From Gilvimarinus xylanilyticus (lineage in GTDB: Bacteria; Pseudomonadota; Gammaproteobacteria; Pseudomonadales; Cellvibrionaceae), in contig NZ_JAMFTH010000001.1 in the NCBI RefSeq assembly GCF_024195295.1, positions 1,364,001-1,428,000 on the forward strand: a DNA stretch of 64,000 nt, written 5' to 3'. The position numbers were made by a program, and so were the translations under genes. A model generated the notes under the pieces. It made no database searches. It saw nothing but the letters and a program-made list of their open reading frames with translations, and was not told where the DNA came from. Positions 1 through 64,000 of this stretch are shown here, in pieces (position 1 is the stretch's first letter; each line of letters begins with the position of its first letter).

Positions 1-80
1 GGCTTTCAGGATTTCTCCTCTGAAACCGGTTAAATGCTAAACTACAATAACGAATCAGCCGTCAGAGATCGACAGACTTC

Positions 81-1328
81 ATGCCCGACTCATCGCCTTT
101 GTTGGCGCGCCAACCCATCTTTAACACCCAGCTTGAAGTGGTAGCCTACGAGTTACTTTACCGGGCCACGCACGCTAATCGAGCCGACTTTGTCGATGGG
201 AGTATTGCCAGCTCTCAGGTACTGCTGAACACCTTCACCGAACTTTCCATTGAAGCGGTGGTGGGACCACACCGAGCCTTTGTCAACTTTACCGGCCCCT
301 TGATGGACGCCACCTTGCCGTTTGATCACAAACAACTGGTGATCGAAGTTCTGGAGACGGAGCATATTGATGCTGGCCTGCTGCACCGCTTAAAAATTTT
401 GCGCGAACAGGGTTTTTCCATCGCCCTAGACGACTTTGTTCTCAACCGGAAAAGCGCCGCCTTGCTGCCCTACGCTGATATTATCAAGCTCGACGTGCTG
501 GCCCTTAACCAGGAACAACTTGAAAAGCACAGTGGCTACCTTAAGAAGCTGGGACTGGAATTGCTGGCCGAAAAAATCGAAACCTTTGAGATGCTGGAAT
601 ATTGCCAGGGCTTGGGGTTTGATTACTTTCAGGGCTATTTTTTGGAAAAACCCAAAGTGCTTAGCGGCCAGAGGCTGAGCGAAAGCAAGCAATCGGTCTT
701 GCAACTGCTGGCTAAACTCAACGCCCCCGAAGCCTCGTTCGAAGACATTGAAACCATTATTTCCCGCGATCCGGTGCTCAGCTACAAGCTTCTGCGGCTG
801 GTTAACTCAGCGGCTTTTGGCCTGCCCCGGCAAATAGAATCTCTGCGCCAAGCCCTGACACTATTGGGGCTGAAGATTATTAAAAACTGGATCGGCCTGT
901 TGGCCATGGCCAAGCTCAGCGATAAACCACCAGAATTGGCCGTAAACGCGCTGATTCGCGCCAAAATGTGTGAGCTAATGGCTGCCGTCCAGCTGCCCCA
1001 AGCGCAGTGCGACACCTACTTCACTACCGGCTTACTGTCTATGCTGGATGCGTTTATGGACGCTCCCCTGGAGCAGGTGCTGGCCGACATCCAACTAAGC
1101 GATAACTTGCGGCGGGCGCTGCTGGATTTTGAAGGCACCGAAGGCAAATTTTTACAAGCGGCGATTACCTACGAGCGGGGCCAATGGCAGGATATTGACT
1201 GGCCGTATCTCGCCCATTACGACTTGAATCCGGGTGTGCTTACCGAACTCTACCTACAAACCCTAAGCTGGGTGGATGACACCCAGCTTACCCTGCAGGC
1301 GGATGTGCGCGAGGCAAAGCGCAGATAA
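81..1328 (+). CDS. EAL-HDOD signalling protein (YuxH-like)
   Basis: Probable cytoplasmic c-di-GMP signalling protein of 415 residues. Residues 1-200 form an EAL-type domain. The signature is degenerate (ELL at 24-26), but the later motifs are kept: EVLE near 89-92, ALDDF near 115-119, IKLD near 135-138, AEKIET near 163-168 and FQGYF near 183-187. Residues about 205-400 form an HDOD domain (SRDPVLSYKLLRLVNS, a family hallmark) with no HD-GYP catalytic motif visible. Proteins with this order are usually adaptors; phosphodiesterase activity cannot be decided from sequence. It begins 80 bases into the window, and its last 41 bases overlap the 3' end of the convergent glutaredoxin-like gene. Confidence 0.88.
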   Translation: MPDSSPLLARQPIFNTQLEVVAYELLYRATHANRADFVDGSIASSQVLLNTFTELSIEAVVGPHRAFVNFTGPLMDATLPFDHKQLVIEVLETEHIDAGLLHRLKILREQGFSIALDDFVLNRKSAALLPYADIIKLDVLALNQEQLEKHSGYLKKLGLELLAEKIETFEMLEYCQGLGFDYFQGYFLEKPKVLSGQRLSESKQSVLQLLAKLNAPEASFEDIETIISRDPVLSYKLLRLVNSAAFGLPRQIESLRQALTLLGLKIIKNWIGLLAMAKLSDKPPELAVNALIRAKMCELMAAVQLPQAQCDTYFTTGLLSMLDAFMDAPLEQVLADIQLSDNLRRALLDFEGTEGKFLQAAITYERGQWQDIDWPYLAHYDLNPGVLTELYLQTLSWVDDTQLTLQADVREAKRR

Positions 1329-1542
1329 ACTCATCCAGTTGCCGAGAGGTGAAAGGCCAATCCAATTCATCCCCGGTATCGGCGCGCAACACCGGAATTC
1401 GCAACCCGTAGCGCTCGATCATCTCGTCGTCGCAGGCAATATCGAAACGACGCAAGTCTAGCCCACCGGGGTAGGCATCCACTATGGCTTGAGCGTGTTC
1501 ACACAAGTGGCAGGAAGCAGTCGTCAGAAGGGTTAGTCGCAT
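1288..1542 (-). CDS. Glutaredoxin-like thiol protein (DUF836 type)
   Basis: Small 84-residue thioredoxin-fold protein. It starts with a beta strand followed by the redox motif CHLC near residues 12-15, as in the DUF836 glutaredoxin-like family. A cis-proline region (GLRIPVLR) and a C-terminal helix follow. Likely a cytoplasmic thiol-disulfide carrier; no substrate can be inferred. The gene is convergent with the EAL-HDOD gene and overlaps its 3' end by 41 bases, so the two transcripts would be antisense there. The length is normal for the family. Confidence 0.8.
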   Translation of the reverse strand: MRLTLLTTASCHLCEHAQAIVDAYPGGLDLRRFDIACDDEMIERYGLRIPVLRADTGDELDWPFTSRQLDEFICALPRAHPPAG

Positions 1543-1623
1543 TAGGATCGGTCGGGCAATGGCTGAGGGTTGCCATTTTACCCGACTCTATTGCGTGCTG
1601 TTAACATCAGGGCCTGCTAGGGC

Positions 1624-2727
1624 TTACTCACCCTCTACGGGTGTTTGATTCAGCATTTGCGCGGTCTGATTCAACACCCGATCCAAAAACTGCGTAAAAC
1701 GCTGACCATCGGGGTTCGCGGGACGATCGATGTCCGCGTACATGGCCTCCACCAGCGAGCGCATCAGCTCGATGGGCTCGGCAAACTCCGAGGCGGTATC
1801 CACCGCTTTGCGGGTCTGCTCGATAAAATCCCCTAGAGGGGCGAGACGCGAGGCCAGACTATCGGCCCTGTCGCTCCCTTGATAGGCGGCGTCAACACGT
1901 TGATATTCGGTACGGGTCAGCTGCAACGCAAAACCGCTGATTTGCGAGTCGTCGTAACCCAGTGACTGAGCATACTCAAACGCCTGATCCAGATCACCGG
2001 TAAAGAACTCATCCGCCAACTGATCCACTTGCCCAATTAACGATTCAATGGCTTCGCGCTCGCGCTCATTGAGATCGCCCTCCACCGAGATACTGTAACC
2101 ACTGGAAGAGGACTGAGCATAAGACAGCGAAGCGCCTTCCCCATTACCCTGAGCATTTAACCCCTGAGCGGTACTCGAACTGGCGCTGATACTGACCCAG
2201 TCGCCCTCCTGAGTGCGCACCCGAAACTCAAATTGTTCGGCACTGGCGTATTCAGCTCTAACCCGCAAGGAGCCGGGCGCCGCATCACTCAAGGAGACAG
2301 GGTCATCGCTTGAAGCCTCGGTGGAAATACCCATCTTGGCGCCTAACTCGGCAATACCCGAGGTGACTAAATCATAGGTTTTGTCGATATCCTGACGTAC
2401 CGTGGGATTCAGCATATTCAGTGCTTTAAGTTTTTCTTCGGCCTCGGCAAACCCCTGCTTAAATCCCTTTAAACCGGCTTCAAGGCGCGACTCAAGGGCC
2501 TCTTGATCGGCGCCATTGGCGATATCGCGGTTTATCTGGCGCTCGATAAAACCCAGAATATTCCCGGCGGCACGCTCGGCGCTCAGAGGTTCAAACCCTG
2601 AAAAAGCGCGCTTGCCCGACAACTGGGTCAGGGCCGAGTCGCTGACCAGATTTTGTGCAGATGGCTTGTCCGCCGCTCGGGGCGACTGAGACACAGATGA
2701 GATACTGCTTAGATTAGAATCAATCAT
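1624..2727 (-). CDS. DUF5610-type protein of unknown function
   Basis: A 367-residue protein without signal peptide or membrane segment. The N-terminal 45 residues are Ser-rich and probably disordered. Residues about 50-125 (AAGNILGFIERQIN, then LKGFKQGFAEAEEKL) resemble the DUF5610 domain known from Pseudomonas and related genera. The middle part (150-230) contains Ser-rich, beta-strand-like segments. The C-terminal part is helical and ends in a segment rich in Gln and Asn. Its start ATG follows a purine-rich GGGAGG ribosome site. It lies 65 bp downstream of the FHA gene on the same strand, but cotranscription is not shown. Function unknown. Confidence 0.7.
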   Translation of the reverse strand: MIDSNLSSISSVSQSPRAADKPSAQNLVSDSALTQLSGKRAFSGFEPLSAERAAGNILGFIERQINRDIANGADQEALESRLEAGLKGFKQGFAEAEEKLKALNMLNPTVRQDIDKTYDLVTSGIAELGAKMGISTEASSDDPVSLSDAAPGSLRVRAEYASAEQFEFRVRTQEGDWVSISASSSTAQGLNAQGNGEGASLSYAQSSSSGYSISVEGDLNEREREAIESLIGQVDQLADEFFTGDLDQAFEYAQSLGYDDSQISGFALQLTRTEYQRVDAAYQGSDRADSLASRLAPLGDFIEQTRKAVDTASEFAEPIELMRSLVEAMYADIDRPANPDGQRFTQFLDRVLNQTAQMLNQTPVEGE

Positions 2728-2792
2728 AACGAGGCCTCCCGGGGTGGCTATGCCCCGCTATCGGCCGCCGGGCAACAAACTTTAGCGCGCGG

Positions 2793-3653
2793 TTACCCCC
2801 CGCGGGTAAAAACCAGGGCGGCCACCACGACCAACGTTAGCACCACCAATACCGACAGGCCCGCCGAGCCATAGCGTGGCCGATTGTTGTCAGCCTCGCT
2901 GGGCGATGACTGCGGTTGGACTGCGGGCTCCTCGGCCCGAGGCTGTGGCGAGTACGACCGCCTGCGCACAGAACTATTGTCCCTACCCGTGGTGCGCACG
3001 GTGGTTTTGGCAATATCATCCGCCGGGCCGATGACGCCAAACGCGAGGGTATCAAAACGCAGCTCATCGCCTCGTTTAACCCGCGCCTCGGTCACCGGCT
3101 GACCATTGAGAAAGGTGCCATTGGCAGAGCCCAGGTCTTTAACGTAAAGCACGCCCTCAACGATCGAGAGCTCGGCGTGACGGCGAGATAAATGCGCCGC
3201 GGCCAGTGAAATATCACACTCGGTAGCGCGCCCTACAACATTACTAAGCTTAAGCGGAAACACCCGGTTCCCCAGGGCGCTACTGTTTGCCTTAAGCGCC
3301 CAACCGGTCGCTTTGGGCGCGCGGGGATTGGTTCGCTTGGGAACTACCGGCTCAGCGACCGACTCGTCTTTGGGGTCGATTATCTCGAGCTGAACGCCGA
3401 GTAAATTAATAATATCGCGCGCCTTGAGACGACACCTCTCCTCGACCTGATTGCCGTTAACCTCAACCTGGGAGCCAGGCACCAGATTAACCAGATGGAG
3501 GGTCTCGTGTTCTACTTCAATTAGCAGGTGTTTGTCGGCAATGTTGGGGCTACTGACCACCATGGGGTTGCCCCGATCGCGACCGATACTGATGCTGGGC
3601 TCGACAAGCCAAACCGCACTGTATTTTTTATCTTTGAAGCGGATTTTCAGCAT
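2793..3653 (-). CDS. Double FHA-domain membrane-anchored protein
   Basis: A 286-residue protein with two phosphopeptide-binding FHA domains. The first (about 20-95) has SIGRDRGN but a divergent second half. The second (about 138-212) is canonical: GRATECDI, then LSRRH, then GSANGTFLNG, so it should bind phosphothreonine. A basic, Pro/Ser-rich linker (215-260) leads to one C-terminal hydrophobic segment (about 264-282), which suggests tail anchoring with the FHA domains in the cytoplasm. No Ser/Thr kinase or PP2C phosphatase is encoded in this window, so the phosphoprotein partner is unknown. The receiver-TPR gene lies 99 bp upstream on the same strand. Confidence 0.85.
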   Translation of the reverse strand: MLKIRFKDKKYSAVWLVEPSISIGRDRGNPMVVSSPNIADKHLLIEVEHETLHLVNLVPGSQVEVNGNQVEERCRLKARDIINLLGVQLEIIDPKDESVAEPVVPKRTNPRAPKATGWALKANSSALGNRVFPLKLSNVVGRATECDISLAAAHLSRRHAELSIVEGVLYVKDLGSANGTFLNGQPVTEARVKRGDELRFDTLAFGVIGPADDIAKTTVRTTGRDNSSVRRRSYSPQPRAEEPAVQPQSSPSEADNNRPRYGSAGLSVLVVLTLVVVAALVFTRGG

Positions 3654-3752
3654 CTAAAGTATCCTTTTTAGTCGTCATGTCAGGGGCAAGATAATGCTAC
3701 ACGGCAGTGCATTTTTCAAGCTGTACGGATGGGGGTTGTGATGGCCTGGGCC

Positions 3753-5378
3753 CTAGGAACGCTCGGCCATATGTCGCCACTGTCTTTGCAGCTGCCCAAA
3801 ACGATTTCTCTGCTCATCGGTCAGGTTCAATCGTTTGTCGATATGATGCACCAAAGGCCCCGCCTTTTGCTGATATGGCAGCGGTTGCTCGGAGTGGGTC
3901 ATGCCGCCCACCAGTGCTTGCAGCAAATTCAATGATACTGAACCGTGGCGGGGGAATTCCTGTAACGCCTGATCAAAACAGGCGATTGCCTGGGCAAATT
4001 CCTGTCGCTCATACAAACCAATGCCCCGCTTATTCAGCTGCGCCAACCGCTCGCGCTTTTTACGGCTAACAGGCAAAGTTAAAAACAAATCCATTTGCTC
4101 CAACACGGCCTCTTGATCGCGGTAAACATCCAGCATATGTTGGAGCAGGCGCTCGCGCAGAGTGAACTCATTCAGACAATCTGCGGCACTCACCCAATCG
4201 AGCAAAACGGTGGCCGGGACTTCGGGTAAATCGTGCTCTGCCTGCAGCTGGCTAAGTAACTGGCGAGAGTGGGCACCGTCACCCGTGACCGCACGAAACG
4301 CGCACTCGACCGAATGCAAGGCAAGGGCAAGCTCGTCGGTGAGAGCAAAGCGGCTGGCGAAACCGGACAAAACTCGACTGACCTCGGCATCAAAACCGCG
4401 CCCCCGTTCGCGATCTAAAAAACTCAGCTCGCTGCAAGCGCGAACAAACTGAAAATGGGTATAGGGTTGGTCGTAAGTGGAGTGATGTCCCAACCGAATC
4501 GCCTGTCGCAGCGCCTGGGTCGCAACGGGCAAATCGCGGTTATTCAAGGCCACCTCTCCCAGCCGTTGCTGGCGCCGGACGGTTAACGGCGAGACCTGAA
4601 CCGCGTGCTGCAGTGCCCGCTGTTGCGCGGCCGGGTCAAGATTTTCCCCGTGCAACTCAGCCAGGGCATCATAGGCTGCCACACAGTCGCCATTGCTGAC
4701 CAACGCCTGCTCCAACCATTGCTCTGCGGCTTTAAAGTCGCCCTGCCCGCGCTTGCTGTAGGCCAACCCCAACTGCGCCCAATCCAGTTCTTTTACCTCC
4801 ATAATCTCGCGATACAATCGCTCGGCTTGGATAAAATCCCCATTTTCCAAGAGCAGTTGCCCCAACAGCTTTTGCGCCGCAAGCTTATAGGGTGAGTTTC
4901 CGGCGGCTAAGACCGCGCACAGCGCACGCGCACGCGGGCTATCGCCTTCGTCGAGCGCCTGAGCCACGGGCGCAAAGACCCGCCGCTTGCGCAACAGACG
5001 ACTCAAACGTTGCAGCAAATGCTTACTGGCAACCGGCTTGGCTAAAAACGCATCGAGAGAAACGTCGGTCGCGGCGAGCACCAAGGCTTTTGAAAGTTCG
5101 GCTGAGAGTAAAACAAAAATACCCTCCGCGCTTAACAACTTCTCTTCACGTAAGGTTTCTAACAGCTGCAACCCGGATTTGCCCTCACCCAGATCATACT
5201 CACAAATGACCACGTCGTAGCGCCGGAACCGGCTTTTGCGCATTGCATCCGCGCCATTCACGGCAGTATCCACCTGTAGACAGCCCTGTGCCTGGAGGGT
5301 ATGCATGACTGTCATACGAAAGTTTTCAAACCGATCGACGATCAGTACTTTGCGGTCGGCGAATGTCCCAATTGACAT
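3753..5378 (-). CDS. Receiver-TPR response regulator
   Basis: A 541-residue cytoplasmic protein. Residues 9-125 form a CheY-like receiver with phospho-acceptor candidate D62 (CEYDLGEGKSG), S92 and K114 (LAKP). The usual acidic pair at the end of strand 1 is reduced to one Asp (VDRFEN, D15), which may alter Mg binding. From about 130 to the end are helical repeats of TPR type (for example FIQAERLYREIMEVKELDWAQLGLAYSKRG and FAQAIACFDQALQEF), so the output is probably protein-protein binding and not DNA binding. Similar CheY-TPR proteins occur in Pseudomonas. It sits between a double-FHA gene and an EAL-CBS-GGDEF gene. No partner kinase is adjacent. Confidence 0.82.
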   Translation of the reverse strand: MSIGTFADRKVLIVDRFENFRMTVMHTLQAQGCLQVDTAVNGADAMRKSRFRRYDVVICEYDLGEGKSGLQLLETLREEKLLSAEGIFVLLSAELSKALVLAATDVSLDAFLAKPVASKHLLQRLSRLLRKRRVFAPVAQALDEGDSPRARALCAVLAAGNSPYKLAAQKLLGQLLLENGDFIQAERLYREIMEVKELDWAQLGLAYSKRGQGDFKAAEQWLEQALVSNGDCVAAYDALAELHGENLDPAAQQRALQHAVQVSPLTVRRQQRLGEVALNNRDLPVATQALRQAIRLGHHSTYDQPYTHFQFVRACSELSFLDRERGRGFDAEVSRVLSGFASRFALTDELALALHSVECAFRAVTGDGAHSRQLLSQLQAEHDLPEVPATVLLDWVSAADCLNEFTLRERLLQHMLDVYRDQEAVLEQMDLFLTLPVSRKKRERLAQLNKRGIGLYERQEFAQAIACFDQALQEFPRHGSVSLNLLQALVGGMTHSEQPLPYQQKAGPLVHHIDKRLNLTDEQRNRFGQLQRQWRHMAERS

Positions 5379-5445
5379 GAATCAGAGTCCAGCGCTGAAT
5401 GAGTCACCAGCATAGCGGAAACCTGAACGGGAAGAAATTGTAGAG

Positions 5446-7209
5446 CTAAGAAGCTAAAGCCGCCGCGTCTGGACTACGGCGGCGAGAGAGAAACACCTGC
5501 TGATCCCCCAACGCTTTTGCCCGGTGCTTGGCGTCGGCCAGCAGCATCGCTACCTGGTGATGGGTGCGACACAGCTCAGGATCCGGGTGGACACAACCAA
5601 TGGCAAGGGTGAGTGGGCCGAATCGCCGCCTTTGCCCCTGACGATCATCGGTCCAATAATCGAGCTGTTCGGGCGCCAGTGTCTGCTGAATATAGTGTGA
5701 GAACTTCTCCAGCACGGTTTCACAGCGATTGCGCCAATCCCGAGAACGAAACACGACGACAAAGTCGTCGCCGCCCACATGGCCAACGAAATCCAGCTCG
5801 GGGTTGACGCTCGCGGTCAAAAGCTCCCCCAACGCAATAATAACGTCGTCGCCACTGCTGTAGCCGAACGCATCGTTAAAGGGTTTAAATTGATTAATAT
5901 CACAATAAGCGACAATAAAATCCGCCTTCTGACACAGCAAGCGATCAATCCACTCGTACAAGGGCACATTGCCGGGCAATGATGATAATGGATTCGAGTG
6001 ACGCGCGAGCCTTAGCTTTTCCTCGGCAATGCTGCGCAAAATACTGCGTACCTTAGCCACCCCGGCATACTGACCGTCATCACTGACCAATATATCCACG
6101 CTAAGATTTTGCAGAGGGTCTTCGGTGACCAGACGCCCGGCCGAGTTTAAATCACTGTCCAAATCCATGATCAGCGAGCGCGGGCTGATAAACTCGACAA
6201 TAGGCTTGTTGGAGTGAAGCTCGTAGGCGTAGCGCCAGGAGAATGTGTTGAGCAGCTCCGAGCGACTAATCATGCCCAGAGCCGTCCCCCCGGCACTCAC
6301 CACCGGCAGGCAAGTCAGCCTGACGTCGGCCCGCAACATTTTGACCACCTCGGCGGCGGATACCTGTGGGTCCACCGCCGGTTCGTAGACCGTCACTTCA
6401 CGCAGGGTTAACGCAAAGGTATCGTGGGTCCGGGGCATATTCTGGGCCAGCGCCTGCTGGATAGACTCGGTCAAGTGGTGGGAAGGCTTTGCAGTCGGGC
6501 GGGCGATATAAAAACCCTGCATATACTCCACCCCCATGGACGCCAGGGTAGAAAATTCTTCGGCGGTTTCGATTCCCTCGGCAATCACTTTGTTGCCAAT
6601 GCGATTGGCGATATCCAGCATAAAACGCACAAACTCGCGCTTTACCGCACTGCGCTCGATACCCTTGACGAAATGCCGATCAATTTTGACATAATCCGGG
6701 TTTAACTCGCTCCAGATTCGCAGCCCCGCATAACCGGCCCCCAAGTCATCGATGGCCACGGCAAAGCCCTGCTGCTGAAAGTGTTCGCAGGCGCCGCGCA
6801 GCAAATCATACTCATCCATGGGCTGCTTTTCGGTCAACTCAAACACCACCCGTTCCGGGTCGAGTTTAAGCTCGCGCAAAATGGCCATGGTGACCCCGTC
6901 GCGGTACTGGCTGTCCGTAAACGACAGTGGCGTCATATTCAAAAACAGCTTGCCCGGCAGGTTCTGTTCGACAAAGGCGCGACAGGCGAGCTCGCGGCAG
7001 GTATATTCCAGCCTGGCCATTTGGCCCAAGCTGCTGGCGGCGGCAAATAATTGGTCGGGACGTGCGAGCCCCGAGTCGGCGGGGCCACGGATCAAAGCCT
7101 CGTAGCCGGCAATCTCATTGTCATTAGCGCTGATAATGGGCTGAAACACCGGATACAGCCGATGGTTATCGATAAGGCTCTGCAGCTGATGCTGGAGGTG
7201 CGCAGGCAC
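5446..7209 (-). CDS. EAL-CBS-GGDEF c-di-GMP turnover protein
   Basis: A 587-residue cytoplasmic protein with domains in the order EAL (about 5-245), paired CBS (about 270-400) and GGDEF (about 405-575). The EAL half looks catalytically complete: YEALIRG at 36-42, FLNMTP, ELTE at 124-127, IDDLGAGYAG at 153-162, VKIDR, AEGIE at 200-204 and MQGFY. The cyclase motif is GGDDF (479-483) in place of GG[D/E]EF, so cyclase activity is doubtful. The CBS pair may sense adenine nucleotides. Translation starts at GTG, with AGGAGG five bases before it. The gene is divergent from cmoA. Most likely a phosphodiesterase with a regulatory GGDEF half. Confidence 0.88.
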   Translation of the reverse strand: MPAHLQHQLQSLIDNHRLYPVFQPIISANDNEIAGYEALIRGPADSGLARPDQLFAAASSLGQMARLEYTCRELACRAFVEQNLPGKLFLNMTPLSFTDSQYRDGVTMAILRELKLDPERVVFELTEKQPMDEYDLLRGACEHFQQQGFAVAIDDLGAGYAGLRIWSELNPDYVKIDRHFVKGIERSAVKREFVRFMLDIANRIGNKVIAEGIETAEEFSTLASMGVEYMQGFYIARPTAKPSHHLTESIQQALAQNMPRTHDTFALTLREVTVYEPAVDPQVSAAEVVKMLRADVRLTCLPVVSAGGTALGMISRSELLNTFSWRYAYELHSNKPIVEFISPRSLIMDLDSDLNSAGRLVTEDPLQNLSVDILVSDDGQYAGVAKVRSILRSIAEEKLRLARHSNPLSSLPGNVPLYEWIDRLLCQKADFIVAYCDINQFKPFNDAFGYSSGDDVIIALGELLTASVNPELDFVGHVGGDDFVVVFRSRDWRNRCETVLEKFSHYIQQTLAPEQLDYWTDDRQGQRRRFGPLTLAIGCVHPDPELCRTHHQVAMLLADAKHRAKALGDQQVFLSRRRSPDAAALAS

Positions 7210-7304
7210 AGCGTCCTCCTTTTCTGTGACGGTTCGAGTATTAACGCGCCAAAGTATCCGCCCCGCCTGTGACAGGAATATGACAACCTAGCAGCCTGCT
7301 ACGA

Positions 7305-7334
7305 TTGAAGCGCTGCCCCGAAGGCCGGTAAAAT
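7305..7334 (+). promoter_or_regulatory. Candidate sigma-70 promoter for cmoAB
   Basis: TTGAAG (7305-7310) and TAAAAT (7329-7334) are separated by 18 bp. Transcription would begin near 7341. That places the ATG at 7333 inside the -10 box and supports the downstream ATG at 7363 as the cmoA start. Pattern match only. Confidence 0.45.
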
Positions 7335-7362
7335 GCCGAGCTTTCATTCAGACACCCAGCCC

Positions 7363-8097
7363 ATGACCGAAAAACGCGACAACCTTTACGCCAACCCCCT
7401 GGCACAGGTGGACAAGTTCAGCTTTGACCAACATGTTGTGGACGTTTTTCCCGACATGATCAAGCGCTCGGTGCCCGGCTACCCCACGATATTAAATATG
7501 ATCGGCACCCTGGCCGAACGCTACGCGCGCGCCAACTCCAAATGTTACGACCTCGGCTGCTCACTCGGAGCCGCCACCCTGGCGATGCGTCATAGAATTC
7601 ACAGCAGCCACTGTGAGATCGTCGCTGTCGATAACTCCCCTGCCATGATTGCGCGGGCCCGGCACATAATGGCTGCCGACGCACTGGAAGACGTACCGGT
7701 AGAGTTTGTCGAGGCCCGGCTGCAGGATATTGCTATCGACAACGCCTCCATGGCGGTGCTCAATTTTACCTTGCAGTTTATTCCCGTGGATGAGCGCGAG
7801 GCGCTGTTGGGTAAAATTGCCGCTGGGCTAAATCCGGGCGGGGTACTGATTTTGTCCGAGAAAGTTTGCTTTGATGATCCGCCTCATCAGGCACTGATGA
7901 CCGAGCTACACCACAACTTTAAGCGCGCCAATGGCTACAGCGATTTAGAGATTGCGCAAAAGCGCGGCGCCATTGAGGACGTGCTGATTCCCGAGTCGCT
8001 CGACACTCATCGCACCCGCCTTAAAAACGCAGGCTTCAGCAGCGTGGATGTCTGGTTTCAGTGCCTCAACTTTGCCTCAATAATTGCCATAAAATGA
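7363..8097 (+). CDS. cmoA: Carboxy-SAM synthase CmoA
   Basis: Converts S-adenosylmethionine and prephenate to carboxy-S-adenosylmethionine, the donor used by CmoB for wobble uridine 34 of certain tRNAs. The SAM motif [14 protein letters not shown], the [12 protein letters not shown] strand and [10 protein letters not shown] match the family, as do [15 protein letters not shown] and the C-terminal VWFQCLNF. The start chosen at 7363 gives 244 residues and aligns with the usual N-terminus ([12 protein letters not shown]). An upstream in-frame ATG at 7333 has a weak GAAGG site but overlaps a candidate promoter. The stop overlaps the cmoB start as ATGA, indicating translational coupling. Confidence 0.93.
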
Positions 8098-9062
8098 TTG
8101 ACTACCATCAGCTGTACCAATTTTTAGCCGACCATCCGCGTTTAAAACCTTGGGGGCAGGCCCTGCCCGCACTGGTCGAAAAAGGCTTATCCCCCCAGCG
8201 CTTTGGAGATTTACCCGGCTGGCTGCAAGCCCTTGAACAACTCCCCACTATTACCGCCGACCAGATTGACTTAAAAAACCAGGTGGCGGTTTGGGGCCAT
8301 GCCAGCGAGGTACAAATTGCCCAGGCGGACACCGCCCTGCGTGCACTGATCCCCTGGCGCAAAGGCCCCTATCAGATTCACGGTATTCACATTGATACCG
8401 AGTGGCGCTCGGACTGGAAGTGGGAGCGCATTCGCGACCACATCGCACCGCTAAAGCATCGCCTGGTATTGGATGTAGGCTGCGGCAACGGCTATCACGG
8501 CTGGCGCATGCTGGGCGATGGCGCCGAACGGGTGATTGGCATAGACCCCTCACCGCGTTTTGTAGTGCAGTTTTCCGCCATAAAACACTTTTTGGGTGCC
8601 CAGCAACCCATGGATGTATTGCCCTTGGGGATTGAAGCGCTACCGCGCGAGCTAAAGGCCTTTGATACGACCTTCTCCATGGGCGTTTTCTACCACCGCC
8701 GCTCCCCCATGGACCATTTGCGCGAACTCAAAGATACCTTAAAACCGGGTGGGCAGTTGGTGCTGGAAACTCTGGTGATCGAGGGCAAAGAAGGGGATGT
8801 GTTGGTGCCGCCGGGGCGCTACGCCATGATGAATAACGTCTGGTTTTTACCCAGTCCCGCCACCCTGCAGGCCTGGCTGAAAAAGTGCGGCTTTAAAGAT
8901 ATTCAGCTAATCGACCAGAGCCCCACAACCTGTAACGAGCAGCGCGCCACCGACTGGATGACATTTCACTCACTGGAGAAATTTCTCGACCCCGAGGACC
9001 CCAGCAAAACCATCGAAGGGCACCCGGGGCCTCTGCGCGCAACCTTTACCGCAACCGCGTAA
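8094..9062 (+). CDS. cmoB: tRNA U34 carboxymethyltransferase CmoB
   Basis: Transfers the carboxymethyl group from carboxy-SAM to 5-hydroxyuridine 34 of tRNA. The 322-residue protein carries the class I methyltransferase motif [16 protein letters not shown] and [12 protein letters not shown], together with the conserved [16 protein letters not shown] and [14 protein letters not shown]. The start is the ATG overlapping the cmoA stop codon; a longer reading frame from 8061 would intrude into cmoA. Its stop directly abuts the stop of the convergent flavodoxin gene, with no base between them. Confidence 0.94.
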
Positions 9063-9599
9063 TCAGGCGTCGCCCAGCTGCAGTGGCGTGTGTAAACCAA
9101 ACTCGCGATGAATTTGCTCGCACCAGGCGTCCAATCGCTCGCCAGTTAGGTTTTCCTGCTGATCTTCGTCGATTGCCAAACCCACAAACTCGCCGTCGCG
9201 CTCGGCCTTGGAGGCTTCGTACTCGTAACCGTCGGTGGGCCAAAAGCCAATACGTTCAGGGGCACAGGCATCGATCACATCGTGCAACATGCCCATGGCA
9301 TCGAGAAAGTAATCGCCATAGCCAAATTGGTCGCCCAGGCCAAACAGAGCCACGGTTTTGCCGCTGAAATCCACCTCGGCCAGATCATCCCAAAACTCTT
9401 CCCAATCGGACTGGATTTGACCAAAGTCCCAGGTCGGGATACCCAAAATAATCTGCTCGTAAGCGGTAAACTCCAGCTGAGTGACCTCGCCAATATCGTG
9501 CAAATCGACTACATCGGCCCCCAGGCGTTTTTGAATTCGCAGGGCAACCTGCTCGGTATTACCTTCATCACTGCCGAAAAAAAGCCCGATTTTGGCCAC
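9063..9599 (-). CDS. Long-chain flavodoxin
   Basis: FMN-binding electron carrier of 178 residues. The phosphate loop is GSDEGNTE near residues 9-16. Other family features are GIPTWDFGQIQSDWEEFW near 54-71, LFGLGDQFGYGDYFLDAMG and GFWPTDGYEYEASKA. The insertion typical of long-chain flavodoxins (FldA/FldB type) is present. Likely electron donors and acceptors are ferredoxin-NADP reductase and radical-SAM or other reductive enzymes, none of which lies beside it. It is transcribed away from the cpxR-like gene. FldA versus FldB cannot be separated with confidence. Confidence 0.88.
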   Translation of the reverse strand: MAKIGLFFGSDEGNTEQVALRIQKRLGADVVDLHDIGEVTQLEFTAYEQIILGIPTWDFGQIQSDWEEFWDDLAEVDFSGKTVALFGLGDQFGYGDYFLDAMGMLHDVIDACAPERIGFWPTDGYEYEASKAERDGEFVGLAIDEDQQENLTGERLDAWCEQIHREFGLHTPLQLGDA

Positions 9600-9694
9600 T
9601 GAACATCAACTCCACTGTGTTTACAATTCGCTAAGGCTGCGGATTTTCCCAGCAAAAACCCGAGCGCGCAAGCCTCGGCTATACTGCGCAAAGG

Positions 9695-9710
9695 GGTTAA
9701 GAAAGGTTAA
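9695..9710 (+). promoter_or_regulatory. Direct repeat, possible OmpR-family regulator site
   Basis: Two GGTTAA hexamers lie exactly 10 bp apart (9695-9700 and 9705-9710) in the divergent region between the flavodoxin gene and the cpxR-like gene. OmpR/CpxR-family regulators bind tandem half-sites with about one helical turn between them, so autoregulation is plausible. Inference from spacing only. Confidence 0.3.
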
Positions 9711-9796
9711 CCAGTCGCCCCCAGCCATGACAGAATGACAACACTGATGCAAACTTGGCGCGCACTGTGCCTTATAGACGATAAGCAGAGGATTAA

Positions 9797-10522
9797 ATGG
9801 CGGATATTTTACTGATTGACGACGACAAAGAGCTGTCCGAACTGTTGCAGGAATACCTGATCAGCGAGGGGTTTTCGGTTGCCGTTGCCTTTGATGGTGC
9901 CGAAGCTTTGCAGATGGCCGAACAAACCCCCTATGCCGCCATGATTCTGGATGTGATGCTGCCGCGTCACAGTGGCTTCGACGTTTTAAAAGAACTGCGC
10001 CAAAAACCGGAACTCAACCACCAGCACACCCCGGTGATTATGCTCACCGCCAAGGGGGACACCATTGATCGCGTGATTGGCCTGGAAATCGGCGCCGACG
10101 ACTATCTGCCCAAACCCTGCGACCCGCGCGAGTTGGTGGCACGCCTGCGCGCCGTGCTGCGTCGCACTCAGGCCAGTCAGCAAGCCGCCCCCGAAGCGGG
10201 CACCCTGCAAGTGGACAACCTGGTGCTGCAAATGGGCAGTCGCGCGGCCTACTGGCAACAGGAACAACTCCCTTTAACCGGCACCGAATTCAGCGTGCTG
10301 GAGCTCTTGGTACGACACGCGGGCCAGGTCATTAGCAAAGACGATCTGACCGAACGTGCCCTGGGCCGTAAGCTGACGCCCTACGACCGCAGCATTGACG
10401 TGCACGTCAGTAATATCCGCAAAAAACTGGCAACCGCAGGTGCCAGCAAAGAACAAATTATCAATGTGCGCGGCGCCGGCTATATGCTCACCCGCTCCAG
10501 CGAGGCTCCGCCGGCCCAATGA
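9797..10522 (+). CDS. CpxR-like OmpR-family response regulator
   Basis: DNA-binding response regulator of 241 residues. The receiver domain (1-120) has the acidic cluster DDD at 8-10, phospho-acceptor D52 (ILDVMLP), the T in MLTAKGD and K in LPKP. The winged-helix domain (about 140-235) has LTGTEFSVLELLVRHAGQVISKDDL and DRSIDVHVSNIRKKL. Similarity in pattern is to CpxR, the envelope-stress regulator. It overlaps the following kinase gene by 4 bp, so the pair is translationally coupled. No CpxP-like gene is nearby. Confidence 0.88.
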   Translation: MADILLIDDDKELSELLQEYLISEGFSVAVAFDGAEALQMAEQTPYAAMILDVMLPRHSGFDVLKELRQKPELNHQHTPVIMLTAKGDTIDRVIGLEIGADDYLPKPCDPRELVARLRAVLRRTQASQQAAPEAGTLQVDNLVLQMGSRAAYWQQEQLPLTGTEFSVLELLVRHAGQVISKDDLTERALGRKLTPYDRSIDVHVSNIRKKLATAGASKEQIINVRGAGYMLTRSSEAPPAQ

Positions 10523-11916
10523 CCCGGCTGTATCTGCGGGTCTTTCTGACCTTTTGGTGTATTACCGCGGTTATTATTGTCACCTCCAATGTGATCGTCC
10601 ACTGGCGTGACATTAACCCCGACAATAATCTCCAACGCCTGCGCGACGATCGCGACTATGATCCGGCGCTGCGCTTTTTGTATCAAATCGTGGGGTCCGC
10701 CATTAACCGCAATTCGGCTCAGGTGCTGGCGGATATGCGCACCATGCCCGAGTGGTCCACACGGCACTTCTACATTGTCGATTCGGGCAACCGCGACCTG
10801 CTGGACCGCCCTCTTCCACCGGGGGTGCGACACCTAGTACCCAAACTTAACCCCAGCCAACCTTTTGACAAGGTATTAATGGAGGGAGAAAAAACCTGGG
10901 GACGGCATGTCACCCTCAATGATGGTAAAAGCGTCAAAATTTTTACCATTGCCGCCACCAAAGGGGAAAAAAGCTCGGGCAATATTGTCTGGCAGCTGTT
11001 TATCAATAATATCTGGCCGCTATTGCTCACCTCAATTCTGGTTAGCGGTACCGCCTGTTTTTTTCTCGCCCGCCATTTGGCGCGCGGGCTCTCGACCCTG
11101 CAGCGCGCCACCCGCGACATTGCCAAGGGCGATTTGAGCGTGCGAATCGGCCACCGTTTCAACACCCGCCGCGATGAGATAAGCTCGCTGGCCCACGACT
11201 TTGACCATATGACCGAACGCCTGCAAAAGGCCATGGCCGAACAAAAAAGGCTGGTTAAAGACGTTTCCCACGAATTGCGCACCCCGCTGGCCCGCCTCCA
11301 GGTCGCACTGGCTTTGGCGCAGCAGCGCAGCCAGGGCACCGTGGACAAAGAACTGCAGCGCATCCGTCAAGCCGCTGATTACCTGGGTGACATTATCTCG
11401 GACATTCTCGCCCTGCCGGTCATGGAAGACGGCGGTTGGTCGCTGGACGACACCATGGATTTAACCGCGCTACTGAGCGCGCTTGAGCAAGCCATAAAGC
11501 CCGAGTTGGCCCGCAAAAATATCACCCTGACCCTTCACAACCCCTACCACGAAGCTTTGCTATCCACCCATGGCAATATGCTCTACGGGGTGTTCGATAA
11601 CGTCCTTCGCAACGCTCTGCGCTACACGCCCGAAGGCGGGGAAATTGCCATGAGCATTGAAAAGGACGGCAACCAGTATGTGATTAAAGTGGCCGACACC
11701 GGGCCCGGCGTGCCCGAGGCGCAGCTGGAGGACATCTTTGAACCCTTCTACCGCACCGATCAGGCTCGCGACCGCGAAAGCGGTGGTTACGGCCTGGGGC
11801 TGGCTATTGCCCAGCGCACGGTCGCGCTGCACGGCGGTAACATCAGCGCCCATAACCGTGATCGGGGCGGGCTTGAGGTTCGCATTCAACTGCCCACCAA
11901 CATAAACGACAAATAA
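10519..11916 (+). CDS. CpxA-like sensor histidine kinase
   Basis: Inner-membrane sensor kinase of 465 residues. TM1 is about 7-27, followed by a periplasmic sensor region (28-165), TM2 (about 166-186), HAMP (187-240) and a HisKA domain with H251 (DVSHELRTPLARLQ). The ATPase domain has the N box (NVLRNALRYTP), G1 (DTGPGVPE), F box (FEPFYRTDQ) and G2 (GGYGLGLAIAQR). All catalytic motifs are intact. The preceding response regulator is the obvious phosphotransfer partner. The likely signal is envelope stress, by analogy with CpxA. Confidence 0.88.
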   Translation: MTRLYLRVFLTFWCITAVIIVTSNVIVHWRDINPDNNLQRLRDDRDYDPALRFLYQIVGSAINRNSAQVLADMRTMPEWSTRHFYIVDSGNRDLLDRPLPPGVRHLVPKLNPSQPFDKVLMEGEKTWGRHVTLNDGKSVKIFTIAATKGEKSSGNIVWQLFINNIWPLLLTSILVSGTACFFLARHLARGLSTLQRATRDIAKGDLSVRIGHRFNTRRDEISSLAHDFDHMTERLQKAMAEQKRLVKDVSHELRTPLARLQVALALAQQRSQGTVDKELQRIRQAADYLGDIISDILALPVMEDGGWSLDDTMDLTALLSALEQAIKPELARKNITLTLHNPYHEALLSTHGNMLYGVFDNVLRNALRYTPEGGEIAMSIEKDGNQYVIKVADTGPGVPEAQLEDIFEPFYRTDQARDRESGGYGLGLAIAQRTVALHGGNISAHNRDRGGLEVRIQLPTNINDK

Positions 11917-11986
11917 TTGACTGGCGGCAAAAGCATTCCGGAAAAGCCCGGCTCGCCAGCCAGTTATTTGACTTTACAAGCCAGAA

Positions 11987-12045
11987 CAGATATCAGATTT
12001 TACATTCAACTCATTGATTATAAAGAACTTAAAAACTGATATCTG
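11987..12045. repeat. Separated 10-bp inverted repeat upstream of GGDEF gene
   Basis: CAGATATCAG at 11987-11996 is the exact reverse complement of CTGATATCTG at 12036-12045, with 39 AT-rich bases between. It lies in the 236-bp gap between the CpxA-like kinase and the GGDEF gene, about 107 bp before the latter's start. It could be an operator pair or a large hairpin; no gene is seen in the gap. Confidence 0.5.
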
Positions 12046-12152
12046 CCATTGGCATGAAAATCGCTGTAACTCGTAACAACACCCCATAAGCGGCAATCTT
12101 TGTGGCTTTTGCGGGTAGCCACCCATTATTTTAGGCAAAGAGTTGCGAGACT

Positions 12153-13100
12153 ATGCGAGACCTTTCCCCCACAGGCAGCGCTCAAACCGCCGGGACACTC
12201 ACCCCGGAAATCTTCGGCGACACCGCCAGCGGAGGCCTATTATTAGACACCCGCGCACGGCTAGCGCACGCATTGCAAACCACCTTGCAAAGCGATGATT
12301 TGGTCTCTATTTTCTTTCGCCACTCACGCAATCTGGTGAGTTATGACGGCCTCGTCTACCAAGACCCGCAGCAGCGCCACATTAAACTCGGCCAGCAGAC
12401 CACCCACCACTGCCTCTACAACTTAAGCCTGCCCGACAGCGATCTGGGCCGAATCACCTTTTACCGCCGCCAGCGCTTTAGCGACACCGAACAACAGTGC
12501 CTGGAAAGTCTTCTGGCCTCACTGGCCTTCCCGCTGCGCAACGCCCAGCACTATCAAAAAGCGGTACGTATGGCGCTTATCGACCCCCTCACACAGGTGG
12601 GAAACCGCGCCGCCCTGGATCGCACTCTGGATCACGAACATCAGCTGCTGCAGCGCGGCGGCCAGGGGTTTGCGTTACTAATGATTGACATCGACCACTT
12701 TAAGCAGATTAATGATCTACACGGTCACGGCGCGGGGGATAAGATTATTGCGGAAGTGGCCGCTACTATCGAGCGCATCAGTCGCGGCTCGGACACCACG
12801 TTTCGCTATGGGGGCGAGGAGTTTTCTCTGGTATTGAGTGCCACCGGGGCTTCGGGCGGGCTGATTACCGCCGAGCGTCTGCGCCGGGCGATTGAACAGA
12901 TGAAGTTTATTCACAACGGCAAAATCATTCACACCACCGTCAGCATAGGCGTCAGCGCCTGCCAGGACGCAGACGAATCACTTGATCAGCTGCTTGAGCG
13001 AGCCGATAGCGCGCTCTACAAAGCCAAACGCGCCGGGCGCAACCGCGCCTGCTGCGAGGCGCCAGAGATCACGGAAAAAAGCCTGAAAAAGCCCCGTTAA
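12153..13100 (+). CDS. Diguanylate cyclase with GGEEF and I-site
   Basis: A 315-residue soluble protein. Residues 1-135 look like a divergent GAF-like sensor segment. Residues about 140-300 are a GGDEF domain: DPLTQVGNRAALDR, MIDIDHFKQINDLHGHGAGD and the active motif GGEEF at 220-224. The RGSD at 211-214 lies five residues before GGEEF, which is the classic product-inhibition I-site. It is therefore predicted to make c-di-GMP and to be feedback inhibited. It stands alone downstream of the cpx-like pair, after a 236-bp gap that contains a separated inverted repeat. Confidence 0.88.
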   Translation: MRDLSPTGSAQTAGTLTPEIFGDTASGGLLLDTRARLAHALQTTLQSDDLVSIFFRHSRNLVSYDGLVYQDPQQRHIKLGQQTTHHCLYNLSLPDSDLGRITFYRRQRFSDTEQQCLESLLASLAFPLRNAQHYQKAVRMALIDPLTQVGNRAALDRTLDHEHQLLQRGGQGFALLMIDIDHFKQINDLHGHGAGDKIIAEVAATIERISRGSDTTFRYGGEEFSLVLSATGASGGLITAERLRRAIEQMKFIHNGKIIHTTVSIGVSACQDADESLDQLLERADSALYKAKRAGRNRACCEAPEITEKSLKKPR

Positions 13101-13116
13101 AGATTCAGTAAGCGCC

Positions 13117-14013
13117 CTACTTTTTCGATCGGGGCTTAACCGCCGATCGCTTTCCTCGTCGTCCCGCCCGCAGCTTGCGTTCGTGGCGCTCGCGCTGGAG
13201 CTTTTCATCTTTCACAATGGTGGGATTGCGCACGACATCCAGCCCGGCGGTAAGGCATAAATCGGCAATTTCTTTATCGTTCAGCTCTAGCCACTGCCCC
13301 ACCCGAACATGGGAGGGAATAAAAATATTACCGTAGCGCACCCGCTTTAGGCGACTCACGCGAACGCCTTGGGACTCCCACAAACGCCTAACTTCGCGGT
13401 TACGCCCTTCCATCACCACGCAGTAAAACCAGCGATTGCGCGACTCACCCGCACCGTCGACAATATCGGTAAAACGCGCCGGCCCATCGTCCAGCATTAC
13501 ACCGTCCAACAGACGCTTTTTCATATCGTCGTCAACGTCGCCCTGAATGCGTACCAGGTACTCGCGATCGATCACAGACGAGGGATGCATAAGCTTGTTG
13601 GCCAGATCACCGTCGTTGGTAAATAACAATAAGCCGCTGGTGTTAAAGTCCAGCCGCCCCACCGAAATCCAGCGCTCGCCAGACAGCCGAGGCAGTGCCT
13701 GATACACCGTGCGCCGCCCCTCGGGATCTTGCCGCGAGCAAATTTCCCCCTCGGGCTTGTTGTATAAAATAACTCGCCGACGCGCCTGTTTGGCATTTTG
13801 TTTGATCTCCTTGCCGGCAAAGACAATTTTATCCTCGCCAGTCACGCGATCGCCCAAGGTCGCGGTACGACCGTTAACCTGAACCTCTCCGGCGACAATG
13901 GCGCGCTCCATTTCGCGGCGCGAGCCACAACCGGCGCGCGCCAGCACTTTTTGCAGTTTTTCGTCGGCAACACCCGTTTCAGGTGTCTCATCAGTGTGTA
14001 CTTTTTTAACCAT
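13117..14013 (-). CDS. rluB: 23S rRNA pseudouridine synthase RluB
   Basis: Isomerises uridine 2605 (E. coli numbering) of 23S rRNA. The 298-residue protein has an S4 RNA-binding domain at about 18-65 (LQKVLARAGCGSRREMERAI). The catalytic domain has Asp122 in SVGRLDFNTSGLLL and the RsuA-family motif EGRNREVRRLWES. A very basic tail ends the protein (RKLRAGRRGKRSAVKPRSKK). It is the last gene of a minus-strand run behind scpA and scpB, a neighbourhood common in gammaproteobacteria. RluB is preferred over RluE/RluF by the S4 domain and this context. Confidence 0.93.
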   Translation of the reverse strand: MVKKVHTDETPETGVADEKLQKVLARAGCGSRREMERAIVAGEVQVNGRTATLGDRVTGEDKIVFAGKEIKQNAKQARRRVILYNKPEGEICSRQDPEGRRTVYQALPRLSGERWISVGRLDFNTSGLLLFTNDGDLANKLMHPSSVIDREYLVRIQGDVDDDMKKRLLDGVMLDDGPARFTDIVDGAGESRNRWFYCVVMEGRNREVRRLWESQGVRVSRLKRVRYGNIFIPSHVRVGQWLELNDKEIADLCLTAGLDVVRNPTIVKDEKLQRERHERKLRAGRRGKRSAVKPRSKK

Positions 14014-14028
14014 AGTGGGGCTGCGCTA

Positions 14029-14865
14029 TCAGGCGTCAGGCTCTGTCTGTTCGGCGCTAAAGGCCTTGGGTTGATATGGTGTGTCGCCATCCTCAGCCGG
14101 AACGGCGGCATCATCGTCTGGCTCGGCGTAACTCTTGCCCTCTGGCTCATCAGCAGAATCACCGCCCGCGAGCTCATCGCGTTCCCGAGTCGGCTCTAAG
14201 CCCTCTTCCTCGCTCTGGGTAGATTCTAATGCCACATCCTCCGGCGCGGAATCAGTCGATTCCGGCTCCGCCTGCTCTGCGCCATCGGGCGCTGGCGCGG
14301 CCTCGCCCAGATCAAGCGAGGCGTTCAGCTCGTCCAAATCGCGAATCTCACTGAGGGTGGGCAATTCGTCCAGGCTTTTGATGTTGAAGTAATCTAAAAA
14401 CTGACGCGTGGTGGCATAGAGTGACGGGCGCCCGGGGACATCGCGCTGACCCACTACTTTTACCCACTCGCGCTCAGTCAGGGTTTTAATAATATGAGAA
14501 CTCACCGCAACGCCGCGAATTTCTTCGATATCCCCCCGGGTAATGGGCTGACGATAGGCGATAAGCGCCAGAGTCTCTAACAGGGCGCGGGAGTATTTTT
14601 GCGGTTTTTCATCCCACAGGCGATTGACCCAGGGCGCCAGATCTTCGCGCACTTGCAAGCGCCAACCGCTGGCCACTTCTTTTAATTCAAAACCGCGATC
14701 GGTGCAGGCTAAAGATATTGCTTCCAAGGCCTGGCGCAGCTCGTCCCTACTGGGTGCCTGATCTTCTTCAAACAAAACCTCTAAGCGCTTTAGGCTTAAA
14801 GGCTCACCCGCCGCCATGAGCGCACCTTCGATGATTGCTTGTAGTTGTTGTGATTCCATAGCCAT
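14029..14865 (-). CDS. scpB: Segregation and condensation protein ScpB
   Basis: Kleisin-associated winged-helix protein of the SMC-ScpAB complex, involved in chromosome organisation. Residues 5-185 carry the ScpB fold, including LETLALIAYRQPITRGDIEEIRGV and the strand LYATTRQFLDYF. Residues about 195-278 are an Asp/Glu-rich, probably disordered tail, which makes this protein longer than the typical 190-200 residues. It starts 6 bp after the scpA stop codon, so the two are cotranscribed. No smc gene is in this window. Confidence 0.93.
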   Translation of the reverse strand: MAMESQQLQAIIEGALMAAGEPLSLKRLEVLFEEDQAPSRDELRQALEAISLACTDRGFELKEVASGWRLQVREDLAPWVNRLWDEKPQKYSRALLETLALIAYRQPITRGDIEEIRGVAVSSHIIKTLTEREWVKVVGQRDVPGRPSLYATTRQFLDYFNIKSLDELPTLSEIRDLDELNASLDLGEAAPAPDGAEQAEPESTDSAPEDVALESTQSEEEGLEPTRERDELAGGDSADEPEGKSYAEPDDDAAVPAEDGDTPYQPKAFSAEQTEPDA

Positions 14866-14871
14866 GATTCG

Positions 14872-15726
14872 TTACTGAGTTTTTGCCTTGACGTGGATAG
14901 GACCAAAAGACTCGCTTTGCACAATCTCCACCAGCGACTCTTTGATCAGCTCCATAACCGCGAGAAACGTTACCACGACCCCAAGACGCCCCTCATCGAC
15001 CTTAAACAGACTGACAAAAGGCACAAAATTTTTGCCCGCCAAACCGTCTAACACCTGAGCCATACGCTCGCGGGTGGACAGACGCTCCATTTCCACATGG
15101 TGGCTTTCAAACATATCGGCGCGGCGCAGCACCTCGGACAACGCCAGCAATAGCTCCTGCAGCTCCACCTCGGGATCGGGCCGGGTAAGGTTGCGGTCGG
15201 GCGCCTCGGCGCTCGCCTGAAAGACATCGCGCCCCACCCTTGGCAGCTCGTCGATATCTTCGGCGGCCAGCTTAAAGCGCTCGTACTCCTGCAAGCGGCG
15301 TATCAACGAGGCGCGTGGGTCTTCGCCCTCCTCTTCTTCCTCGACGGTGCGCGGCAGCAGCATGCGGGATTTAATTTCCGCCAACATCGCCGCCATCACG
15401 AGATACTCAGCGGCCAGTTCAAAGTGGGCCGCGTCCATCAGCTCGACATAAGCCATGTACTGGCTGGTGATTTCCGAGACGTCGATTTCCAGAATATCCA
15501 GATTTTGCCGACGAATGAGGTATAGCAGCAAATCCAGCGGCCCCTCAAAAGCCTCCAGGAAGACCTCGAGTGCGTCCGGCGGAATGTATAGATCTTTGGG
15601 TAACTCGGTATAAGCCTGGCCATAAACCATGGCAAAGGGCATTTCCCCCTGCTCGGGGCGGGCGTCAGGCTGCGCGGCAGGCTCCTGCGGGTCCACCCTA
15701 TCCGCCTCGGTCGACTCAACGCTCAT
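14872..15726 (-). CDS. scpA: Segregation and condensation protein ScpA
   Basis: Kleisin subunit that bridges SMC heads. The 284-residue protein has the N-terminal kleisin motif FEGPLDLLLYLIRRQNLDILEIDVSEI at about 59-85 and AAEYLVMAAMLAEIKSRMLLP at about 104-124. The C-terminal winged helix (VVVTFLAVMELIKESLVEI) follows near 250. An acidic N-terminal extension of about 45 residues precedes the fold. It is directly followed by scpB. Confidence 0.93.
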   Translation of the reverse strand: MSVESTEADRVDPQEPAAQPDARPEQGEMPFAMVYGQAYTELPKDLYIPPDALEVFLEAFEGPLDLLLYLIRRQNLDILEIDVSEITSQYMAYVELMDAAHFELAAEYLVMAAMLAEIKSRMLLPRTVEEEEEGEDPRASLIRRLQEYERFKLAAEDIDELPRVGRDVFQASAEAPDRNLTRPDPEVELQELLLALSEVLRRADMFESHHVEMERLSTRERMAQVLDGLAGKNFVPFVSLFKVDEGRLGVVVTFLAVMELIKESLVEIVQSESFGPIHVKAKTQ

Positions 15727-15793
15727 AAACGCCCTCCTCGGCAGACCCGTGCAAAGAGTAATCGCAGCCGAACATCGAAGAGTAGACCACGGA

Positions 15794-16420
15794 TCAGTTC
15801 GCCAAGAGCGCCGAAAAATCGCCCTTGCCCTGACGAATCAGCTCGGGAGCATCGTCAGTCAGGCCGACCACGGTGGTGGGCTCGAGGCCGCAGAAACCAC
15901 CGTCGATCACCAGCTCGACCTGGTGTTCCAGGGTATCGCGGATATCGTAGGGATCGGTCAGCGGAAACTCATCGTCGGGCAGTAACAACGTACTGCTCAT
16001 CAGCGGCTCATTCAGCTCTTCCAGAAGCGCTAGCGCGATCTTATTATCCGGCACCCGCAGACCAATGGTTTTACGCTTGGGGTGGCGCAGACGCCTGGGC
16101 ACCTCGGACGTCCCCTCGAGGATAAAGGTGTACGGCCCCGGGGTGTGGGCTTTTAACAGCCGAAAAACCTGGTTATCCACCCGCGCGTAGGTCGCAATTT
16201 CCGACAGATCGCGACACATCAGGGTGAAATTATGATTTTTATCCAACCGGCGCATCAAACGGATGCGATCCAGCGCCATCTTGTCGCCGATATGGCAACC
16301 CAATGCATAGGCCGAGTCGGTCGGATAGGCAATAATGCCGCCGCGACGGATAATATCCACCGCCTGAGAAATGAGGCGTGGTTGCGGGTTTTCGGGGTGA
16401 ATCTGAAAGAATTGTGCCAC
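15794..16420 (-). CDS. Sua5/YciO/YrdC-family protein (YciO-like)
   Basis: A 208-residue protein of the YrdC-like fold that binds double-stranded RNA or nucleotides. Seen are IIRRGGIIAYPTDSAYALGC, KNHNFTLMCRDLSEIA and TIGLRVPDNKIALALLEELNEPLMSSTLL. The K-R-x-x-K Sua5 signature (threonylcarbamoyl-AMP synthase) is only partly matched: the start of the usual KRP strand is replaced by MRRLDKNH. That and the location between a YciV-type PHP protein and scpA point to YciO and not to the essential TsaC. Its role in tRNA t6A formation is uncertain. Confidence 0.85.
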   Translation of the reverse strand: MAQFFQIHPENPQPRLISQAVDIIRRGGIIAYPTDSAYALGCHIGDKMALDRIRLMRRLDKNHNFTLMCRDLSEIATYARVDNQVFRLLKAHTPGPYTFILEGTSEVPRRLRHPKRKTIGLRVPDNKIALALLEELNEPLMSSTLLLPDDEFPLTDPYDIRDTLEHQVELVIDGGFCGLEPTTVVGLTDDAPELIRQGKGDFSALLAN

Positions 16421-16489
16421 GTTAACATCCTTTGCAGGCTATGGGGCCTCGCGGCCGGAAAACGCCATTATAGGAGCCGCCCGCTCAGG

Positions 16490-17338
16490 TTACAAACACT
16501 CTGTCCATCGATGCCACAGAGGTGCTACCCCGGCGGGCAAATGGGTCACACAACCCAGCTCCTGCCAGGGCATACCGGGCTTATGAAAATCACTGCCCAC
16601 CGAGACCTGCAACTCGAATTCGGCGGCGATTGTCGCGAGGTTTTCGGCCACCCCCGCCGGCTGCATGCCGCTGACCACTTCTATGGCCTCGCCGCCTGCG
16701 GCGCTAAAATCGCTCACCAGCGCGCGCAACTTAGTGCGGGTTAATTTATATTTGGCCGGGTGTGCCAGCACCGCTGCACCGCCGCTTGCGTTAATGGCCC
16801 GAATAACGACACCGATATCGGGCCATACTTGCTTCACATCACAGCCTTTGCCGCTGCCCAGGTACTTTTTAAAGGCGCGCCCCACATCGGGCACCTTGCC
16901 GTCCTCAACCATCAGCGCCGCAAAATGTGGGCGGCCGGGTTCCGCCCCCGCCAGTGCGCAGGCACGGGCATAGGCATCGGCCACCCCGAGCTTGGCCAGG
17001 CGCGCGGCAATCTGCTCGTTGCGCTCGCGGCGCCTTCTCTGCTGATCGGCGACAATCTCAATCATAGCCGGGTGCGCCGGATCAAACCCCAGCCCCACAA
17101 TATGCACCCCAAGCTTGCCCCAGCAGGCGGACAGCTCTATCCCCTCAATAAAGTCGACCCCCAAAGCAGCGGCCGTATTCCGAGCCTCTTGCAGGCCGGC
17201 GGTGGTGTCGTGATCGGTCAGCGCCAGCAGCTGAACCTGCTGCTCGTGGGCGCGCTGGACCAGCTCGTGGGGCTCCAAACTGCCGTCGGAGCAGCGGCTG
17301 TGCATGTGTAAATCCACCTTTCGCTCGATTAATGCCAC
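16490..17338 (-). CDS. PHP-domain phosphoesterase, RNase AM type
   Basis: Metal-dependent PHP-family hydrolase of 282 residues. Metal ligands are visible in DLHMHSRCSDG (9-19), LTDHDTT (40-46), the Glu in GIELSACW and the C-terminal GSDFHKPGMPW. It matches the YciV/TrpH group, reported to act as a 5'-3' exoribonuclease on short RNAs (RNase AM) and as a 3',5'-nucleoside bisphosphate phosphatase. Translation starts with GTG at 17338. It is divergent from the VC0807-type gene and sits 69 bp upstream of the yciO-like gene on the same strand. Confidence 0.88.
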   Translation of the reverse strand: MALIERKVDLHMHSRCSDGSLEPHELVQRAHEQQVQLLALTDHDTTAGLQEARNTAAALGVDFIEGIELSACWGKLGVHIVGLGFDPAHPAMIEIVADQQRRRRERNEQIAARLAKLGVADAYARACALAGAEPGRPHFAALMVEDGKVPDVGRAFKKYLGSGKGCDVKQVWPDIGVVIRAINASGGAAVLAHPAKYKLTRTKLRALVSDFSAAGGEAIEVVSGMQPAGVAENLATIAAEFELQVSVGSDFHKPGMPWQELGCVTHLPAGVAPLWHRWTECL

Positions 17339-17359
17339 GCAATGACTCTCTTTTTACCG

Positions 17360-17365
17360 TATAAT
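17360..17365 (+). promoter_or_regulatory. Candidate -10 box for the VC0807-type gene
   Basis: A perfect TATAAT lies 46 bp upstream of the ATG at 17411. No good -35 is found 16-18 bp upstream, so this is only a candidate. It supports the 17411 start over the in-frame ATG at 17342, which lies upstream of the box. Confidence 0.35.
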
Positions 17366-17410
17366 TCGGCGCTTTACGCCGCTTCATTCAAACTTTACGT
17401 CGTACCCACC

Positions 17411-18157
17411 ATGACTCAACCGCCAACTGAACAAACCCGCACCAACACCGCGACCGAAAAAACACAAGCCGCACCGCAAAAGCGCGAAAGCCTGTGGGTT
17501 AACCTGCTGATCAACATCATTATTCCCACCCTTATTTTGAGTAAGTTAAGCGGCGATGAGCACCTGGGCACACGCATGGCGCTGGTGGTGGCGCTGGCCT
17601 TTCCGCTGGTATATGGCCTTAAGGATTTTCTGGTGCGGCGGGAATTCAATGGCTTTTCCGCGCTGGGGGCCGTCAGCATTTTGCTCACCGGCGGTATCAG
17701 CCTGCTGGAGCTGGACCCGCAGTATATCGCGATTAAAGAGGCCGCCATACCCGGATTGATTGGACTGGCGACCCTCGTTTCGATGAAAACACGCTTTCCA
17801 TTGGTGCGCACCTTTTTATACAACGACAAGGTCCTTAAAACCGAGCTGATTGCCCAGCGCCTTGAGCAACACGACGCGACCGAGGCGTTTAACCGCGCTC
17901 TTAACAATGCCTCGTTTCTGGTGGCGGGATCTTTTTTTCTTTCGTCGTTTCTCAATTACGTGTTGGCCAAATGGTTACTGGTCAGCCCGCCGGGCACCGA
18001 AGCCTTTAACGCCGAGCTTGGCAAAATGACCGCCATGAGCTTCCCGGTCATCGCTCTACCCGCCACCATTGTGATGGCTGGAGCGCTGATGTACTTGTTC
18101 CGCCGTATTCGCCAGCTGACTGAGCTGGATTTTGAAGAAGTCATTAACGCACAATAG
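17411..18157 (+). CDS. VC0807-type integral membrane protein
   Basis: A 248-residue inner-membrane protein with about five to six hydrophobic segments (for example LLINIIIPTLILSKL, ALVVALAFPLVYGL, FLVAGSFFLSSFLNYVLA and VIALPATIVMAGALMYLF). It follows the pattern of the VC0807 family, sometimes labelled septation-like. A polar N-terminal stretch of about 30 residues precedes the first segment. In Pseudomonas a membrane protein of this kind also lies between yciO/PHP genes and yciI. Function unknown. A heptanucleotide tandem repeat begins directly after its stop codon. Confidence 0.72.
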   Translation: MTQPPTEQTRTNTATEKTQAAPQKRESLWVNLLINIIIPTLILSKLSGDEHLGTRMALVVALAFPLVYGLKDFLVRREFNGFSALGAVSILLTGGISLLELDPQYIAIKEAAIPGLIGLATLVSMKTRFPLVRTFLYNDKVLKTELIAQRLEQHDATEAFNRALNNASFLVAGSFFLSSFLNYVLAKWLLVSPPGTEAFNAELGKMTAMSFPVIALPATIVMAGALMYLFRRIRQLTELDFEEVINAQ

Positions 18158-18192
18158 AACGCAGAACGCAGAACGCAGAACGCAGAACGCAG
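18158..18192 (+). repeat. Tandem repeat (AACGCAG)x5
   Basis: Five exact, uninterrupted copies of the heptamer AACGCAG fill 35 bp directly between the TAG stop of the VC0807-type gene and the ribosome site (AGGA) of yciI, whose ATG is at 18212. A perfect simple repeat with a unit length that is not a multiple of three is prone to slippage. Here it is noncoding, so changes in copy number would alter only the spacing or structure of the leader. Confidence 0.95.
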
Positions 18193-18211
18193 AAAATTTT
18201 AGGATCGTTAT

Positions 18212-18511
18212 ATGCTTTACGCCGTTATCAGTGAAGATGTTGCCAACAGTTTGCCCTTGCGCGCTCAGGCGCGGCCCGATCATATTGCCAGGCTGCACGC
18301 GCTGCGCGATCAAGGACGCCTGATTCTCGCCGGCCCCCACCCCGCCGTGGATGCCAATGAGCCGGGTGATGCCGGGTTTTCCGGCTCACTGATCGTGGCC
18401 GAGTTCGACTCTTTAGCCGAGGCGCAGCAATGGGCCGATAGCGATCCCTATGTCAGCGCGGGCGTCTACCAAAACGTTGTCGTCAAACCGTTTAAGAAAG
18501 TATTACCTTAA
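18212..18511 (+). CDS. YciI-family protein
   Basis: A 99-residue protein of the ferredoxin-like YciI fold. It has the short strand [13 protein letters not shown], then [22 protein letters not shown] with the conserved His-Asp region, and [39 protein letters not shown], the family hallmark. Members are predicted small enzymes or dimeric binding proteins of unclear function. It sits in the conserved order VC0807-type protein, yciI, SH3/coiled-coil protein. Confidence 0.88.
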
Positions 18512-18610
18512 GCTATAACCCGTGCCGTGACGCGGTTGACAGGGCAGCTCGGTCACTTTGGTTAAAATAGCGGCCGCGCCATACAACCAACCAATATTAA
18601 GGGTACTTTA

Positions 18611-19315
18611 GTGATAAACAGCAACCGAACCTCAACCCCACTGCTTGCAATGTTGCTCTGCGTCATGAGCTGTGTTTTCGCCGCGCACAGCGCGGCGCAA
18701 CAACTCTACATTGCCGACGAACTGAGAGTTCCACTGCGAAGCGGCATGGGTGGTCAATACCGCATTATTCACCGTGGCCTGGTCAGCGGCACCCAACTGC
18801 AGCAGCTGCAAACCGGCACCGACGACAGCGGCGTTGAATGGACTCAGGTGCGCACCCCCGAAGGTCAGGAAGGCTGGCTGCGCTCGCAGTACTTGCTAAA
18901 CGAACCCACAGCGGCCATTAAACTGGCGCGCCTGGAAGAGAAAATGAGCCAGCTCGATGGCGACCAGAGCCAACTGCTGCAAACCAACGACCAGCTCAGT
19001 GAAGACAAAGCTCGGCTGGAAGGCTCCGTCGAGGACTTGCAAACCCAATTGCAGCAAGTACAAAGCGAATACGCCAACCTGAAAAAGCTTTCCGCCAATG
19101 CGATCACGTTGAATCAGCGCCATAAAGAATTAAACGAAAACTATCAGCTGCTGCAAACCCGAGCCGAAGTTTTAAAGGCGGACAACGAGCGCCTGCAAAC
19201 CGGCCAACGCTATCGCGAATGGCTGTTCGGCGCGGGCATTTTAATTACCGGGATAATATTGTCCTTAATTTTACAATCCATGGGTCGGCGCAAGCGCCGC
19301 TCTGAGTGGGGATAA
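18611..19315 (+). CDS. TIGR04211-type SH3 and coiled-coil envelope protein
   Basis: A 234-residue envelope protein with a signal peptide (1-29), a bacterial SH3 domain (about 31-97, VPLRSGMGGQYRIIHRGLVSG to GWLRSQYL), a long coiled coil (100-205) and one C-terminal membrane span (about 209-228) followed by RRKRR. This is the TIGR04211 layout, where the SH3 domain is periplasmic and thought to bind the cell wall. Translation starts at GTG with AAGGG seven bases before it. The gene ends within a few bases of the cyclophilin start. Confidence 0.85.
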   Translation: MINSNRTSTPLLAMLLCVMSCVFAAHSAAQQLYIADELRVPLRSGMGGQYRIIHRGLVSGTQLQQLQTGTDDSGVEWTQVRTPEGQEGWLRSQYLLNEPTAAIKLARLEEKMSQLDGDQSQLLQTNDQLSEDKARLEGSVEDLQTQLQQVQSEYANLKKLSANAITLNQRHKELNENYQLLQTRAEVLKADNERLQTGQRYREWLFGAGILITGIILSLILQSMGRRKRRSEWG

Positions 19316-19320
19316 ACACC

Positions 19321-19941
19321 ATGAAGCAAATCTTTATTAAAGCGCTTGCCGCCATCGCTCTTAGCCTAGGCACTGTGACAGCAGCCGCTGACGACTCGGA
19401 CTCCCTGGTCACTTTTAATACCGATCTGGGCCCTATGCTGATTGAGCTCTACCCAGAGCAGGCCCCCATTACCGTTGCTAACTTTCTCCAGTATGTCGAC
19501 AGCGATTTCTACGACGGTACGATTTTTCACCGGGTTATTCCGGGCTTTGTGGTTCAAGGCGGCGGCTTTACCTTTGATTTTAATCGCAAAGAAACCAATG
19601 AGCCGATCAAAAATGAGTCAGACAATGGTTTAAAAAACACCTACCTGACCCTGTCCATGGCACGCACCAACGCCGTAGACAGCGCCACCAGTCAGTTTTT
19701 TATCAACCTGAAGCACAATGAGTCCCTAGACGGCAGCCCCGAAAAGCTCGGCTACGCGGTGTTTGGTAAAGTAATTAAAGGTGAGGCTGTGGTAGAGAAA
19801 ATCGTCGCCGAACCGCGCGGCATTTTTCGCTCCTATCCCGATGCTCCCAATGCAGCGGTGCGTATTCTGGAATCTAAGCGCGGCGACCATATGAAAGAAT
19901 TTCAACCCACCTCAAAACTCAAAGAGATGATTGCCGAGTGA
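19321..19941 (+). CDS. Periplasmic peptidyl-prolyl isomerase (cyclophilin)
   Basis: PpiA-like folding catalyst. A signal peptide (about 1-24, ending in TAAADD) directs it to the periplasm. The cyclophilin core has FHRVIPGFVVQGGGF, MARTNAVDSATSQFFINL and GYAVFGKVIKG, so the catalytic Arg, Phe and Gln-bearing motifs are intact. The start is the ATG at 19321; an in-frame GTG at 19306 lies inside the preceding gene. The stop overlaps the GTG start of pdxJ. The last 25 residues (KRGDHMKEFQPTSKLKEMI) extend beyond the usual fold. Confidence 0.9.
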   Translation: MKQIFIKALAAIALSLGTVTAAADDSDSLVTFNTDLGPMLIELYPEQAPITVANFLQYVDSDFYDGTIFHRVIPGFVVQGGGFTFDFNRKETNEPIKNESDNGLKNTYLTLSMARTNAVDSATSQFFINLKHNESLDGSPEKLGYAVFGKVIKGEAVVEKIVAEPRGIFRSYPDAPNAAVRILESKRGDHMKEFQPTSKLKEMIAE

Positions 19942-20696
19942 GCACTGCATTAAGCGTCAATCTGAATAAAGTTGCCCTTATTCGCAATTCCCGCGAGGGC
20001 AACTTCCCCAGTCTGATCGAGTTTGGCAACATCAGCCTGGAGGGCGGAGCCCAGGGGCTTACAGTACATCCACGCCCGGACCAACGCCATATTCGCCCAG
20101 GTGATGTCTATGACCTAGCTAAGGTCGTTAAGAGCTTCCCCGACGCGGAATTTAACATCGAGGGCAACCCCTTTGCCGCCGCTCAGGGCGACTACCCAGG
20201 GTTGATGCAATTGGTCGCCGATACACAGCCAGACCAATGCACTCTGGTGCCGGACAGTGACGATCAACTGACCTCGGACCACGGCTTTGATCTGACCACC
20301 CAAAGTGAGCGCCTGGCCCCCATTGTCGAACAGCTGCATCAACTGGGTGTCAGAGTGAGTCTGTTTATGGACCCAGATATTGAACAGATTAAACTAGCAC
20401 GAGAACTGGGCGTAGCCCGCATCGAGCTTTATACCGGCCCCTATGCGCTCAACTACCCTAGCGCCCAGCATTCGGCTTGCCTTGAGCAATACCGCCAAGC
20501 GGCGGATTACGCCCGCGGCATCGGCCTGGCGGTAAATGCCGGGCACGACCTGAATCTGGACAACTTACCTGACTTCCTTTCCATCGCCGGTATTGCCGAA
20601 GTATCCATTGGCCATGCGCTAACCGTCGATGCCCTGCGCTTTGGCATGCCCCAAGCGGTAACCCGCTACCTGCAGATTTGCCAGCGTTCGGCTTAA
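19938..20696 (+). CDS. pdxJ: Pyridoxine 5'-phosphate synthase PdxJ
   Basis: Condenses 3-amino-2-oxopropyl phosphate with deoxyxylulose 5-phosphate to form pyridoxine 5'-phosphate, the last ring-forming step in vitamin B6 synthesis. The TIM barrel shows NLNKVALIRNSR, GLTVHPRPDQRHIR, FNIEGNP, CTLVPDSDDQLTSDHGFD, VSLFMDP, RIELYTGPYA, AGHDLNLDNLP and EVSIGHAL. Length (252) is normal. The start GTG lies within the cyclophilin stop region (GTGA overlap), indicating coupling. A MITE-like element begins 21 bp after its stop. Confidence 0.93.
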   Translation: MSTALSVNLNKVALIRNSREGNFPSLIEFGNISLEGGAQGLTVHPRPDQRHIRPGDVYDLAKVVKSFPDAEFNIEGNPFAAAQGDYPGLMQLVADTQPDQCTLVPDSDDQLTSDHGFDLTTQSERLAPIVEQLHQLGVRVSLFMDPDIEQIKLARELGVARIELYTGPYALNYPSAQHSACLEQYRQAADYARGIGLAVNAGHDLNLDNLPDFLSIAGIAEVSIGHALTVDALRFGMPQAVTRYLQICQRSA

Positions 20697-20713
20697 TTTG
20701 AACTACACTGGAA

Positions 20714-20988
20714 CTAAGGAACCTCTGATTAAGTCCTCAGCGGCCTCTGCGCGAGTCCAAAACGTTCACTCCGCAAGGCGCGCTTCGCAGGTAATGGCCA
20801 TAGCCCTTGGCAAGAAGTGCAACACAGCGGATGGACGTTTTGGCCGCGCCCTTCGGGGCTTGCAGAGCTTTCCGATCTCTGCGTTGGCTCACCTCACCGG
20901 GCCGTCAGCACGCCATCGGCTCGCCGCCTTAACCTCGAAAAGCTCTGTAAGCCAGAGGCTGCTGAGGACTTAATCAGAGGTTCCCTAA
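20714..20988. mobile_element. MITE-like element, 267 bp, 4-bp CTAA duplication
   Basis: The element proper is 20718-20984. Its ends are inverted repeats: GGAACCTCTGATTAAGTC at the left and GACTTAATCAGAGGTTCC at the right. They match perfectly for 24 bp and continue to about 32 bp with one mismatch. CTAA occurs directly on both sides (20714-20717 and 20985-20988) as a target duplication. An inner pair of arms (near CCAAAACGTTCACTCCGC and GCGGATGGACGTTTTGG) adds a second foldback. It has no transposase; the 91-codon frame inside is not gene-like. A 4-bp YTAR-type duplication suggests movement by an IS5-family transposase elsewhere in the genome. Confidence 0.88.
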
Positions 20989-21010
20989 TGCTGTAGAAGG
21001 AGTATTACCC

Positions 21011-21427
21011 ATGCATTCCATTTTAGTTCGCGACTATATGCAACAAAACCCGGTCACCTTTGACCGCAACACCAACTTGCTGCAAGTGGTGCACAAATTA
21101 TTAGCCGCCAAAGAAACTGGCGCCCCGGTGATTAACGAGCGCCGCGAGGTCATCGGTTTCATCTCCGAACAGGATTGTATTAAAGAAATTCTCCAGGGCG
21201 CTTTTTACTGCGAAGATCCGCCGGTGGTGGCCACTGTTATGAGCACCCAAGTGATCAGCTTTGCCCCCGACAATTCAATTGTCGAAATCGCCCAAACCAT
21301 GATCACCCAAAAACCCAAAAACTACCCGGTGATCAGCGAAGGCAAGCTGGTGGGCATGATCAACCGACGCGATGTCCTGGCCGCACTGCTAGACAATGAC
21401 GAGGACTGTTATCTGCGGGTGAACTAG
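21011..21427 (+). CDS. Two-CBS-domain protein
   Basis: A 138-residue cytoplasmic protein made almost only of a CBS pair: VRDYMQQNPVTFDRNTNLLQVVHKLLAAKETGAPVINERREVIGFISEQD, then ATVMSTQVISFAPDNSIVEIAQTMITQKPKNYPVISEGKLVGMINRRDVL. Stand-alone CBS pairs usually bind adenine nucleotides and act on partner proteins. AAGGAG lies eight bases before the ATG. It is separated from pdxJ by the MITE-like element. Partner unknown. Confidence 0.9.
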   Translation: MHSILVRDYMQQNPVTFDRNTNLLQVVHKLLAAKETGAPVINERREVIGFISEQDCIKEILQGAFYCEDPPVVATVMSTQVISFAPDNSIVEIAQTMITQKPKNYPVISEGKLVGMINRRDVLAALLDNDEDCYLRVN

Positions 21428-21466
21428 CGTAAGCTCTTGCGCCTTTATTGATTCACGAAGATTCCT

Positions 21467-22243
21467 ATGAACCGGCGCGACAGTGATGCCTATCGGGCAA
21501 AAAAACAGTTTTACGATCGGGTGCTGACCGTTTACGGGCGCAAACCCGTGCTTGAGGCTCTACAGGTTCCCGGCATTAACATTCACCGCCTGCATCTGGC
21601 CGAGAGCAACAAGCGCGCCCCCATTCTGGATGAGATTACCGCCATTGCCGAACGCAACGGCGCGGAAATTCGCCACCATAATCGCGCCGCCCTCTCCCGC
21701 ATTTCCAAAAACAGCAAACAAGATCAGGGCGTCGCGGTGGATCTTTTGTGTCCGCGCTTTCGCACCCTAAGCGAGTTTTTAGAGCAAGGCATCCAAGACT
21801 CGGGCGACATCCTGGCACTGGATGGCATTACCAACCCGCAAAACCTGGGCATGATTATTCGCTCCGCGTGCGCAGGCTCGATTGGCGCCATACTTTTACC
21901 CGGCAAAGGCGGCGCGCAAATTGATCCTCTGGTTATCAAAGCCAGCGCAGGCACAGTGTTTCGCGCCCCGATTATTCGGCTGGACGGCGGCCTGGAGAAT
22001 GCTCTGGAGCAGCTCAATAAAGTGGGGTACTGTATTACCGGACTCTCCTCTCACAGCCAGCAGACGCTGAGCGAGTGCGCGCCCGGTAAGAATGTCTTTG
22101 TACTCGGCAACGAAACCCACGGGGTCAGCGATGGGGTCAACCGGCTTTGTCAGGCGCGGGTCAAAATTCCCATGAATAATGGGGTGGAATCGTTGAATGT
22201 CGCGGTCACCGCCGCGCTCATTGCGTTTCGTAACGCCTTATAG
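21467..22243 (+). CDS. TrmH/SPOUT-family RNA 2'-O-methyltransferase (RlmB-like)
   Basis: A 258-residue SpoU methyltransferase. The N-terminal substrate-binding part (VYGRKPVLEAL, HLAESNKRAPIL) is of RlmB type and precedes a knotted SAM domain with three motifs: DGITNPQNLGMIIRSA, FVLGNETHGVS and IPMNNGVESLNVAVTAALIAF. In E. coli RlmB methylates G2251 of 23S rRNA. Here the target (rRNA or tRNA) cannot be fixed from sequence. A rho-independent terminator follows. Confidence 0.87.
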   Translation: MNRRDSDAYRAKKQFYDRVLTVYGRKPVLEALQVPGINIHRLHLAESNKRAPILDEITAIAERNGAEIRHHNRAALSRISKNSKQDQGVAVDLLCPRFRTLSEFLEQGIQDSGDILALDGITNPQNLGMIIRSACAGSIGAILLPGKGGAQIDPLVIKASAGTVFRAPIIRLDGGLENALEQLNKVGYCITGLSSHSQQTLSECAPGKNVFVLGNETHGVSDGVNRLCQARVKIPMNNGVESLNVAVTAALIAFRNAL

Positions 22244-22266
22244 TTACCACAAATTACAGCGACCAC

Positions 22267-22293
22267 AAAAAAGCCCGCCGAAGCGGGCTTTAA
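22267..22293. terminator. Bidirectional terminator between the SpoU gene and amtB
   Basis: The stem AAGCCCGC / GCGGGCTT (22271-22290) with loop CGAA is flanked by AAAAAA on the left and TTTAAT on the right. It lies between two convergent genes, so it can stop both. Confidence 0.85.
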
Positions 22294-22318
22294 TAGCATC
22301 GTTAAACCCTACTCAAGA

Positions 22319-23623
22319 TTACAGCTTGTAACCTTCCTCTTCGTGCATGGTAATGTCCAGACCAATCAGCTCTTCTTCGCGGGTCACCCGCAAGCCCGAG
22401 GTCAGAACACCGGTCAGCTTAAGCAGCACATAGGTAATGACGCCGGTATAGACGAAGGTAATCACAACACCCAAAAACTGTACCCACACCTGCGCGCCCA
22501 TGCCGCTCACAGCATCGGCAAAACCGTGACCACTAAACACACCCAGATTCGGCGAGGCGAACACCCCGGCCAGTAACGTCCCTAAAATGCCGCCCACGCC
22601 GTGCACCGGAAATACATCCAGTGAATCGTCAATGTGCCACACGCGCTTGATCGCCTGGGTCATGAAAAAGCAAACTACCCCGGCCAGCAAGCCAATCACC
22701 AAGGCGCCTCCCGGACCGACAAAGCCCGATGCGGGGGTAATGGTGCCAAGCCCCGCCACCATACCGGTCACAATACCCAGAACACTGGGTTTACGGAATT
22801 TAATCCACTCGATGCTCATCCAGGCCAGCGAACCGGCGGCCGCAGAGATGTGAGTCACCAGCATAGCCATAGCGGCGTCGCCACTGGCGGTGAGCGCACT
22901 ACCGCCGTTAAAGCCAAACCAGCCCACCCAGAGCATACCCGCCCCAGTGACGGTCATGGTCATATTGTGCGGAGGCATGGGAACACTCTGAAAACCATCG
23001 CGCTGTCCCAACACCAGAGCCGCGACCAGAGCGGCCACCCCGGCGGTAATATGCACCACTGTGCCCCCGGCGAAATCCAGAAGCCCCCACTGTCCCAAGA
23101 AACCGCCGCCCCACACCCAGTGGCATACCGGCACATACACGGCAAGCAGCCACAGGGAGGAGAAAATCAGCATGGATGAAAACTTCATGCGCTCGGCAAA
23201 AGCGCCCACAATCAGCGCTGGGGTGATTATCGCAAAGGTCATCTGAAAGAGCGCAAAAAGCGCCTCGGGAATATCCCCGGACAGGGTTTCTTTACCAATT
23301 CCGGCAAGCATTACATGGCTAAAATCGCCAATCCAGGCATTACCCTCACCAAAGCTCAGGCTGTAGCCCACAATCATCCACAGCAGTGAGGCAATGCAGG
23401 CAATGGCAAAGCACTGCATTAATACCGAGAGAATATTTTTACTGCGCACCAGGCCGCCGTAAAACAGAGACAAGCCCGGCAATGTCATAAACAGCACCAG
23501 TGCCGTGGCGGTAAGAATCCAGGCGGTATTAGCGCCATTGGCATCGGCGAGCGCCGCAGGGGCCAGCAACAGCGCTGCCGGGGCCCAAAGCAACGCCAGG
23601 GCCCTGGATTTTGTTATTTTCAT
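22319..23623 (-). CDS. amtB: Ammonium transporter AmtB
   Basis: Eleven-helix ammonium channel of 434 residues with an N-terminal signal-like segment (AALLLAPAALA). Hallmarks are LPGLSLFYGGLVRSKNILSVLMQ, the twin pore histidines in GGTVVHITAGVAAL and VFPVHGVGGILGTLLAGVF, and DFAGGTVVHI. The C-terminal tail (EEELIGLDITMHEEEGYKL) is the PII-binding type. Unusually for this family, no glnK gene is adjacent, and no clear sigma-54 box was found in the 290 bp upstream. Confidence 0.95.
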   Translation of the reverse strand: MKITKSRALALLWAPAALLLAPAALADANGANTAWILTATALVLFMTLPGLSLFYGGLVRSKNILSVLMQCFAIACIASLLWMIVGYSLSFGEGNAWIGDFSHVMLAGIGKETLSGDIPEALFALFQMTFAIITPALIVGAFAERMKFSSMLIFSSLWLLAVYVPVCHWVWGGGFLGQWGLLDFAGGTVVHITAGVAALVAALVLGQRDGFQSVPMPPHNMTMTVTGAGMLWVGWFGFNGGSALTASGDAAMAMLVTHISAAAGSLAWMSIEWIKFRKPSVLGIVTGMVAGLGTITPASGFVGPGGALVIGLLAGVVCFFMTQAIKRVWHIDDSLDVFPVHGVGGILGTLLAGVFASPNLGVFSGHGFADAVSGMGAQVWVQFLGVVITFVYTGVITYVLLKLTGVLTSGLRVTREEELIGLDITMHEEEGYKL

Positions 23624-23703
23624 CTTCTCTCCTCAACTCACGGGATTTCAAATGCACCACTTAAGGGCCTTTAAAATCCTCTCAATATAGCGAAATTTAA
23701 GAG

Positions 23704-23720
23704 GCGCCTTATTAAGGCGC
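23704..23720 (-). other. Perfect hairpin between tgpA and amtB
   Basis: GCGCCTT and AAGGCGC flank a 3-base loop. It lies about 81 bp upstream of the amtB start and 194 bp after the tgpA stop. On the minus strand no clean run of T follows, so it may be a weak terminator for tgpA or an amtB leader structure. The rest of this 290-bp gap is AT-rich with no gene seen. Confidence 0.4.
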
Positions 23721-23913
23721 ACTGAGACACTTTATGCACTTATTATGCCCACTATAAATATTGCGTATTATCAGCCACTTAAGGTGTTTTCGCACAGAAA
23801 CCGTACAGCAGCAAGCACCAGACGAGTGCACAGGCTTCATTTACGCACCACATAGATGCACAAGAAAGCAGTGTTGCACCAAGATTGAATAAAGAAAAAA
23901 GGAAAACGGCCTA

Positions 23914-25902
23914 CTAACCAATACGGCGGAGCAAGGCCCGCGCTTTGTGCTTGAGCGCCTCGAATGCAGCGTCATCCTCGGCGTAGTAGCTGCGTAGAAA
24001 AAGATGGGTTACTGAGTTCATATCCTCCGCCCACTCGGGACGTAGCTGCCCCACTCGGGCCGCAAAATCGCTGGGGGTCTCGCCGTGCCACCGAGTCACA
24101 CCGGCGGCGTCGAGCTTGCGGCATAAACGCCGATAAATCTTTACCGAGGGCGCGACTGGCTCGCGTGTGCGCCAAAACAACCACCCCACAATTAGGGCGG
24201 CCACAGTGCCAATGGCGACAATCAACGCGAGCGTCACTCGCCAGGGGCTGCTGGCGCCCAACAGCCGTCTTAAGAAATCCTGCTGAGCCTGATTGTCATA
24301 CCCCATCACCCACCGGTGCCAGCGGTAGTTAAAAGCATCCCACTGCAGCTGCAGGTTGCCCCAGGCGGCAAAGCGTCTTCCCATGGCGTTGGCCAACAAC
24401 TGGGCATCCGAATCGTCCAGTGAGTACTCCACCCCGCGATCGATTCGCTCAGGTGCCACCGCGGCGGTAGGGTCGACTCGCTGCCAGCCGACACCCTCCA
24501 TCCAAACCTCGGCCCAGGCGTGAGCATCGAGTTGGCGCACGGTCAGATACCCTTCGTGGGGGTTCACCTGCCCGCCCTGATAACCCACCACGACCCGAGC
24601 AGGCACGCCGGCAGCGCGCATAAAAAAAACAAAGCTACTGGCAAAGTGCTCGCAGAAGCCGGCCCGCGTCTGCCACAAAAATTCATCCACACTATCGTCT
24701 CCCAACAGCGGGGGCTGCAAGGTATAGCGAAAACGACTTTGCACAAGACGCAAAAACCGATTTATCAAAGCCTGGGAACCTGGCTCTTGCTCGGCCCATT
24801 GCCGGGCGCGCTCGCGGGTTTGCAGGTTGCCCGTGTCGGGTAACTGTAAAGCTGCACGCTTTTCGCGCTCATCCAAACCCGAGCCCTGAGCGCGATAGAA
24901 AAGTTGCGAGATCACGCTATATTGCTTGCGCTGGCTGATGGGTTTGCGCTGAAACAGGGTGTAGCCGCGACTCAGATCCACGCCCGATGCGTCAGTTTGC
25001 GGCACAGCCAGGGCATAAAGCCAGTTCTCGCCGGTCGGCTCGAGCATAATCTCGTAGCTCATCGGCCGCGCCAGCTCCGTTAAGGCTTGGTCGCTGCGGC
25101 GCCAAACGCTCGCGCGGCCATTGCCCACATCGTGGAAATCACTTTGGCTCCAACGCCGCCCGTCAAACTCGTCCAGTACCAGGGCGCGCCAGTAGCGCTC
25201 GTGCGCGGGAGGGATATCGGCGGCAAACGTCACCCGAAACGCCAGCTCATCGGATTGCATTAAATCGGCAATATCGCCGGGGGACATGCTGTCACTGACA
25301 CCGGTGGTCCCGGCCGTGCTATTGAGCGGCACAGTCCACAGCGAGCCCAAACGCGGCAGCGCCAGAAACAGCACCAGCATTATCGGCAGCGCCTGAAATA
25401 ACAGCCCCGCCAAAGTGCGCCAAGGGCTTGGCGAAGCCGGGCTGCGAGCACCCGCCATCTGGTTAACCAGCAAGGTGCCGGTGATCGCACAAAAACACAA
25501 CAGGCTGTATACAGACCCCAGAAACTGAGTGAAAAATAACAGCTGGGTGGCGGCGACAAAATAGGCCAAGAAACACAGTAAATAAACATCGCCCTCGCGC
25601 CGCAGCTCGGTCAGCTTAAGAACAAACCCCGCCACTAAAAGTGAAACCATGGTTTCCATAGCGAAGCTGCCGCCCACACTGACATACAGCATTGCCGTTA
25701 CCGCTATGGCAAGCGCGGATCGCCACCAGGGCCCCGGAAACCGGCCGCGCCCGCGCTCGAGCCACCAGCGCCAGGCAATCACCAGCAGCGCGGTCACACT
25801 CAGCCAGAGGGGAATATGCAGTGCCAGTGGCGCCAGCACCATTAGCTGGGCTATTAACAACCAGATGAGACTGCGCCGCGCGATAGTCCTTCTAGACTTC
25901 AC
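23914..25902 (-). CDS. tgpA: Membrane transglutaminase TgpA
   Basis: Inner-membrane protein of 662 residues from the chosen start. It has about six N-terminal membrane spans (DUF3488 part), a periplasmic transglutaminase domain with the triad Cys (RAGFCEHFA), His (DAHAWAEVW) and Asp (RVDPTAA), a further span (LALIVAIGTVAALIVGWLFW) and a C-terminal DUF4129-like segment. GTG at 25902 is preferred because GGAGG lies six bases before it and it gives the usual N-terminus; another GTG at 25938 is possible. It overlaps the DUF58 gene end by 11 bp. TgpA is important for viability in Pseudomonas aeruginosa, though its substrate is not known. Confidence 0.9.
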   Translation of the reverse strand: MKSRRTIARRSLIWLLIAQLMVLAPLALHIPLWLSVTALLVIAWRWWLERGRGRFPGPWWRSALAIAVTAMLYVSVGGSFAMETMVSLLVAGFVLKLTELRREGDVYLLCFLAYFVAATQLLFFTQFLGSVYSLLCFCAITGTLLVNQMAGARSPASPSPWRTLAGLLFQALPIMLVLFLALPRLGSLWTVPLNSTAGTTGVSDSMSPGDIADLMQSDELAFRVTFAADIPPAHERYWRALVLDEFDGRRWSQSDFHDVGNGRASVWRRSDQALTELARPMSYEIMLEPTGENWLYALAVPQTDASGVDLSRGYTLFQRKPISQRKQYSVISQLFYRAQGSGLDEREKRAALQLPDTGNLQTRERARQWAEQEPGSQALINRFLRLVQSRFRYTLQPPLLGDDSVDEFLWQTRAGFCEHFASSFVFFMRAAGVPARVVVGYQGGQVNPHEGYLTVRQLDAHAWAEVWMEGVGWQRVDPTAAVAPERIDRGVEYSLDDSDAQLLANAMGRRFAAWGNLQLQWDAFNYRWHRWVMGYDNQAQQDFLRRLLGASSPWRVTLALIVAIGTVAALIVGWLFWRTREPVAPSVKIYRRLCRKLDAAGVTRWHGETPSDFAARVGQLRPEWAEDMNSVTHLFLRSYYAEDDAAFEALKHKARALLRRIG

Positions 25903-26863
25903 GGCCCACCTCCGCGGGGTTAAAAAGCGCCAGCTCACTCAGCACACGCTGCAGGTGCTGATCGCCACCAGCGGGCTCAAGGCGTGTACCCGGCAAAATT
26001 AACCCATAGTCAATCTCGGCCGCGTGCCATTCGAGCGCGAGAAAACACAGGCCGGACAGCCGGGTCTCCACGTCTCCCAGCAGCGCGTGATAATCCAGCC
26101 ATTGGCTCTGACGCTGCTGGGCGCCAAACTGCTTTAAATGCAGGCCCGCCCCACGGGCGTAGAGCTTCCACGCCACCTGGGCCAGAGAAGCGCCGGGCTG
26201 ATAGCGCACAAACCCCATAAAATCATCGTCGGCGCGCACCCGATCGCCCTGATCACCGCTACTGTCGGCGCCGTATTGCGGCGCGAATTGCGCGGGACGG
26301 GGCTCGGGGTAGACCAGTACTTTTCCCTCCAAGTAAACCCAGGACCAGACCCGGGTAATGCCCAAAGGAAAGTAACTTTTTAGCAGTAGGCGATCGGGCT
26401 TAAGCCAGCCGCGACGCTGGGCCGCCAAGGGTATTTTAACAACATTGGCCTGATCACGGCCGAGATCGCAACGCAACACCGGGCCCCTGACAGGCTGTAG
26501 CAACAGGTGAAAAACACTGCGCGATGAGATCAGCTCGACGGGAAACTCTAAAGTCTCCCCCACAAAGCCCGGCTCTGCCTTAAGGGCGCGCAACTGCAAC
26601 CCAGACAAATTACCAAACGCATGCAAAACCGAAACAACGAAAAGCGCAAAGAGTAGAAAGCTGGCCGCGAGAATTAAATTATTTTGATAGTTGGTGCCCA
26701 AGAGCCAAACCAACAGCCCGGCCAACATATAGCCGAGCCCGGCCTTGCTGGGTAAGACGTAAATAGAGCGATGCCGCAAAACCACGGCTTCGGCGCGGGG
26801 CGAGCGTCGCTCGGCCAGACGCCAAAAATAGCTTTTACACTGTTGTTTGATTGCCAGGAACAC
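25892..26863 (-). CDS. DUF58-domain membrane protein
   Basis: A 323-residue protein with two close N-terminal membrane spans (LGYMLAGLLVWLLGT and LILAASFLLFALFVVSVLHA), then a beta-rich part and a DUF58 motif region (GDQGDRVRADDDFMGFVRYQPGASLAQVAWKLYAR), the hallmark of this family. DUF58 proteins accompany MoxR ATPases and transglutaminases. This member lacks a C-terminal VWA-like MIDAS region. It overlaps tgpA and lies 46 bp downstream of an unknown gene. Confidence 0.88.
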   Translation of the reverse strand: MFLAIKQQCKSYFWRLAERRSPRAEAVVLRHRSIYVLPSKAGLGYMLAGLLVWLLGTNYQNNLILAASFLLFALFVVSVLHAFGNLSGLQLRALKAEPGFVGETLEFPVELISSRSVFHLLLQPVRGPVLRCDLGRDQANVVKIPLAAQRRGWLKPDRLLLKSYFPLGITRVWSWVYLEGKVLVYPEPRPAQFAPQYGADSSGDQGDRVRADDDFMGFVRYQPGASLAQVAWKLYARGAGLHLKQFGAQQRQSQWLDYHALLGDVETRLSGLCFLALEWHAAEIDYGLILPGTRLEPAGGDQHLQRVLSELALFNPAEVGREV

Positions 26864-26909
26864 CGGGGAAGTCGCTTACCGAGACCATTGAGACTGCTGC
26901 AGCCTATCA

Positions 26910-27719
26910 CTAGGCCGCGCAAAAATACACCTGCAAAGGATCGCCCTGAACCGAGTAGCCCACGCACAGACTCTCCTGCGCCGGGCCGCACAGGCGGCTT
27001 GTTTCCGGCTCTATAATACTGCACTGACCGCTCAGCTCCTCAGCAAGCTGCTGCATAAGCTGATCAAAGAAATCTTCGGGGTATAAATGGCCGCACCCCA
27101 GGCGCGTGTTTTGTTGCGACTCAAATGCCAACAGTAGCGAAGGCGCAGGCTCTATCGCCACCAGCGCCCGGCCCTGCTCGTCCGCTAACTGCCAACACCA
27201 CTGAGGCAAGACCCGGGGTCGCCGGCTCATAACGTAATCGGTGTGTGCCACCACACCCAACGAGCGCGCCAGCTGACGCTCGAGAATATCGGTAAACCCG
27301 CCCACTTGCACAGCGAATACACTTTCAGCCACACGCTGGCTGCACTCACGCATTTGCCGATTGCGCCAGTAATGGTAATCGGCCAGGGTGGTATGCAGCT
27401 GAGGTTCGCTCAGGGCACCGGTATCCAACAGCGCCTGCCCCAGGTTAACGTGGGCCTCTCGCTGCTCTGCCAACAACTTGTCTACCTGAGACTCATGCAG
27501 CCATCCGAGGTGCGTGGCCAGCTGACCAAAGAAAATATCCGCAGAACGCTGCTGCATATTAAGCTGCTGGCACTGCTCAGCGTTAAGCAACCCTTGTTTT
27601 TGTGCCAGCTGCCCCAGCGACTGATTATGACGCGCCTGATACTGCAAAGCCTGGTGGAGCTGGTCGGCGCTCACCACGCCTTTTATCTGCAAGTATTGGC
27701 CAAAAAAAGTCGCCGTCAT
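26910..27719 (-). CDS. Unknown protein with two GspE-N-like helical repeats
   Basis: A 269-residue protein with no signal peptide, not recognised as a named family. Residues 1-110 contain two repeats of the type seen at the N-terminus of GspE/PilB ATPases: FFGQYLQIKGVVSADQLHQAL and LGQALLDTGALSEPQLHTTL, plus a weaker copy (IFFGQLATHLGWLHESQVDKLL). Residues 120-269 form an alpha/beta domain, perhaps CheX-like, with several Cys residues near the end. The start at 27719 follows GGGGTGGG; a longer frame begins at 27758. It sits between moxR and DUF58 in one apparent operon, which is unusual for this locus. Confidence 0.7.
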   Translation of the reverse strand: MTATFFGQYLQIKGVVSADQLHQALQYQARHNQSLGQLAQKQGLLNAEQCQQLNMQQRSADIFFGQLATHLGWLHESQVDKLLAEQREAHVNLGQALLDTGALSEPQLHTTLADYHYWRNRQMRECSQRVAESVFAVQVGGFTDILERQLARSLGVVAHTDYVMSRRPRVLPQWCWQLADEQGRALVAIEPAPSLLLAFESQQNTRLGCGHLYPEDFFDQLMQQLAEELSGQCSIIEPETSRLCGPAQESLCVGYSVQGDPLQVYFCAA

Positions 27720-27855
27720 AACCCACCCCATGGTAGACGCGAGGCCCCACCGGGTCATTCCGTCAGGACTTCGCCGCTATCGTTCTTTTACAGAAAACTC
27801 GTAGCGTTTATAGGGGTATAGTCTAATTAAAGGAAAATGTCGAGAAATACGCCGA

Positions 27856-28773
27856 TCAGGAGGGTAACACCGGGACACTTTGCAGCAGCTCGTCAATCAG
27901 GGTATCCCCCGCACTACCGACCCCGGCCGCCACCACACGGTGGGTAACCACCGACGGTAAGACTTGCTGCAGATCTTCGGGAATCACAAAATCGCGGCCC
28001 TGCATATAGGCCCAGGCTTTGGCGGCGTGCAATAAGGCCAGCGCGCCACGTGGCGACAAACCATGACTGAAGCGATTATCCTGCCGGGTGGCATGAACTA
28101 ACCGCTGTAAATAGGCAATTAAAGAATCGGAAGTCGTAACAGCGGATATCTGCGACTTTATATCTCGCAAGCTGTCAGGTGTTAACAGGGTTTGCAAATC
28201 GGCAATATGGCGCCGCGAATCACCGCCTTTAAACAGCTCCCGCTCGGCGGCGGCGTCCGGGTAGCCCAGGCTTAAACGCATTAAGAAACGATCGAGCTGC
28301 GACTCGGGCAGCGGAAAGGTGCCCATTTGCGATTGCGGATTTTGCGTGGCAATCACAAAAAAGGGTTCCGGCAAGGCGTGGGTGGTACTGTCGACCGTGA
28401 CCTGCTGCTCTTCCATAGCCTCAAGCAACGCACTTTGAGTTTTGGGGGTCGTGCGATTAATTTCGTCCGCTAATAAGACCTGTGCAAACACCGGCCCCGG
28501 ATGAAAAGTAAAACCCTGAGCGGCCGAATCGAACACCGACACGCCGATAATATCGGCGGGCAGCATATCGCTGGTAAATTGCACCCGCTGATACTGCAAA
28601 CCCGCCACCTTGGCCAGGGCATGGGCCAAGGTGGTTTTACCCATACCGGGTAAGTCTTCAATCAGCAGATGGCCGTCGGCCAGCAGGCAGGTTAACGCCA
28701 GCTTAATTTGCTCGTCTTTTCCCAGTAAAACCCGGGAAACCTCGCGCACCGCTGCTGCAATCGTATCTCGCAT
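27856..28773 (-). CDS. MoxR-family AAA+ ATPase
   Basis: A 305-residue AAA+ ATPase. Walker A is DLPGMGKTT near 40-48, Walker B is VLLADEINR near 99-107, sensor 1 is FFVIATQNP, and the arginine-finger region LPESQLDRFLMRL follows. The C-terminal lid has the conserved SPRGALALLHAAKAWA. MoxR proteins act as chaperone-like ATPases on membrane or periplasmic partners. Here the partners would be the DUF58 and TgpA proteins encoded downstream. It begins 2 bp after the metZ stop codon, so it is probably read through from the purF-metZ transcript. Confidence 0.92.
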   Translation of the reverse strand: MRDTIAAAVREVSRVLLGKDEQIKLALTCLLADGHLLIEDLPGMGKTTLAHALAKVAGLQYQRVQFTSDMLPADIIGVSVFDSAAQGFTFHPGPVFAQVLLADEINRTTPKTQSALLEAMEEQQVTVDSTTHALPEPFFVIATQNPQSQMGTFPLPESQLDRFLMRLSLGYPDAAAERELFKGGDSRRHIADLQTLLTPDSLRDIKSQISAVTTSDSLIAYLQRLVHATRQDNRFSHGLSPRGALALLHAAKAWAYMQGRDFVIPEDLQQVLPSVVTHRVVAAGVGSAGDTLIDELLQSVPVLPS

Positions 28774-28775
28774 AA

Positions 28776-29978
28776 TCAGAGAGAATCTAACCCGCGGGCC
28801 AAGTCGGCTTTGATGTCATCGACATCCTCCAAGCCCACCGCGATGCGAATCAACCCCTGGCTAATGCCCGCCTGCTCGCGCTGCTCATCACTTAAACGCC
28901 CGTGAGTGGTGGTCGCTGGATGAACGATAGTGGTTTTGGCATCGCCCAGGTTGGCGGTTAAGGATAAAAACCGGGTCGCGTCGATTACCTGCCAAGCACT
29001 TTCGCGCCCGCCACTAACAGTAAAAGACAAAACCCCGCCAAAGCCACGTTGCTGTTTGGCCGCCAGGGCGTGCCCGGGATGATCCGGCAGGCCCGCGTAA
29101 TAAACCTTTTCTACCGCGCGATGGTTTTGCAGCCACTCGGCCAACTGTTGCGCATTGGCGCTGTGAGCATCCATACGCAGACGCAGGGTTTCCAGGCCTT
29201 TCAAAAACACCCAGGCGTTAAAGGCGCTCATGGTAGGGCCGGCACTGCGAATAAAGCCTAGCACTTCGTCTACTAAGACTGTCGGTCCGGCCACCAGGCC
29301 ACCCAGACAGCGACCCTGACCATCGATATATTTAGTGGCCGAGTGAATAATCAAGTCCGCCCCGAATTGAGCGGGCTTTTGCAGCGCCGGGGTGCAGAAA
29401 CAATTGTCCACCACAAACAGTGCTTTGTGGGCGTGGGTTAAGTCCGCCAGGCGCTGTAAGTCCACCACATCGCACAACGGGTTGGACGGAGTTTCCACAA
29501 ACACCAATTTCGTCTGGGGAGTAAAGGCCGCTTCCCAGTCATCAAAGTCTGTGGGGTTTACAAAGGTTGTGCTAACTCCGAACCGCTCCATGTACTTGGT
29601 AAACAGTACCGTGGTGGTACCGAACACACTGCGCGAGCAGACAATATGATCACCGGCCTGCAAAAACGCCATGCAGGTGGACAATATAGCCGACATACCC
29701 GAGGCCGTTGCCACGGCGCTTTCCACACCCTCGAGCGCGGCAATACGCTCTTCCAGTGTGCGCACCGTGGGATTGGTATAGCGCGAGTAAACATTACCCG
29801 GGCTGTCGCCGCTAAAACGCGCCGCCGCTTCGGCGGCATTGGCAAACACATAGCTCGAGGTTAAAAACAGCGCCTCGCTGTGCTCGCCCTCGGCGCTGCG
29901 ACTTTGTCCCGCGCGCACCGCCAGGGTATCTATTCCCGCCTCTGCCAGGGGGTTGTTCGAATCTGTCAAATCACTCAT
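28776..29978 (-). CDS. metZ: O-succinylhomoserine sulfhydrylase MetZ
   Basis: PLP enzyme that makes homocysteine directly from O-succinylhomoserine and sulfide. The 400-residue protein shows the Cys/Met-metabolism PLP family pattern: SSYVFANAAEAAARFSG, YSRYTNPTVRTLEERIAALEG, ATASGMSAI, VVDNCFCTPALQKP and the PLP lysine in IHSATKYIDGQGR. It ends with VGLEDVDDIKADL. The purF-metZ neighbourhood is typical for Pseudomonas-like bacteria and favours MetZ over MetB or MetC. ATG at 29978 is chosen; a TTG two codons earlier is possible. Confidence 0.93.
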   Translation of the reverse strand: MSDLTDSNNPLAEAGIDTLAVRAGQSRSAEGEHSEALFLTSSYVFANAAEAAARFSGDSPGNVYSRYTNPTVRTLEERIAALEGVESAVATASGMSAILSTCMAFLQAGDHIVCSRSVFGTTTVLFTKYMERFGVSTTFVNPTDFDDWEAAFTPQTKLVFVETPSNPLCDVVDLQRLADLTHAHKALFVVDNCFCTPALQKPAQFGADLIIHSATKYIDGQGRCLGGLVAGPTVLVDEVLGFIRSAGPTMSAFNAWVFLKGLETLRLRMDAHSANAQQLAEWLQNHRAVEKVYYAGLPDHPGHALAAKQQRGFGGVLSFTVSGGRESAWQVIDATRFLSLTANLGDAKTTIVHPATTTHGRLSDEQREQAGISQGLIRIAVGLEDVDDIKADLARGLDSL

Positions 29979-29989
29979 TGCCAATTCCG

Positions 29990-31531
29990 TTAATGAATGT
30001 GCAAGTCTTCGCCATCGTTATGCAAACCGATGGGGCTTTCTTCCTCTTTGGCTCGCAGTTCTTTTTTCTTTTTTACCTTGCCGGCGTGACGGCTGGCTTC
30101 CAGCGCATCCAGGTAAGCCTGATCCACATCGCCGGTAATATACTTACCGTCAAACACCGCACAGTCAAATTCGTTGACACCGCTGCTACCCTCGGCCGAG
30201 GCAGCGACCAAATCGTCCAGCTCCTGGTAGATCAACCAGTCGGCGCCAATCTCTTCACACACTTCGTCGTGGCTGCGCCCGTGGGCGATAAGCTCTTTGG
30301 TCGAGGGCATATCAATGCCGTACACATTGGGATAGGTGACGGCGGGCGCGGCCGAGGCAAAATACACTTTCGCGGCGCCGGCTTCGCGAGCCATCTGGAT
30401 AATCTGCTGACAAGTGGTACCGCGCACAATGGAATCATCCACCAACAAAACGTTTTTGCCGCGAAACTCCAAATCAATGGGGTTTAGCTTTTGGCGCACG
30501 GATTTTTTGCGCATTTGCTGGCCCGGCATAATAAAGGTGCGACCAATATAGCGGTTTTTGATTAAACCCTCGCGGAATTTAACCCCGATTTGATAGGCCA
30601 ACGCCTGCCCCGCCACGCGCGAGCTATCGGGAATCGGAATGACCACATCGATGTCGTGATTGGGGCGCTCGCGCAGAATTTGTTCGGCCAGCTTTTCACC
30701 CTGACGCAAGCGCGCCTTATACACAGACACGCCGTCCATAATGGAATCGGGCCGGGCGAAATACACATGCTCGAAAATACAGGGCGTTAAACGCGTGTTT
30801 TGCGCACACTGTTTACGATGCATCTTGCCGTCAAAGGTGATGTAGATGGCCTCGCCGGGGGCCACATCGCCGATAAGCTCAAAACCCAACACGTTCAGCG
30901 CGACGCTCTCAGAGGCGACCATATACTCGTCGCCGTCTTCGGTGGTGCGTTTGCCGTACACCAGCGGGCGAATCCCGTTGGGATCGCGAAAGGCGACAAT
31001 GCCGTAACGGGCGATCAAAGCCACCACCGCGTAGCCGCCGCTCACGCGTTTGTGTACGCCTTCGACCGCCGCAAAAATGTCTTCTTCGTTGGGGACCAGT
31101 TTGCCTTGCAGTTGCAGCTCGTGCGCGAAAACATTCAACAAAACCTCGGAGTCCGAGTCGGTATTAACGTGGCGCAAATCGGTTTTAAACAGCTCTTCAC
31201 TCAGGGTGTCGGCGTTTACCAGATTGCCGTTGTGCGCCAGGGCAATGCCGTAGGGCGAGTTCACGTAAAACGGCTGCGCCAGTGCCGGCCCCGAACTGCC
31301 CGCCGTGGGGTAGCGCACATGGCCAATACCCACATTACCCAGCAGGCGCTGCATATGGCGGGTGCGAAACACATCGCGCACCAGGCCATTGGCCTTTTGC
31401 TGAGCCATTTTGCCGCCCTGACAGGTGACAATACCGGCGGCATCCTGTCCGCGATGCTGAAGGATGGTCAGTGCATCATACAGCTGGGTATTCACATCTC
31501 GTTTACCCACTATGCCAACGATACCGCACAT
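29990..31531 (-). CDS. purF: Amidophosphoribosyltransferase PurF
   Basis: First committed enzyme of purine synthesis: PRPP plus glutamine gives phosphoribosylamine. The mature nucleophile Cys2 is present (MCGIVGIVG). The glutaminase half shows QHRGQDAAGI and GHVRYPTAGS. The phosphoribosyltransferase half has the PRPP loop VLLVDDSIVRGTTCQQI. At 513 residues it is slightly longer than E. coli PurF because of a charged tail (KKKELRAKEEESPIG). It lies between cvpA and metZ, as in related genomes. Confidence 0.96.
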   Translation of the reverse strand: MCGIVGIVGKRDVNTQLYDALTILQHRGQDAAGIVTCQGGKMAQQKANGLVRDVFRTRHMQRLLGNVGIGHVRYPTAGSSGPALAQPFYVNSPYGIALAHNGNLVNADTLSEELFKTDLRHVNTDSDSEVLLNVFAHELQLQGKLVPNEEDIFAAVEGVHKRVSGGYAVVALIARYGIVAFRDPNGIRPLVYGKRTTEDGDEYMVASESVALNVLGFELIGDVAPGEAIYITFDGKMHRKQCAQNTRLTPCIFEHVYFARPDSIMDGVSVYKARLRQGEKLAEQILRERPNHDIDVVIPIPDSSRVAGQALAYQIGVKFREGLIKNRYIGRTFIMPGQQMRKKSVRQKLNPIDLEFRGKNVLLVDDSIVRGTTCQQIIQMAREAGAAKVYFASAAPAVTYPNVYGIDMPSTKELIAHGRSHDEVCEEIGADWLIYQELDDLVAASAEGSSGVNEFDCAVFDGKYITGDVDQAYLDALEASRHAGKVKKKKELRAKEEESPIGLHNDGEDLHIH

Positions 31532-31567
31532 AATTGTCTTACCTTTGTTAACGCTGAAAAGAAAAAA

Positions 31568-32068
31568 TCAATCAGTAAACAGGGACATCACCCAGGTACT
31601 GATTTCGGACGTGGTGGCGCGCGCCCAGCTTTCAAACACCAAAAACCGGGGAATAATCACCGACTCAGTCCACCACTGGTCTTCATGAACCGGGATAATC
31701 GATGGCAATAGAATCACTAAAGCCATCACCAAAATCGCACCGCGCACCAAGCCAAAGACCATACCGAATAACCGATCGGTGCCGGACAAGCCCGTCATGC
31801 GAACCAGCTCGCCAATCAAATAATTCACCATCGCTCCGACCACCAGGGTCGCGGCAAACAGAATCGTAAAAGCTGCTATGGCACGCAGTGAGGGAGTATC
31901 GATTAAATTCGTCAACAGGGTTGCCATGCGATCGCCAAACACCATGGCGATAATAAACGCGGCAATCCAGACCACCAGCGACAGAGCTTCTTTGATAAAA
32001 CCGCGCTTAATACTGATTAAGCAGGATACAGACAGTATGGCAATAATGGTCCAGTCTGCCCAATTCAT
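31568..32068 (-). CDS. cvpA: Colicin V production family protein CvpA
   Basis: A 166-residue inner-membrane protein with four hydrophobic segments (WTIIAILSVSCLISI, LVVWIAAFIIAMVFG, IAAFTILFAATLVVGAMVNYLIGELV and LVRGAILVMALVILL), matching CvpA. It is always near purF in proteobacteria, and its role in envelope or stress physiology remains unsettled. The C-terminal part after the last span is about 50 residues long. It lies 36 bp upstream of purF. Confidence 0.93.
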   Translation of the reverse strand: MNWADWTIIAILSVSCLISIKRGFIKEALSLVVWIAAFIIAMVFGDRMATLLTNLIDTPSLRAIAAFTILFAATLVVGAMVNYLIGELVRMTGLSGTDRLFGMVFGLVRGAILVMALVILLPSIIPVHEDQWWTESVIIPRFLVFESWARATTSEISTWVMSLFTD

Positions 32069-32164
32069 GCGCGGGAGGCTCCGGTGGTTTGTGTGAACAG
32101 GCCCAAAGAAGGCGCAAATTTTACCAGAGCGAAACCGCTGGGCATACCCTAAAATACCCAGGGC

Positions 32165-32785
32165 CTAAGGCTTAAACTTAAGCACAAGAGAGTTCACCTT
32201 AAAAGCCGGGTCAATTTCAGTCTTAACGGCCTCCGCCAGCCCTTTGTCCACCTTGGGGCCGATAAACACCCGGCTCACCTCGCCCTGAGAGGTTTTTGCC
32301 AGCCGCACATAGGCTTTATACCCCTTATCCTGCAGCTTTTTACGCAACTGCTGGGCCGATTCAGCCGAGCGCAGACTGGCGACCTGCACCACCCAGGCGT
32401 CCAAATTGGCGAGCCCTTCAGAGTCTGCTGGACTTGATTCAGGTTGACTGGTTACGGATGACGAGGCGGCCGATGACGGTGTAGAGCTTGACGCCTGCGC
32501 AACACTGGATGCCGCGAACGAAGAGCTCTGGGTTTGTTCCGCGTCCAATAGCGGCTGCTCGCTATCGGGAATAAACAGCTTGTCCGGATCGGGCAGCAAC
32601 TCGGCACTGGCCACAGGCCGGGGCGTGTTAATCACCACAGGCGCGGTATCGGGGCGCGGCGGAATCTGACTGCGGGTATCCACCTGATGCAATTGCTGCT
32701 CTTTAAAAAAGCCGGGTAAAAAGATCATTGCCAAGCCCACTAACACCAGGGCGCCAATTAACCGCTGTTTTAATCCGTCGTTCAC
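32165..32785 (-). CDS. dedD: SPOR-domain cell-division protein (DedD-like)
   Basis: A bitopic inner-membrane protein of 206 residues: a short cytoplasmic N-terminus, one span (about 9-25, LIGALVLVGLAMIFLPGF), a Ser/Ala-rich periplasmic linker (about 85-125) and a C-terminal SPOR domain (about 128-205, DAWVVQVASLRSAESAQQLRKKLQDKGYKAYV). SPOR domains bind denuded glycan strands at the septum. The start abuts the folC stop. The order folC-SPOR-cvpA-purF matches dedD in E. coli and Pseudomonas. Confidence 0.9.
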   Translation of the reverse strand: MNDGLKQRLIGALVLVGLAMIFLPGFFKEQQLHQVDTRSQIPPRPDTAPVVINTPRPVASAELLPDPDKLFIPDSEQPLLDAEQTQSSSFAASSVAQASSSTPSSAASSSVTSQPESSPADSEGLANLDAWVVQVASLRSAESAQQLRKKLQDKGYKAYVRLAKTSQGEVSRVFIGPKVDKGLAEAVKTEIDPAFKVNSLVLKFKP

Positions 32786-34042
32786 TTACTCTATCCCCGC
32801 ATCGTTAGGCGATAAGTGCTGCAAAGCCGCGGCCACGGTAAAGAAAGACCCAAGTACCACGATAATATCGCCGGGCGCCACGCTTTCGAGGGCTTTATCC
32901 AGGCACTGAGACACCGGCGCCATATAACAATCACTCACCCCGAACTCTGCCAAGTGCGCGCCCAAGGTTTGAGGCGAAGCGGCTCGCGCGATATTCTCTA
33001 ACTCGCCCAAATACCAGCGACCGGGTACAGCCTGTAAAGGCTGTAAGGTAGCGGCGATATCTTTATCCGCCATCATGGCGATCACCCAGTGCACCTGAGC
33101 GCCCTCGGGCAAGGGTAAGCGATCCACTAAATGCTCGGCAGCCGCCGGGTTATGGGCCACATCCACAATAACCCGAGCGCCTGCAATCTCCAGCGCCTGC
33201 ATACGACCGGGAAGCTGAATTTGCGCCGCACACTGTTGCAGGGCTTTCGCGGTCACAGAAACACCCAGCTTTTCGCACGCCACAATGGCCGCTGCCACAC
33301 TGTCGGCGGGCAAGGCCAGCGCGGGAAAGTCTACCGTAAGCGAGCCAGTCTTAAAGTGCCAGGCTTGCCCCTTGGACACCATCGAGAAATCGCTGCCAAG
33401 CCAAACTGGCTGAGCGCCCAAGTCGACTAAAAAAGGGGCCAAACTTTCCGGCGGCTGACGGTCGGCACACACCAAGGGAATACCCGGGCGCGCAATACCC
33501 GCTTTTTCCAGGGCAATAACATTCCGATCACTGCCGAGCCAGGCCTCGTGATCTATGGCAATACTGGTTATCACCGCCACATCGGGATCGATAATATTGA
33601 CCGCGTCCAGACGCCCACCGAGGCCTACCTCGAGCACCGCGACATCCACCCGCGCCTCGGCAAATAGCCACAGGGCCGCCAGGGTTCCGAACTCAAAGTA
33701 AGTGAGTGAGGTATCGCCCCGGGCCTGATCAACTGCGGTAAAGGCGCGACACATAGCCGCATCGCTCACAGGCTCGGCATTAATGCGCACACGCTCGCAA
33801 TAATGATGTAAATGTGGCGAGGTGTAACTGCCCACTTTCAATCCGGCATCTTGCAAGATGGCAGCGGCGAAAGCGACACATGAACCTTTACCATTGGTGC
33901 CCGCTACAGTTAACACCCTGGGCGGGCGGGGCAGCGCCAGGGCTTGGTAGACGCGCGCTATGCGCTCAAGCCCCAGGTCTATTTCGGTGGGATGGGCCCG
34001 CTCTAACCAGGCGAGCCACTGGTCTAAACTACGCGCCGGCAC
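32786..34042 (-). CDS. folC: Folylpolyglutamate/dihydrofolate synthase FolC
   Basis: Adds glutamate to dihydropteroate and to folates. The 418-residue protein has the ATP loop VAGTNGKGSCVAF near 45-57, the omega-loop TSPHLHHYCERVRIN, the Mg-site region FEFGTLAALWLFAEARVDVAVLEVGLGGRLDAVN and a C-terminal domain with VIVDVAHNP and VLGSFFTVAAAL. It lies 6 bp after accD and directly before the SPOR gene, the conserved accD-folC-dedD order. Confidence 0.95.
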   Translation of the reverse strand: MPARSLDQWLAWLERAHPTEIDLGLERIARVYQALALPRPPRVLTVAGTNGKGSCVAFAAAILQDAGLKVGSYTSPHLHHYCERVRINAEPVSDAAMCRAFTAVDQARGDTSLTYFEFGTLAALWLFAEARVDVAVLEVGLGGRLDAVNIIDPDVAVITSIAIDHEAWLGSDRNVIALEKAGIARPGIPLVCADRQPPESLAPFLVDLGAQPVWLGSDFSMVSKGQAWHFKTGSLTVDFPALALPADSVAAAIVACEKLGVSVTAKALQQCAAQIQLPGRMQALEIAGARVIVDVAHNPAAAEHLVDRLPLPEGAQVHWVIAMMADKDIAATLQPLQAVPGRWYLGELENIARAASPQTLGAHLAEFGVSDCYMAPVSQCLDKALESVAPGDIIVVLGSFFTVAAALQHLSPNDAGIE

Positions 34043-34048
34043 CGTCAG

Positions 34049-34915
34049 TTAGCAAACTTCGGGGCGGCGGGTAAACTTGGCAATCAAACGCGCAACGGTG
34101 TTACGCATATCATTGCGGTGGATAATCATATCGATCGCACCATGCTCCAACAAAAACTCAGCCCGCTGAAAACCCTTGGGCAGCTTTTGGCGAATAGTCT
34201 GCTCGATAATAGCCGGACCGGCAAAACCTGCCCGGGCGCCGGGCTCGGCGGCGTTAATATCGCCCAACAGGGCTAATGACGCCGACACACCACCGTAAAC
34301 CGGATCGGTCATGATGGAAAAGTAAGGGGTGCCCTGGGCCTTCAAACGCTCGATCACCGCCGAGGTTTTCGCCATTTGCATCAGCGAAATCAGGGCCTCT
34401 TGCATGCGGGCACCGCCGGTAGCGGGGAAACACACCAACGGAATATCTTCTTCCAACGCGACTTGAGCGGCGCGAGTAAAACGCTCGCCCACGACATAGC
34501 CCATGGAACCGCCGTGAAAGGCGAACTCGAAGGCAACGGCCACCACGGGCATTCCGTGCAACTCGCCACGCATCGCCACCAAGGCATCTTTTTCGCCGGT
34601 GGACTTCTGGGCTGTGCTCAGGCGATCCTTATATTTTTTAACGTCTTTAAACTTCAACCGATCGATGGGCTCGACATCGGCGCCGATCTCCTGGCGTGCG
34701 TCTTCGTCCAAGAAAATATCCAAACGCCGGCGCGCGCCGATGCGCATATGGTGATCGCACTTAGGGCAGACATCCAAATTACGCTCCAGCTCAGGCCGAT
34801 ACAAGACTGCCGAGCATTTCACACACTTCTTCCACAGGCCTTCGGGTACCTTGCTGGTACCTTTTTTGCCCTCTGCACGCACTACACTGGGAACCAGTTT
34901 CTCAAGCCAACTCAT
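34049..34915 (-). CDS. accD: Acetyl-CoA carboxylase carboxyltransferase beta subunit
   Basis: Beta subunit of the carboxyltransferase of acetyl-CoA carboxylase, which makes malonyl-CoA with AccA, AccB and AccC. The 288-residue protein has the N-terminal zinc ribbon ([10 protein letters not shown] and [10 protein letters not shown]) and the crotonase-like core with [34 protein letters not shown] and [17 protein letters not shown]. The start MSWLEKL is the family norm. It follows trpA by 64 bp; a perfect hairpin lies in that gap. Confidence 0.95.
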
Positions 34916-34947
34916 TACTCTTCTCTCTCAGTTACCTGCGGCTCAGT

Positions 34948-34965
34948 GACCCTGGATGCAGGGTC
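34948..34965 (-). other. Hairpin in the trpA-accD gap
   Basis: GACCCTG and CAGGGTC form a perfect 7-bp stem with a 4-base loop, in the 64 bp between trpA and accD. No T run follows on the minus strand, so it is more likely an mRNA stability or processing structure than a terminator. Confidence 0.4.
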
Positions 34966-34979
34966 TGCAAATTAACGCC

Positions 34980-35777
34980 TTAAATTTGATCCAACGCCTG
35001 ACGGATATCGCGCACTATGGCGCCCACGCGCTCGGGAGCTTGCTCGCTGCCCTGCCCCATGGCCTCAACCAGTACGCTGCCCACCACAACACCATCGGCA
35101 AGCCGCGCGACCTTCACGGCACTGGCGGCGTCTTTAATACCAAAGCCGACGCACATGGGTAAATCGGTCAAGGCGCCGAACTCTTCCAGTTTGGCCTGCA
35201 CGGACTCTACATCCAAGTGTCCGGCACCGGTCACGCCCTTCAACGAAACATAGTATAAAAATCCGCTGGCGTGCTCGGCGATTTTACGCGCGCGCTCGAC
35301 CCGGGTGGTGGGCGCCAGCAAAAATATATTATCGATATCGTGAGAGGACAGTTCGCGATTTAGACTCTCCACCTCTTCCAAGGGCAGATCGACGGTCAGC
35401 AAACCGTCGACGCCCGCCTCGGCGGCTTTCGCGGCAAAGTTTGCGTAACCCATGCGCTCCACCGGGTTGGCGTAGCCCATCAACAGCACCGGAGTGTGCT
35501 GATTGGTTTGGCGAAATTCGGCGACCAGCGCCAAGCTGTCGGTAAGGCTGACGTGATGCTCTAGGGCGCGCTCGTGGCCCTTTTGAATCACCGGGCCCTC
35601 GGCCATCGGATCGGAAAACGGCACACCCAGCTCAATCACATCAACGCCCTCTTCCACCATTTTATGCATGGTGGGCAGGGTTACTTCGCGCACCGGGTCA
35701 CCGTTGACGATATAGGCAACCAGGGCTTTGCGGCCGTCGGTTTTTAATTGTGCAAACTGCTGACTAATACGACTCAT
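34980..35777 (-). CDS. trpA: Tryptophan synthase alpha subunit
   Basis: Cleaves indole-3-glycerol phosphate to indole, which passes to TrpB. The 265-residue barrel keeps catalytic Glu in ELGVPFSDPMAEGPVIQ (near 49) and Asp in VDLPLEE, with the phosphate-binding VGFGIKDAASA. It begins 21 bp after trpB. The trp genes present are only F, B and A; trpE, G, D and C are not in the window, as is usual in Pseudomonas-like genomes. Confidence 0.95.
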   Translation of the reverse strand: MSRISQQFAQLKTDGRKALVAYIVNGDPVREVTLPTMHKMVEEGVDVIELGVPFSDPMAEGPVIQKGHERALEHHVSLTDSLALVAEFRQTNQHTPVLLMGYANPVERMGYANFAAKAAEAGVDGLLTVDLPLEEVESLNRELSSHDIDNIFLLAPTTRVERARKIAEHASGFLYYVSLKGVTGAGHLDVESVQAKLEEFGALTDLPMCVGFGIKDAASAVKVARLADGVVVGSVLVEAMGQGSEQAPERVGAIVRDIRQALDQI

Positions 35778-35798
35778 TCATTCATTTCCAAATTGGGC

Positions 35799-37022
35799 TT
35801 ACACGGTAATGCCGTCGAGATCGGCCACCGTAAGAATATCTTTGTCACCGCGACCGGACAGGTTGACGATAATAATCTGATCCTTGTCCATGGTCGGCGC
35901 CAGCTTTTCCGCGTAAGCCAGCGCATGGCTGCTTTCCAGGGCCGGCATAATGCCCTCGGTGCGGGTGGTTTTACGAAACGCGTTCAGAGCTTCATCGTCG
36001 TTGATGGCGACATAATTGACCCGGCCGATGTCTTTTAACCAGGCGTGCTCAGGCCCTACCCCCGGATAATCCAGCCCCGCTGAAACCGAGTGGGTTTCGA
36101 TAATCTGACCGTTTTCGTCTTCCATCAGGTAGGTGCGGTTACCGTGCAATACGCCGGGAATACCGTCATTGAGCGGTGCGGCATGGCGTCCGGTCTCCAC
36201 CCCGTCGCCACCGGCCTCAACACCGTACATGGCCACCGACTCGTCTTCCAGGAAGGGGTGAAACAGGCCGATCGCATTGGAGCCACCGCCCACACAAGCC
36301 ACCAGGGCGTCGGGCAGTTTGCCGGTCATTTCCAGACACTGGGCGCGCGCTTCGCGGCCGATCACCGCTTGAAAATCGCGAACCAACTGCGGGTACGGAT
36401 GTGGACCAGCGACAGTGCCGATAATATAAAAGGTATCGTCCACATTGGTGGACCAGTCGCGCAGCGCCTCGTTCATGGCGTCTTTAAGGGTTTTGGAGCC
36501 CGACTCTACGGGAATCACCTCGGCACCCAGTAACTTCATGCGGTAGACGTTAAGCGCCTGACGACGCACATCCTCAGCGCCCATGTAAACCTGGCACTTA
36601 AGCCCCAAACGTGCGGCCACGGTCGCCGTCGCAACCCCGTGTTGGCCCGCGCCAGTTTCGGCAATCACGCGGCTCTTGCCGGTCATTTTTGCCAGCAGCG
36701 CCTGACCAATGGTGTTATTCACCTTGTGGGCACCGGTGTGATTAAGGTCTTCGCGCTTGAGGTAAATCTGCGCGCCTCCAAGCTCGCGGCTCCAGCGCTC
36801 GGCATGGTACAGCGGCGAGGGGCGGCCGACATAGTGGGCCAAATCTTTATCGAATTCGGCCTGAAATTCAGCGTTATCTTTCAACCCGTCGTAAATACTC
36901 TGCAGCTCTTCGAGCGCGTAAATCAGAGTTTCAGAAACAAAACGTCCCCCGAAAATTCCAAAGTGACCGCTTTTGTCGGGAAAGGCACTGTAATCAACTT
37001 TCTGCTTGCTTGTATCGTTCAC
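35799..37022 (-). CDS. trpB: Tryptophan synthase beta subunit
   Basis: PLP enzyme joining indole and serine to tryptophan. The 407-residue protein has the PLP lysine in [20 protein letters not shown], the Gly-rich phosphate loop VGGGSNAIG, and [20 protein letters not shown]. It starts 3 bp after the trpF stop codon. No regulatory TrpI gene is adjacent. Confidence 0.96.
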
Positions 37023-37025
37023 GCT

Positions 37026-37661
37026 TTACTCACCTTTCGCATGTGCCTGTTGGGCATTAACAATAAAATTCTCGACTTTGGCCGGGTCTTTATCCCCGGC
37101 AGCGGCTTCAACACCGCCGCTAACATCTACGCCATAACAGCCCGTTCGGATGATTGCCTCGGCCACATTGGCCGGTGTTAAGCCGCCCGCCAGGACCACA
37201 GGCACCGAAGGCGCTGCCGGCACCCGCGCCCAATCAAAGGTCTCGCCGGTGCCGCCTGGTACCCCCGGGGTGTAGGCATCCAGCAAAATACCGCTGGCGC
37301 TGGGGTAGCGGCTTATGGCATCAACCACATCCAGCTCGGGGCGCATTCGTATTGCCTTAAGATAGGGGCGCCCAAATTGCTCACAAAACTCGGCGGGCTC
37401 GTCGCCGTGAAACTGCAATAGCTGCAGCGGCACCCGCGCCAATACTTGTTCAATTTGCGCGGGCTCAGCGTTAACAAATAGCCCCACGCTGGTCACAAAG
37501 GGACCGCAGGCGCGGGCAATAGCGCGAGCATTGTCAATGGTTACGGCACGCGGACTGGGGGGATAAAACACCAGGCCAATTGCGTCCGCACCTGCGGCGA
37601 CCGCGTGCTGGGCCTGATCCAGCCGAGTAATACCACAAATTTTAACGCGCGCCGCTGTCAC
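37026..37661 (-). CDS. trpF: Phosphoribosylanthranilate isomerase TrpF
   Basis: Amadori isomerase of tryptophan synthesis, 211 residues. Seen are the catalytic Cys in VKICGITRLDQAQHA, the family motif GADAIGLVFYPPSPR, LQFHGDEPAEFC, the catalytic Asp in LLDAYTPGVPGGTGETFDW and the phosphate-binding GLTPANVAEAI then GVDVSGGVEAAAGDKD. It is the first trp gene of the trpFBA run, 66 bp after truA, so the promoter may be in that gap or farther upstream. Confidence 0.95.
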   Translation of the reverse strand: MTAARVKICGITRLDQAQHAVAAGADAIGLVFYPPSPRAVTIDNARAIARACGPFVTSVGLFVNAEPAQIEQVLARVPLQLLQFHGDEPAEFCEQFGRPYLKAIRMRPELDVVDAISRYPSASGILLDAYTPGVPGGTGETFDWARVPAAPSVPVVLAGGLTPANVAEAIIRTGCYGVDVSGGVEAAAGDKDPAKVENFIVNAQQAHAKGE

Positions 37662-37727
37662 TGGAATCCACTCCGTCCGCTGACAAAGGAGCGAATTTTA
37701 GCAGAATTTTGCCCCGCCGTCAGAACC

Positions 37728-38594
37728 TCACAACTGCCCTACCGGTTCGGTGAAAAACAAAGGGCCGGGCAATCTGTCGGGTAGATTAAAGCGCTTGTCA
37801 TACTCCACCCTGACCAAATACAAACCGTAGGGCGGCGCGGTCACGCCACCGGCTGTGCGGTCACGAGCCTCCAGCACGCCCTGCGCCCAGCTAACGGGCT
37901 TATCCCCGGCACCAATCGCCATCAGTACGCCCACAATATTGCGCACCATATGGTGCAAAAACGCGTTCGCTCGCACCTCTAACACAATCAACTCACCTCG
38001 ACGTACAAGGTGCAAATGCTCAATGCGGCGCACCGGCGACTTAGCCTGACACTGCACCGCGCGATAGGAAGTAAAATCATGCTCGCCCACCAGCGCCCGC
38101 GCCGCCTCGCGCATCGCCTCTACATCGAGCCGATTGCGTGACCAGGTGATCTGATCATGTAGCAAACCGGGCTTACTGGGACCATCGCTGATCAAATAGC
38201 GGTAGGTGCGCGCCTGGGCACTGAAGCGGGCGTGAAACTCGGGCACCACTTCGCGCGCCCAGCGAATGCCAATACCGTCGGGCAAATAAGCTTTTAAACC
38301 GCGGGTCCAGGCCTTTTCCGGCCTTTGGGCCTGCGTATCAAAATGGATGACTTGATTGGTGGCGTGAACACCGGCATCGGTGCGCCCGGCGCAGACCAGG
38401 GTGACCGGCTCGGCGGCAATTTTTGAAAGTGCCGAATGCAGACTCCTCTGCACCGTGGGCAGCTCACCTGCCTGCACCTGAAAGCCGCGAAAAGAACCGC
38501 CGTGATACTCAAGGGCCAGGGCGATGCGGTGCATAGATTCGGGCCAGGGGGTATCGGGAAAAACTTCGCCGTTGCGCGAATAGGTCCGACTCAA
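37728..38594 (-). CDS. truA: tRNA pseudouridine synthase TruA
   Basis: Modifies uridines 38-40 of tRNA anticodon arms. The catalytic Asp lies in VCAGRTDAGVHATNQVIHF. Other motifs are EFHARFSAQARTYRYLI and FLHHMVRNIVGVLMAIG. Two starts are possible. TTG at 38594 has a strong AGGAG six bases before it and gives a 20-residue N-terminal extension. ATG at 38534 fits the usual TruA N-terminus but has no ribosome site. The TTG is favoured on the ribosome site. It lies downstream of the fimV terminator. Confidence 0.93.
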   Translation of the reverse strand: MSRTYSRNGEVFPDTPWPESMHRIALALEYHGGSFRGFQVQAGELPTVQRSLHSALSKIAAEPVTLVCAGRTDAGVHATNQVIHFDTQAQRPEKAWTRGLKAYLPDGIGIRWAREVVPEFHARFSAQARTYRYLISDGPSKPGLLHDQITWSRNRLDVEAMREAARALVGEHDFTSYRAVQCQAKSPVRRIEHLHLVRRGELIVLEVRANAFLHHMVRNIVGVLMAIGAGDKPVSWAQGVLEARDRTAGGVTAPPYGLYLVRVEYDKRFNLPDRLPGPLFFTEPVGQL

Positions 38595-38611
38595 AGATGA
38601 CTCCTATAAAC

Positions 38612-38648
38612 AAAAAAAGGCCCTGTACGACAAGCGTACAAGGCCCTT
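38612..38648 (-). terminator. Rho-independent terminator after fimV
   Basis: A hairpin with complementary TGTACG/CGTACA core and GGCC/GGCC outer pairs, with one internal mismatch, is followed on the minus strand by TTTTTTT. It lies 14 bp after the fimV stop and overlaps the truA leader, so truA needs its own promoter or read-through. Confidence 0.8.
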
Positions 38649-38662
38649 TAGCTTTAGCTCAA

Positions 38663-41600
38663 TTAGCTGTCGACTTTATCCAACAGGTCTTTGGCCTCTT
38701 GCTTCTGACTGTCGTCACCCTCTTCGGTCACTTCCGCCAGAATATCGCGAGCCCCATCCATATCGCCCATATCGATGTAAGCGCGCGCCAGATCGAGCTT
38801 GGTCGCCACCTCATCAGAATCGGCCAAGAAGTCCAGATCCTCGTCATCGTCAGCTTCGTTTACCGACTCGGGCGTGGGAAGATCATCCAGCTCGTAATCG
38901 GACTGCTTTTGCTCATCCTGCTCATCCAGATCCAAGCTGGTATCGGGATCGCTGTCCACATCACCCAATGCGAGATCAAATGCGTCATCGTCGTCAACAT
39001 CAAAACTCTCGGGCTCTGCGGTTTCGGCATCGGATGCCTGGGCATCAGGCTCAGACGCCTCGGGTGATTCTGCCTCCGATGTCTCGATCGCATCCAACTC
39101 GGGAGCATCCAGATCGGACATTTCACGATCGAGAGCCTCCAGATCCACATCATCCATGGATTTTTCTAAGTCGAAGTCGTCTTCATCGTCGGTCAAATCC
39201 AGGGTGGGCACGTCGTCGCTGTCGTCCACCTCAGCCGCCTGCGACTCGCCCGTAGGACCATAAGGCTCGGGCTCGTCATAGCGGGGGGCGGGCTCGTCTT
39301 CGGGCTCAAAGCTCTCGTCGAACGAAAAGTCCAAGTCCTCATCCAACAGCGGTTTTTCATCGCCCAAAGAAACCGTTTGCTCTTCATCGCCATCGCTAAT
39401 CGCATCTAACTCGAGCTCGTCAGCACTGTCTTTGGGCAGGTCGGTGTTAACATCCAAGGATTCTTCCTGGACGGACTCAGCGGCATTATCGTCTTCCAGT
39501 TCCAGATCAAAATCGAAATCTTGATCGTCCGCGGCCGGTTCCAGCTCTTCGTCAAACGACAAATCGTAGCGAGTTTCCGAACCCTGCAAGTCGTCCTCTT
39601 CGGTGACCGCTTTATCATCGGCGTCTAATTTGTCGGCGCTCTCGTCGTCGGCAAAATCAAAATCGAGCCCTTCATCCAGGGTCAACTCATCATCCAAGCT
39701 AAACTCTTCGTTGGACTCTTCAGGTTGAGTGGCGCCAGCGTCTGCAGCCGTGTCATCAATTTCCAGATCATCCAGAGTCAATTCGTCGGAACCATCCAGA
39801 TCGAAACTAAAGTCGTCCTCTTGCTCAGCTGTCTGGTCCGCCTCTAACTCCAGATCATTCGTCTGAGCCTCAAGATCATAGACGTCTTCTGTTTCAGCCT
39901 CGGGCTCATGGCTATCGAGTAAATCGCTGCCCGCTTCAGCGGCAACAGCACCGGCTGCCGCGACAGTGCCACCGGCCACATAGGCGGGAGCACCGGAGAA
40001 CTGAGAGCGCAGATCAGCGGCGCGGGCAATAGCGTCTTCGTCGCCGCTCGCGAGCACTTGACCATAATACTCATCAAAGGCTTCCAGGTTTTCACTTTCC
40101 GCGTAAACCTCGAGCAGCTTCAACTTAATAGCGAGCGATTCAGGGTCTTTCTCCAAACCCTTTTTCAACATCTCTTCGGCTTGGTCGTACTTACCGTAAG
40201 CGATATAAATATCGGCTTCGCCGACCACATCACCGGTTTCCGCTTCGGCGCTCACTTCGTCGTCGGCTTGAGTGGCCTCTAGGTCATCTTCGGCGAAAGC
40301 TTGAGGCTCTTCATCGGCTTCCAGATCGCTGGCATCGGGCTCCATAAAGGCGCTGTCATCCGGCTCGCTGGAAAACTCTTCTTCCGGTTCTTGCGCGCTC
40401 GAACGCTTGCGCAGGAACACCAACAGGCCCACGATCAACGCCAGCAGAGCCAGGCCGATCCAGTGGATATTGGCCATCAGCTTGTCCATAAAGCTGGGCT
40501 CGGGTGCTCTGCGCACCACGGTCGACGCGTTATTAACGGGCTTTGATTTCTCTTCCGGCTCGGCCGGTTGCTCTTCAGCTGCGGGAGCCTGCTCGGCAGA
40601 CTCCACGGTGTCAGTCGCTGCGACCTGGGGCTCGGATTCGGATTCAGCTTCGTCGTTAGCCGCCGCAGGTGTCTCGGCTTGCGCCTCGTCCTGCTGCTGG
40701 TTGGCACTCAATTCCAGGGCGCGCAGCTGCTCATTGCTCACCTCAAGCAAACGCTCCATGGTCTCGATTTGCTCTTCTAGATCGCCGACGCGCGAGCGCA
40801 ACTCAGAGTTCTCACCTTTGGTGCGCTCCAGCTCTTCTTCAGTGGCGGCCAACTCGCGAGCCAGAGCGCCACCGTCGTTTTCACCGTAACCGCCCCCCTG
40901 AGAGGCACCAGAATCAGCTGTGGTGCCGGGAGCTGACAACTTTACCCGGCCAGCAACCTCGCCCTGGTTAGACGAAACCTGAGAGTCGCGACCGGAAGCA
41001 TCCAGGGGCGCGCCCATGGTGTCACCGGACCAATCGCGGTTTTGCTGCGCCACCTGGCTTACCGCCTGTTGACGCGAGAGCGAGCGAATCTCGTCGGTGG
41101 CCGGTACGCGCAACACCTGCCCTTCGCGCAACAAGTTGATATTGTTGTTGATAAAGGCATCGGGGTTGGCGCGCTGGATAGCCACCATGGTCTGATGGAT
41201 AGAAACACCGCCCGCCTGAAAATCGCGGGCAATCTCCCAGAGGGTATCGTTGGCTTGAACGCGATACTCACCTTCGCCCAGCGAGGCGGGCTGAGATCTG
41301 CCCGAACTCTGGCTACCAGAGCCTGCGCTGTCGCTGACCTGGGTGGTGCGTGAACGAATCGGGGTTACCGAGGCTTCGACTGGGGCGGCGGCATCGTCGG
41401 AAAACGCGGGCAAATCCAGCAGCAGGGTGTACTCGCGCAGCACCCGCCCCGAGGTCCAGCGCACATCGACAATAAAGCTCAGAAACGGCTCGCGCACCGG
41501 GTCCCGGCTGGTGACCGCAATAAAAGGATCGTCGGAGTCCACGCCCACCACGTTAAAACGCAGCTGCGAGTAGAAGAACGAGCGCTCGATACCGGCGCGA

Positions 41601-41794
41601 TCAAAATCTTCCTGTGAGCCCAGCTGCACTTTGATCTGGTCGGAGCCGAGCTCCCCCATATCTTCCAGTGCAATGTGGGCATCTAACGGCTGGTTGAGAG
41701 AGGAGTTGAGCTCGATATCGCCCAAACCCAATCCGAATGCCGCCTTGGACAGCGACATAACCCCAAGCATTAATACCAGCTTACGAAAATGCAT
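38663..41794 (-). CDS. fimV: Polar hub / peptidoglycan-binding protein FimV
   Basis: A 1043-residue inner-membrane organiser of polar type IV pili, twitching and cell polarity. Order: signal peptide (1-20), conserved N-terminal domain (GLGDIELNSSLNQPLDAHI, 22-40, to about 130), LysM (about 177-231, YRVQANDTLWEIARDF), coiled coil (311-362), one membrane span (445-461), a cytoplasmic TPR-like part (526-590, EADIYIAYGKYDQAEEML), an extremely Asp/Glu-rich region (about 620-985) and the C-terminal FimV domain (993-1043, TKLDLARAYIDMGDMDGARDIL). The gene lies between asd and truA, the conserved Pseudomonas position. Acidic repeats make it longer than some homologues. Confidence 0.95.
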   Translation of the reverse strand: MHFRKLVLMLGVMSLSKAAFGLGLGDIELNSSLNQPLDAHIALEDMGELGSDQIKVQLGSQEDFDRAGIERSFFYSQLRFNVVGVDSDDPFIAVTSRDPVREPFLSFIVDVRWTSGRVLREYTLLLDLPAFSDDAAAPVEASVTPIRSRTTQVSDSAGSGSQSSGRSQPASLGEGEYRVQANDTLWEIARDFQAGGVSIHQTMVAIQRANPDAFINNNINLLREGQVLRVPATDEIRSLSRQQAVSQVAQQNRDWSGDTMGAPLDASGRDSQVSSNQGEVAGRVKLSAPGTTADSGASQGGGYGENDGGALARELAATEEELERTKGENSELRSRVGDLEEQIETMERLLEVSNEQLRALELSANQQQDEAQAETPAAANDEAESESEPQVAATDTVESAEQAPAAEEQPAEPEEKSKPVNNASTVVRRAPEPSFMDKLMANIHWIGLALLALIVGLLVFLRKRSSAQEPEEEFSSEPDDSAFMEPDASDLEADEEPQAFAEDDLEATQADDEVSAEAETGDVVGEADIYIAYGKYDQAEEMLKKGLEKDPESLAIKLKLLEVYAESENLEAFDEYYGQVLASGDEDAIARAADLRSQFSGAPAYVAGGTVAAAGAVAAEAGSDLLDSHEPEAETEDVYDLEAQTNDLELEADQTAEQEDDFSFDLDGSDELTLDDLEIDDTAADAGATQPEESNEEFSLDDELTLDEGLDFDFADDESADKLDADDKAVTEEDDLQGSETRYDLSFDEELEPAADDQDFDFDLELEDDNAAESVQEESLDVNTDLPKDSADELELDAISDGDEEQTVSLGDEKPLLDEDLDFSFDESFEPEDEPAPRYDEPEPYGPTGESQAAEVDDSDDVPTLDLTDDEDDFDLEKSMDDVDLEALDREMSDLDAPELDAIETSEAESPEASEPDAQASDAETAEPESFDVDDDDAFDLALGDVDSDPDTSLDLDEQDEQKQSDYELDDLPTPESVNEADDDEDLDFLADSDEVATKLDLARAYIDMGDMDGARDILAEVTEEGDDSQKQEAKDLLDKVDS

Positions 41795-41904
41795 AGTACT
41801 TTCCTTTTATTGTCTCCCCTGCCTTCCGACGGCGCGGCTCTGTGACTTCCTGTCAATCACGGCGAGTGATTAGCCATTTGTTGTCAACGAGGCCCCAAAA
41901 CCTC

Positions 41905-41964
41905 GAATAAATATTCACTATCGACCGTAAGTATTCATTATAAATAGCTTTTTATCAATACTTA
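41905..41964. repeat. Inverted repeats upstream of fimV
   Basis: TAAGTATT (41928-41935) and AATACTTA (41957-41964) are perfect complements across 21 bases, next to the short palindrome GAATA-AA-TATTC (41905-41916). They lie 110-170 bp upstream of the fimV start, in the 255-bp AT-rich gap before the asd terminator. Possibly a regulator site; no gene is seen in the gap. Confidence 0.4.
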
Positions 41965-42049
41965 TGCCCCACAGGCCGAGCTTTAGGGAACTTTTTGCTA
42001 AAAAACGAGCCAGGCTCCACAAAAATGGAGAATAATCCGCCAAACAAAT

Positions 42050-42085
42050 AAAAAAGCCCCGCCTCGCACCGCGAGACAGGGCTTT
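42050..42085 (-). terminator. Rho-independent terminator after asd
   Basis: AGCCC...CTCGC and GCGAG...GGGCT form an interrupted stem, followed on the minus strand by TTTTTT. It starts about 18 bp after the asd stop. Confidence 0.85.
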
Positions 42086-42103
42086 GCATGAGTAACGCGA
42101 AGC

Positions 42104-43213
42104 TTAGGCGTCGCGCAGTACCCGCAACATACGGCGCAGCGGTTCGGCCGCCCCCCACAACAGCTGATCACCGACGGTGAACGCGTTAAGGTATTCGCCG
42201 CCCATGCTCAGTTTGCGCAAACGGCCCACGGGTACGGTTAAAGTTCCGGTTACCGCCGTAGGCGTCAGATCGCGCAAAGTGGATTCTTTGTCGTTGGGGA
42301 CCACTTTGGCCCACTCGTTGTGGCCGGCGATCATTTGCTCGATTTCATCCAGCGGTACATCTTTTTTCAACTTAACGGTCAATGCCTGAGCGTGACAGCG
42401 CATGGCACCGATGCGCACGCAGGTACCATCCAGCGGGATGGGGTTGCCGTCGTTGCCCAAAATCTTGTTGGTCTCGGCCTGGGCTTTCCATTCTTCGCGG
42501 CTCTGGCCATTTTCCAGCTGGCTATCGATAAACGGCAGAACACTGCCCGCCAGTGGCGCACCAAAGTTATCGACCGGGAAATCGCCCGAACGCATAGTAG
42601 CGGCAACTTTGCGATCGATCTCCAAAATGGCCGAGGCCGGATCGGCCAATTCGCTGGCAACGCCATCGCGAATGCTGCCCATCTGCTCGATCAGCTCGCG
42701 CATGTTGCGCGCACCGGCGCCCGAGGCGGCCTGATAAGTCATGGAGGTGGCCCACTCCACCAGGTTATTGGCAAACAAGCCGCCCAAGCCCATTAGCATC
42801 AAGCTGACAGTGCAGTTGCCGCCAATGTAATTTTTAACACCGCGCGCCAGGCCGTCTTTCACCACATCCAGGTTAACCGGGTCCAACACGATAATGGAAT
42901 CTTTATCCATCCGCAGACTGGAGGCCGCGTCAATCCAGTAGCCATCCCAGCCGGCACCGCGCAAATCGGAAAAGACCGCTTTGGTGTAATCACCACCCTG
43001 ACAGGAGATGATTGCATCCAGTTGTTTTAAATCGTCAATAGCGTAGGCATCTTTCAGAGGCGGCAAGCCATCGGCCACCTTGGGCGCTTCGCCACCCACA
43101 TTGGAGGTGGTGAAAAATACCGGCTCAATGCCGTCGAAATCGTTTTCCGCCTGCATGCGCTCCATCAGGACAGAGCCGACCATACCGCGCCAACCTACAA
43201 AACCTACTTTCAT
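42104..43213 (-). CDS. asd: Aspartate-semialdehyde dehydrogenase
   Basis: Reduces aspartyl phosphate to aspartate semialdehyde, the branch point to lysine, threonine and methionine. The 369-residue protein has the NADP-binding [16 protein letters not shown], the catalytic Cys in [17 protein letters not shown] and the active-site region [26 protein letters not shown]. The sequence type is the gammaproteobacterial Asd1. It lies between leuB and fimV, a conserved arrangement in Pseudomonas-like bacteria. Confidence 0.96.
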
Positions 43214-43325
43214 TACATAACTCTCTAGTTAAGTGAATTAACGCTCTCCCCGGGCCTTGTGAGCTCCGCTTCAAGCGCTATATATCTTGCCGCAAACAGC
43301 CGCTGGCTGCAAATTGACCACCGTT

Positions 43326-44399
43326 TTACAGCGCCGCCAATACCGCGTCGCCCATAGCTGAGGTGGACACTTTAGTGGTGCCTCCGGTGGCGATATCCGC
43401 CGTGCGCAAGCCCTGATCCAGCACCTTACCCACCGCTTTCTCGATGGCATCGGCCGCCTCATTCATGCCCAACGAATAGCGCAGCATCATTGAGGCCGAC
43501 AGAATGGTGGCCAGCGGATTGGCAATGCCCTGGCCCGCAATATCCGGCGCACTGCCGTGGCACGGCTCGTACATGCCCTGCCCGCTTTGATTGAGCGAGG
43601 CCGAGGGCAGCATACCGATGGAACCGGTGAGCATGGCCGCGGCGTCAGACAGGATATCGCCGAACATATTGCCGGTAACCATTACATCAAACTGCTTGGG
43701 CGCGCGCACCAATTGCATTGCGGCGTTATCCACGTACATGTGCGACAACTCGACATCCGGATACTCCGGCGCCAAGCGGTCCATCACTTCGCGCCACAAA
43801 ATGGTCGCTTCCAACACATTGGCCTTGTCGACCGAGCAGACTTTTTTGCCGCGCTTGCGCGCCATTTCAAACGCCGTGCGACCGATACGCTCGATTTCGC
43901 TCTCGCTGTATTTGTAAGTGTTGAAACCTTCGCGCTCACCATTATCCAGGGTGCGAATACCGCGCGGCTCGCCAAAATAAATGCCGCCGGTTAACTCGCG
44001 CACAATTAAAATATCCAGGCCGGATACCACCTCGGGCTTAAGGCTTGAGGCCTCGACCAACTGCGGGTACAAGAGCGCCGGGCGCAGATTGGCGTACAAG
44101 CCGAGCTGCGAGCGAATTTTTAGCAAGCCGCGCTCGGGACGAATGGCACGGTCGATGGTATCCCACTTGGGGCCACCCACGGCGCCCAGCAAAATGGCGT
44201 CGCAACTGCGGGCGTTTTCGACCGCCGCATCGGTTAACGGCTCGCCGTGTTTATCAATCGAGGCGCCGCCAATCAGCTCCTCAACAAACGACAAATTCAG
44301 AGAAAACTTTTCGTTAACCGCGTCCAGCACGCGCTGGGCCTGGGTGACAATTTCCGGGCCAATACCATCGCCCGGTAAGATCATAATTTTTTTAGACAC
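43326..44399 (-). CDS. leuB: 3-isopropylmalate dehydrogenase LeuB
   Basis: Oxidatively decarboxylates 3-isopropylmalate in leucine synthesis. The protein has [22 protein letters not shown], the substrate Arg cluster [21 protein letters not shown] and [29 protein letters not shown] at 44399 is the start: AGGAG lies six bases before it and it gives the usual N-terminus ([12 protein letters not shown]) and 357 residues. An upstream in-frame TTG at 44417 is disfavoured. It follows leuD closely. Confidence 0.95.
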
Positions 44400-44420
44400 A
44401 TTTGCTCCTAATCGCAAAAA

Positions 44421-45071
44421 TTAATTTTTTACCGCGTCAAATAACCAGGGGGCCGTCTCGCGACGCTTAGCTTCATACGCTTTAATCGCATCGGCTTGTT
44501 CCAGGGTTAGACCAATATCGTCCAGACCGTTTAACAAACAGTGCTTGCGAAACTCGTCAATTTCAAAATCGAACGCCTGTCCCTCGGGGGTGATCACCTG
44601 CTGGTTTTGCAAATCTACTGTCAGCTGGTAACCCTCGGTTTGATACATTTGCTGAAACAACTGCTCGACAATCTCCTCGCTTAACACCAGCGGCAACAAA
44701 CCATTTTTGAAGCAGTTGTTGTAAAAAATATCCGCAAAGCTCGGGGCGATAATGCAGCGAAAGCCGTAATCATCCAACGCCCAGGGAGCGTGCTCGCGCG
44801 ATGAGCCACAGCCAAAGTTTTTACGGGTCAGCAAAATTTCCGCACCCTGGTAGCGCGCCTGATTGAGCGGAAAGTCCTCATTGAGCGGACGGCCCGAACA
44901 ATCCTGATCCGGTTGACCCACATCCAAGTAGCGCAACTCATCAAACAGATTTTTACCAAACCCGGTGCGCTTAATAGATTTTAAAAACTGCTTGGGGATA
45001 ATCATATCCGTGTCGACATTGGCGCGATCCATAGGGGCGACAACGCCGGTTACTTGAGTAAAAGGCTTCAT
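44421..45071 (-). CDS. leuD: 3-isopropylmalate dehydratase small subunit
   Basis: Partners LeuC to isomerise 2-isopropylmalate. The 216-residue protein has [25 protein letters not shown] and [35 protein letters not shown], the swivel-domain hallmarks. It starts 12 bp after leuC, and leuB follows within about 21 bp, so leuCDB is an operon. Confidence 0.96.
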
Positions 45072-45083
45072 AATAGCTCCCGT

Positions 45084-46511
45084 TTAAGTGCGCACAAATT
45101 CGCGAACATCGACAAAGTGACCGGCGACACCGGCAGCAGCGGCCATGGCCGGGCTGACCAAATGAGTGCGTCCGCCATAACCCTGGCGCCCTTCAAAGTT
45201 GCGGTTTGACGTGGAGGCGCAGTGCTCACCCGCGCCCAGCTTATCGGCGTTCATGGCAAGGCACATGGAACAGCCGGGTTCGCGCCATTCAAACCCCGCC
45301 TCGACGAAAATCTTATCCAGGCCCTCGGCTTCTGCCTGTGCTTTGACCAAGCCCGAACCCGGCACCACCATCGCCTGCTTGACGCTATCGGCTTTTTGGC
45401 GACCTTTGACCACCTCTGCGGCAGCGCGGATATCTTCAATGCGCGAGTTGGTGCAAGAGCCGATAAATACGCGGTCGAGCTTAATGTCGGCAATAGGTTG
45501 ACCGGCGTTTAAGCCCATATACTCCAGGGCCCGTTTCATGCCTTCGCGCTTAACGGCGTCACTTTCTGCCGCCGGGTCGGGTACATTATCGTGCACCCCC
45601 ACCACCATCTCGGGCGACGTCCCCCAGCTCACCTGGGGCATAATATCGGCGCCGTTTAACACGACTACTTCGTCAAAGTGGGCGCCTTCATCAGATTTCA
45701 AATCGCGCCAAGCTTCGACCGCGCGCTCCCACACCTCGCCTTTGGGGGCATAGGCGCGATCTTTCACATAATCGATGGTGATATCATCCACCGCGACCAT
45801 GCCCGCGCGGGCACCGGCTTCAATGGCCATGTTGCACACGGTCATGCGCCCTTCCATGCTCATGGCGCGGAACACATCGCCGCCAAACTCTACCGCATAG
45901 CCGGTCCCACCGGCGGTGCCGATTTTGGCGATAATCGCCAAGACCACGTCTTTGGGGGTCACGCCGTCTGCCAATTCGCCGTCCACACGGATCAGCATAT
46001 TTTTCATTTTTTTGGCCACCAGGGTTTGGGTGGCTAATACATGCTCTACCTCGCTGGTACCAATACCGTGGGCGAGAGCGCCCAAGGCGCCATTGGTGGC
46101 GGTGTGCGAATCGCCGCAGACAATGGTCATACCCGGCAAACAGGCGCCCGACTCGGGGCCGATCACATGCACAATACCCTGGCGCTGATCGTTGATTTTG
46201 TATTCCACAATACCGAATTCATCGCAGTTATCGTCCAGAGTTTGCACCTGAATCAACGACACCGGATCTTCAATACCACTGATCCCCGAAGCCCGCTCTT
46301 TTACGGTAGTGGGCACATTGTGGTCGGGCGTTGCCAGTACAGAGTCCACCCGCCAAGGTTTGCGGCCAGCCAAACGCAGACCTTCAAAGGCCTGGGGCGA
46401 AGTCACTTCGTGAACGATGTGACGGTCAATATAAATAAGCGCCGAGCCGTCGTCGCGCTGTTGCACAAGGTGGGCATCCCACAACTTGTCGTAAAGAGTT
46501 CTCGCTGACAT
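45084..46511 (-). CDS. leuC: 3-isopropylmalate dehydratase large subunit
   Basis: Iron-sulfur hydratase of leucine synthesis, 475 residues. The [4Fe-4S] cysteines lie in [22 protein letters not shown] and [10 protein letters not shown]. Other motifs are [33 protein letters not shown] and [12 protein letters not shown]. First gene of leuCDB, divergent from a LysR gene whose shared 132-bp region holds a LysR-type box. No leucine-rich leader peptide was seen. Confidence 0.96.
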
Positions 46512-46613
46512 CTTTTCCTCTCTGATGGCTGTAGCGCCATTCGCTTTTCACGGTGTGAGGTCATACTAGCCCTGCCCCAAAAATAAAACAAATTTATATT
46601 TTTTATGCTATCC

Positions 46614-46628
46614 ATTCCCTTTAGGAAT
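46614..46628. promoter_or_regulatory. LysR-type binding box in the leuC/lysR divergent region
   Basis: ATTCC-N5-GGAAT is a perfect inverted repeat that also fits the T-N11-A rule for LysR-type regulators. It lies 15 bp before the lysR start and 102 bp before leuC, so the encoded regulator could control both directions. Motif match only. Confidence 0.5.
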
Positions 46629-46643
46629 ACGTAAAATAGGTTT

Positions 46644-47525
46644 ATGGACAGCCAACAACTGCTTACCTTTATCGCCGTGGCCGAGAGCGGGTCTTTCTCC
46701 GCCGCCTCGGCGCGTCTGCACTTGACTCAACCGGCGATCAGTAAACGCATCGCCGCGCTGGAGCAAAATGTGGGCGAGCAACTTTTCGACCGCGTGGGCA
46801 AGCAGATACAACTTAGCCAGGCGGGCAAGGTTTTGCTGCCCCACGCCCGCACTATTGCGCAAAATCTACAGGCCGCCGAGCGCGCCCTGGCAGATTTAAC
46901 CGGCACCGTGGGCGGCACCCTGAGCATCGCCACCAGCCACCATATAGGCCTGCACCGCTTACCCCCGGTACTGAGTGACTTTAGCCGCGAGCACCCGGAC
47001 GTGGTGTTGGATTTGCACTTTTTAGACTCTGAAAAAGCGATGCAGGCGGTGCTGCAGGGCGAGTTTGACTTAGGGGTAATCACCTTACCCGACACCCTGC
47101 CCCGCCAGATCGATAGCGCCCCCATATGGCATGACGATTTGTGCTTTGCCGTGGCTGAAAATCACCCCCTGGCCGGGCGCCGGGTGCAACTGGCCAGCCT
47201 CACTGAGTTCCAGGCCATTTTGCCCGATAGCAGCACTTACACCACGCAACGAGTGCAGCAACTGTTTGATCGCTCGCGGCTGCCCCTGAAGATTCATATG
47301 GTGACCAACCATCTGGACACCATCAAAATGATGGTGTCCATCGGACTCGGTTGGGGCGTCTTACCCCGGCAAATGCTCGACCCGGATTTGCGCGAGGTCT
47401 TTACTCAGGTAAAACCCATGCACCGCGAGCTGGGGGCCGTCACTCACCGCGACCGCAGCCTGAGTAACGCCGGGCGAATCTTTTTACAATTGTTAAAATC
47501 TCATTCACAGCATCAGCGGCGATGA
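46644..47525 (+). CDS. LysR-family regulator divergent from leuCDB
   Basis: A 293-residue LysR-type activator/repressor. The winged helix is at about 1-60 (LLTFIAVAESGSFSAASARLHLTQPAISKRIAALEQNVGEQLF), followed by an effector-binding periplasmic-protein-like domain. Divergent placement beside leuC suggests control of leucine synthesis, possibly in response to an isopropylmalate-type ligand. A LysR-type box lies between the two genes. Homologues at this place exist in related gammaproteobacteria, but the ligand here is not known. Confidence 0.88.
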   Translation: MDSQQLLTFIAVAESGSFSAASARLHLTQPAISKRIAALEQNVGEQLFDRVGKQIQLSQAGKVLLPHARTIAQNLQAAERALADLTGTVGGTLSIATSHHIGLHRLPPVLSDFSREHPDVVLDLHFLDSEKAMQAVLQGEFDLGVITLPDTLPRQIDSAPIWHDDLCFAVAENHPLAGRRVQLASLTEFQAILPDSSTYTTQRVQQLFDRSRLPLKIHMVTNHLDTIKMMVSIGLGWGVLPRQMLDPDLREVFTQVKPMHRELGAVTHRDRSLSNAGRIFLQLLKSHSQHQRR

Positions 47526-47582
47526 TATGATTAAATCCGCCTTTGATTCTGCCCCTCTCAGACTTTTGCCATAGGCTTTTAT

Positions 47583-48272
47583 ATGGATTTACGAATCGCA
47601 CTTGCCTTACTTTTGACCTTGCCCCTCACCAGTTTTGCCGATGACTATACCGTCAGTGGCAAGGCGGGATTGTGGCGGGTCGATTACAGCGGCGAGCTAA
47701 ATGGTGCAAACACCCACGACTTAGGCTTTGACGACGAAACCAGCCGGTTTATCGATGTGGCGGTGCAGCACGCCTACCCCAAATTCCCCTATGTGCGGCT
47801 CGCCTACACGCAAATTGACAGCACCCGCGCTGTGCGCTTAGACCCAGTCACCGTCAGCGATGCCAAGATAGATTTAAGCCATATCGACGCGACCGCCTAC
47901 TACCGGGTGCTGGACAGCTGGGGGCGAATCGATTTGGGACTTTCCCTGCGCTATATTAACGGCGGCCTGAACACCGATACCGCCACGCAAGAGCAACACA
48001 CCCACATCAATCAGCTCCTTCCTATGGCCTACGCCAGGCTTGAGTCTGATTTGCCGTTTGTGGGCTGGAGAGCCGGTGTCGAGCTTAGTGGGACCGACTT
48101 TCAAGACTATAAAATCGTTGATTACACTGTCTATGCACGCTATTTATTCGACGCCGTGCTGGATTTGGGCCTGGATGTCGGCTACCGGAATTTCGCGTTT
48201 GAGGCTGACAAAGGTGCGGGGAGCGACTTGGGCATGCGCGGCCCCTATGCGGGCCTGGCATTCGCCTTTTAA
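47583..48272 (+). CDS. TIGR04219-type outer-membrane beta-barrel protein
   Basis: A 229-residue exported protein with a signal peptide (about 1-19, ending in SFADDY). Strands alternate throughout (for example KFPYVRLAYTQIDS, GRIDLGLSLRYINGG, VDYTVYARYLFDAVLDLGLDVGYRNFAF), and it ends in the barrel signature AGLAFAF with a terminal Phe. This is the TIGR04219 pattern. Function unknown. Its end is 7 bp from the convergent kinase gene. Confidence 0.83.
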   Translation: MDLRIALALLLTLPLTSFADDYTVSGKAGLWRVDYSGELNGANTHDLGFDDETSRFIDVAVQHAYPKFPYVRLAYTQIDSTRAVRLDPVTVSDAKIDLSHIDATAYYRVLDSWGRIDLGLSLRYINGGLNTDTATQEQHTHINQLLPMAYARLESDLPFVGWRAGVELSGTDFQDYKIVDYTVYARYLFDAVLDLGLDVGYRNFAFEADKGAGSDLGMRGPYAGLAFAF

Positions 48273-48279
48273 TTGCGCA

Positions 48280-49581
48280 TCAAAGTTTTGTCTCGGCAGG
48301 TGCGGGCCAACGACATTCAAAGCGCGCACCGGTTAGACGCTTGGGCTCACAGGCTCGCACCTCGCCGTTGTGCCAACTGATAATCCGATTGACAATCGCG
48401 AGTCCCAAACCAAAACCCTTAGTATCTTTGCCCGGCAATTGTTTAAGACGAGTGAAACTGTCAAACACCCGCGCGCGGTCGGCCGGCGCAATGCCGGGTC
48501 CATCGTCTTCAACCGCCAGGCAGTAACCCGACTCGTTAGCGCTTAATTGCACCCACACCTGCCCTTCGGCATAGCGCACGGCGTTACCCAGCAAATTTTG
48601 CAGCACCCGCTCCATTAAGTGCCACTCACAAAACAGCGGATGCTCGGCCAGGGCATTAGCAAATGTAAAGGTTATCCGAGGGTGACGCTGGCGCAACCGC
48701 TCGCTCATCTCTCGAGCCATATCAATGAGGGCGCCTGCAGGCTCGGCCTGCAACACCAACTGCTGAGACTGGGCCTCAAAGCCCGCATAGCCCAATAGCT
48801 GATTGATCAACGCATCCATATCATTAACGTCGTCGCGCACATTCGACAGCTGCCGCGCCACGGTTTGCGCATCCTGACTATCCTGAGCAATTTCCAACGC
48901 AAACTTCATCCGTGCCAGCGGGGTTCGCAACTCGTGAGATACCGCGTAAGTCATCTCCTTGTAGCTGGCCAACAGCTCGTCGATGCGCGATTGCATGCGG
49001 TTAAACTCGAGAGATAATTGATAGACCGGTGAGCGCCCACTCAGACTAATGCGCTTACCCGCCGCTGCGGCGCGCCCAAACTGCTGGGCCTGTGCCTGCA
49101 GGGATCGCAAATCGCGAACCAGGGGCCAGACCCACAAATAAATCACCAGGGCTAAAAACAAATAAAACAGGGCCAAGTAAACCCCGTACCAGCGACTTTG
49201 CGCCGCTTTAGGCAGTTCTACACGTAGTAATAACGATGTGCCGGGAACCAGGGTATAAAGCTCGCGCTGGTTTTCGCCTTCCACCCACTGGGGCTTACCG
49301 GCAAACACCTGTTGTGCCATTTCACTGTCCGCCAGATCCTCGCGGTGATAAACCCGACCGTCCAACTTTAGTGTATTCAGCTGTCGCTCCACCCAGACTT
49401 TGCGCTGTTTTTGCGGTTGGGCCTGGGCCCCCTGCGACAACTGGGCGATAAAAGCCTGCTCCAGGTCGGTGAGCGGATCCTGGCCACCGGCGTTAGCATA
49501 GAGCTTGTCCAACCCCCAACCCGCCAACATAATGGAAAGCACCACTGCGGCGTAGAGCGTGATAAAAGTCCGTTTAAGCAC
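48280..49581 (-). CDS. RstB-like sensor histidine kinase
   Basis: A 433-residue membrane kinase: TM1 about 7-24, periplasmic region 25-130, TM2 about 132-153, HAMP about 154-208, then HisKA with H216 (AVSHELRTPLARMKF). The ATPase domain has NLLGNAVRYAEG, EDDGPGIAP, FDSFTRLKQ and GFGLGLAIVNRI. Complete and probably active. The response regulator ends 6 bp before it. The operon also holds mipA and a DUF3019 gene, so the sensed signal is likely envelope related. Confidence 0.88.
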   Translation of the reverse strand: MLKRTFITLYAAVVLSIMLAGWGLDKLYANAGGQDPLTDLEQAFIAQLSQGAQAQPQKQRKVWVERQLNTLKLDGRVYHREDLADSEMAQQVFAGKPQWVEGENQRELYTLVPGTSLLLRVELPKAAQSRWYGVYLALFYLFLALVIYLWVWPLVRDLRSLQAQAQQFGRAAAAGKRISLSGRSPVYQLSLEFNRMQSRIDELLASYKEMTYAVSHELRTPLARMKFALEIAQDSQDAQTVARQLSNVRDDVNDMDALINQLLGYAGFEAQSQQLVLQAEPAGALIDMAREMSERLRQRHPRITFTFANALAEHPLFCEWHLMERVLQNLLGNAVRYAEGQVWVQLSANESGYCLAVEDDGPGIAPADRARVFDSFTRLKQLPGKDTKGFGLGLAIVNRIISWHNGEVRACEPKRLTGARFECRWPAPAETKL

Positions 49582-49587
49582 CTGGGC

Positions 49588-50274
49588 TTACCAAGCGTCT
49601 TCTACCAGCATATAACCCCGCCCCCAAACGGTCTTGATACGGGTGGGAGCCTCACTGTTATCGCCCAGTTTTTTACGCAGATGCGATACCCGTACATCCA
49701 CGGTGCGGTCCAAGCCATCGTAGGGGCGATTGCAAATCGTGGTAAACAAGTACTCCCGACTCATCACTTTGCCGGGCTGACGCGCCAAGGTTAATAACAG
49801 ATCAAATTCGTGACTGGACAAGTGCACCGGCTGCTCGTGCAAACTCACTTCACGCGCGCGGGTGCGAATGTGCAAACCGCCCACGGAAACTTCGTCACTG
49901 TCTTCCGGGACGCGGTTGGCGCGCCGCAAAAGCGCTTGTATGCGCGCCAACAATACTCTTGGCTCGGCGGGTTTTACCACGTAATCGTCAGCGCCCACTT
50001 CCAGCCCCAGCACCTGATCGGCATCGGCGTCGCGGGCGGTTAGCATTAAAATGGGTCCCTCGTAGTGCGCGCGGACATCCTTGCAAATGCTAATGCCGTC
50101 TTTACCGGGCAAGTTCAAATCCAAAATCAGCAGATCCGGTTGCAACCCCTGCACTTGCCTTCCCACCTGTAAACCATGGGACTCAACAACAACGGTAAGT
50201 CCATGGGCTTGCAAATAATCCTGCACCAGCGTTGCGAGACGCTCATCGTCTTCGGCTAATAGCACCACACTCAT
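49588..50274 (-). CDS. RstA-like OmpR-family response regulator
   Basis: A 228-residue regulator. The receiver has AEDDE (7-11), phospho-acceptor D52 (LILDLNLPGKDG), MLTARD and KPAEP. The winged helix has LSSHEFDLLLTLARQPGKVMSREYLF and DRTVDVRVSHLRKKLGD. Its ATG overlaps the DUF3019 stop (TAATG), and the kinase follows after 6 bp. The predicted partner is that kinase. Confidence 0.88.
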   Translation of the reverse strand: MSVVLLAEDDERLATLVQDYLQAHGLTVVVESHGLQVGRQVQGLQPDLLILDLNLPGKDGISICKDVRAHYEGPILMLTARDADADQVLGLEVGADDYVVKPAEPRVLLARIQALLRRANRVPEDSDEVSVGGLHIRTRAREVSLHEQPVHLSSHEFDLLLTLARQPGKVMSREYLFTTICNRPYDGLDRTVDVRVSHLRKKLGDNSEAPTRIKTVWGRGYMLVEDAW

Positions 50275-50663
50275 TAAAAAAAGCTCCAGGGGTTACGTCG
50301 GCGACGACGGTAGCGCTGGGTTTGCGCCACCACTTCAAATTCTCCCGAGGCAAGAACCCGGGACGGGTTTTGCGCCGCATCGATCAGTTGAAAACGTATA
50401 TCATCGCGAGCCTCCAGGCTTGAGGCATGTCGACCCGAGCGCGAATTCTCCCAACAGCGCAGAGGCGCGGCCTCACCGGAAGCGTATAGGCACACGGTAA
50501 ACGGCTCTTCGGCCTGCCAGCTAATGGTAATCTGGTCGCGGCAGTTGTCTTCACCCGCCTTTAAAATACACAAGCTGGGACGCACCTGCAGCTCCACCAG
50601 CGCCCCCTTGGGCGCCCCACTCGCCGACAAACAGGCACTGCTCAGCCAAGCTCCCAACAACAT
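50274..50663 (-). CDS. DUF3019 small exported protein
   Basis: A 129-residue protein of the DUF3019 family by pattern: a short hydrophobic N-terminus (MLLGAWLSSACLSASGA), then VELQVRPSLCILKAGEDNCRDQITISWQAEEPFTVCLYASGEAAPLRCWENSRSG, with four Cys likely paired in the periplasm. The ATG at 50663 is chosen because longer frames would run into mipA. It starts 13 bp after mipA, and its stop overlaps the regulator ATG. Function unknown. The mipA-DUF3019-regulator-kinase grouping recurs in other gammaproteobacteria. Confidence 0.8.
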   Translation of the reverse strand: MLLGAWLSSACLSASGAPKGALVELQVRPSLCILKAGEDNCRDQITISWQAEEPFTVCLYASGEAAPLRCWENSRSGRHASSLEARDDIRFQLIDAAQNPSRVLASGEFEVVAQTQRYRRRRRNPWSFF

Positions 50664-50676
50664 CCGTGTGCAGCGG

Positions 50677-51756
50677 TTAGAAATGGTAAACCCCTCCCAC
50701 AAAAACCGTCGCCGACGTGCCTTTGTCCACCATGGGGCTCTCAGTAATCCCTCCTCCCAACCACTTATTATGCACCGTTGCCTGAAAGGTCCATTGCGGA
50801 GTAATAGGCCGAATCCAGTCGAGCCGGACAAAGGGCGTCACGCTGGCCTCGCCCCGATAATACAGCGATGAATTCTCGCCCACATCCGACTCATCCAAAC
50901 CATAGTAATAGTCGACAAACTGATCGGACTGCCACACGGCTCCGCCGGCAAAAGTAAACCTATTGCGCTCAAGCGCTAGACGATAATCCACCCCGGCCCG
51001 GACTTCCTGACCTTTGTGCACACCGGAAACATCCTGCAACAGCTGCACACTAAAGGCCGTGCGGCCCCGGTAGTAAGCGTACTCAAGCCCCCCTAACACC
51101 GCCATACGGCGTTTGCCGATATCATTTAAGGTTACCGCATCGCCCACAGGCGCTGGGGGCGAGTTCATGGTTTTATGAAAAAACTCGTTAGGGCCGTCTT
51201 TATCGGTGGTGTTGGGAGTAATAGTTTCATCCCGGGGAACGTTCATATCCAGGTTTTCAGCACCGTTACCGAGAGAGCCGGAGCTGACCAAACCGCCGAC
51301 ATTAAAGCCGCCCCCGGTGCCCTCAAGCACAAAATTGCCCAGACTCAGATCATTGAAATACATTTGCTCCAACCCCAAGGTTGCCACCGCATTGAGCATG
51401 TGAGCGGGAGTTTCGACCAGAGTAAAGCCGAGGGAGGTCGTATCGAGGAAAAAACGCTCGCCGTAGTAACTGATTTCGGGCAGAAGCACCAGCGGGATGT
51501 CGTCGCCATCATAGAGCGGATTGGTTCGCACCCCGAGACCCAGGCCCACGGAAAACTGCCAGCTACCCACTGCCATACAGTCATCGGGATTTTGCTCGCA
51601 GTAAGCCTCTTCGGCGCCAGCAGCCTGCAACGCCCAAAGAAGAGTAAGCAATAAGACGAGACATGGTCGAAAGCGTTTAAACAAAAGTATCACCCAGGTT
51701 GATAAAGGGCCCAACGACAATTTGATTGCAACTGTCGACAAGGAAAACAGGCCCAT
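50677..51756 (-). CDS. mipA: MipA/OmpV-family outer-membrane protein
   Basis: Predicted outer-membrane barrel of 359 residues. After a signal segment (ending LWALQAAGAEE near 50) come SVGLGLGVRTNPLYDGDDIPLVLLPEISYYGERFFLD, EYAYYRGRTAFSVQLLQD and a terminal strand TSATVFVGGVYHF, all typical of MipA/OmpV. MipA has been linked to the murein synthesis scaffold in E. coli. The Pro/Asn-rich insert near 190-215 looks like an outer loop. ATG at 51756 is used; GTG at 51693 would give a normal signal peptide length. First gene of the four-gene operon. Confidence 0.85.
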   Translation of the reverse strand: MGLFSLSTVAIKLSLGPLSTWVILLFKRFRPCLVLLLTLLWALQAAGAEEAYCEQNPDDCMAVGSWQFSVGLGLGVRTNPLYDGDDIPLVLLPEISYYGERFFLDTTSLGFTLVETPAHMLNAVATLGLEQMYFNDLSLGNFVLEGTGGGFNVGGLVSSGSLGNGAENLDMNVPRDETITPNTTDKDGPNEFFHKTMNSPPAPVGDAVTLNDIGKRRMAVLGGLEYAYYRGRTAFSVQLLQDVSGVHKGQEVRAGVDYRLALERNRFTFAGGAVWQSDQFVDYYYGLDESDVGENSSLYYRGEASVTPFVRLDWIRPITPQWTFQATVHNKWLGGGITESPMVDKGTSATVFVGGVYHF

Positions 51757-51769
51757 AACCTCTCACTAT

Positions 51770-51814
51770 AAAAAGTTGCGGGCGCCATGGCCACGCTTGG
51801 CGCCGCACTTTTTG
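51770..51814. terminator. Bidirectional terminator between the esterase gene and mipA
   Basis: GCGGGCGCCA and TGGCGCCGC form a stem with one mismatch (51778-51806). T runs flank it on both strands. It would end the esterase transcript, so mipA probably has its own promoter close by. Confidence 0.7.
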
Positions 51815-51831
51815 TAACAGTTTGTTACCGC

Positions 51832-52602
51832 TTACTGTCTCAGGTGCTTGGGGTCGGGCACGCGCAGACGCTTGGCCAGAGGATGCTGCTGTTTTTTAAG
51901 CTCGCTTAATACCAGCTGCGCCACTTCGCGGGCTCCCAAATGATTAAAGTGGGTATCGTCAGTAACACCTATGGGGTAGTTGGGGTGCAAGTCCGGGCCA
52001 ATGTGCATAAAGCGCAGCTTGGATAGCTCGTCGCCCATATCGGTGAAGTAGGCGCGGGTGACCGCTTCCATATCCACAAAAAACACCCCGGTCTGCTCAG
52101 CCACTTCGCGAACCAATTGGTCATAGCCGTTGTGGGTGGGCTCGATCTGCCCCTGATCATTAAAATAGCGACGGGTCACCGGGGTCATAAGAAGCGGCGA
52201 GGCGCCCGCCTTTTTGACATCGGCAATGAAGCGTTTCAGGTTGGCTTGGTAAGTCTCGGGGGGCGTGTAGCGATCTTTTTTGTGCTCGGACTGATCATTG
52301 TGGCCAAATTGAATAATCACATAATCGCCCGCCTGGAGTTCATCCACAATTCCCTGCCAGATGCCCTCTTCGATAAAAGTGCGGGTGCTGCGGCCATTGC
52401 GCGCGCGGTTATCCACTGCAATACCTTCGTCAAAAAAGTACGCAAAAGGCACCCCCCAGCCGGTTTCCGGGTAATCTTTGACATGCTTAATGGACATGGT
52501 GGAATCGCCGGCCATAAATACGTGGGTGGGACGCTCATCGGCGACGGCGGTAGCAGAGGCAACAACGGCCAGGGCGGCAAATAGCTTGCGAATCATAGGC
52601 AT
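51832..52602 (-). CDS. SGNH-family esterase, rhamnogalacturonan acetylesterase type (CE12-like)
   Basis: A 256-residue exported hydrolase. The signal peptide ends near 22 (TAVADERP). SGNH blocks are complete: block I AGDSTMS (catalytic S34), block II Gly in RARNGRST, block III GHND (100-103) and block V DDTHFNHLG with Asp and His. The fold matches RhgT/YesT-type rhamnogalacturonan acetylesterases of CE12, which deacetylate pectin side chains. It lies alone, with no pectin lyase or transporter beside it, so the substrate could be another acetylated glycan. Confidence 0.83.
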   Translation of the reverse strand: MPMIRKLFAALAVVASATAVADERPTHVFMAGDSTMSIKHVKDYPETGWGVPFAYFFDEGIAVDNRARNGRSTRTFIEEGIWQGIVDELQAGDYVIIQFGHNDQSEHKKDRYTPPETYQANLKRFIADVKKAGASPLLMTPVTRRYFNDQGQIEPTHNGYDQLVREVAEQTGVFFVDMEAVTRAYFTDMGDELSKLRFMHIGPDLHPNYPIGVTDDTHFNHLGAREVAQLVLSELKKQQHPLAKRLRVPDPKHLRQ

Positions 52603-52634
52603 ACCTTTTCTTATCGTTAAACGTTTTTAAAGGC

Positions 52635-53420
52635 TTAATCTTGCAGGGAAAACCGGTCCGCATCAAGGTGGGCGGGAAAGCGCTCGCGATAGGCCTGCAA
52701 TAGCTTGGCGTTTAGTACCGCTTTGAGAGTCCCACTCTCGCGGCCGAGCTCGGCGACAACTTCGCCGGTGGGCGCAATCACCTGGCTGCCACCGGCGTAG
52801 GCTTGATCATAGGCATCCACGCCCGCGCGATTCACCCCAATTACATAGCTTAAATTCTCGATGGCACGGGATTTTAACAAGCTTACCCAGTGATCATGAC
52901 GGGCCTCGGGCCAATTAGCCACGTAAATAATAACGTCGTAATCACCCTGATTGCGGCTAAAAACGGGAAAACGCAGGTCGTAGCACACCTGGAGCAGAAA
53001 GCGCCACTGTCGATAATTCTTCACCACACGCCGCGTCCCCTCGCGGTAGCGCTCGTGCTCGCCGGCCATACGAAACAGATGGCGCTTATCGTAGTAATCT
53101 AAAGCCGTATCGGGGTCGGAGACCGGCTCGGCCCACAGCATACGGTTGTAGTGCCCACCACCCTGTTCCATAACCACCGAACCGGTCACTGCCGCGCTGT
53201 GGTTTGCACTTTGGCGCTCTAACCATTGGCATGCTCGCCCGCCCATGACTTCGGCGTGCTGCCGGGCCCGGGGATGAAAGCCGGTGGTAAACACTTCGGG
53301 TAAAACCGCCAGATCAAACTCCCCCGCTTGCGCCAGCATCGCGTCCAGCTGGCGCAGATTCGCGTCTGGGTCGTCGCTCGTTATATCGCTCTGCAGCAGA
53401 GTAACGGTCAGATCATTCAT
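52635..53420 (-). CDS. Nitrilase-family amidase (YafV / omega-amidase type)
   Basis: A 261-residue carbon-nitrogen hydrolase with the triad Glu (VLPEVFTTGF), Lys (YYDKRHLF) and Cys (QVCYDLRFPVF). It is of the YafV group, which hydrolyses alpha-ketoglutaramate (omega-amidase, a metabolite-repair role). Other marks are NWPEARHDHWVSLLKSRAIENLSYVIGVNRAG. It follows the aroC gene by 15 bp on the same strand. Confidence 0.87.
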   Translation of the reverse strand: MNDLTVTLLQSDITSDDPDANLRQLDAMLAQAGEFDLAVLPEVFTTGFHPRARQHAEVMGGRACQWLERQSANHSAAVTGSVVMEQGGGHYNRMLWAEPVSDPDTALDYYDKRHLFRMAGEHERYREGTRRVVKNYRQWRFLLQVCYDLRFPVFSRNQGDYDVIIYVANWPEARHDHWVSLLKSRAIENLSYVIGVNRAGVDAYDQAYAGGSQVIAPTGEVVAELGRESGTLKAVLNAKLLQAYRERFPAHLDADRFSLQD

Positions 53421-53435
53421 AGCGGTTAAGGCAAA

Positions 53436-54536
53436 CTAGCTTTGGCCTTTGGGAATGCGCGGAATATTGTGTTCAACCCCGCCGTTTTGCCCACGCTGGC
53501 GCAGGGCGTGATCCATGATCACCAGCGCCAACATGGCCTCGGCGATGGGGGTTGCGCGAATGCCTACACAGGGGTCGTGGCGCCCTTTGGTCACCACTTC
53601 GACCGCCTCACCGTGCACATCCACACTGCGCCCCGGGGTGCGCAAGCTCGAGGTAGGTTTAAGCGCAATATGGGCGATAATATCCTGCCCGGTGGAAATA
53701 CCGCCCAACACGCCGCCGGCGTTATTGGAGGCAAAGCCATCGGCTAAAATTTCATCCCGGTGTTCGGTTCCCTTTTGCGCCACACTGTCAAAGCCCGCAC
53801 CAATCTCCACGCCCTTAACAGCGTTAATACTCATCAGGGCATGGGCGATATCCGCATCCAGCCGGTCAAACACCGGCTCGCCTAGGCCCGGGGCGACATT
53901 GGAGGCCACCACACTGATCTTGGCCCCCACCGAATTACCCTCTTTGTTCAGCGCCTGCATGTAATCTTCCATTTCCGAGACCTTGCTGGCATCGGGGCAG
54001 AAAAAGGGGTTATTGGCAATTTCATTCCAATCGACGGTATCGATGGCAATGGGACCCAGCTGGGACAAGTAACCGCGTATCTCCACGCCAAAAAACTCTT
54101 TTAGGTATTTTTTCGCAATCGCGCCAGCGGCGACCCGCATGGCCGTTTCGCGGGCCGACGAGCGACCGCCGCCGCGATAGTCCCGCACCCCGTACTTCTG
54201 CATATAGGTGTAGTCGGCGTGGGCGGGGCGAAACTGGTCTTTGATATTGGAGTAGTCCTTAGAGCGCTGATCGGTGTTTTCAATGATCAGACCAATGGGC
54301 GTACCCGTGGTCTTGCCCTCGAATACTCCCGAAAGGATCTTCACCTGGTCGGCCTCGCGGCGCTGGGTGGTATAGCGCGACTGGCCCGGTTTGCGGCGAT
54401 CCAGATCCAGCTGTATGTCTTCTTCACACAGCGCCAGTCCCGGCGGACAGCCGTCGACAATACAGCCCAGAGCCAGGCCGTGGCTCTCGCCGAAAGTGGT
54501 TACGGTAAATAGTTTGCCAAAACTGTTGCCGGACAT
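53436..54536 (-). CDS. aroC: Chorismate synthase AroC
   Basis: FMN-dependent last step of the shikimate pathway, producing chorismate for Trp, Phe, Tyr and folate. The 366-residue protein shows the three family signatures: [18 protein letters not shown] near the N-terminus, [18 protein letters not shown] and the C-terminal RGHDP-like [19 protein letters not shown]. It lies 64 bp after prmB, as in many gammaproteobacteria. Confidence 0.96.
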
Positions 54537-54600
54537 AGACCTGTCGCCTTATTTCACTGCATTAAAAGGTGGGCGATTATACGCCGTTTTTGCGCGGGGC

Positions 54601-55500
54601 TCACCCCACCAGTTGCTCGCGGGTCAGGATAAACACCCCGTGCCCCCCGCGCTCAAACTCGACCCAGGTAAAGGGCAGCTCAGGGTAGGCCTCGGCCAGG
54701 GCCGCCGCGCTATTACCTACCTCAACCACTAGCAGCCCGTGGTCATTGAGATAATCCGCCGCCTCGGCCAATAATCGGCGGGTAAAGGCCAAACCATCGC
54801 TGCCCGATCCCAGGCCTATTTCCGGCTCGGCCTGGTACTCGTCGGGCATGGCCGCCAGATCTTCGGCATCCACATAAGGCGGGTTGGAGACGATCAAATC
54901 AAAGCAGTGGCCCGCGAGCCCCGCGAACAAATCGGATTCGATTGCCTGCACCCGGTGGGCCAGATCGTGCCGGGCAATATTGCGCTCGGCCACCGCCAGG
55001 GCCTCGCCGCTGATATCGCTCAGAGTGACCTCGGCATCGGCGAAATAGGTGGCGCAGGCAATCCCGATACAGCCACTGCCGGTACACAAGTCCAAGATAT
55101 ACTCGGGCTCAACCTCAAGCCAGGGGCTAAACCCCGCTTCAATCAGCTCGGCGATGGGCGAGCGCGGCACCAGCACTCGCTCGTCCACATAAAAATCCAG
55201 ACCGCAAAACTTGGCATGATGGGTTATATAAGCGGCAGGCAACCGCTGCTCAATGCGCTGGGCAAAAAACGCCAATACCTGCTGCTTCTCAGCGACAGTC
55301 AGGCGAGCGTCCAATATCGCTGGATTATCAAACCCGGTCAGCGCAAGCGCGACACACACCAACTGCACAGCCTCGTCCCAGGCGTTATCCGTGCCATGGC
55401 CAAAATACAGGCCCGCGCGGTTAAACTCGCTGGCACCAAAACGAATAAAGTCGCGAACAGTGAACAACTGGTCTGTCACAGGGTTGGATTGATCGGTCAT
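54601..55500 (-). CDS. prmB: Ribosomal protein L3 glutamine methyltransferase PrmB
   Basis: Methylates glutamine 150 (E. coli numbering) of ribosomal protein uL3. It has the release-factor-methyltransferase-like domain [17 protein letters not shown], the SAM motif [16 protein letters not shown] and the NPPY motif in [21 protein letters not shown] at 55500 gives 299 residues and the normal N-terminus (MTDQSNP); the longer frame from 55572 is disfavoured. It is followed by aroC, the common prmB-aroC pair. Confidence 0.92.
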
Positions 55501-55729
55501 AGCGATGGTCACGTAATGAAATGAGGCTGCATTGTAGCGCAGAGGCCAAATGCTAGCGCAATGACCGGGCAAAACTTTAACGGCCCTTTACCTTAGGCGC
55601 CAGTTGGCGTAATGTTGCCGCCCTTTCATAAAAGGGTAATACTGCCCCTACTATGAGTTAAAGGCCACCGCGAGAGGTTAGAGACCACCGCGAGGATGCG
55701 CCACCGACGGGTTGAGACAGGATAACCAG

Positions 55730-56269
55730 ATGCAAGAACATTTCGCCAAAATTATCGAGGGCATTGGAGAAGACCTGGAGCGCCCCGGGCTAGTCGACAC
55801 TCCCAAGCGGGCGGCCAAGGCCTTCGAGTTTCTCACCAAAGGCTACCATCAATCGCTGGACGAGGTGGTCAACGGCGCCCTTTTTCCGTCCGACTCCAAT
55901 GAAATGATTATGGTTAAAGACATCGAGCTGTATTCGATGTGCGAGCACCATATGCTGCCGTTTATCGGCAAGGCCCATGTGGCTTATATCCCCACCGGTC
56001 ATGTACTGGGGCTGTCTAAAATCGCCCGCATCGTCGATATGTACGCGCGCCGCCTGCAGATTCAGGAGCAACTGACCGTACAAATTGCCGAATCAATCCA
56101 GCAGATTACCGGCGCCTCGGGCGTAGGAGTAATTATTGAAGCCAAGCATATGTGCATGATGATGCGCGGGGTGGAAAAACAAAACTCAGCCATGAAAACC
56201 TCGGCCATGCTGGGGTCTTTTCGCTCGAACCAAGCCACCCGCACCGAGTTTTTATCTCTACTGCGCTAA
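55730..56269 (+). CDS. folE: GTP cyclohydrolase I FolE
   Basis: Converts GTP to dihydroneopterin triphosphate, the first folate step. The 179-residue protein has the zinc site Cys and His in [30 protein letters not shown] and [28 protein letters not shown] at 55730, after an AGGA site, is chosen; a TTG at 55712 is possible. It overlaps the convergent DUF4892 gene end by 4 bp. FolC, FolD and FolE are all in this window, although not adjacent. Confidence 0.95.
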
Positions 56270-57171
56270 CGCAGCAATACCACCTCTAGTCTGGCCTCGG
56301 CATCAGCTTTACCCGCCGGGGCTAAACTTCCCACCCCAAATACCTCTAAGCGCCCGGCCTCGACACCTTTAGCCTGCAGCGCCTTTTGCAATTTCTGGGC
56401 ATAACCGAGCGAAACCCCTTGCTGCTCGGCAAGGGGCATTCGCTGGTAGTTGTGCCCCACCAGCGCCACTCTCATGTCGGGCTCGGCCGCCAGGGCCTGG
56501 GCCAGCGCATCCACATGCCCCTCTGCCAAAGCAATACCCTCGTCGGCAATGCGCAACCCGGCAAAGGCGGCGAAGCCCTCGCGCTTTAGCTGGCGCACCA
56601 AGGTCTCGGGATTGCTCGCCGCCTGATAGCGGTTGGCCTTATCGCTAGCGAGCACTTCCAGCTGCACATACACCCGCTTGTTGCCGCGCAGCACGCTGTA
56701 AAGGGTCACGTAAACGCCGGCGTGCTCCGGCGAGGTCATCTCAAAGGTGCCAAAATACTGGTGCTGATCCAGGCCGTACAACTGCAGCACCTTAAAGTGC
56801 TCGTTGGCCCAGGTATTGGAGGCGCCGCACTCGCGGGATTCACAGGTATAAAGCTCGCGCATGGGGTATTGCTTGAGCTGATCGTAAAAATATTCAAAAC
56901 CGTCTCGCGCGCTGTGGGGGTCGGGCAACTGATAGGTTTTGCGCTCTAAGGTGCCGCTTAGCAGCTGTTCGTCCAAGCGCCAGAGGCCGCGCACTTTTTT
57001 GTAGTTACTTAACGCCAGCACATAGTCGTTTACCTCACCCGTAGAGGAAAACACCACCCGAGCGCCGGGAAAGTCGTTTAACGCTAGCTCGGTTTCAAGC
57101 GCTGACACCGACGCCGAAAAAACAATCAGCAAAAAACTGCACAACAACCAGCGCTTAGGTAAAAAATTCAT
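56266..57171 (-). CDS. DUF4892 exported protein with OmpA-like C-terminus
   Basis: A 301-residue exported protein: signal peptide about 1-24 (ending SVSALE), then the DUF4892 region ([73 protein letters not shown]). The C-terminal segment ([26 protein letters not shown] to [12 protein letters not shown]) resembles an OmpA-type peptidoglycan-binding fold. A Cys pair, CESREC, is near the middle. Function unknown. It overlaps both neighbours: folE by 4 bp and the hydrolase gene by 17 bp. Confidence 0.8.
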
Positions 57172-58006
57172 TGATCAACTCTGCTACCTGATCCGATTGC
57201 TGTTCCATATGCAGGTGATGACCACCGGGCAACTGGCACAACTCGAGATTTTTATAAGACTTAACCGCCTGATCATACCCCGGAAACGACTGACTCATTC
57301 CCTTATCGCCAAGAATTACCCGACAAGGGGAGGAAATCGCGGCGACAAAAGCGTGAATCTGCTCGCGGGTCATTTTGTAAGACGAAGGGGCCAGCAAGCG
57401 CTGATCGGTGCTCCACTGAAAGCCGCCCTCCACCGCCGTTATGCCGCGCTCGGTTAATAGCCTTGCAGATTGCTCACTGAGTGGAAACATTCCATTAATC
57501 CGCGCTTTAATCGCCGCCTCTACGCTGGGAAATAATCGCAGTGGCTTGGCCGCCAGCTCGCGGGTTTTGCGTATCGATTCGGCCAGCTGCTGGGGCGCCT
57601 TTTCGGCCGCCACCGGCTCGGGGAAAATACCCTCGATCAGCGCCATTTTATCAATGCGCTCGGCAAAGGCCGCCGCGGTTAAGGCCGCGACAATCGCCCC
57701 GCGCGAATGACCAATAATGGAAAACTTATCCCACCCCAATCGGTCGGCAATGGCCAGGACCTCGGCCACATCCTCCCAGATATTGTAGGGGGCACTGCCC
57801 GGTCGGTGACAACTCTGCCCGTGACCGGCCATATCCAACGCAATGATATTGAGCCCGCGCAGCTGCGGCGCCAAAGGGGCAAAACTGGCGCTGTTGTCCA
57901 ACCAGCCGTGCAGCGCCAGCACCGGCTGGCCCGACTCATCGCCCCACTGTTGCGCCGCAAAACGCAAACTGTCTATTTCAAACTGTCGCTCTCGCGCTCT
58001 ACTCAT
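57155..58006 (-). CDS. Alpha/beta hydrolase
   Basis: A 283-residue cytoplasmic alpha/beta hydrolase. It shows the oxyanion motif LHGWLDNSASFAPL, DMAGHGQS, the nucleophile elbow GHSRGAI with Ser, and a C-terminal GGHHLHMEQ giving the His. It resembles the small serine-hydrolase group near sixA in Pseudomonas-type genomes; the substrate cannot be inferred. ATG at 58006 (MSRARERQFEI) is used; the longer frame to 58135 lies within sixA. It overlaps the DUF4892 start by 17 bp. Confidence 0.85.
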   Translation of the reverse strand: MSRARERQFEIDSLRFAAQQWGDESGQPVLALHGWLDNSASFAPLAPQLRGLNIIALDMAGHGQSCHRPGSAPYNIWEDVAEVLAIADRLGWDKFSIIGHSRGAIVAALTAAAFAERIDKMALIEGIFPEPVAAEKAPQQLAESIRKTRELAAKPLRLFPSVEAAIKARINGMFPLSEQSARLLTERGITAVEGGFQWSTDQRLLAPSSYKMTREQIHAFVAAISSPCRVILGDKGMSQSFPGYDQAVKSYKNLELCQLPGGHHLHMEQQSDQVAELINEFFT

Positions 58007-58023
58007 ATAACTCGCCTGAGTTC

Positions 58024-58476
58024 TTAAGACACATGGCTCAGCCAGCGCAACTGCCCCATATCCGCCGCCATGACCGGGCAATCTACACAGGCCAAAGAGG
58101 CGGTATCCATACCGTGTGCGTCGGCCGGACCACACAGCACATCCAACAGGTGGCTGACCAAAGGCTGATGACTGACCAGCATAAGCGACTTGTCCCCTCT
58201 GGCATACAGATAATCAACCAGTACGCGAGGATCGGACTCCGGCGTTAAATATTCGCATATTTCGGGTTCACCCACTCCCAGCACCTCTACCGCTATAGCC
58301 GCTGTCTGTCGCGCCCTGATGTACGGACTCACCAACACCTTAGGTTGCCCCACCAGTGCCTTCTGCCGCTCCAGCTGGGCCCGCACTTCGGCGCGCCCAG
58401 CCGCTACCAGCTCGCGCGTAAAATCATCCGCGCGGTAGGGCTCGGCCTCACCGTGTCGCAATACCAATAACTCCAC
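58024..58476 (-). CDS. sixA: Phosphohistidine phosphatase SixA
   Basis: Histidine-phosphatase-superfamily enzyme (150 residues) that dephosphorylates phosphohistidine in HPt or PTS-Ntr proteins. Nucleophile His8 is in the RHGEAEP motif, and LMLVSHQPLVSHLLDVLCG carries the second conserved His. Length is typical of SixA. The gene is the first of a run with the hydrolase and the DUF4892 gene. Confidence 0.9.
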   Translation of the reverse strand: MELLVLRHGEAEPYRADDFTRELVAAGRAEVRAQLERQKALVGQPKVLVSPYIRARQTAAIAVEVLGVGEPEICEYLTPESDPRVLVDYLYARGDKSLMLVSHQPLVSHLLDVLCGPADAHGMDTASLACVDCPVMAADMGQLRWLSHVS

Positions 58477-58487
58477 GCAATCTCCTG

Positions 58488-58925
58488 TTAAGGCTTTTTA
58501 TTTGGGTTTAATGAAGGGTCGGTATCCTCTGCGACCGGCTCGCGGGTGGTTTCGCTCGCGGCCTTGGCCTCTGACGCAGAGGCCTCAGACGCGGGCTCGG
58601 GGTTTTGCGCTGGAGCAGCTTCTTGCACTGCCGGCTCAGCAATCGGAGCCGCCTCTGGCCAGTCGGCAAACGGAAAAGGCTTGTCGTCGCTGTTGTAAGT
58701 TAAAAATCGCAACGCCGCGTGAATATATTGCGATAGCGAGTCCCCCAGCTGGCGCAACTGAGTGTTGTCACTGCCGGTAAAAAGCGCAAACAGAAACTGA
58801 ATAAGGACCACCACCCCGACCACAATACCGGCGACGTACAAAATAACGGCAAACAAGAGCATATAGACAAAACGCATCCAATGATCGGCCGAGGTAATAT
58901 TCGTTTTAACGGTTTCTTTATCCAT
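58488..58925 (-). CDS. DUF4389 membrane protein
   Basis: A 145-residue protein with the DUF4389 core in residues 15-90: HWMRFVYMLLFAVILYVAGIVVGVVVLIQFLFALFTGSDNTQLRQLG, containing two close membrane spans. The C-terminal 55 residues are acidic, Ala/Glu/Pro-rich and probably disordered. Function unknown. It lies 11 bp before sixA on the same strand. Confidence 0.82.
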   Translation of the reverse strand: MDKETVKTNITSADHWMRFVYMLLFAVILYVAGIVVGVVVLIQFLFALFTGSDNTQLRQLGDSLSQYIHAALRFLTYNSDDKPFPFADWPEAAPIAEPAVQEAAPAQNPEPASEASASEAKAASETTREPVAEDTDPSLNPNKKP

Positions 58926-59038
58926 GTAACTGACTCCTGCTGTGTTATCAATGCGCTAGGCGCGAGTTCGACTAAACCCTTGCTTTATTTCTACCGGCCA
59001 CAGCTCAACGCCCTAGCCGTAACCTTTGCAGAGACGGC

Positions 59039-60064
59039 CTACTTTGCCCGACCGTACTCTACATCATAGCTCTGCTCACCGGTCATAAGTTCTCGCACCA
59101 CATCGGCAATTTCGCGGCGCTCAAATAAAATGCTGTACAACCCGCTCACCAAAGGCATGTAAACATCCATATCATCCGCTTTTTGCTTAACCTGACGCAA
59201 GGTGTTGACCCCCTCAGCCACCTGCCCCAGGCCCGCCACAACATCGTCCAAAGGCTGGCCCTGCCCCAGCGCATAGCCCACGCGATAATTGCGGCTTAGA
59301 TCCGAAGTACAGGTAAGAATTAGATCCCCCACCCCCGCCAACCCCAAAAAGGTCATGGGGTTAGCCCCCATGGCCGAGGCAAAACGGCCCATCTCCGCCA
59401 GCGAACGGGTCAAAAGCATGGCTTGAGTATTATTGCCGGCCCCCATGGCCGCCGCCATGCCGCAAATAATGGCGTAGATATTTTTAAGCGCACCGCCCAA
59501 CTCCACACCGCCGCGATCGTGGTTGGCATAAACCCGAAAAGTCTCTGAGCGCAGAGTCTGCTGAACTCGGGCGGTCAAGGCTTCGCTTTCACTGGCAATC
59601 ACCGAGGCCGTCTGCTGGCCGGCGACAATCTCTTTGGCGAAGTTCGGGCCGCTCAAAACGCCGATGGGGTGACCGGACAGCTCTTGTTGCAGTATTTCGC
59701 TCATTAAGGTGAAACCGCCGTCGGGCTCTATCCCTTTGGCGGTACTCACCACCTGAGCCCCGGACGCTAACAAAGGCTTTATCTGCTGTGCTACCGAACG
59801 AAACGAATGACTGGGGATTGATACGAACACCAAATCGGCTTCGTCCACCGCAAGAGCCAAGTCCGAAGTAATATTAAGTGCCTCGCACAAGGGATAACCC
59901 GGCAGATACTTGCTATTTTCCCGAGCCTGGGCACAGACCTCGGCATTGTCCCGATCGCGCATCCACAAATAGGTCGGATGACCATTAACCGCGATAATAT
60001 TGGCAATGGCGGTGCCAAAACTGCCGCCACCGAGTACCGCGACACGAACTGAATGACTTTCCAC
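59039..60064 (-). CDS. gpsA: Glycerol-3-phosphate dehydrogenase [NAD(P)+] GpsA
   Basis: Makes sn-glycerol-3-phosphate from dihydroxyacetone phosphate for phospholipid synthesis. The N-terminal NAD loop [25 protein letters not shown]-like [12 protein letters not shown], the catalytic Lys in [29 protein letters not shown] and [20 protein letters not shown] are present. GTG at 60064 gives 341 residues, with AGGAGA just before it; an upstream GTG at 60079 is possible. Confidence 0.95.
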
Positions 60065-60079
60065 AAATCTCTCCTGCAC

Positions 60080-60716
60080 TGAGTGTAATTGCCTGCTGTT
60101 TGACCAAGCCTCGACTTATTCAAAAACCTTCTTTAAAGATAACGGTTTTATTTCACTCAAACTGATTAAAAACCCACTCGATTGAATGTTACATAACCGC
60201 TTTTGCTGTAACTTTTTTGCACAATCCGTAGCACTTGTTTTTTTCCACACTTTCTGTGGATAACTTGGTGGATAGTTTTTGGGAAAACGACCCTAAGGCC
60301 CGTAATTACTGGCCACCCTACAGATTGAACAAATTTTAACCTTATTAAATAAACCCTTATTTATCAATAGGTTACAAGGTTAAACCAGTGTTTTATACGC
60401 TTTTTTAGGTTTTGTGCCCCAATTCGGCCTGTCAAGCCCTCTAGGTGTGCATAAAAAGTTAGCATGCGCTAACCTTGAAGCGTCGGTAGACACAAAACTT
60501 TCACAATTCAAGAATAAAACTGACAAAAAAGTGTCATCGTTGTTCTAAAAAACCGGGGCACTTCCTACCCGCCCGCCAGACCCAATAAAGACACCGACAC
60601 CAACCTGGGTTCTGGCGTGTGTATCGTTTTCATATCACCAATAAGAAAAGTCGAAAAGGCTTTATTGCCCTGCGAGCTAATCCTCCATGCGGCAAGCGGG
60701 CGCCCAGGTATATAAC
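60080..60716. other. Noncoding 637-bp region upstream of gpsA
   Basis: No supported gene is seen. It holds TTTTCCACA (60241-60249) and a perfect TGTGGATAA (60255-60263), an inverted pair of DnaA-box-like 9-mers. An AT-rich stretch runs about 60330-60410. GTTAGC-ATGC-GCTAAC (60458-60473) forms a hairpin-like repeat. A longer hairpin, GCCAGA..CCCA with TGGGT.TCTGGC, spans about 60585-60627. It may hold the gpsA promoter and a small RNA. Confidence 0.5.
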
Positions 60717-61223
60717 TTAAGACGGTTCACGAGCCAGGGATGCATAACCGCCATTGTGATAGACCAGCGGGTCCACATGGGCCTCGCTAACCAAAACATC
60801 TTCGATTTGCCCGATTACGATGTAGTGGGTGCCATAACTCACCACTTTATCGGTGCGACAAAAGAAAATAGCCTCGGAATCCATTAAATAGGGCACCGCA
60901 TCCGGGCCCTCCTGCCATTGCCCCACACTAAAGCGGTCGTGCACCGGCTCAAACCCGGCGCACACATTGGACACCTGCTGCTGCGCCTGAGTCAGTAGGT
61001 TCACCGCGAACTGACAGCCTTCGCGCTCTAAATGCCCCTGCAGCGAAATACTCTTATTAATGCAGACCAACAGCGACGGCGGCTGATCGGAGAGCGAGGT
61101 GACCGAGGAAACCGTCATCGCAAAGCGTTCATCTTGATCAACCCGCGTAGATAAGACGCTTACCCCCGAGGCCAAACGCCTCATACCCTGTTTCATGGCC
61201 AGCGCCATATCTGAATTGTGCAT
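60717..61223 (-). CDS. Flavin reductase-like protein
   Basis: A 168-residue FMN-binding split-barrel protein of the flavin reductase family. It has GMRRLASGVSVLSTRVD, then FAMTVSSVTSLSDQPPSLLVCINKSIS, FAVNLLTQAQQQVSNVCAG and YGTHYIVIGQIEDV, all typical. Members usually act as the reductase half of two-component flavin monooxygenases, but no oxygenase is adjacent. ATG at 61223 is chosen for a strong AGGAGG five bases before it. Confidence 0.87.
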   Translation of the reverse strand: MHNSDMALAMKQGMRRLASGVSVLSTRVDQDERFAMTVSSVTSLSDQPPSLLVCINKSISLQGHLEREGCQFAVNLLTQAQQQVSNVCAGFEPVHDRFSVGQWQEGPDAVPYLMDSEAIFFCRTDKVVSYGTHYIVIGQIEDVLVSEAHVDPLVYHNGGYASLAREPS

Positions 61224-61385
61224 ACAACCTCCTATAGACAAGGTCGCTATTTTGAACACCCCCAAGGCCTGACACAAGTCCGGCCCAAACTCGCTTATCA
61301 TTCACCCAAATCGGCGACCAGACCGACACATTGCCCACAGAAAAACCAGCGCTCAAAGAAAGTTGGCTCGCGTTTCGTTTTTTCG

Positions 61386-61414
61386 TTGACGCGGCCGGGA
61401 CGCATGGGTATTAT
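61386..61414 (+). promoter_or_regulatory. Promoter for tRNA operon
   Basis: TTGACG (61386-61391) and TATTAT (61409-61414) are 17 bp apart. A GC-rich discriminator (GCGCACC) follows, as in growth-rate and ppGpp-controlled stable RNA promoters. The start would lie near 61421, about 28 bp before tRNA-Pro. It is in the 226-bp gap after the flavin reductase start. Confidence 0.7.
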
Positions 61415-61448
61415 GCGCACCTCCTGAAACGTGGTCACCACGAAACGG

Positions 61449-61525
61449 CGGAGTGTAGCGCAGCCTGGTAGCGCGTCTGCTTTGGGAGCAGAATGTCGGG
61501 GGTTCGAATCCCTCCACTCCGACCA
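61449..61525 (+). tRNA. tRNA-Pro (UGG)
   Basis: Acceptor CGGAGTG pairs with CACTCCG. The anticodon stem TCTGC/GCAGA encloses loop TTTGGGA with anticodon TGG. The T loop has GTTCGAATC, and the gene encodes its 3' CCA. First tRNA of a Pro-Arg-His cluster. Confidence 0.95.
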
Positions 61526-61561
61526 TTTTACCGAACCTGCTGGGTTCAGTATTCCAGCCAT

Positions 61562-61638
61562 GCGCCCGTAGCTCAGCTGGATAGAGCATCCGCCTTCTAA
61601 GCGGATGGTCGCAGGTTCGAGTCCTGCCGGGCGCGCCA
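61562..61638 (+). tRNA. tRNA-Arg (UCU)
   Basis: Acceptor GCGCCCG pairs with CGGGCGC. The anticodon stem TCCGC/GCGGA encloses CTTCTAA with anticodon TCT. The T loop is GTTCGAGTC, and CCA is encoded. It lies 36 bp after tRNA-Pro. Confidence 0.95.
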
Positions 61639-61734
61639 TTGGCTCACCCGGGGTCACAGCACTTCAGGAGCTGCGCCAACGCGCAGGATAAAAGGTAGTA
61701 AAAGTCCCGCCCGACAGGGACGACTCACCGCAAT

Positions 61735-61811
61735 GGTGGCTGTAGCTCAGTTGGTAGAGCCCTGGATTGTGATTCCAGTCGTCGGGGGTTCAAGTCCCCT
61801 CAGCCACCCCA
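61735..61811 (+). tRNA. tRNA-His (GUG)
   Basis: Acceptor GTGGCTG pairs with CAGCCAC; the extra G at -1 (61735) pairs with C73, the histidine identity feature. The anticodon stem CTGGA/TCCAG encloses TTGTGAT with anticodon GTG. CCA is encoded. It lies 96 bp after tRNA-Arg and 112 bp before folD. Confidence 0.95.
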
Positions 61812-61923
61812 TTTTCCCCACATAATCTATTCGTTATAAGCCTTGGCGATCTCGCCCCTCTATGGGAAAATGCCCCCTCTTTCGTCGACCCATTCTTTTT
61901 ACTGTCAAAGGTAGTTGTCCTTC

Positions 61924-62775
61924 ATGTCTGCATTGTTACTCGATGGCAAGGCTCTGGCCGCCAAAACCGAACAGGAACTGTCCACCCGCGTCGAAGCGCT
62001 TAAAAAAGCCAGCGGCGGCCAAACTCCGATTCTCGCCACCATTTTAGTGGGCGAAGATCCTGCCTCGGCCACATACGTGCGGATGAAAGGCAACGCCTGC
62101 GAGCGCATCGGCATGCAGTCGGTTAAGGTTGAAATGCCCACCGAGACCACCACCGAGCAACTGCTGGCAAAGATTGACGAGCTCAACACCAACCCCAATG
62201 TGCACGGCATTTTGCTGCAGCACCCGGTACCCGAACAAATCGATGAGCGCGCCTGCTTCGACGCCATCGCCCTGGAAAAAGACGTAGACGGTGTCACCTG
62301 CTTGGGCTTTGGCCGTATGAGCATGGGCGAGCAGGCCTATGGCTGCGCCACTCCCAAAGGCATTATGCGTTTGCTGGAAGCCTATAATATTGAGCTTTCC
62401 GGTAAGCACGCCGTCGTAGTGGGCCGTAGCCCCATTTTGGGTAAACCCATGGCGATGATGATGCTAGGCGCCAACGCCACCGTCACAATCTGCCACTCGC
62501 GCACCCAAAATTTGCAAGCGCACATTAAACAGGCCGACATTGTGATCGGTGCCGTGGGCCGCCCCGAATTTATCAAGGCCGAGTGGATTAAGGACGGCGC
62601 CGTGGTGGTGGATGCGGGTTACCACCCAGGTGGCGTGGGCGATATTGAACTGGCGCCTCTGGTCGATCGCGTGGCTGCCTACACTCCGGTACCCGGCGGC
62701 GTCGGCCCCATGACCATTAACACGCTTATTTATCAAACCGTGGATTCCGGTGAAAAAGCCATTGGCGGCGCCTAA
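61924..62775 (+). CDS. folD: Bifunctional methylenetetrahydrofolate dehydrogenase/cyclohydrolase FolD
   Basis: Interconverts methylene-, methenyl- and formyl-tetrahydrofolate. The 283-residue protein shows the Lys-containing [51 protein letters not shown], the NADP loop [18 protein letters not shown] and [19 protein letters not shown] at 61924 is used; a TTG three codons earlier is possible. It sits downstream of a tRNA cluster. Confidence 0.95.
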
Positions 62776-62805
62776 GCCCCACCGTTAACACACAAGAGTG
62801 AGATT

Positions 62806-63123
62806 ATGGAACGTCACGTATTATGGCTATTACTCGCCCTGGCGCTAGGCGCTCAGGCCGAGAATAACTACCAATATGTATGCCAGCTGGATGGCGAACA
62901 GCGCCTGATTGAGGTGGCTTATTTGCTGCCTGATCAGGCCGTGCCCTGCGAAGTGCGCTACCGCAAAAACGACGAAGAGCTGCAGGTGTTGTGGCGAGCA
63001 GACAACCAGGAAGGTTATTGCGAATCCAAAGCCAACCAGCTGATGAAAGAACAGCGTGAATGGGGCTTTGAGTGCGCAGCGCAAAACAAACCCGCCGGAC
63101 CGGTATCCTCCACCGCGTATTAA
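62806..63123 (+). CDS. Small exported four-cysteine protein
   Basis: A 105-residue protein of no recognised family. The signal peptide (about 1-18, LWLLLALALGAQAEN) directs it to the periplasm. Four cysteines (C26, C48, C72, C90) suggest two disulfides. The rest is polar, with a predicted helix (ANQLMKEQREWGF) before C90. Its stop overlaps the truC start (TAATG), so it belongs to a folD-orf-truC run. Confidence 0.75.
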   Translation: MERHVLWLLLALALGAQAENNYQYVCQLDGEQRLIEVAYLLPDQAVPCEVRYRKNDEELQVLWRADNQEGYCESKANQLMKEQREWGFECAAQNKPAGPVSSTAY

Positions 63124-63902
63124 TGAGCACCGCCACCGACGACGCGCCAGCGCCCCTGAATATTATCTACCGCGATGAACAACTCGTCGCCATAGACAAG
63201 CCCAGCGGCTTGCTGGTGCACCGCAGCCCCATCGATAGACACGAAACCCGCTTTGCGATTCAATTGCTGCGTGACCAGATTGGCCAAAGGGTCTACCCCC
63301 TGCACCGTTTAGACAAGCCCACCTCGGGAGTTTTGCTGTTTGCTCTTTCACCTGAAATTGCCAAACAAATGCGCGAGCAATGGGAATCGGGCGGCGTGAG
63401 CAAAGATTATCTTGCCCTGGTGCGTGGCTATGGGCCGGAACAACGGCTGTTGGATCACCCGCTAAAATACCAGCCCGATCGTCTGGGGGATGCGGATAAA
63501 AAAACCGGCGCGGTGCAAGAAGCGCGCACCGAGTTTACCCGCTTAGCCTGTGTGGAAATTTCCGAAGCGGTAGATCGCTATCCGCAAAGCCGTTACAGTC
63601 TAATGCACTGCCGCCCCCTGACCGGGCGCAAACATCAGCTGCGTCGCCACCTGAAACACTTAAGCCACCCCATTATCGGCGACCCCAAGTACGGCAAAAG
63701 CGTGCACAACCACTTTTTTGCTCGCCGCTATGGCGCCAACAGACTGCTGCTGGCCGCTACCGAACTAAACCTGCACCATCCGGTAACGGGTGAGCCCCTA
63801 CAAATTTGCGCTCCACTGAGAGGCCGCTTTGCACACCTGATTCGCGAATTTAACTGGGGCTCTTCCCTCCCCCTCGCCTGGCGCCCCCATGCGACTGGAT
63901 AA
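63123..63902 (+). CDS. truC: tRNA pseudouridine synthase TruC
   Basis: Isomerises uridine 65 of tRNAs, by family. The 259-residue RluA-family protein has the catalytic Asp in YPLHRLDKPTSGVLLFAL and the KPSGLLVHRSP loop. It has LTGRKHQLRRHLKHLSHPIIGD and no S4 domain, as in TruC. ATG overlaps the preceding stop (TAATG). It overlaps the next frame by 14 bp. Confidence 0.92.
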   Translation: MSTATDDAPAPLNIIYRDEQLVAIDKPSGLLVHRSPIDRHETRFAIQLLRDQIGQRVYPLHRLDKPTSGVLLFALSPEIAKQMREQWESGGVSKDYLALVRGYGPEQRLLDHPLKYQPDRLGDADKKTGAVQEARTEFTRLACVEISEAVDRYPQSRYSLMHCRPLTGRKHQLRRHLKHLSHPIIGDPKYGKSVHNHFFARRYGANRLLLAATELNLHHPVTGEPLQICAPLRGRFAHLIREFNWGSSLPLAWRPHATG

Positions 63903-64000
63903 GTTTATTGCCCATGCCACAGGCCTTAGCCGCTCGGAGGTAAAAAAGCAGCTTAAAGCCCAGGCCATTCGGGTAAACGAGCAGGTGGTGCCACAGGGCG
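63889..64000 (+). CDS. rsuA: RsuA-type pseudouridine synthase, N-terminal part
   Basis: Only the first 37 codons are inside the window. They encode an S4 RNA-binding domain start: MRLDKFIAHATGLSRSEVKKQL, then KAQAIRVNEQVV. RsuA-type 16S rRNA pseudouridine synthases begin this way, and the MRLDKFI start is typical. It overlaps truC by 14 bp. The catalytic domain lies outside the window, so RluB- or RluF-like alternatives cannot be excluded. Confidence 0.7.
   Translation, partial: MRLDKFIAHATGLSRSEVKKQLKAQAIRVNEQVVPQG

Follow-up and report, generated by a model that had tools for sequence, protein, structure and literature searches.

A Foldback Element Downstream of pdxJ in Gilvimarinus xylanilyticus and Its Fold-Conserved Core, Which Probably Exchanges Ends

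The Element between pdxJ and the CBS-Domain Gene

In the 64,000-nucleotide stretch of Gilvimarinus xylanilyticus DNA analysed here (the window), a non-coding element of 267 bp (20718–20984) lies between two co-directional genes, pdxJ upstream (19938–20696, + strand; Pfam PdxJ, E 3.9e-81) and a CBS-domain gene downstream (21011–21427, + strand; Pfam CBS, E 2.8e-24). It begins 21 bp downstream of the stop codon of pdxJ (20694–20696), and the ATG of the CBS-domain gene is located 22 bp past the right flank of the element. If the 267 bp and one copy of the flanking CTAA are subtracted, 43 bp remain between the stop codon and this ATG. The element is bounded by terminal inverted repeats of 24 bp, GGAACCTCTGATTAAGTCCTCAGC, at 20718–20741 (+ strand) and, inverted, at 20961–20984 (− strand); the two are identical and first differ at base 25. 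CTAA flanks them exactly on both sides as a target-site duplication (20714–20717 and 20985–20988). The wider 35-nt end arms (20715–20749 on the left) are 94% complementary, and two additional foldbacks are found in the interior of the element. Thus, the perfect ends, the exact duplication, the length with its double foldback, and the distance from pdxJ are all as described in the original prediction, which was made from the letters of the sequence. An element of 267 bp is too short to accommodate a transposase gene.

The two inner foldbacks are arranged as inverted arms. Arm 1 (20745–20854, + strand), itself one of the 22 arms from which the core model R1 (described below) was built, is matched by R1 with 91.3 bits (E 6.9e-23 in the window); arm 2 (20851–20959, − strand) is matched with 73.4 bits (E 5.6e-18 in the window). 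Each arm is interrupted by an internal loop, with an AAGGCG side at 20775–20780 and a CAACAC side (consensus CAACGC) at 20820–20825 in arm 1, and with a CAACGC side at 20881–20886 (GCGTTG on the + strand) and an AAGGCG side at 20925–20930 (CGCCTT on the + strand) in arm 2. A central linker, CCC-TTCG-GGG (20849–20858), connects the arms. The original prediction also supposed that the element could serve as a terminator or promoter for the CBS-domain gene, but scans of 20600–21060 for terminator and sigma-70 promoter consensus sequences found no such site.

Copies, Flanking Duplications, and Empty Sites

A BLAST search of the own genome with the window element gave 72 pieces, including seven other near-full-length copies of 91–97% identity, and a catalogue of this genome comprises 19 loci with window-type ends, 18 of them with both ends found. 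These elements are 176, 224, 266–267, or 359–362 bp long. Matches occur in 18 of 58 genomes (own included), so that a search with the 267-bp sequence, suggested as a check in the original prediction, indeed reveals multiple copies. No match to the element was found in plasmid and phage collections, and viral contigs gave a single match, to an element end.

Among 107 collected elements with window-type ends, 58 have identical 4-bp flanks, and in 48 of those 58 the flank is YTAR, which agrees with the proposed MITE nature and YTAR-type duplication. By source, the exact flank is kept in 2 of 18 elements of the own genome (the window element included), in 13 of 21 from relatives, and in 43 of 68 from public contigs among the matches listed. 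Since only 2 of 18 own-genome copies retain it, most of them look old or damaged. At L033 (G000:C1:1695647) in the own genome, a 30-bp remnant has TTAG on both sides, and end-to-end palindromes of about 27 bp are seen at L158, L191, and L207; these are possibly nearly complete internal deletions or minimal elements.

The order pdxJ–CBS is kept in six of seven same-genus genomes (tblastn), and the window element is absent in all six. The gaps between the two genes in these relatives are 47 (G001), 134 (G002), 86 (G003), 59 (G004), 123 (G006), and 87 bp (G007), the 47 bp of G001 comparing with 43 bp in the window without the element. In the seventh genome (G005), the stretch after pdxJ yielded no CBS match, and R1 had no match at any of 13 pdxJ loci. 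Recent movement, proposed on the basis of the perfect ends and duplication, is therefore plausible for the window copy, with its exact flank and its absence from relatives, although no helper transposase of the group is found in the genome; at the level of the family, the old-looking or damaged copies that prevail in the own genome speak against it.

Shortly after pdxJ (20704–20709 in the window) and immediately to the left of the insertion lies a hexamer, TACACT/TACAAT, which the six syntenic relatives from the same genus (L252–L257) all retain. This hexamer may represent the −10 box of the CBS-domain gene, in which case the element would sit in the leader of this gene.

An IS5-Type Helper

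A scan of public contigs with GGARCCTCTGATTAAGTC returned at least 119 stretches. One of these, L162, is a 1149-bp insertion sequence (IS) with exact GGAACCTCTGATTAAGTC ends on both sides, that is, an IS with the matching ends that had been sought. Its 315-residue frame is matched by DDE_Tnp_1 and by the NCBIfam IS5 family transposase model (E 1.1e-101); the IS is flanked by TTAG and CTAA, which do not constitute a direct duplication. G029, which belongs to the same family as the own genome, contains five further ISs of 1146–1147 bp; their ends are of the GGAACCTCTGAA type, and each has CTAG, CTAA, or TTAG repeated identically on its two sides. The L162 protein has matches in 115 of 390 genomes of the order, the own genome not being among them. 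About 12 of 30 IS5-type loci of the order were found by eye to have GGA...TCTGA-like ends and YTAR flanks, the end search used on these loci having rewarded equal flanks; the rest are unclear or spurious.

The 13-contig assembly of the own genome has no match to PF01609 (DDE_Tnp_1) and none to the L162 protein. By eye, no likeness past the ends was seen between the window element and the ISs of L162 or G029, and R1 found no core in the three IS loci tested (L162, L104, and L265). Because these loci are devoid of the core, the window MITE did not arise from any of the three by simple internal deletion.

Perfect ends, target duplication, many copies, empty sites, and IS5-family ISs with the same ends together support the assignment of the window element to non-autonomous transposable elements (MITEs) with IS5-type ends and YTAR duplication. 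Neither of the two observations that could have gone against it did so: ISs with matching ends exist, and relatives have sites without the element. For the proposed mobilization in trans, the type of helper is well supported, given L162 and the five ISs of G029, yet the helper itself is not seen in the own genome. An IS5-family transposase, now undetected there, would have acted on GGAACCTCTGATTAAGTC ends, moved the window element in trans, and inserted it at YTAR.

The Two-Arm Core

When folded as DNA, the window element and diverged elements alike are predicted to form an outer stem from their ends, with two arms and a CCC-NNNN-GGG linker inside; elements of shorter length have a single arm. 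The core consists of two hairpin arms of about 109 nt; in two sets of 100 loci, all 73 elements with two arms have them head to head. In the internal loop of an arm, AAGGCG faces CAACGC or CAACAC. When 107 elements forming 25 sequence clusters were inspected for motif and pairing, a candidate arm, doubtful in some cases, was recognized in 77 elements of 15 clusters. The ten other clusters, also with window-type ends, had no candidate arm and contained other palindromes instead, but members of two of them (L182 and L164) were later matched by R1. IS5-type ends are also seen to enclose unrelated palindromes at L193, L232, and in other clusters; as the same ends cap unrelated palindromes, capture of foldbacks between them seems to have been repeated.

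R1 was built from 22 of 106 candidate arms, chosen to be at most 80% alike, 104–114 nt long, and well paired; all were taken from elements whose ends are GGN...CTCTRA-like. When aligned, these arms do not vary at AGGCG and AAC, and both partners have changed in 28 of 30 pairs. Pairing is found in 87.7% of cells, compared with 56.2% after shuffling and 37–44% when partners are slid. A larger arm set, A2, contains 150 R1 matches from 100 loci; for 149 distinct arms, the proportion is 91.1% versus 54.6% in shuffled ones. All these pairing and loop figures lean towards structure, since motif and pairing served to choose the first arms and R1 the later ones. In 61 dissimilar arms (loci L325 upward), a single letter accounts for 87–100% of each AAGGCG and CAAC column, but for 28–57% in 27 of 28 outer-stem columns and 82% in the remaining one; loop positions 4–6, after CAA, vary, with G at 67% and A at 54% in two columns. 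Most arm matches are about 103–112 nt long. As comparison of the arms shows, the interior can be considered a separate module of two inverted arms of about 109 nt around a CCC-NNNN-GGG centre, in which conservation of the predicted pairing and of the internal loops extends much further than that of the sequence.

Inserts of about 47–52 bp with a small hairpin (loop TCCA/TGGA) occur at the conserved arm loops or in the central CCC-GGG linker at L009, L010, and L017–L021 (the 359–362 bp class of the own genome) and at L326, L343, L336, L338, and L341, and the elements carrying them differ in their ends. They possibly represent a second, nested mini-element targeting arm loops. A regular-expression search for inserts of about 47 bp gave 19 matches, seven of them near arms, with a pattern that was too strict.

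One Core with Unlike Ends

In the own genome, R1 matches 66 places, two of them in the window. The elements there fall into five groups by their ends: the window type (19 loci), GGGCRCCTCTATTAATCC (7), GGGCCTGTTCACACTAATTA (10), GCAGGCTGTTGAAAAACCCC (4), and TGTCCTGTTCGAGAAGTTCG (3). Both ends were found in 39 of these 43 loci, and 24 of the 39, with all five groups represented, are 262–267 bp long. The GGGCCTGTTCACACTAATTA, GCAGGCTGTTGAAAAACCCC, and TGTCCTGTTCGAGAAGTTCG ends are unlike the window type, and R1 matches the elements with E-values from 5e-6 to 3e-19. The GGGCRCCTCTATTAATCC elements were considered as a further end swap and rejected: they align with the window element at about 81% from end to end, and since the alignment runs through the ends, they are its diverged relatives.

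R1 matches are also widespread outside the own genome: of 369 genomes from the class, 127 have them, as do 119 of 398 from the phylum, own included in both cases. These searches accepted E-values up to 0.001, applied strict filters, and scored nine or ten places per genome, so the copy numbers per genome are floors. Altogether, no fewer than nine unlike kinds of end are associated with the arms, and three of these kinds are present in the own genome. The six others, grouped by eye, are TRCTCYTTCAAGGTAATAA with CTAG flanks (L349, L352, L362, and L364), AAGACAAACGATAA (L348, L373, and L442–L444), CCCGGCAACCTAATATG (L356), TGGGCCAAGTGGAAAG (L353), AGGGGGCAGGTCGAAATAA (L372), and ATACCAATTTGATTAAG (L399); R1 E-values for unlike-end elements outside the own genome range from about 1e-14 to 5e-20. 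An automatic end search on 207 elements gave no clear end pair in 56, all of them single-arm.

The relationship of cores with unlike ends is also apparent when the ends are removed. BLAST comparison of 70 cores with ends cut off gave 77% identity over 177 bp between a TGTCC-type element (L388) and a TRCTC-type one (L453), 81% over 134 bp between L343 and the TGTCC-type L326, 74% over 185 bp for another best pair of unlike end kinds, and 80% over 85 bp between L005 (window type) and L325 (TGTCC ends). The pair of the window-type L087 with L332 was left out; another element, this one with GGGCCTGTT ends, is also present in L087. The arm-bearing records include plasmids of Pseudomonas aeruginosa, Azotobacter chroococcum, Halomonas, and Pseudoalteromonas, and no listed gene lies beneath the arm matches there, the gene tables being incomplete.

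Interpretation and Rival Explanations

In our opinion, the window element is very probably a MITE with a portable, fold-conserved core that exchanges its ends and, by changing ends, changes helpers; the claim rests on sequence comparison. The core would then be an evolutionary chassis selected for its structure. What the fold is good for can be answered more cautiously. One tentative suggestion, held with less than even confidence, is that it serves the element itself, in mobility or survival: each end meets the same arm in the same orientation, and such two-arm symmetry would fit a fold serving both ends alike. A broader reading, with a little less than an even chance, is that of a phylum-wide IS satellite in which one folded core, conserved in structure and in its AAGGCG/CAAC loops, has repeatedly captured the ends of different transposon groups and, in its folded single-stranded form, is read by a conserved factor, either cellular or of transposon origin.

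It is rather unlikely that the core acts as RNA, namely as a protein-binding or processing site that makes an insertion tolerable in either orientation. Such a role would suit the head-to-head arrangement in 73 of 73 two-arm elements, because transcription would always meet the first arm in sense, as well as the position of the window element between co-directional genes. The pairs of the motif strand point the same way, with 216 G-T pairs versus 32 A-C mismatches in 95 dissimilar arms and 21 versus 5 in a Watson–Crick-only count on 24 arms. However, this excess is confined to a few columns, which weakens the RNA reading; in low-wobble columns the counts, which vary with the redundancy cut, are 28:13, 15:11, or 10:8. 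Single arms, for which orientation should matter, were expected in sense to genes, and this was not borne out. Of 134 arms without a partner hit, 52 were excluded for lack of a close end pair, 10 as lying at an edge, 10 as far from genes, 5 as duplicates, and 3 as inside an ORF; the genes considered were the longest ORFs only. Among the 54 left, 25 are tandem antisense, 13 tandem sense, 13 divergent, and 3 convergent, so the tandem ones lean antisense (25 versus 13, p 0.07; 21 to 7 in a smaller version of the count). Rfam likewise offers nothing in favour of an RNA, as no match was obtained for 20500–21200 at E up to 1, nor at the cut-off on the arms of 19 further loci; a mir-301 match on the L325 arm reaches 27.4 bits (E 0.054), far below the cut-off of 56.

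Two other explanations dispense with a selected fold or with the core itself. Template switching can correct imperfect palindromes, and the core might accordingly be an old palindrome kept by DNA mechanics alone (cruciform extrusion and template-switch correction, which restore the match between the two sides of a stem), its covariation reflecting mutation bias and not selection. Window-type ends do hold unrelated palindromes too, as if any foldback may suffice. Correction of stems, however, would not protect loops, and it is the unpaired AAGGCG and CAAC columns that are most conserved in the model-found arms, with the outer stems varying; arm length, moreover, stays at about 103–112 nt in most matches. 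Such an origin is thus considered improbable. The same capping of unrelated palindromes by window-type ends would be expected if the window element were an ordinary IS5-derived MITE and the unlike-end cores were chance matches of a permissive model to palindromes. This is hardly believable in view of the E-values of unlike-end elements both in the own genome and elsewhere, the invariable head-to-head pairing, the BLAST similarity of cores with unlike ends, and the common length of 262–267 bp in 24 of 39 two-ended elements from five end groups of the own genome. The portable core that exchanges ends is the reading preferred here.

In L382, a match to the cobalamin riboswitch aptamer (1333–1495) abuts and slightly overlaps the left edge of an element copy.

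Comparison with Known Systems

The MITE in the window is itself of a known kind; the novelty lies in its interior, a core that also occurs between ends of other kinds. The usual view of MITEs is that they are decayed remnants of one insertion sequence. Here, the lasting part would be the core and the changing part the ends, which decide the helper. With IS5-family ISs (the NF033581 group), the window element has in common GGA...CTCTGA-like ends and YTAR duplications; it differs in having no transposase gene and, by eye, no sequence shared past the ends with the ISs of L162 and G029. REP/REPIN sequences, with a palindrome of 20–40 bp, a GTAG/CGTC tag, and a RAYT partner, differ from it in both size and ends. 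We know of no shared folded core for Tn3-derived TIMEs. According to the available part of their description, TIMEs are likewise mosaic, non-autonomous, and dependent on helper ends, but these ends are of the Tn3 family (PMC4133298). The bacterial IS-mobilized MITEs of PMC10969869, as far as the accessible text of that paper goes, are also short and non-coding, with inverted repeats, target duplication, many copies, and a helper in trans, and no mention of differing terminal repeats, chimeric elements, or a conserved core was found in this text; in the present case, the core fold is conserved across many bacterial families and combined with at least ten kinds of end. The R200 and R26 repeats of Pseudomonas fluorescens are similarly intergenic and a few hundred bp long, a likeness drawn from their description in the accessible portion of PMC2718517, where some of the repeat families are termed MITE-like.

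A core with exchangeable ends was found described neither in the literature, of which few subscription papers were covered, nor in Rfam, published repeats being compared by description, and individual core-bearing families may well have been reported already under other names. The nearest published statement found is that on QMITE1 of Coxiella, for which the available part of the report describes, in a single species, ends that vary around a conserved core (PMC5896051). QMITE2 from the same source has direct repeats of 7–9 bp and is also present in some alphaproteobacteria; both are foldback MITEs of a gammaproteobacterium, as is the window element, and both were compared with the present core by their description in the accessible text (PMC5896051). 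The wide distribution of the core raises the question of what reads its fold in so many proteobacteria, and one family defined by this core would replace many repeat families that are otherwise named separately.
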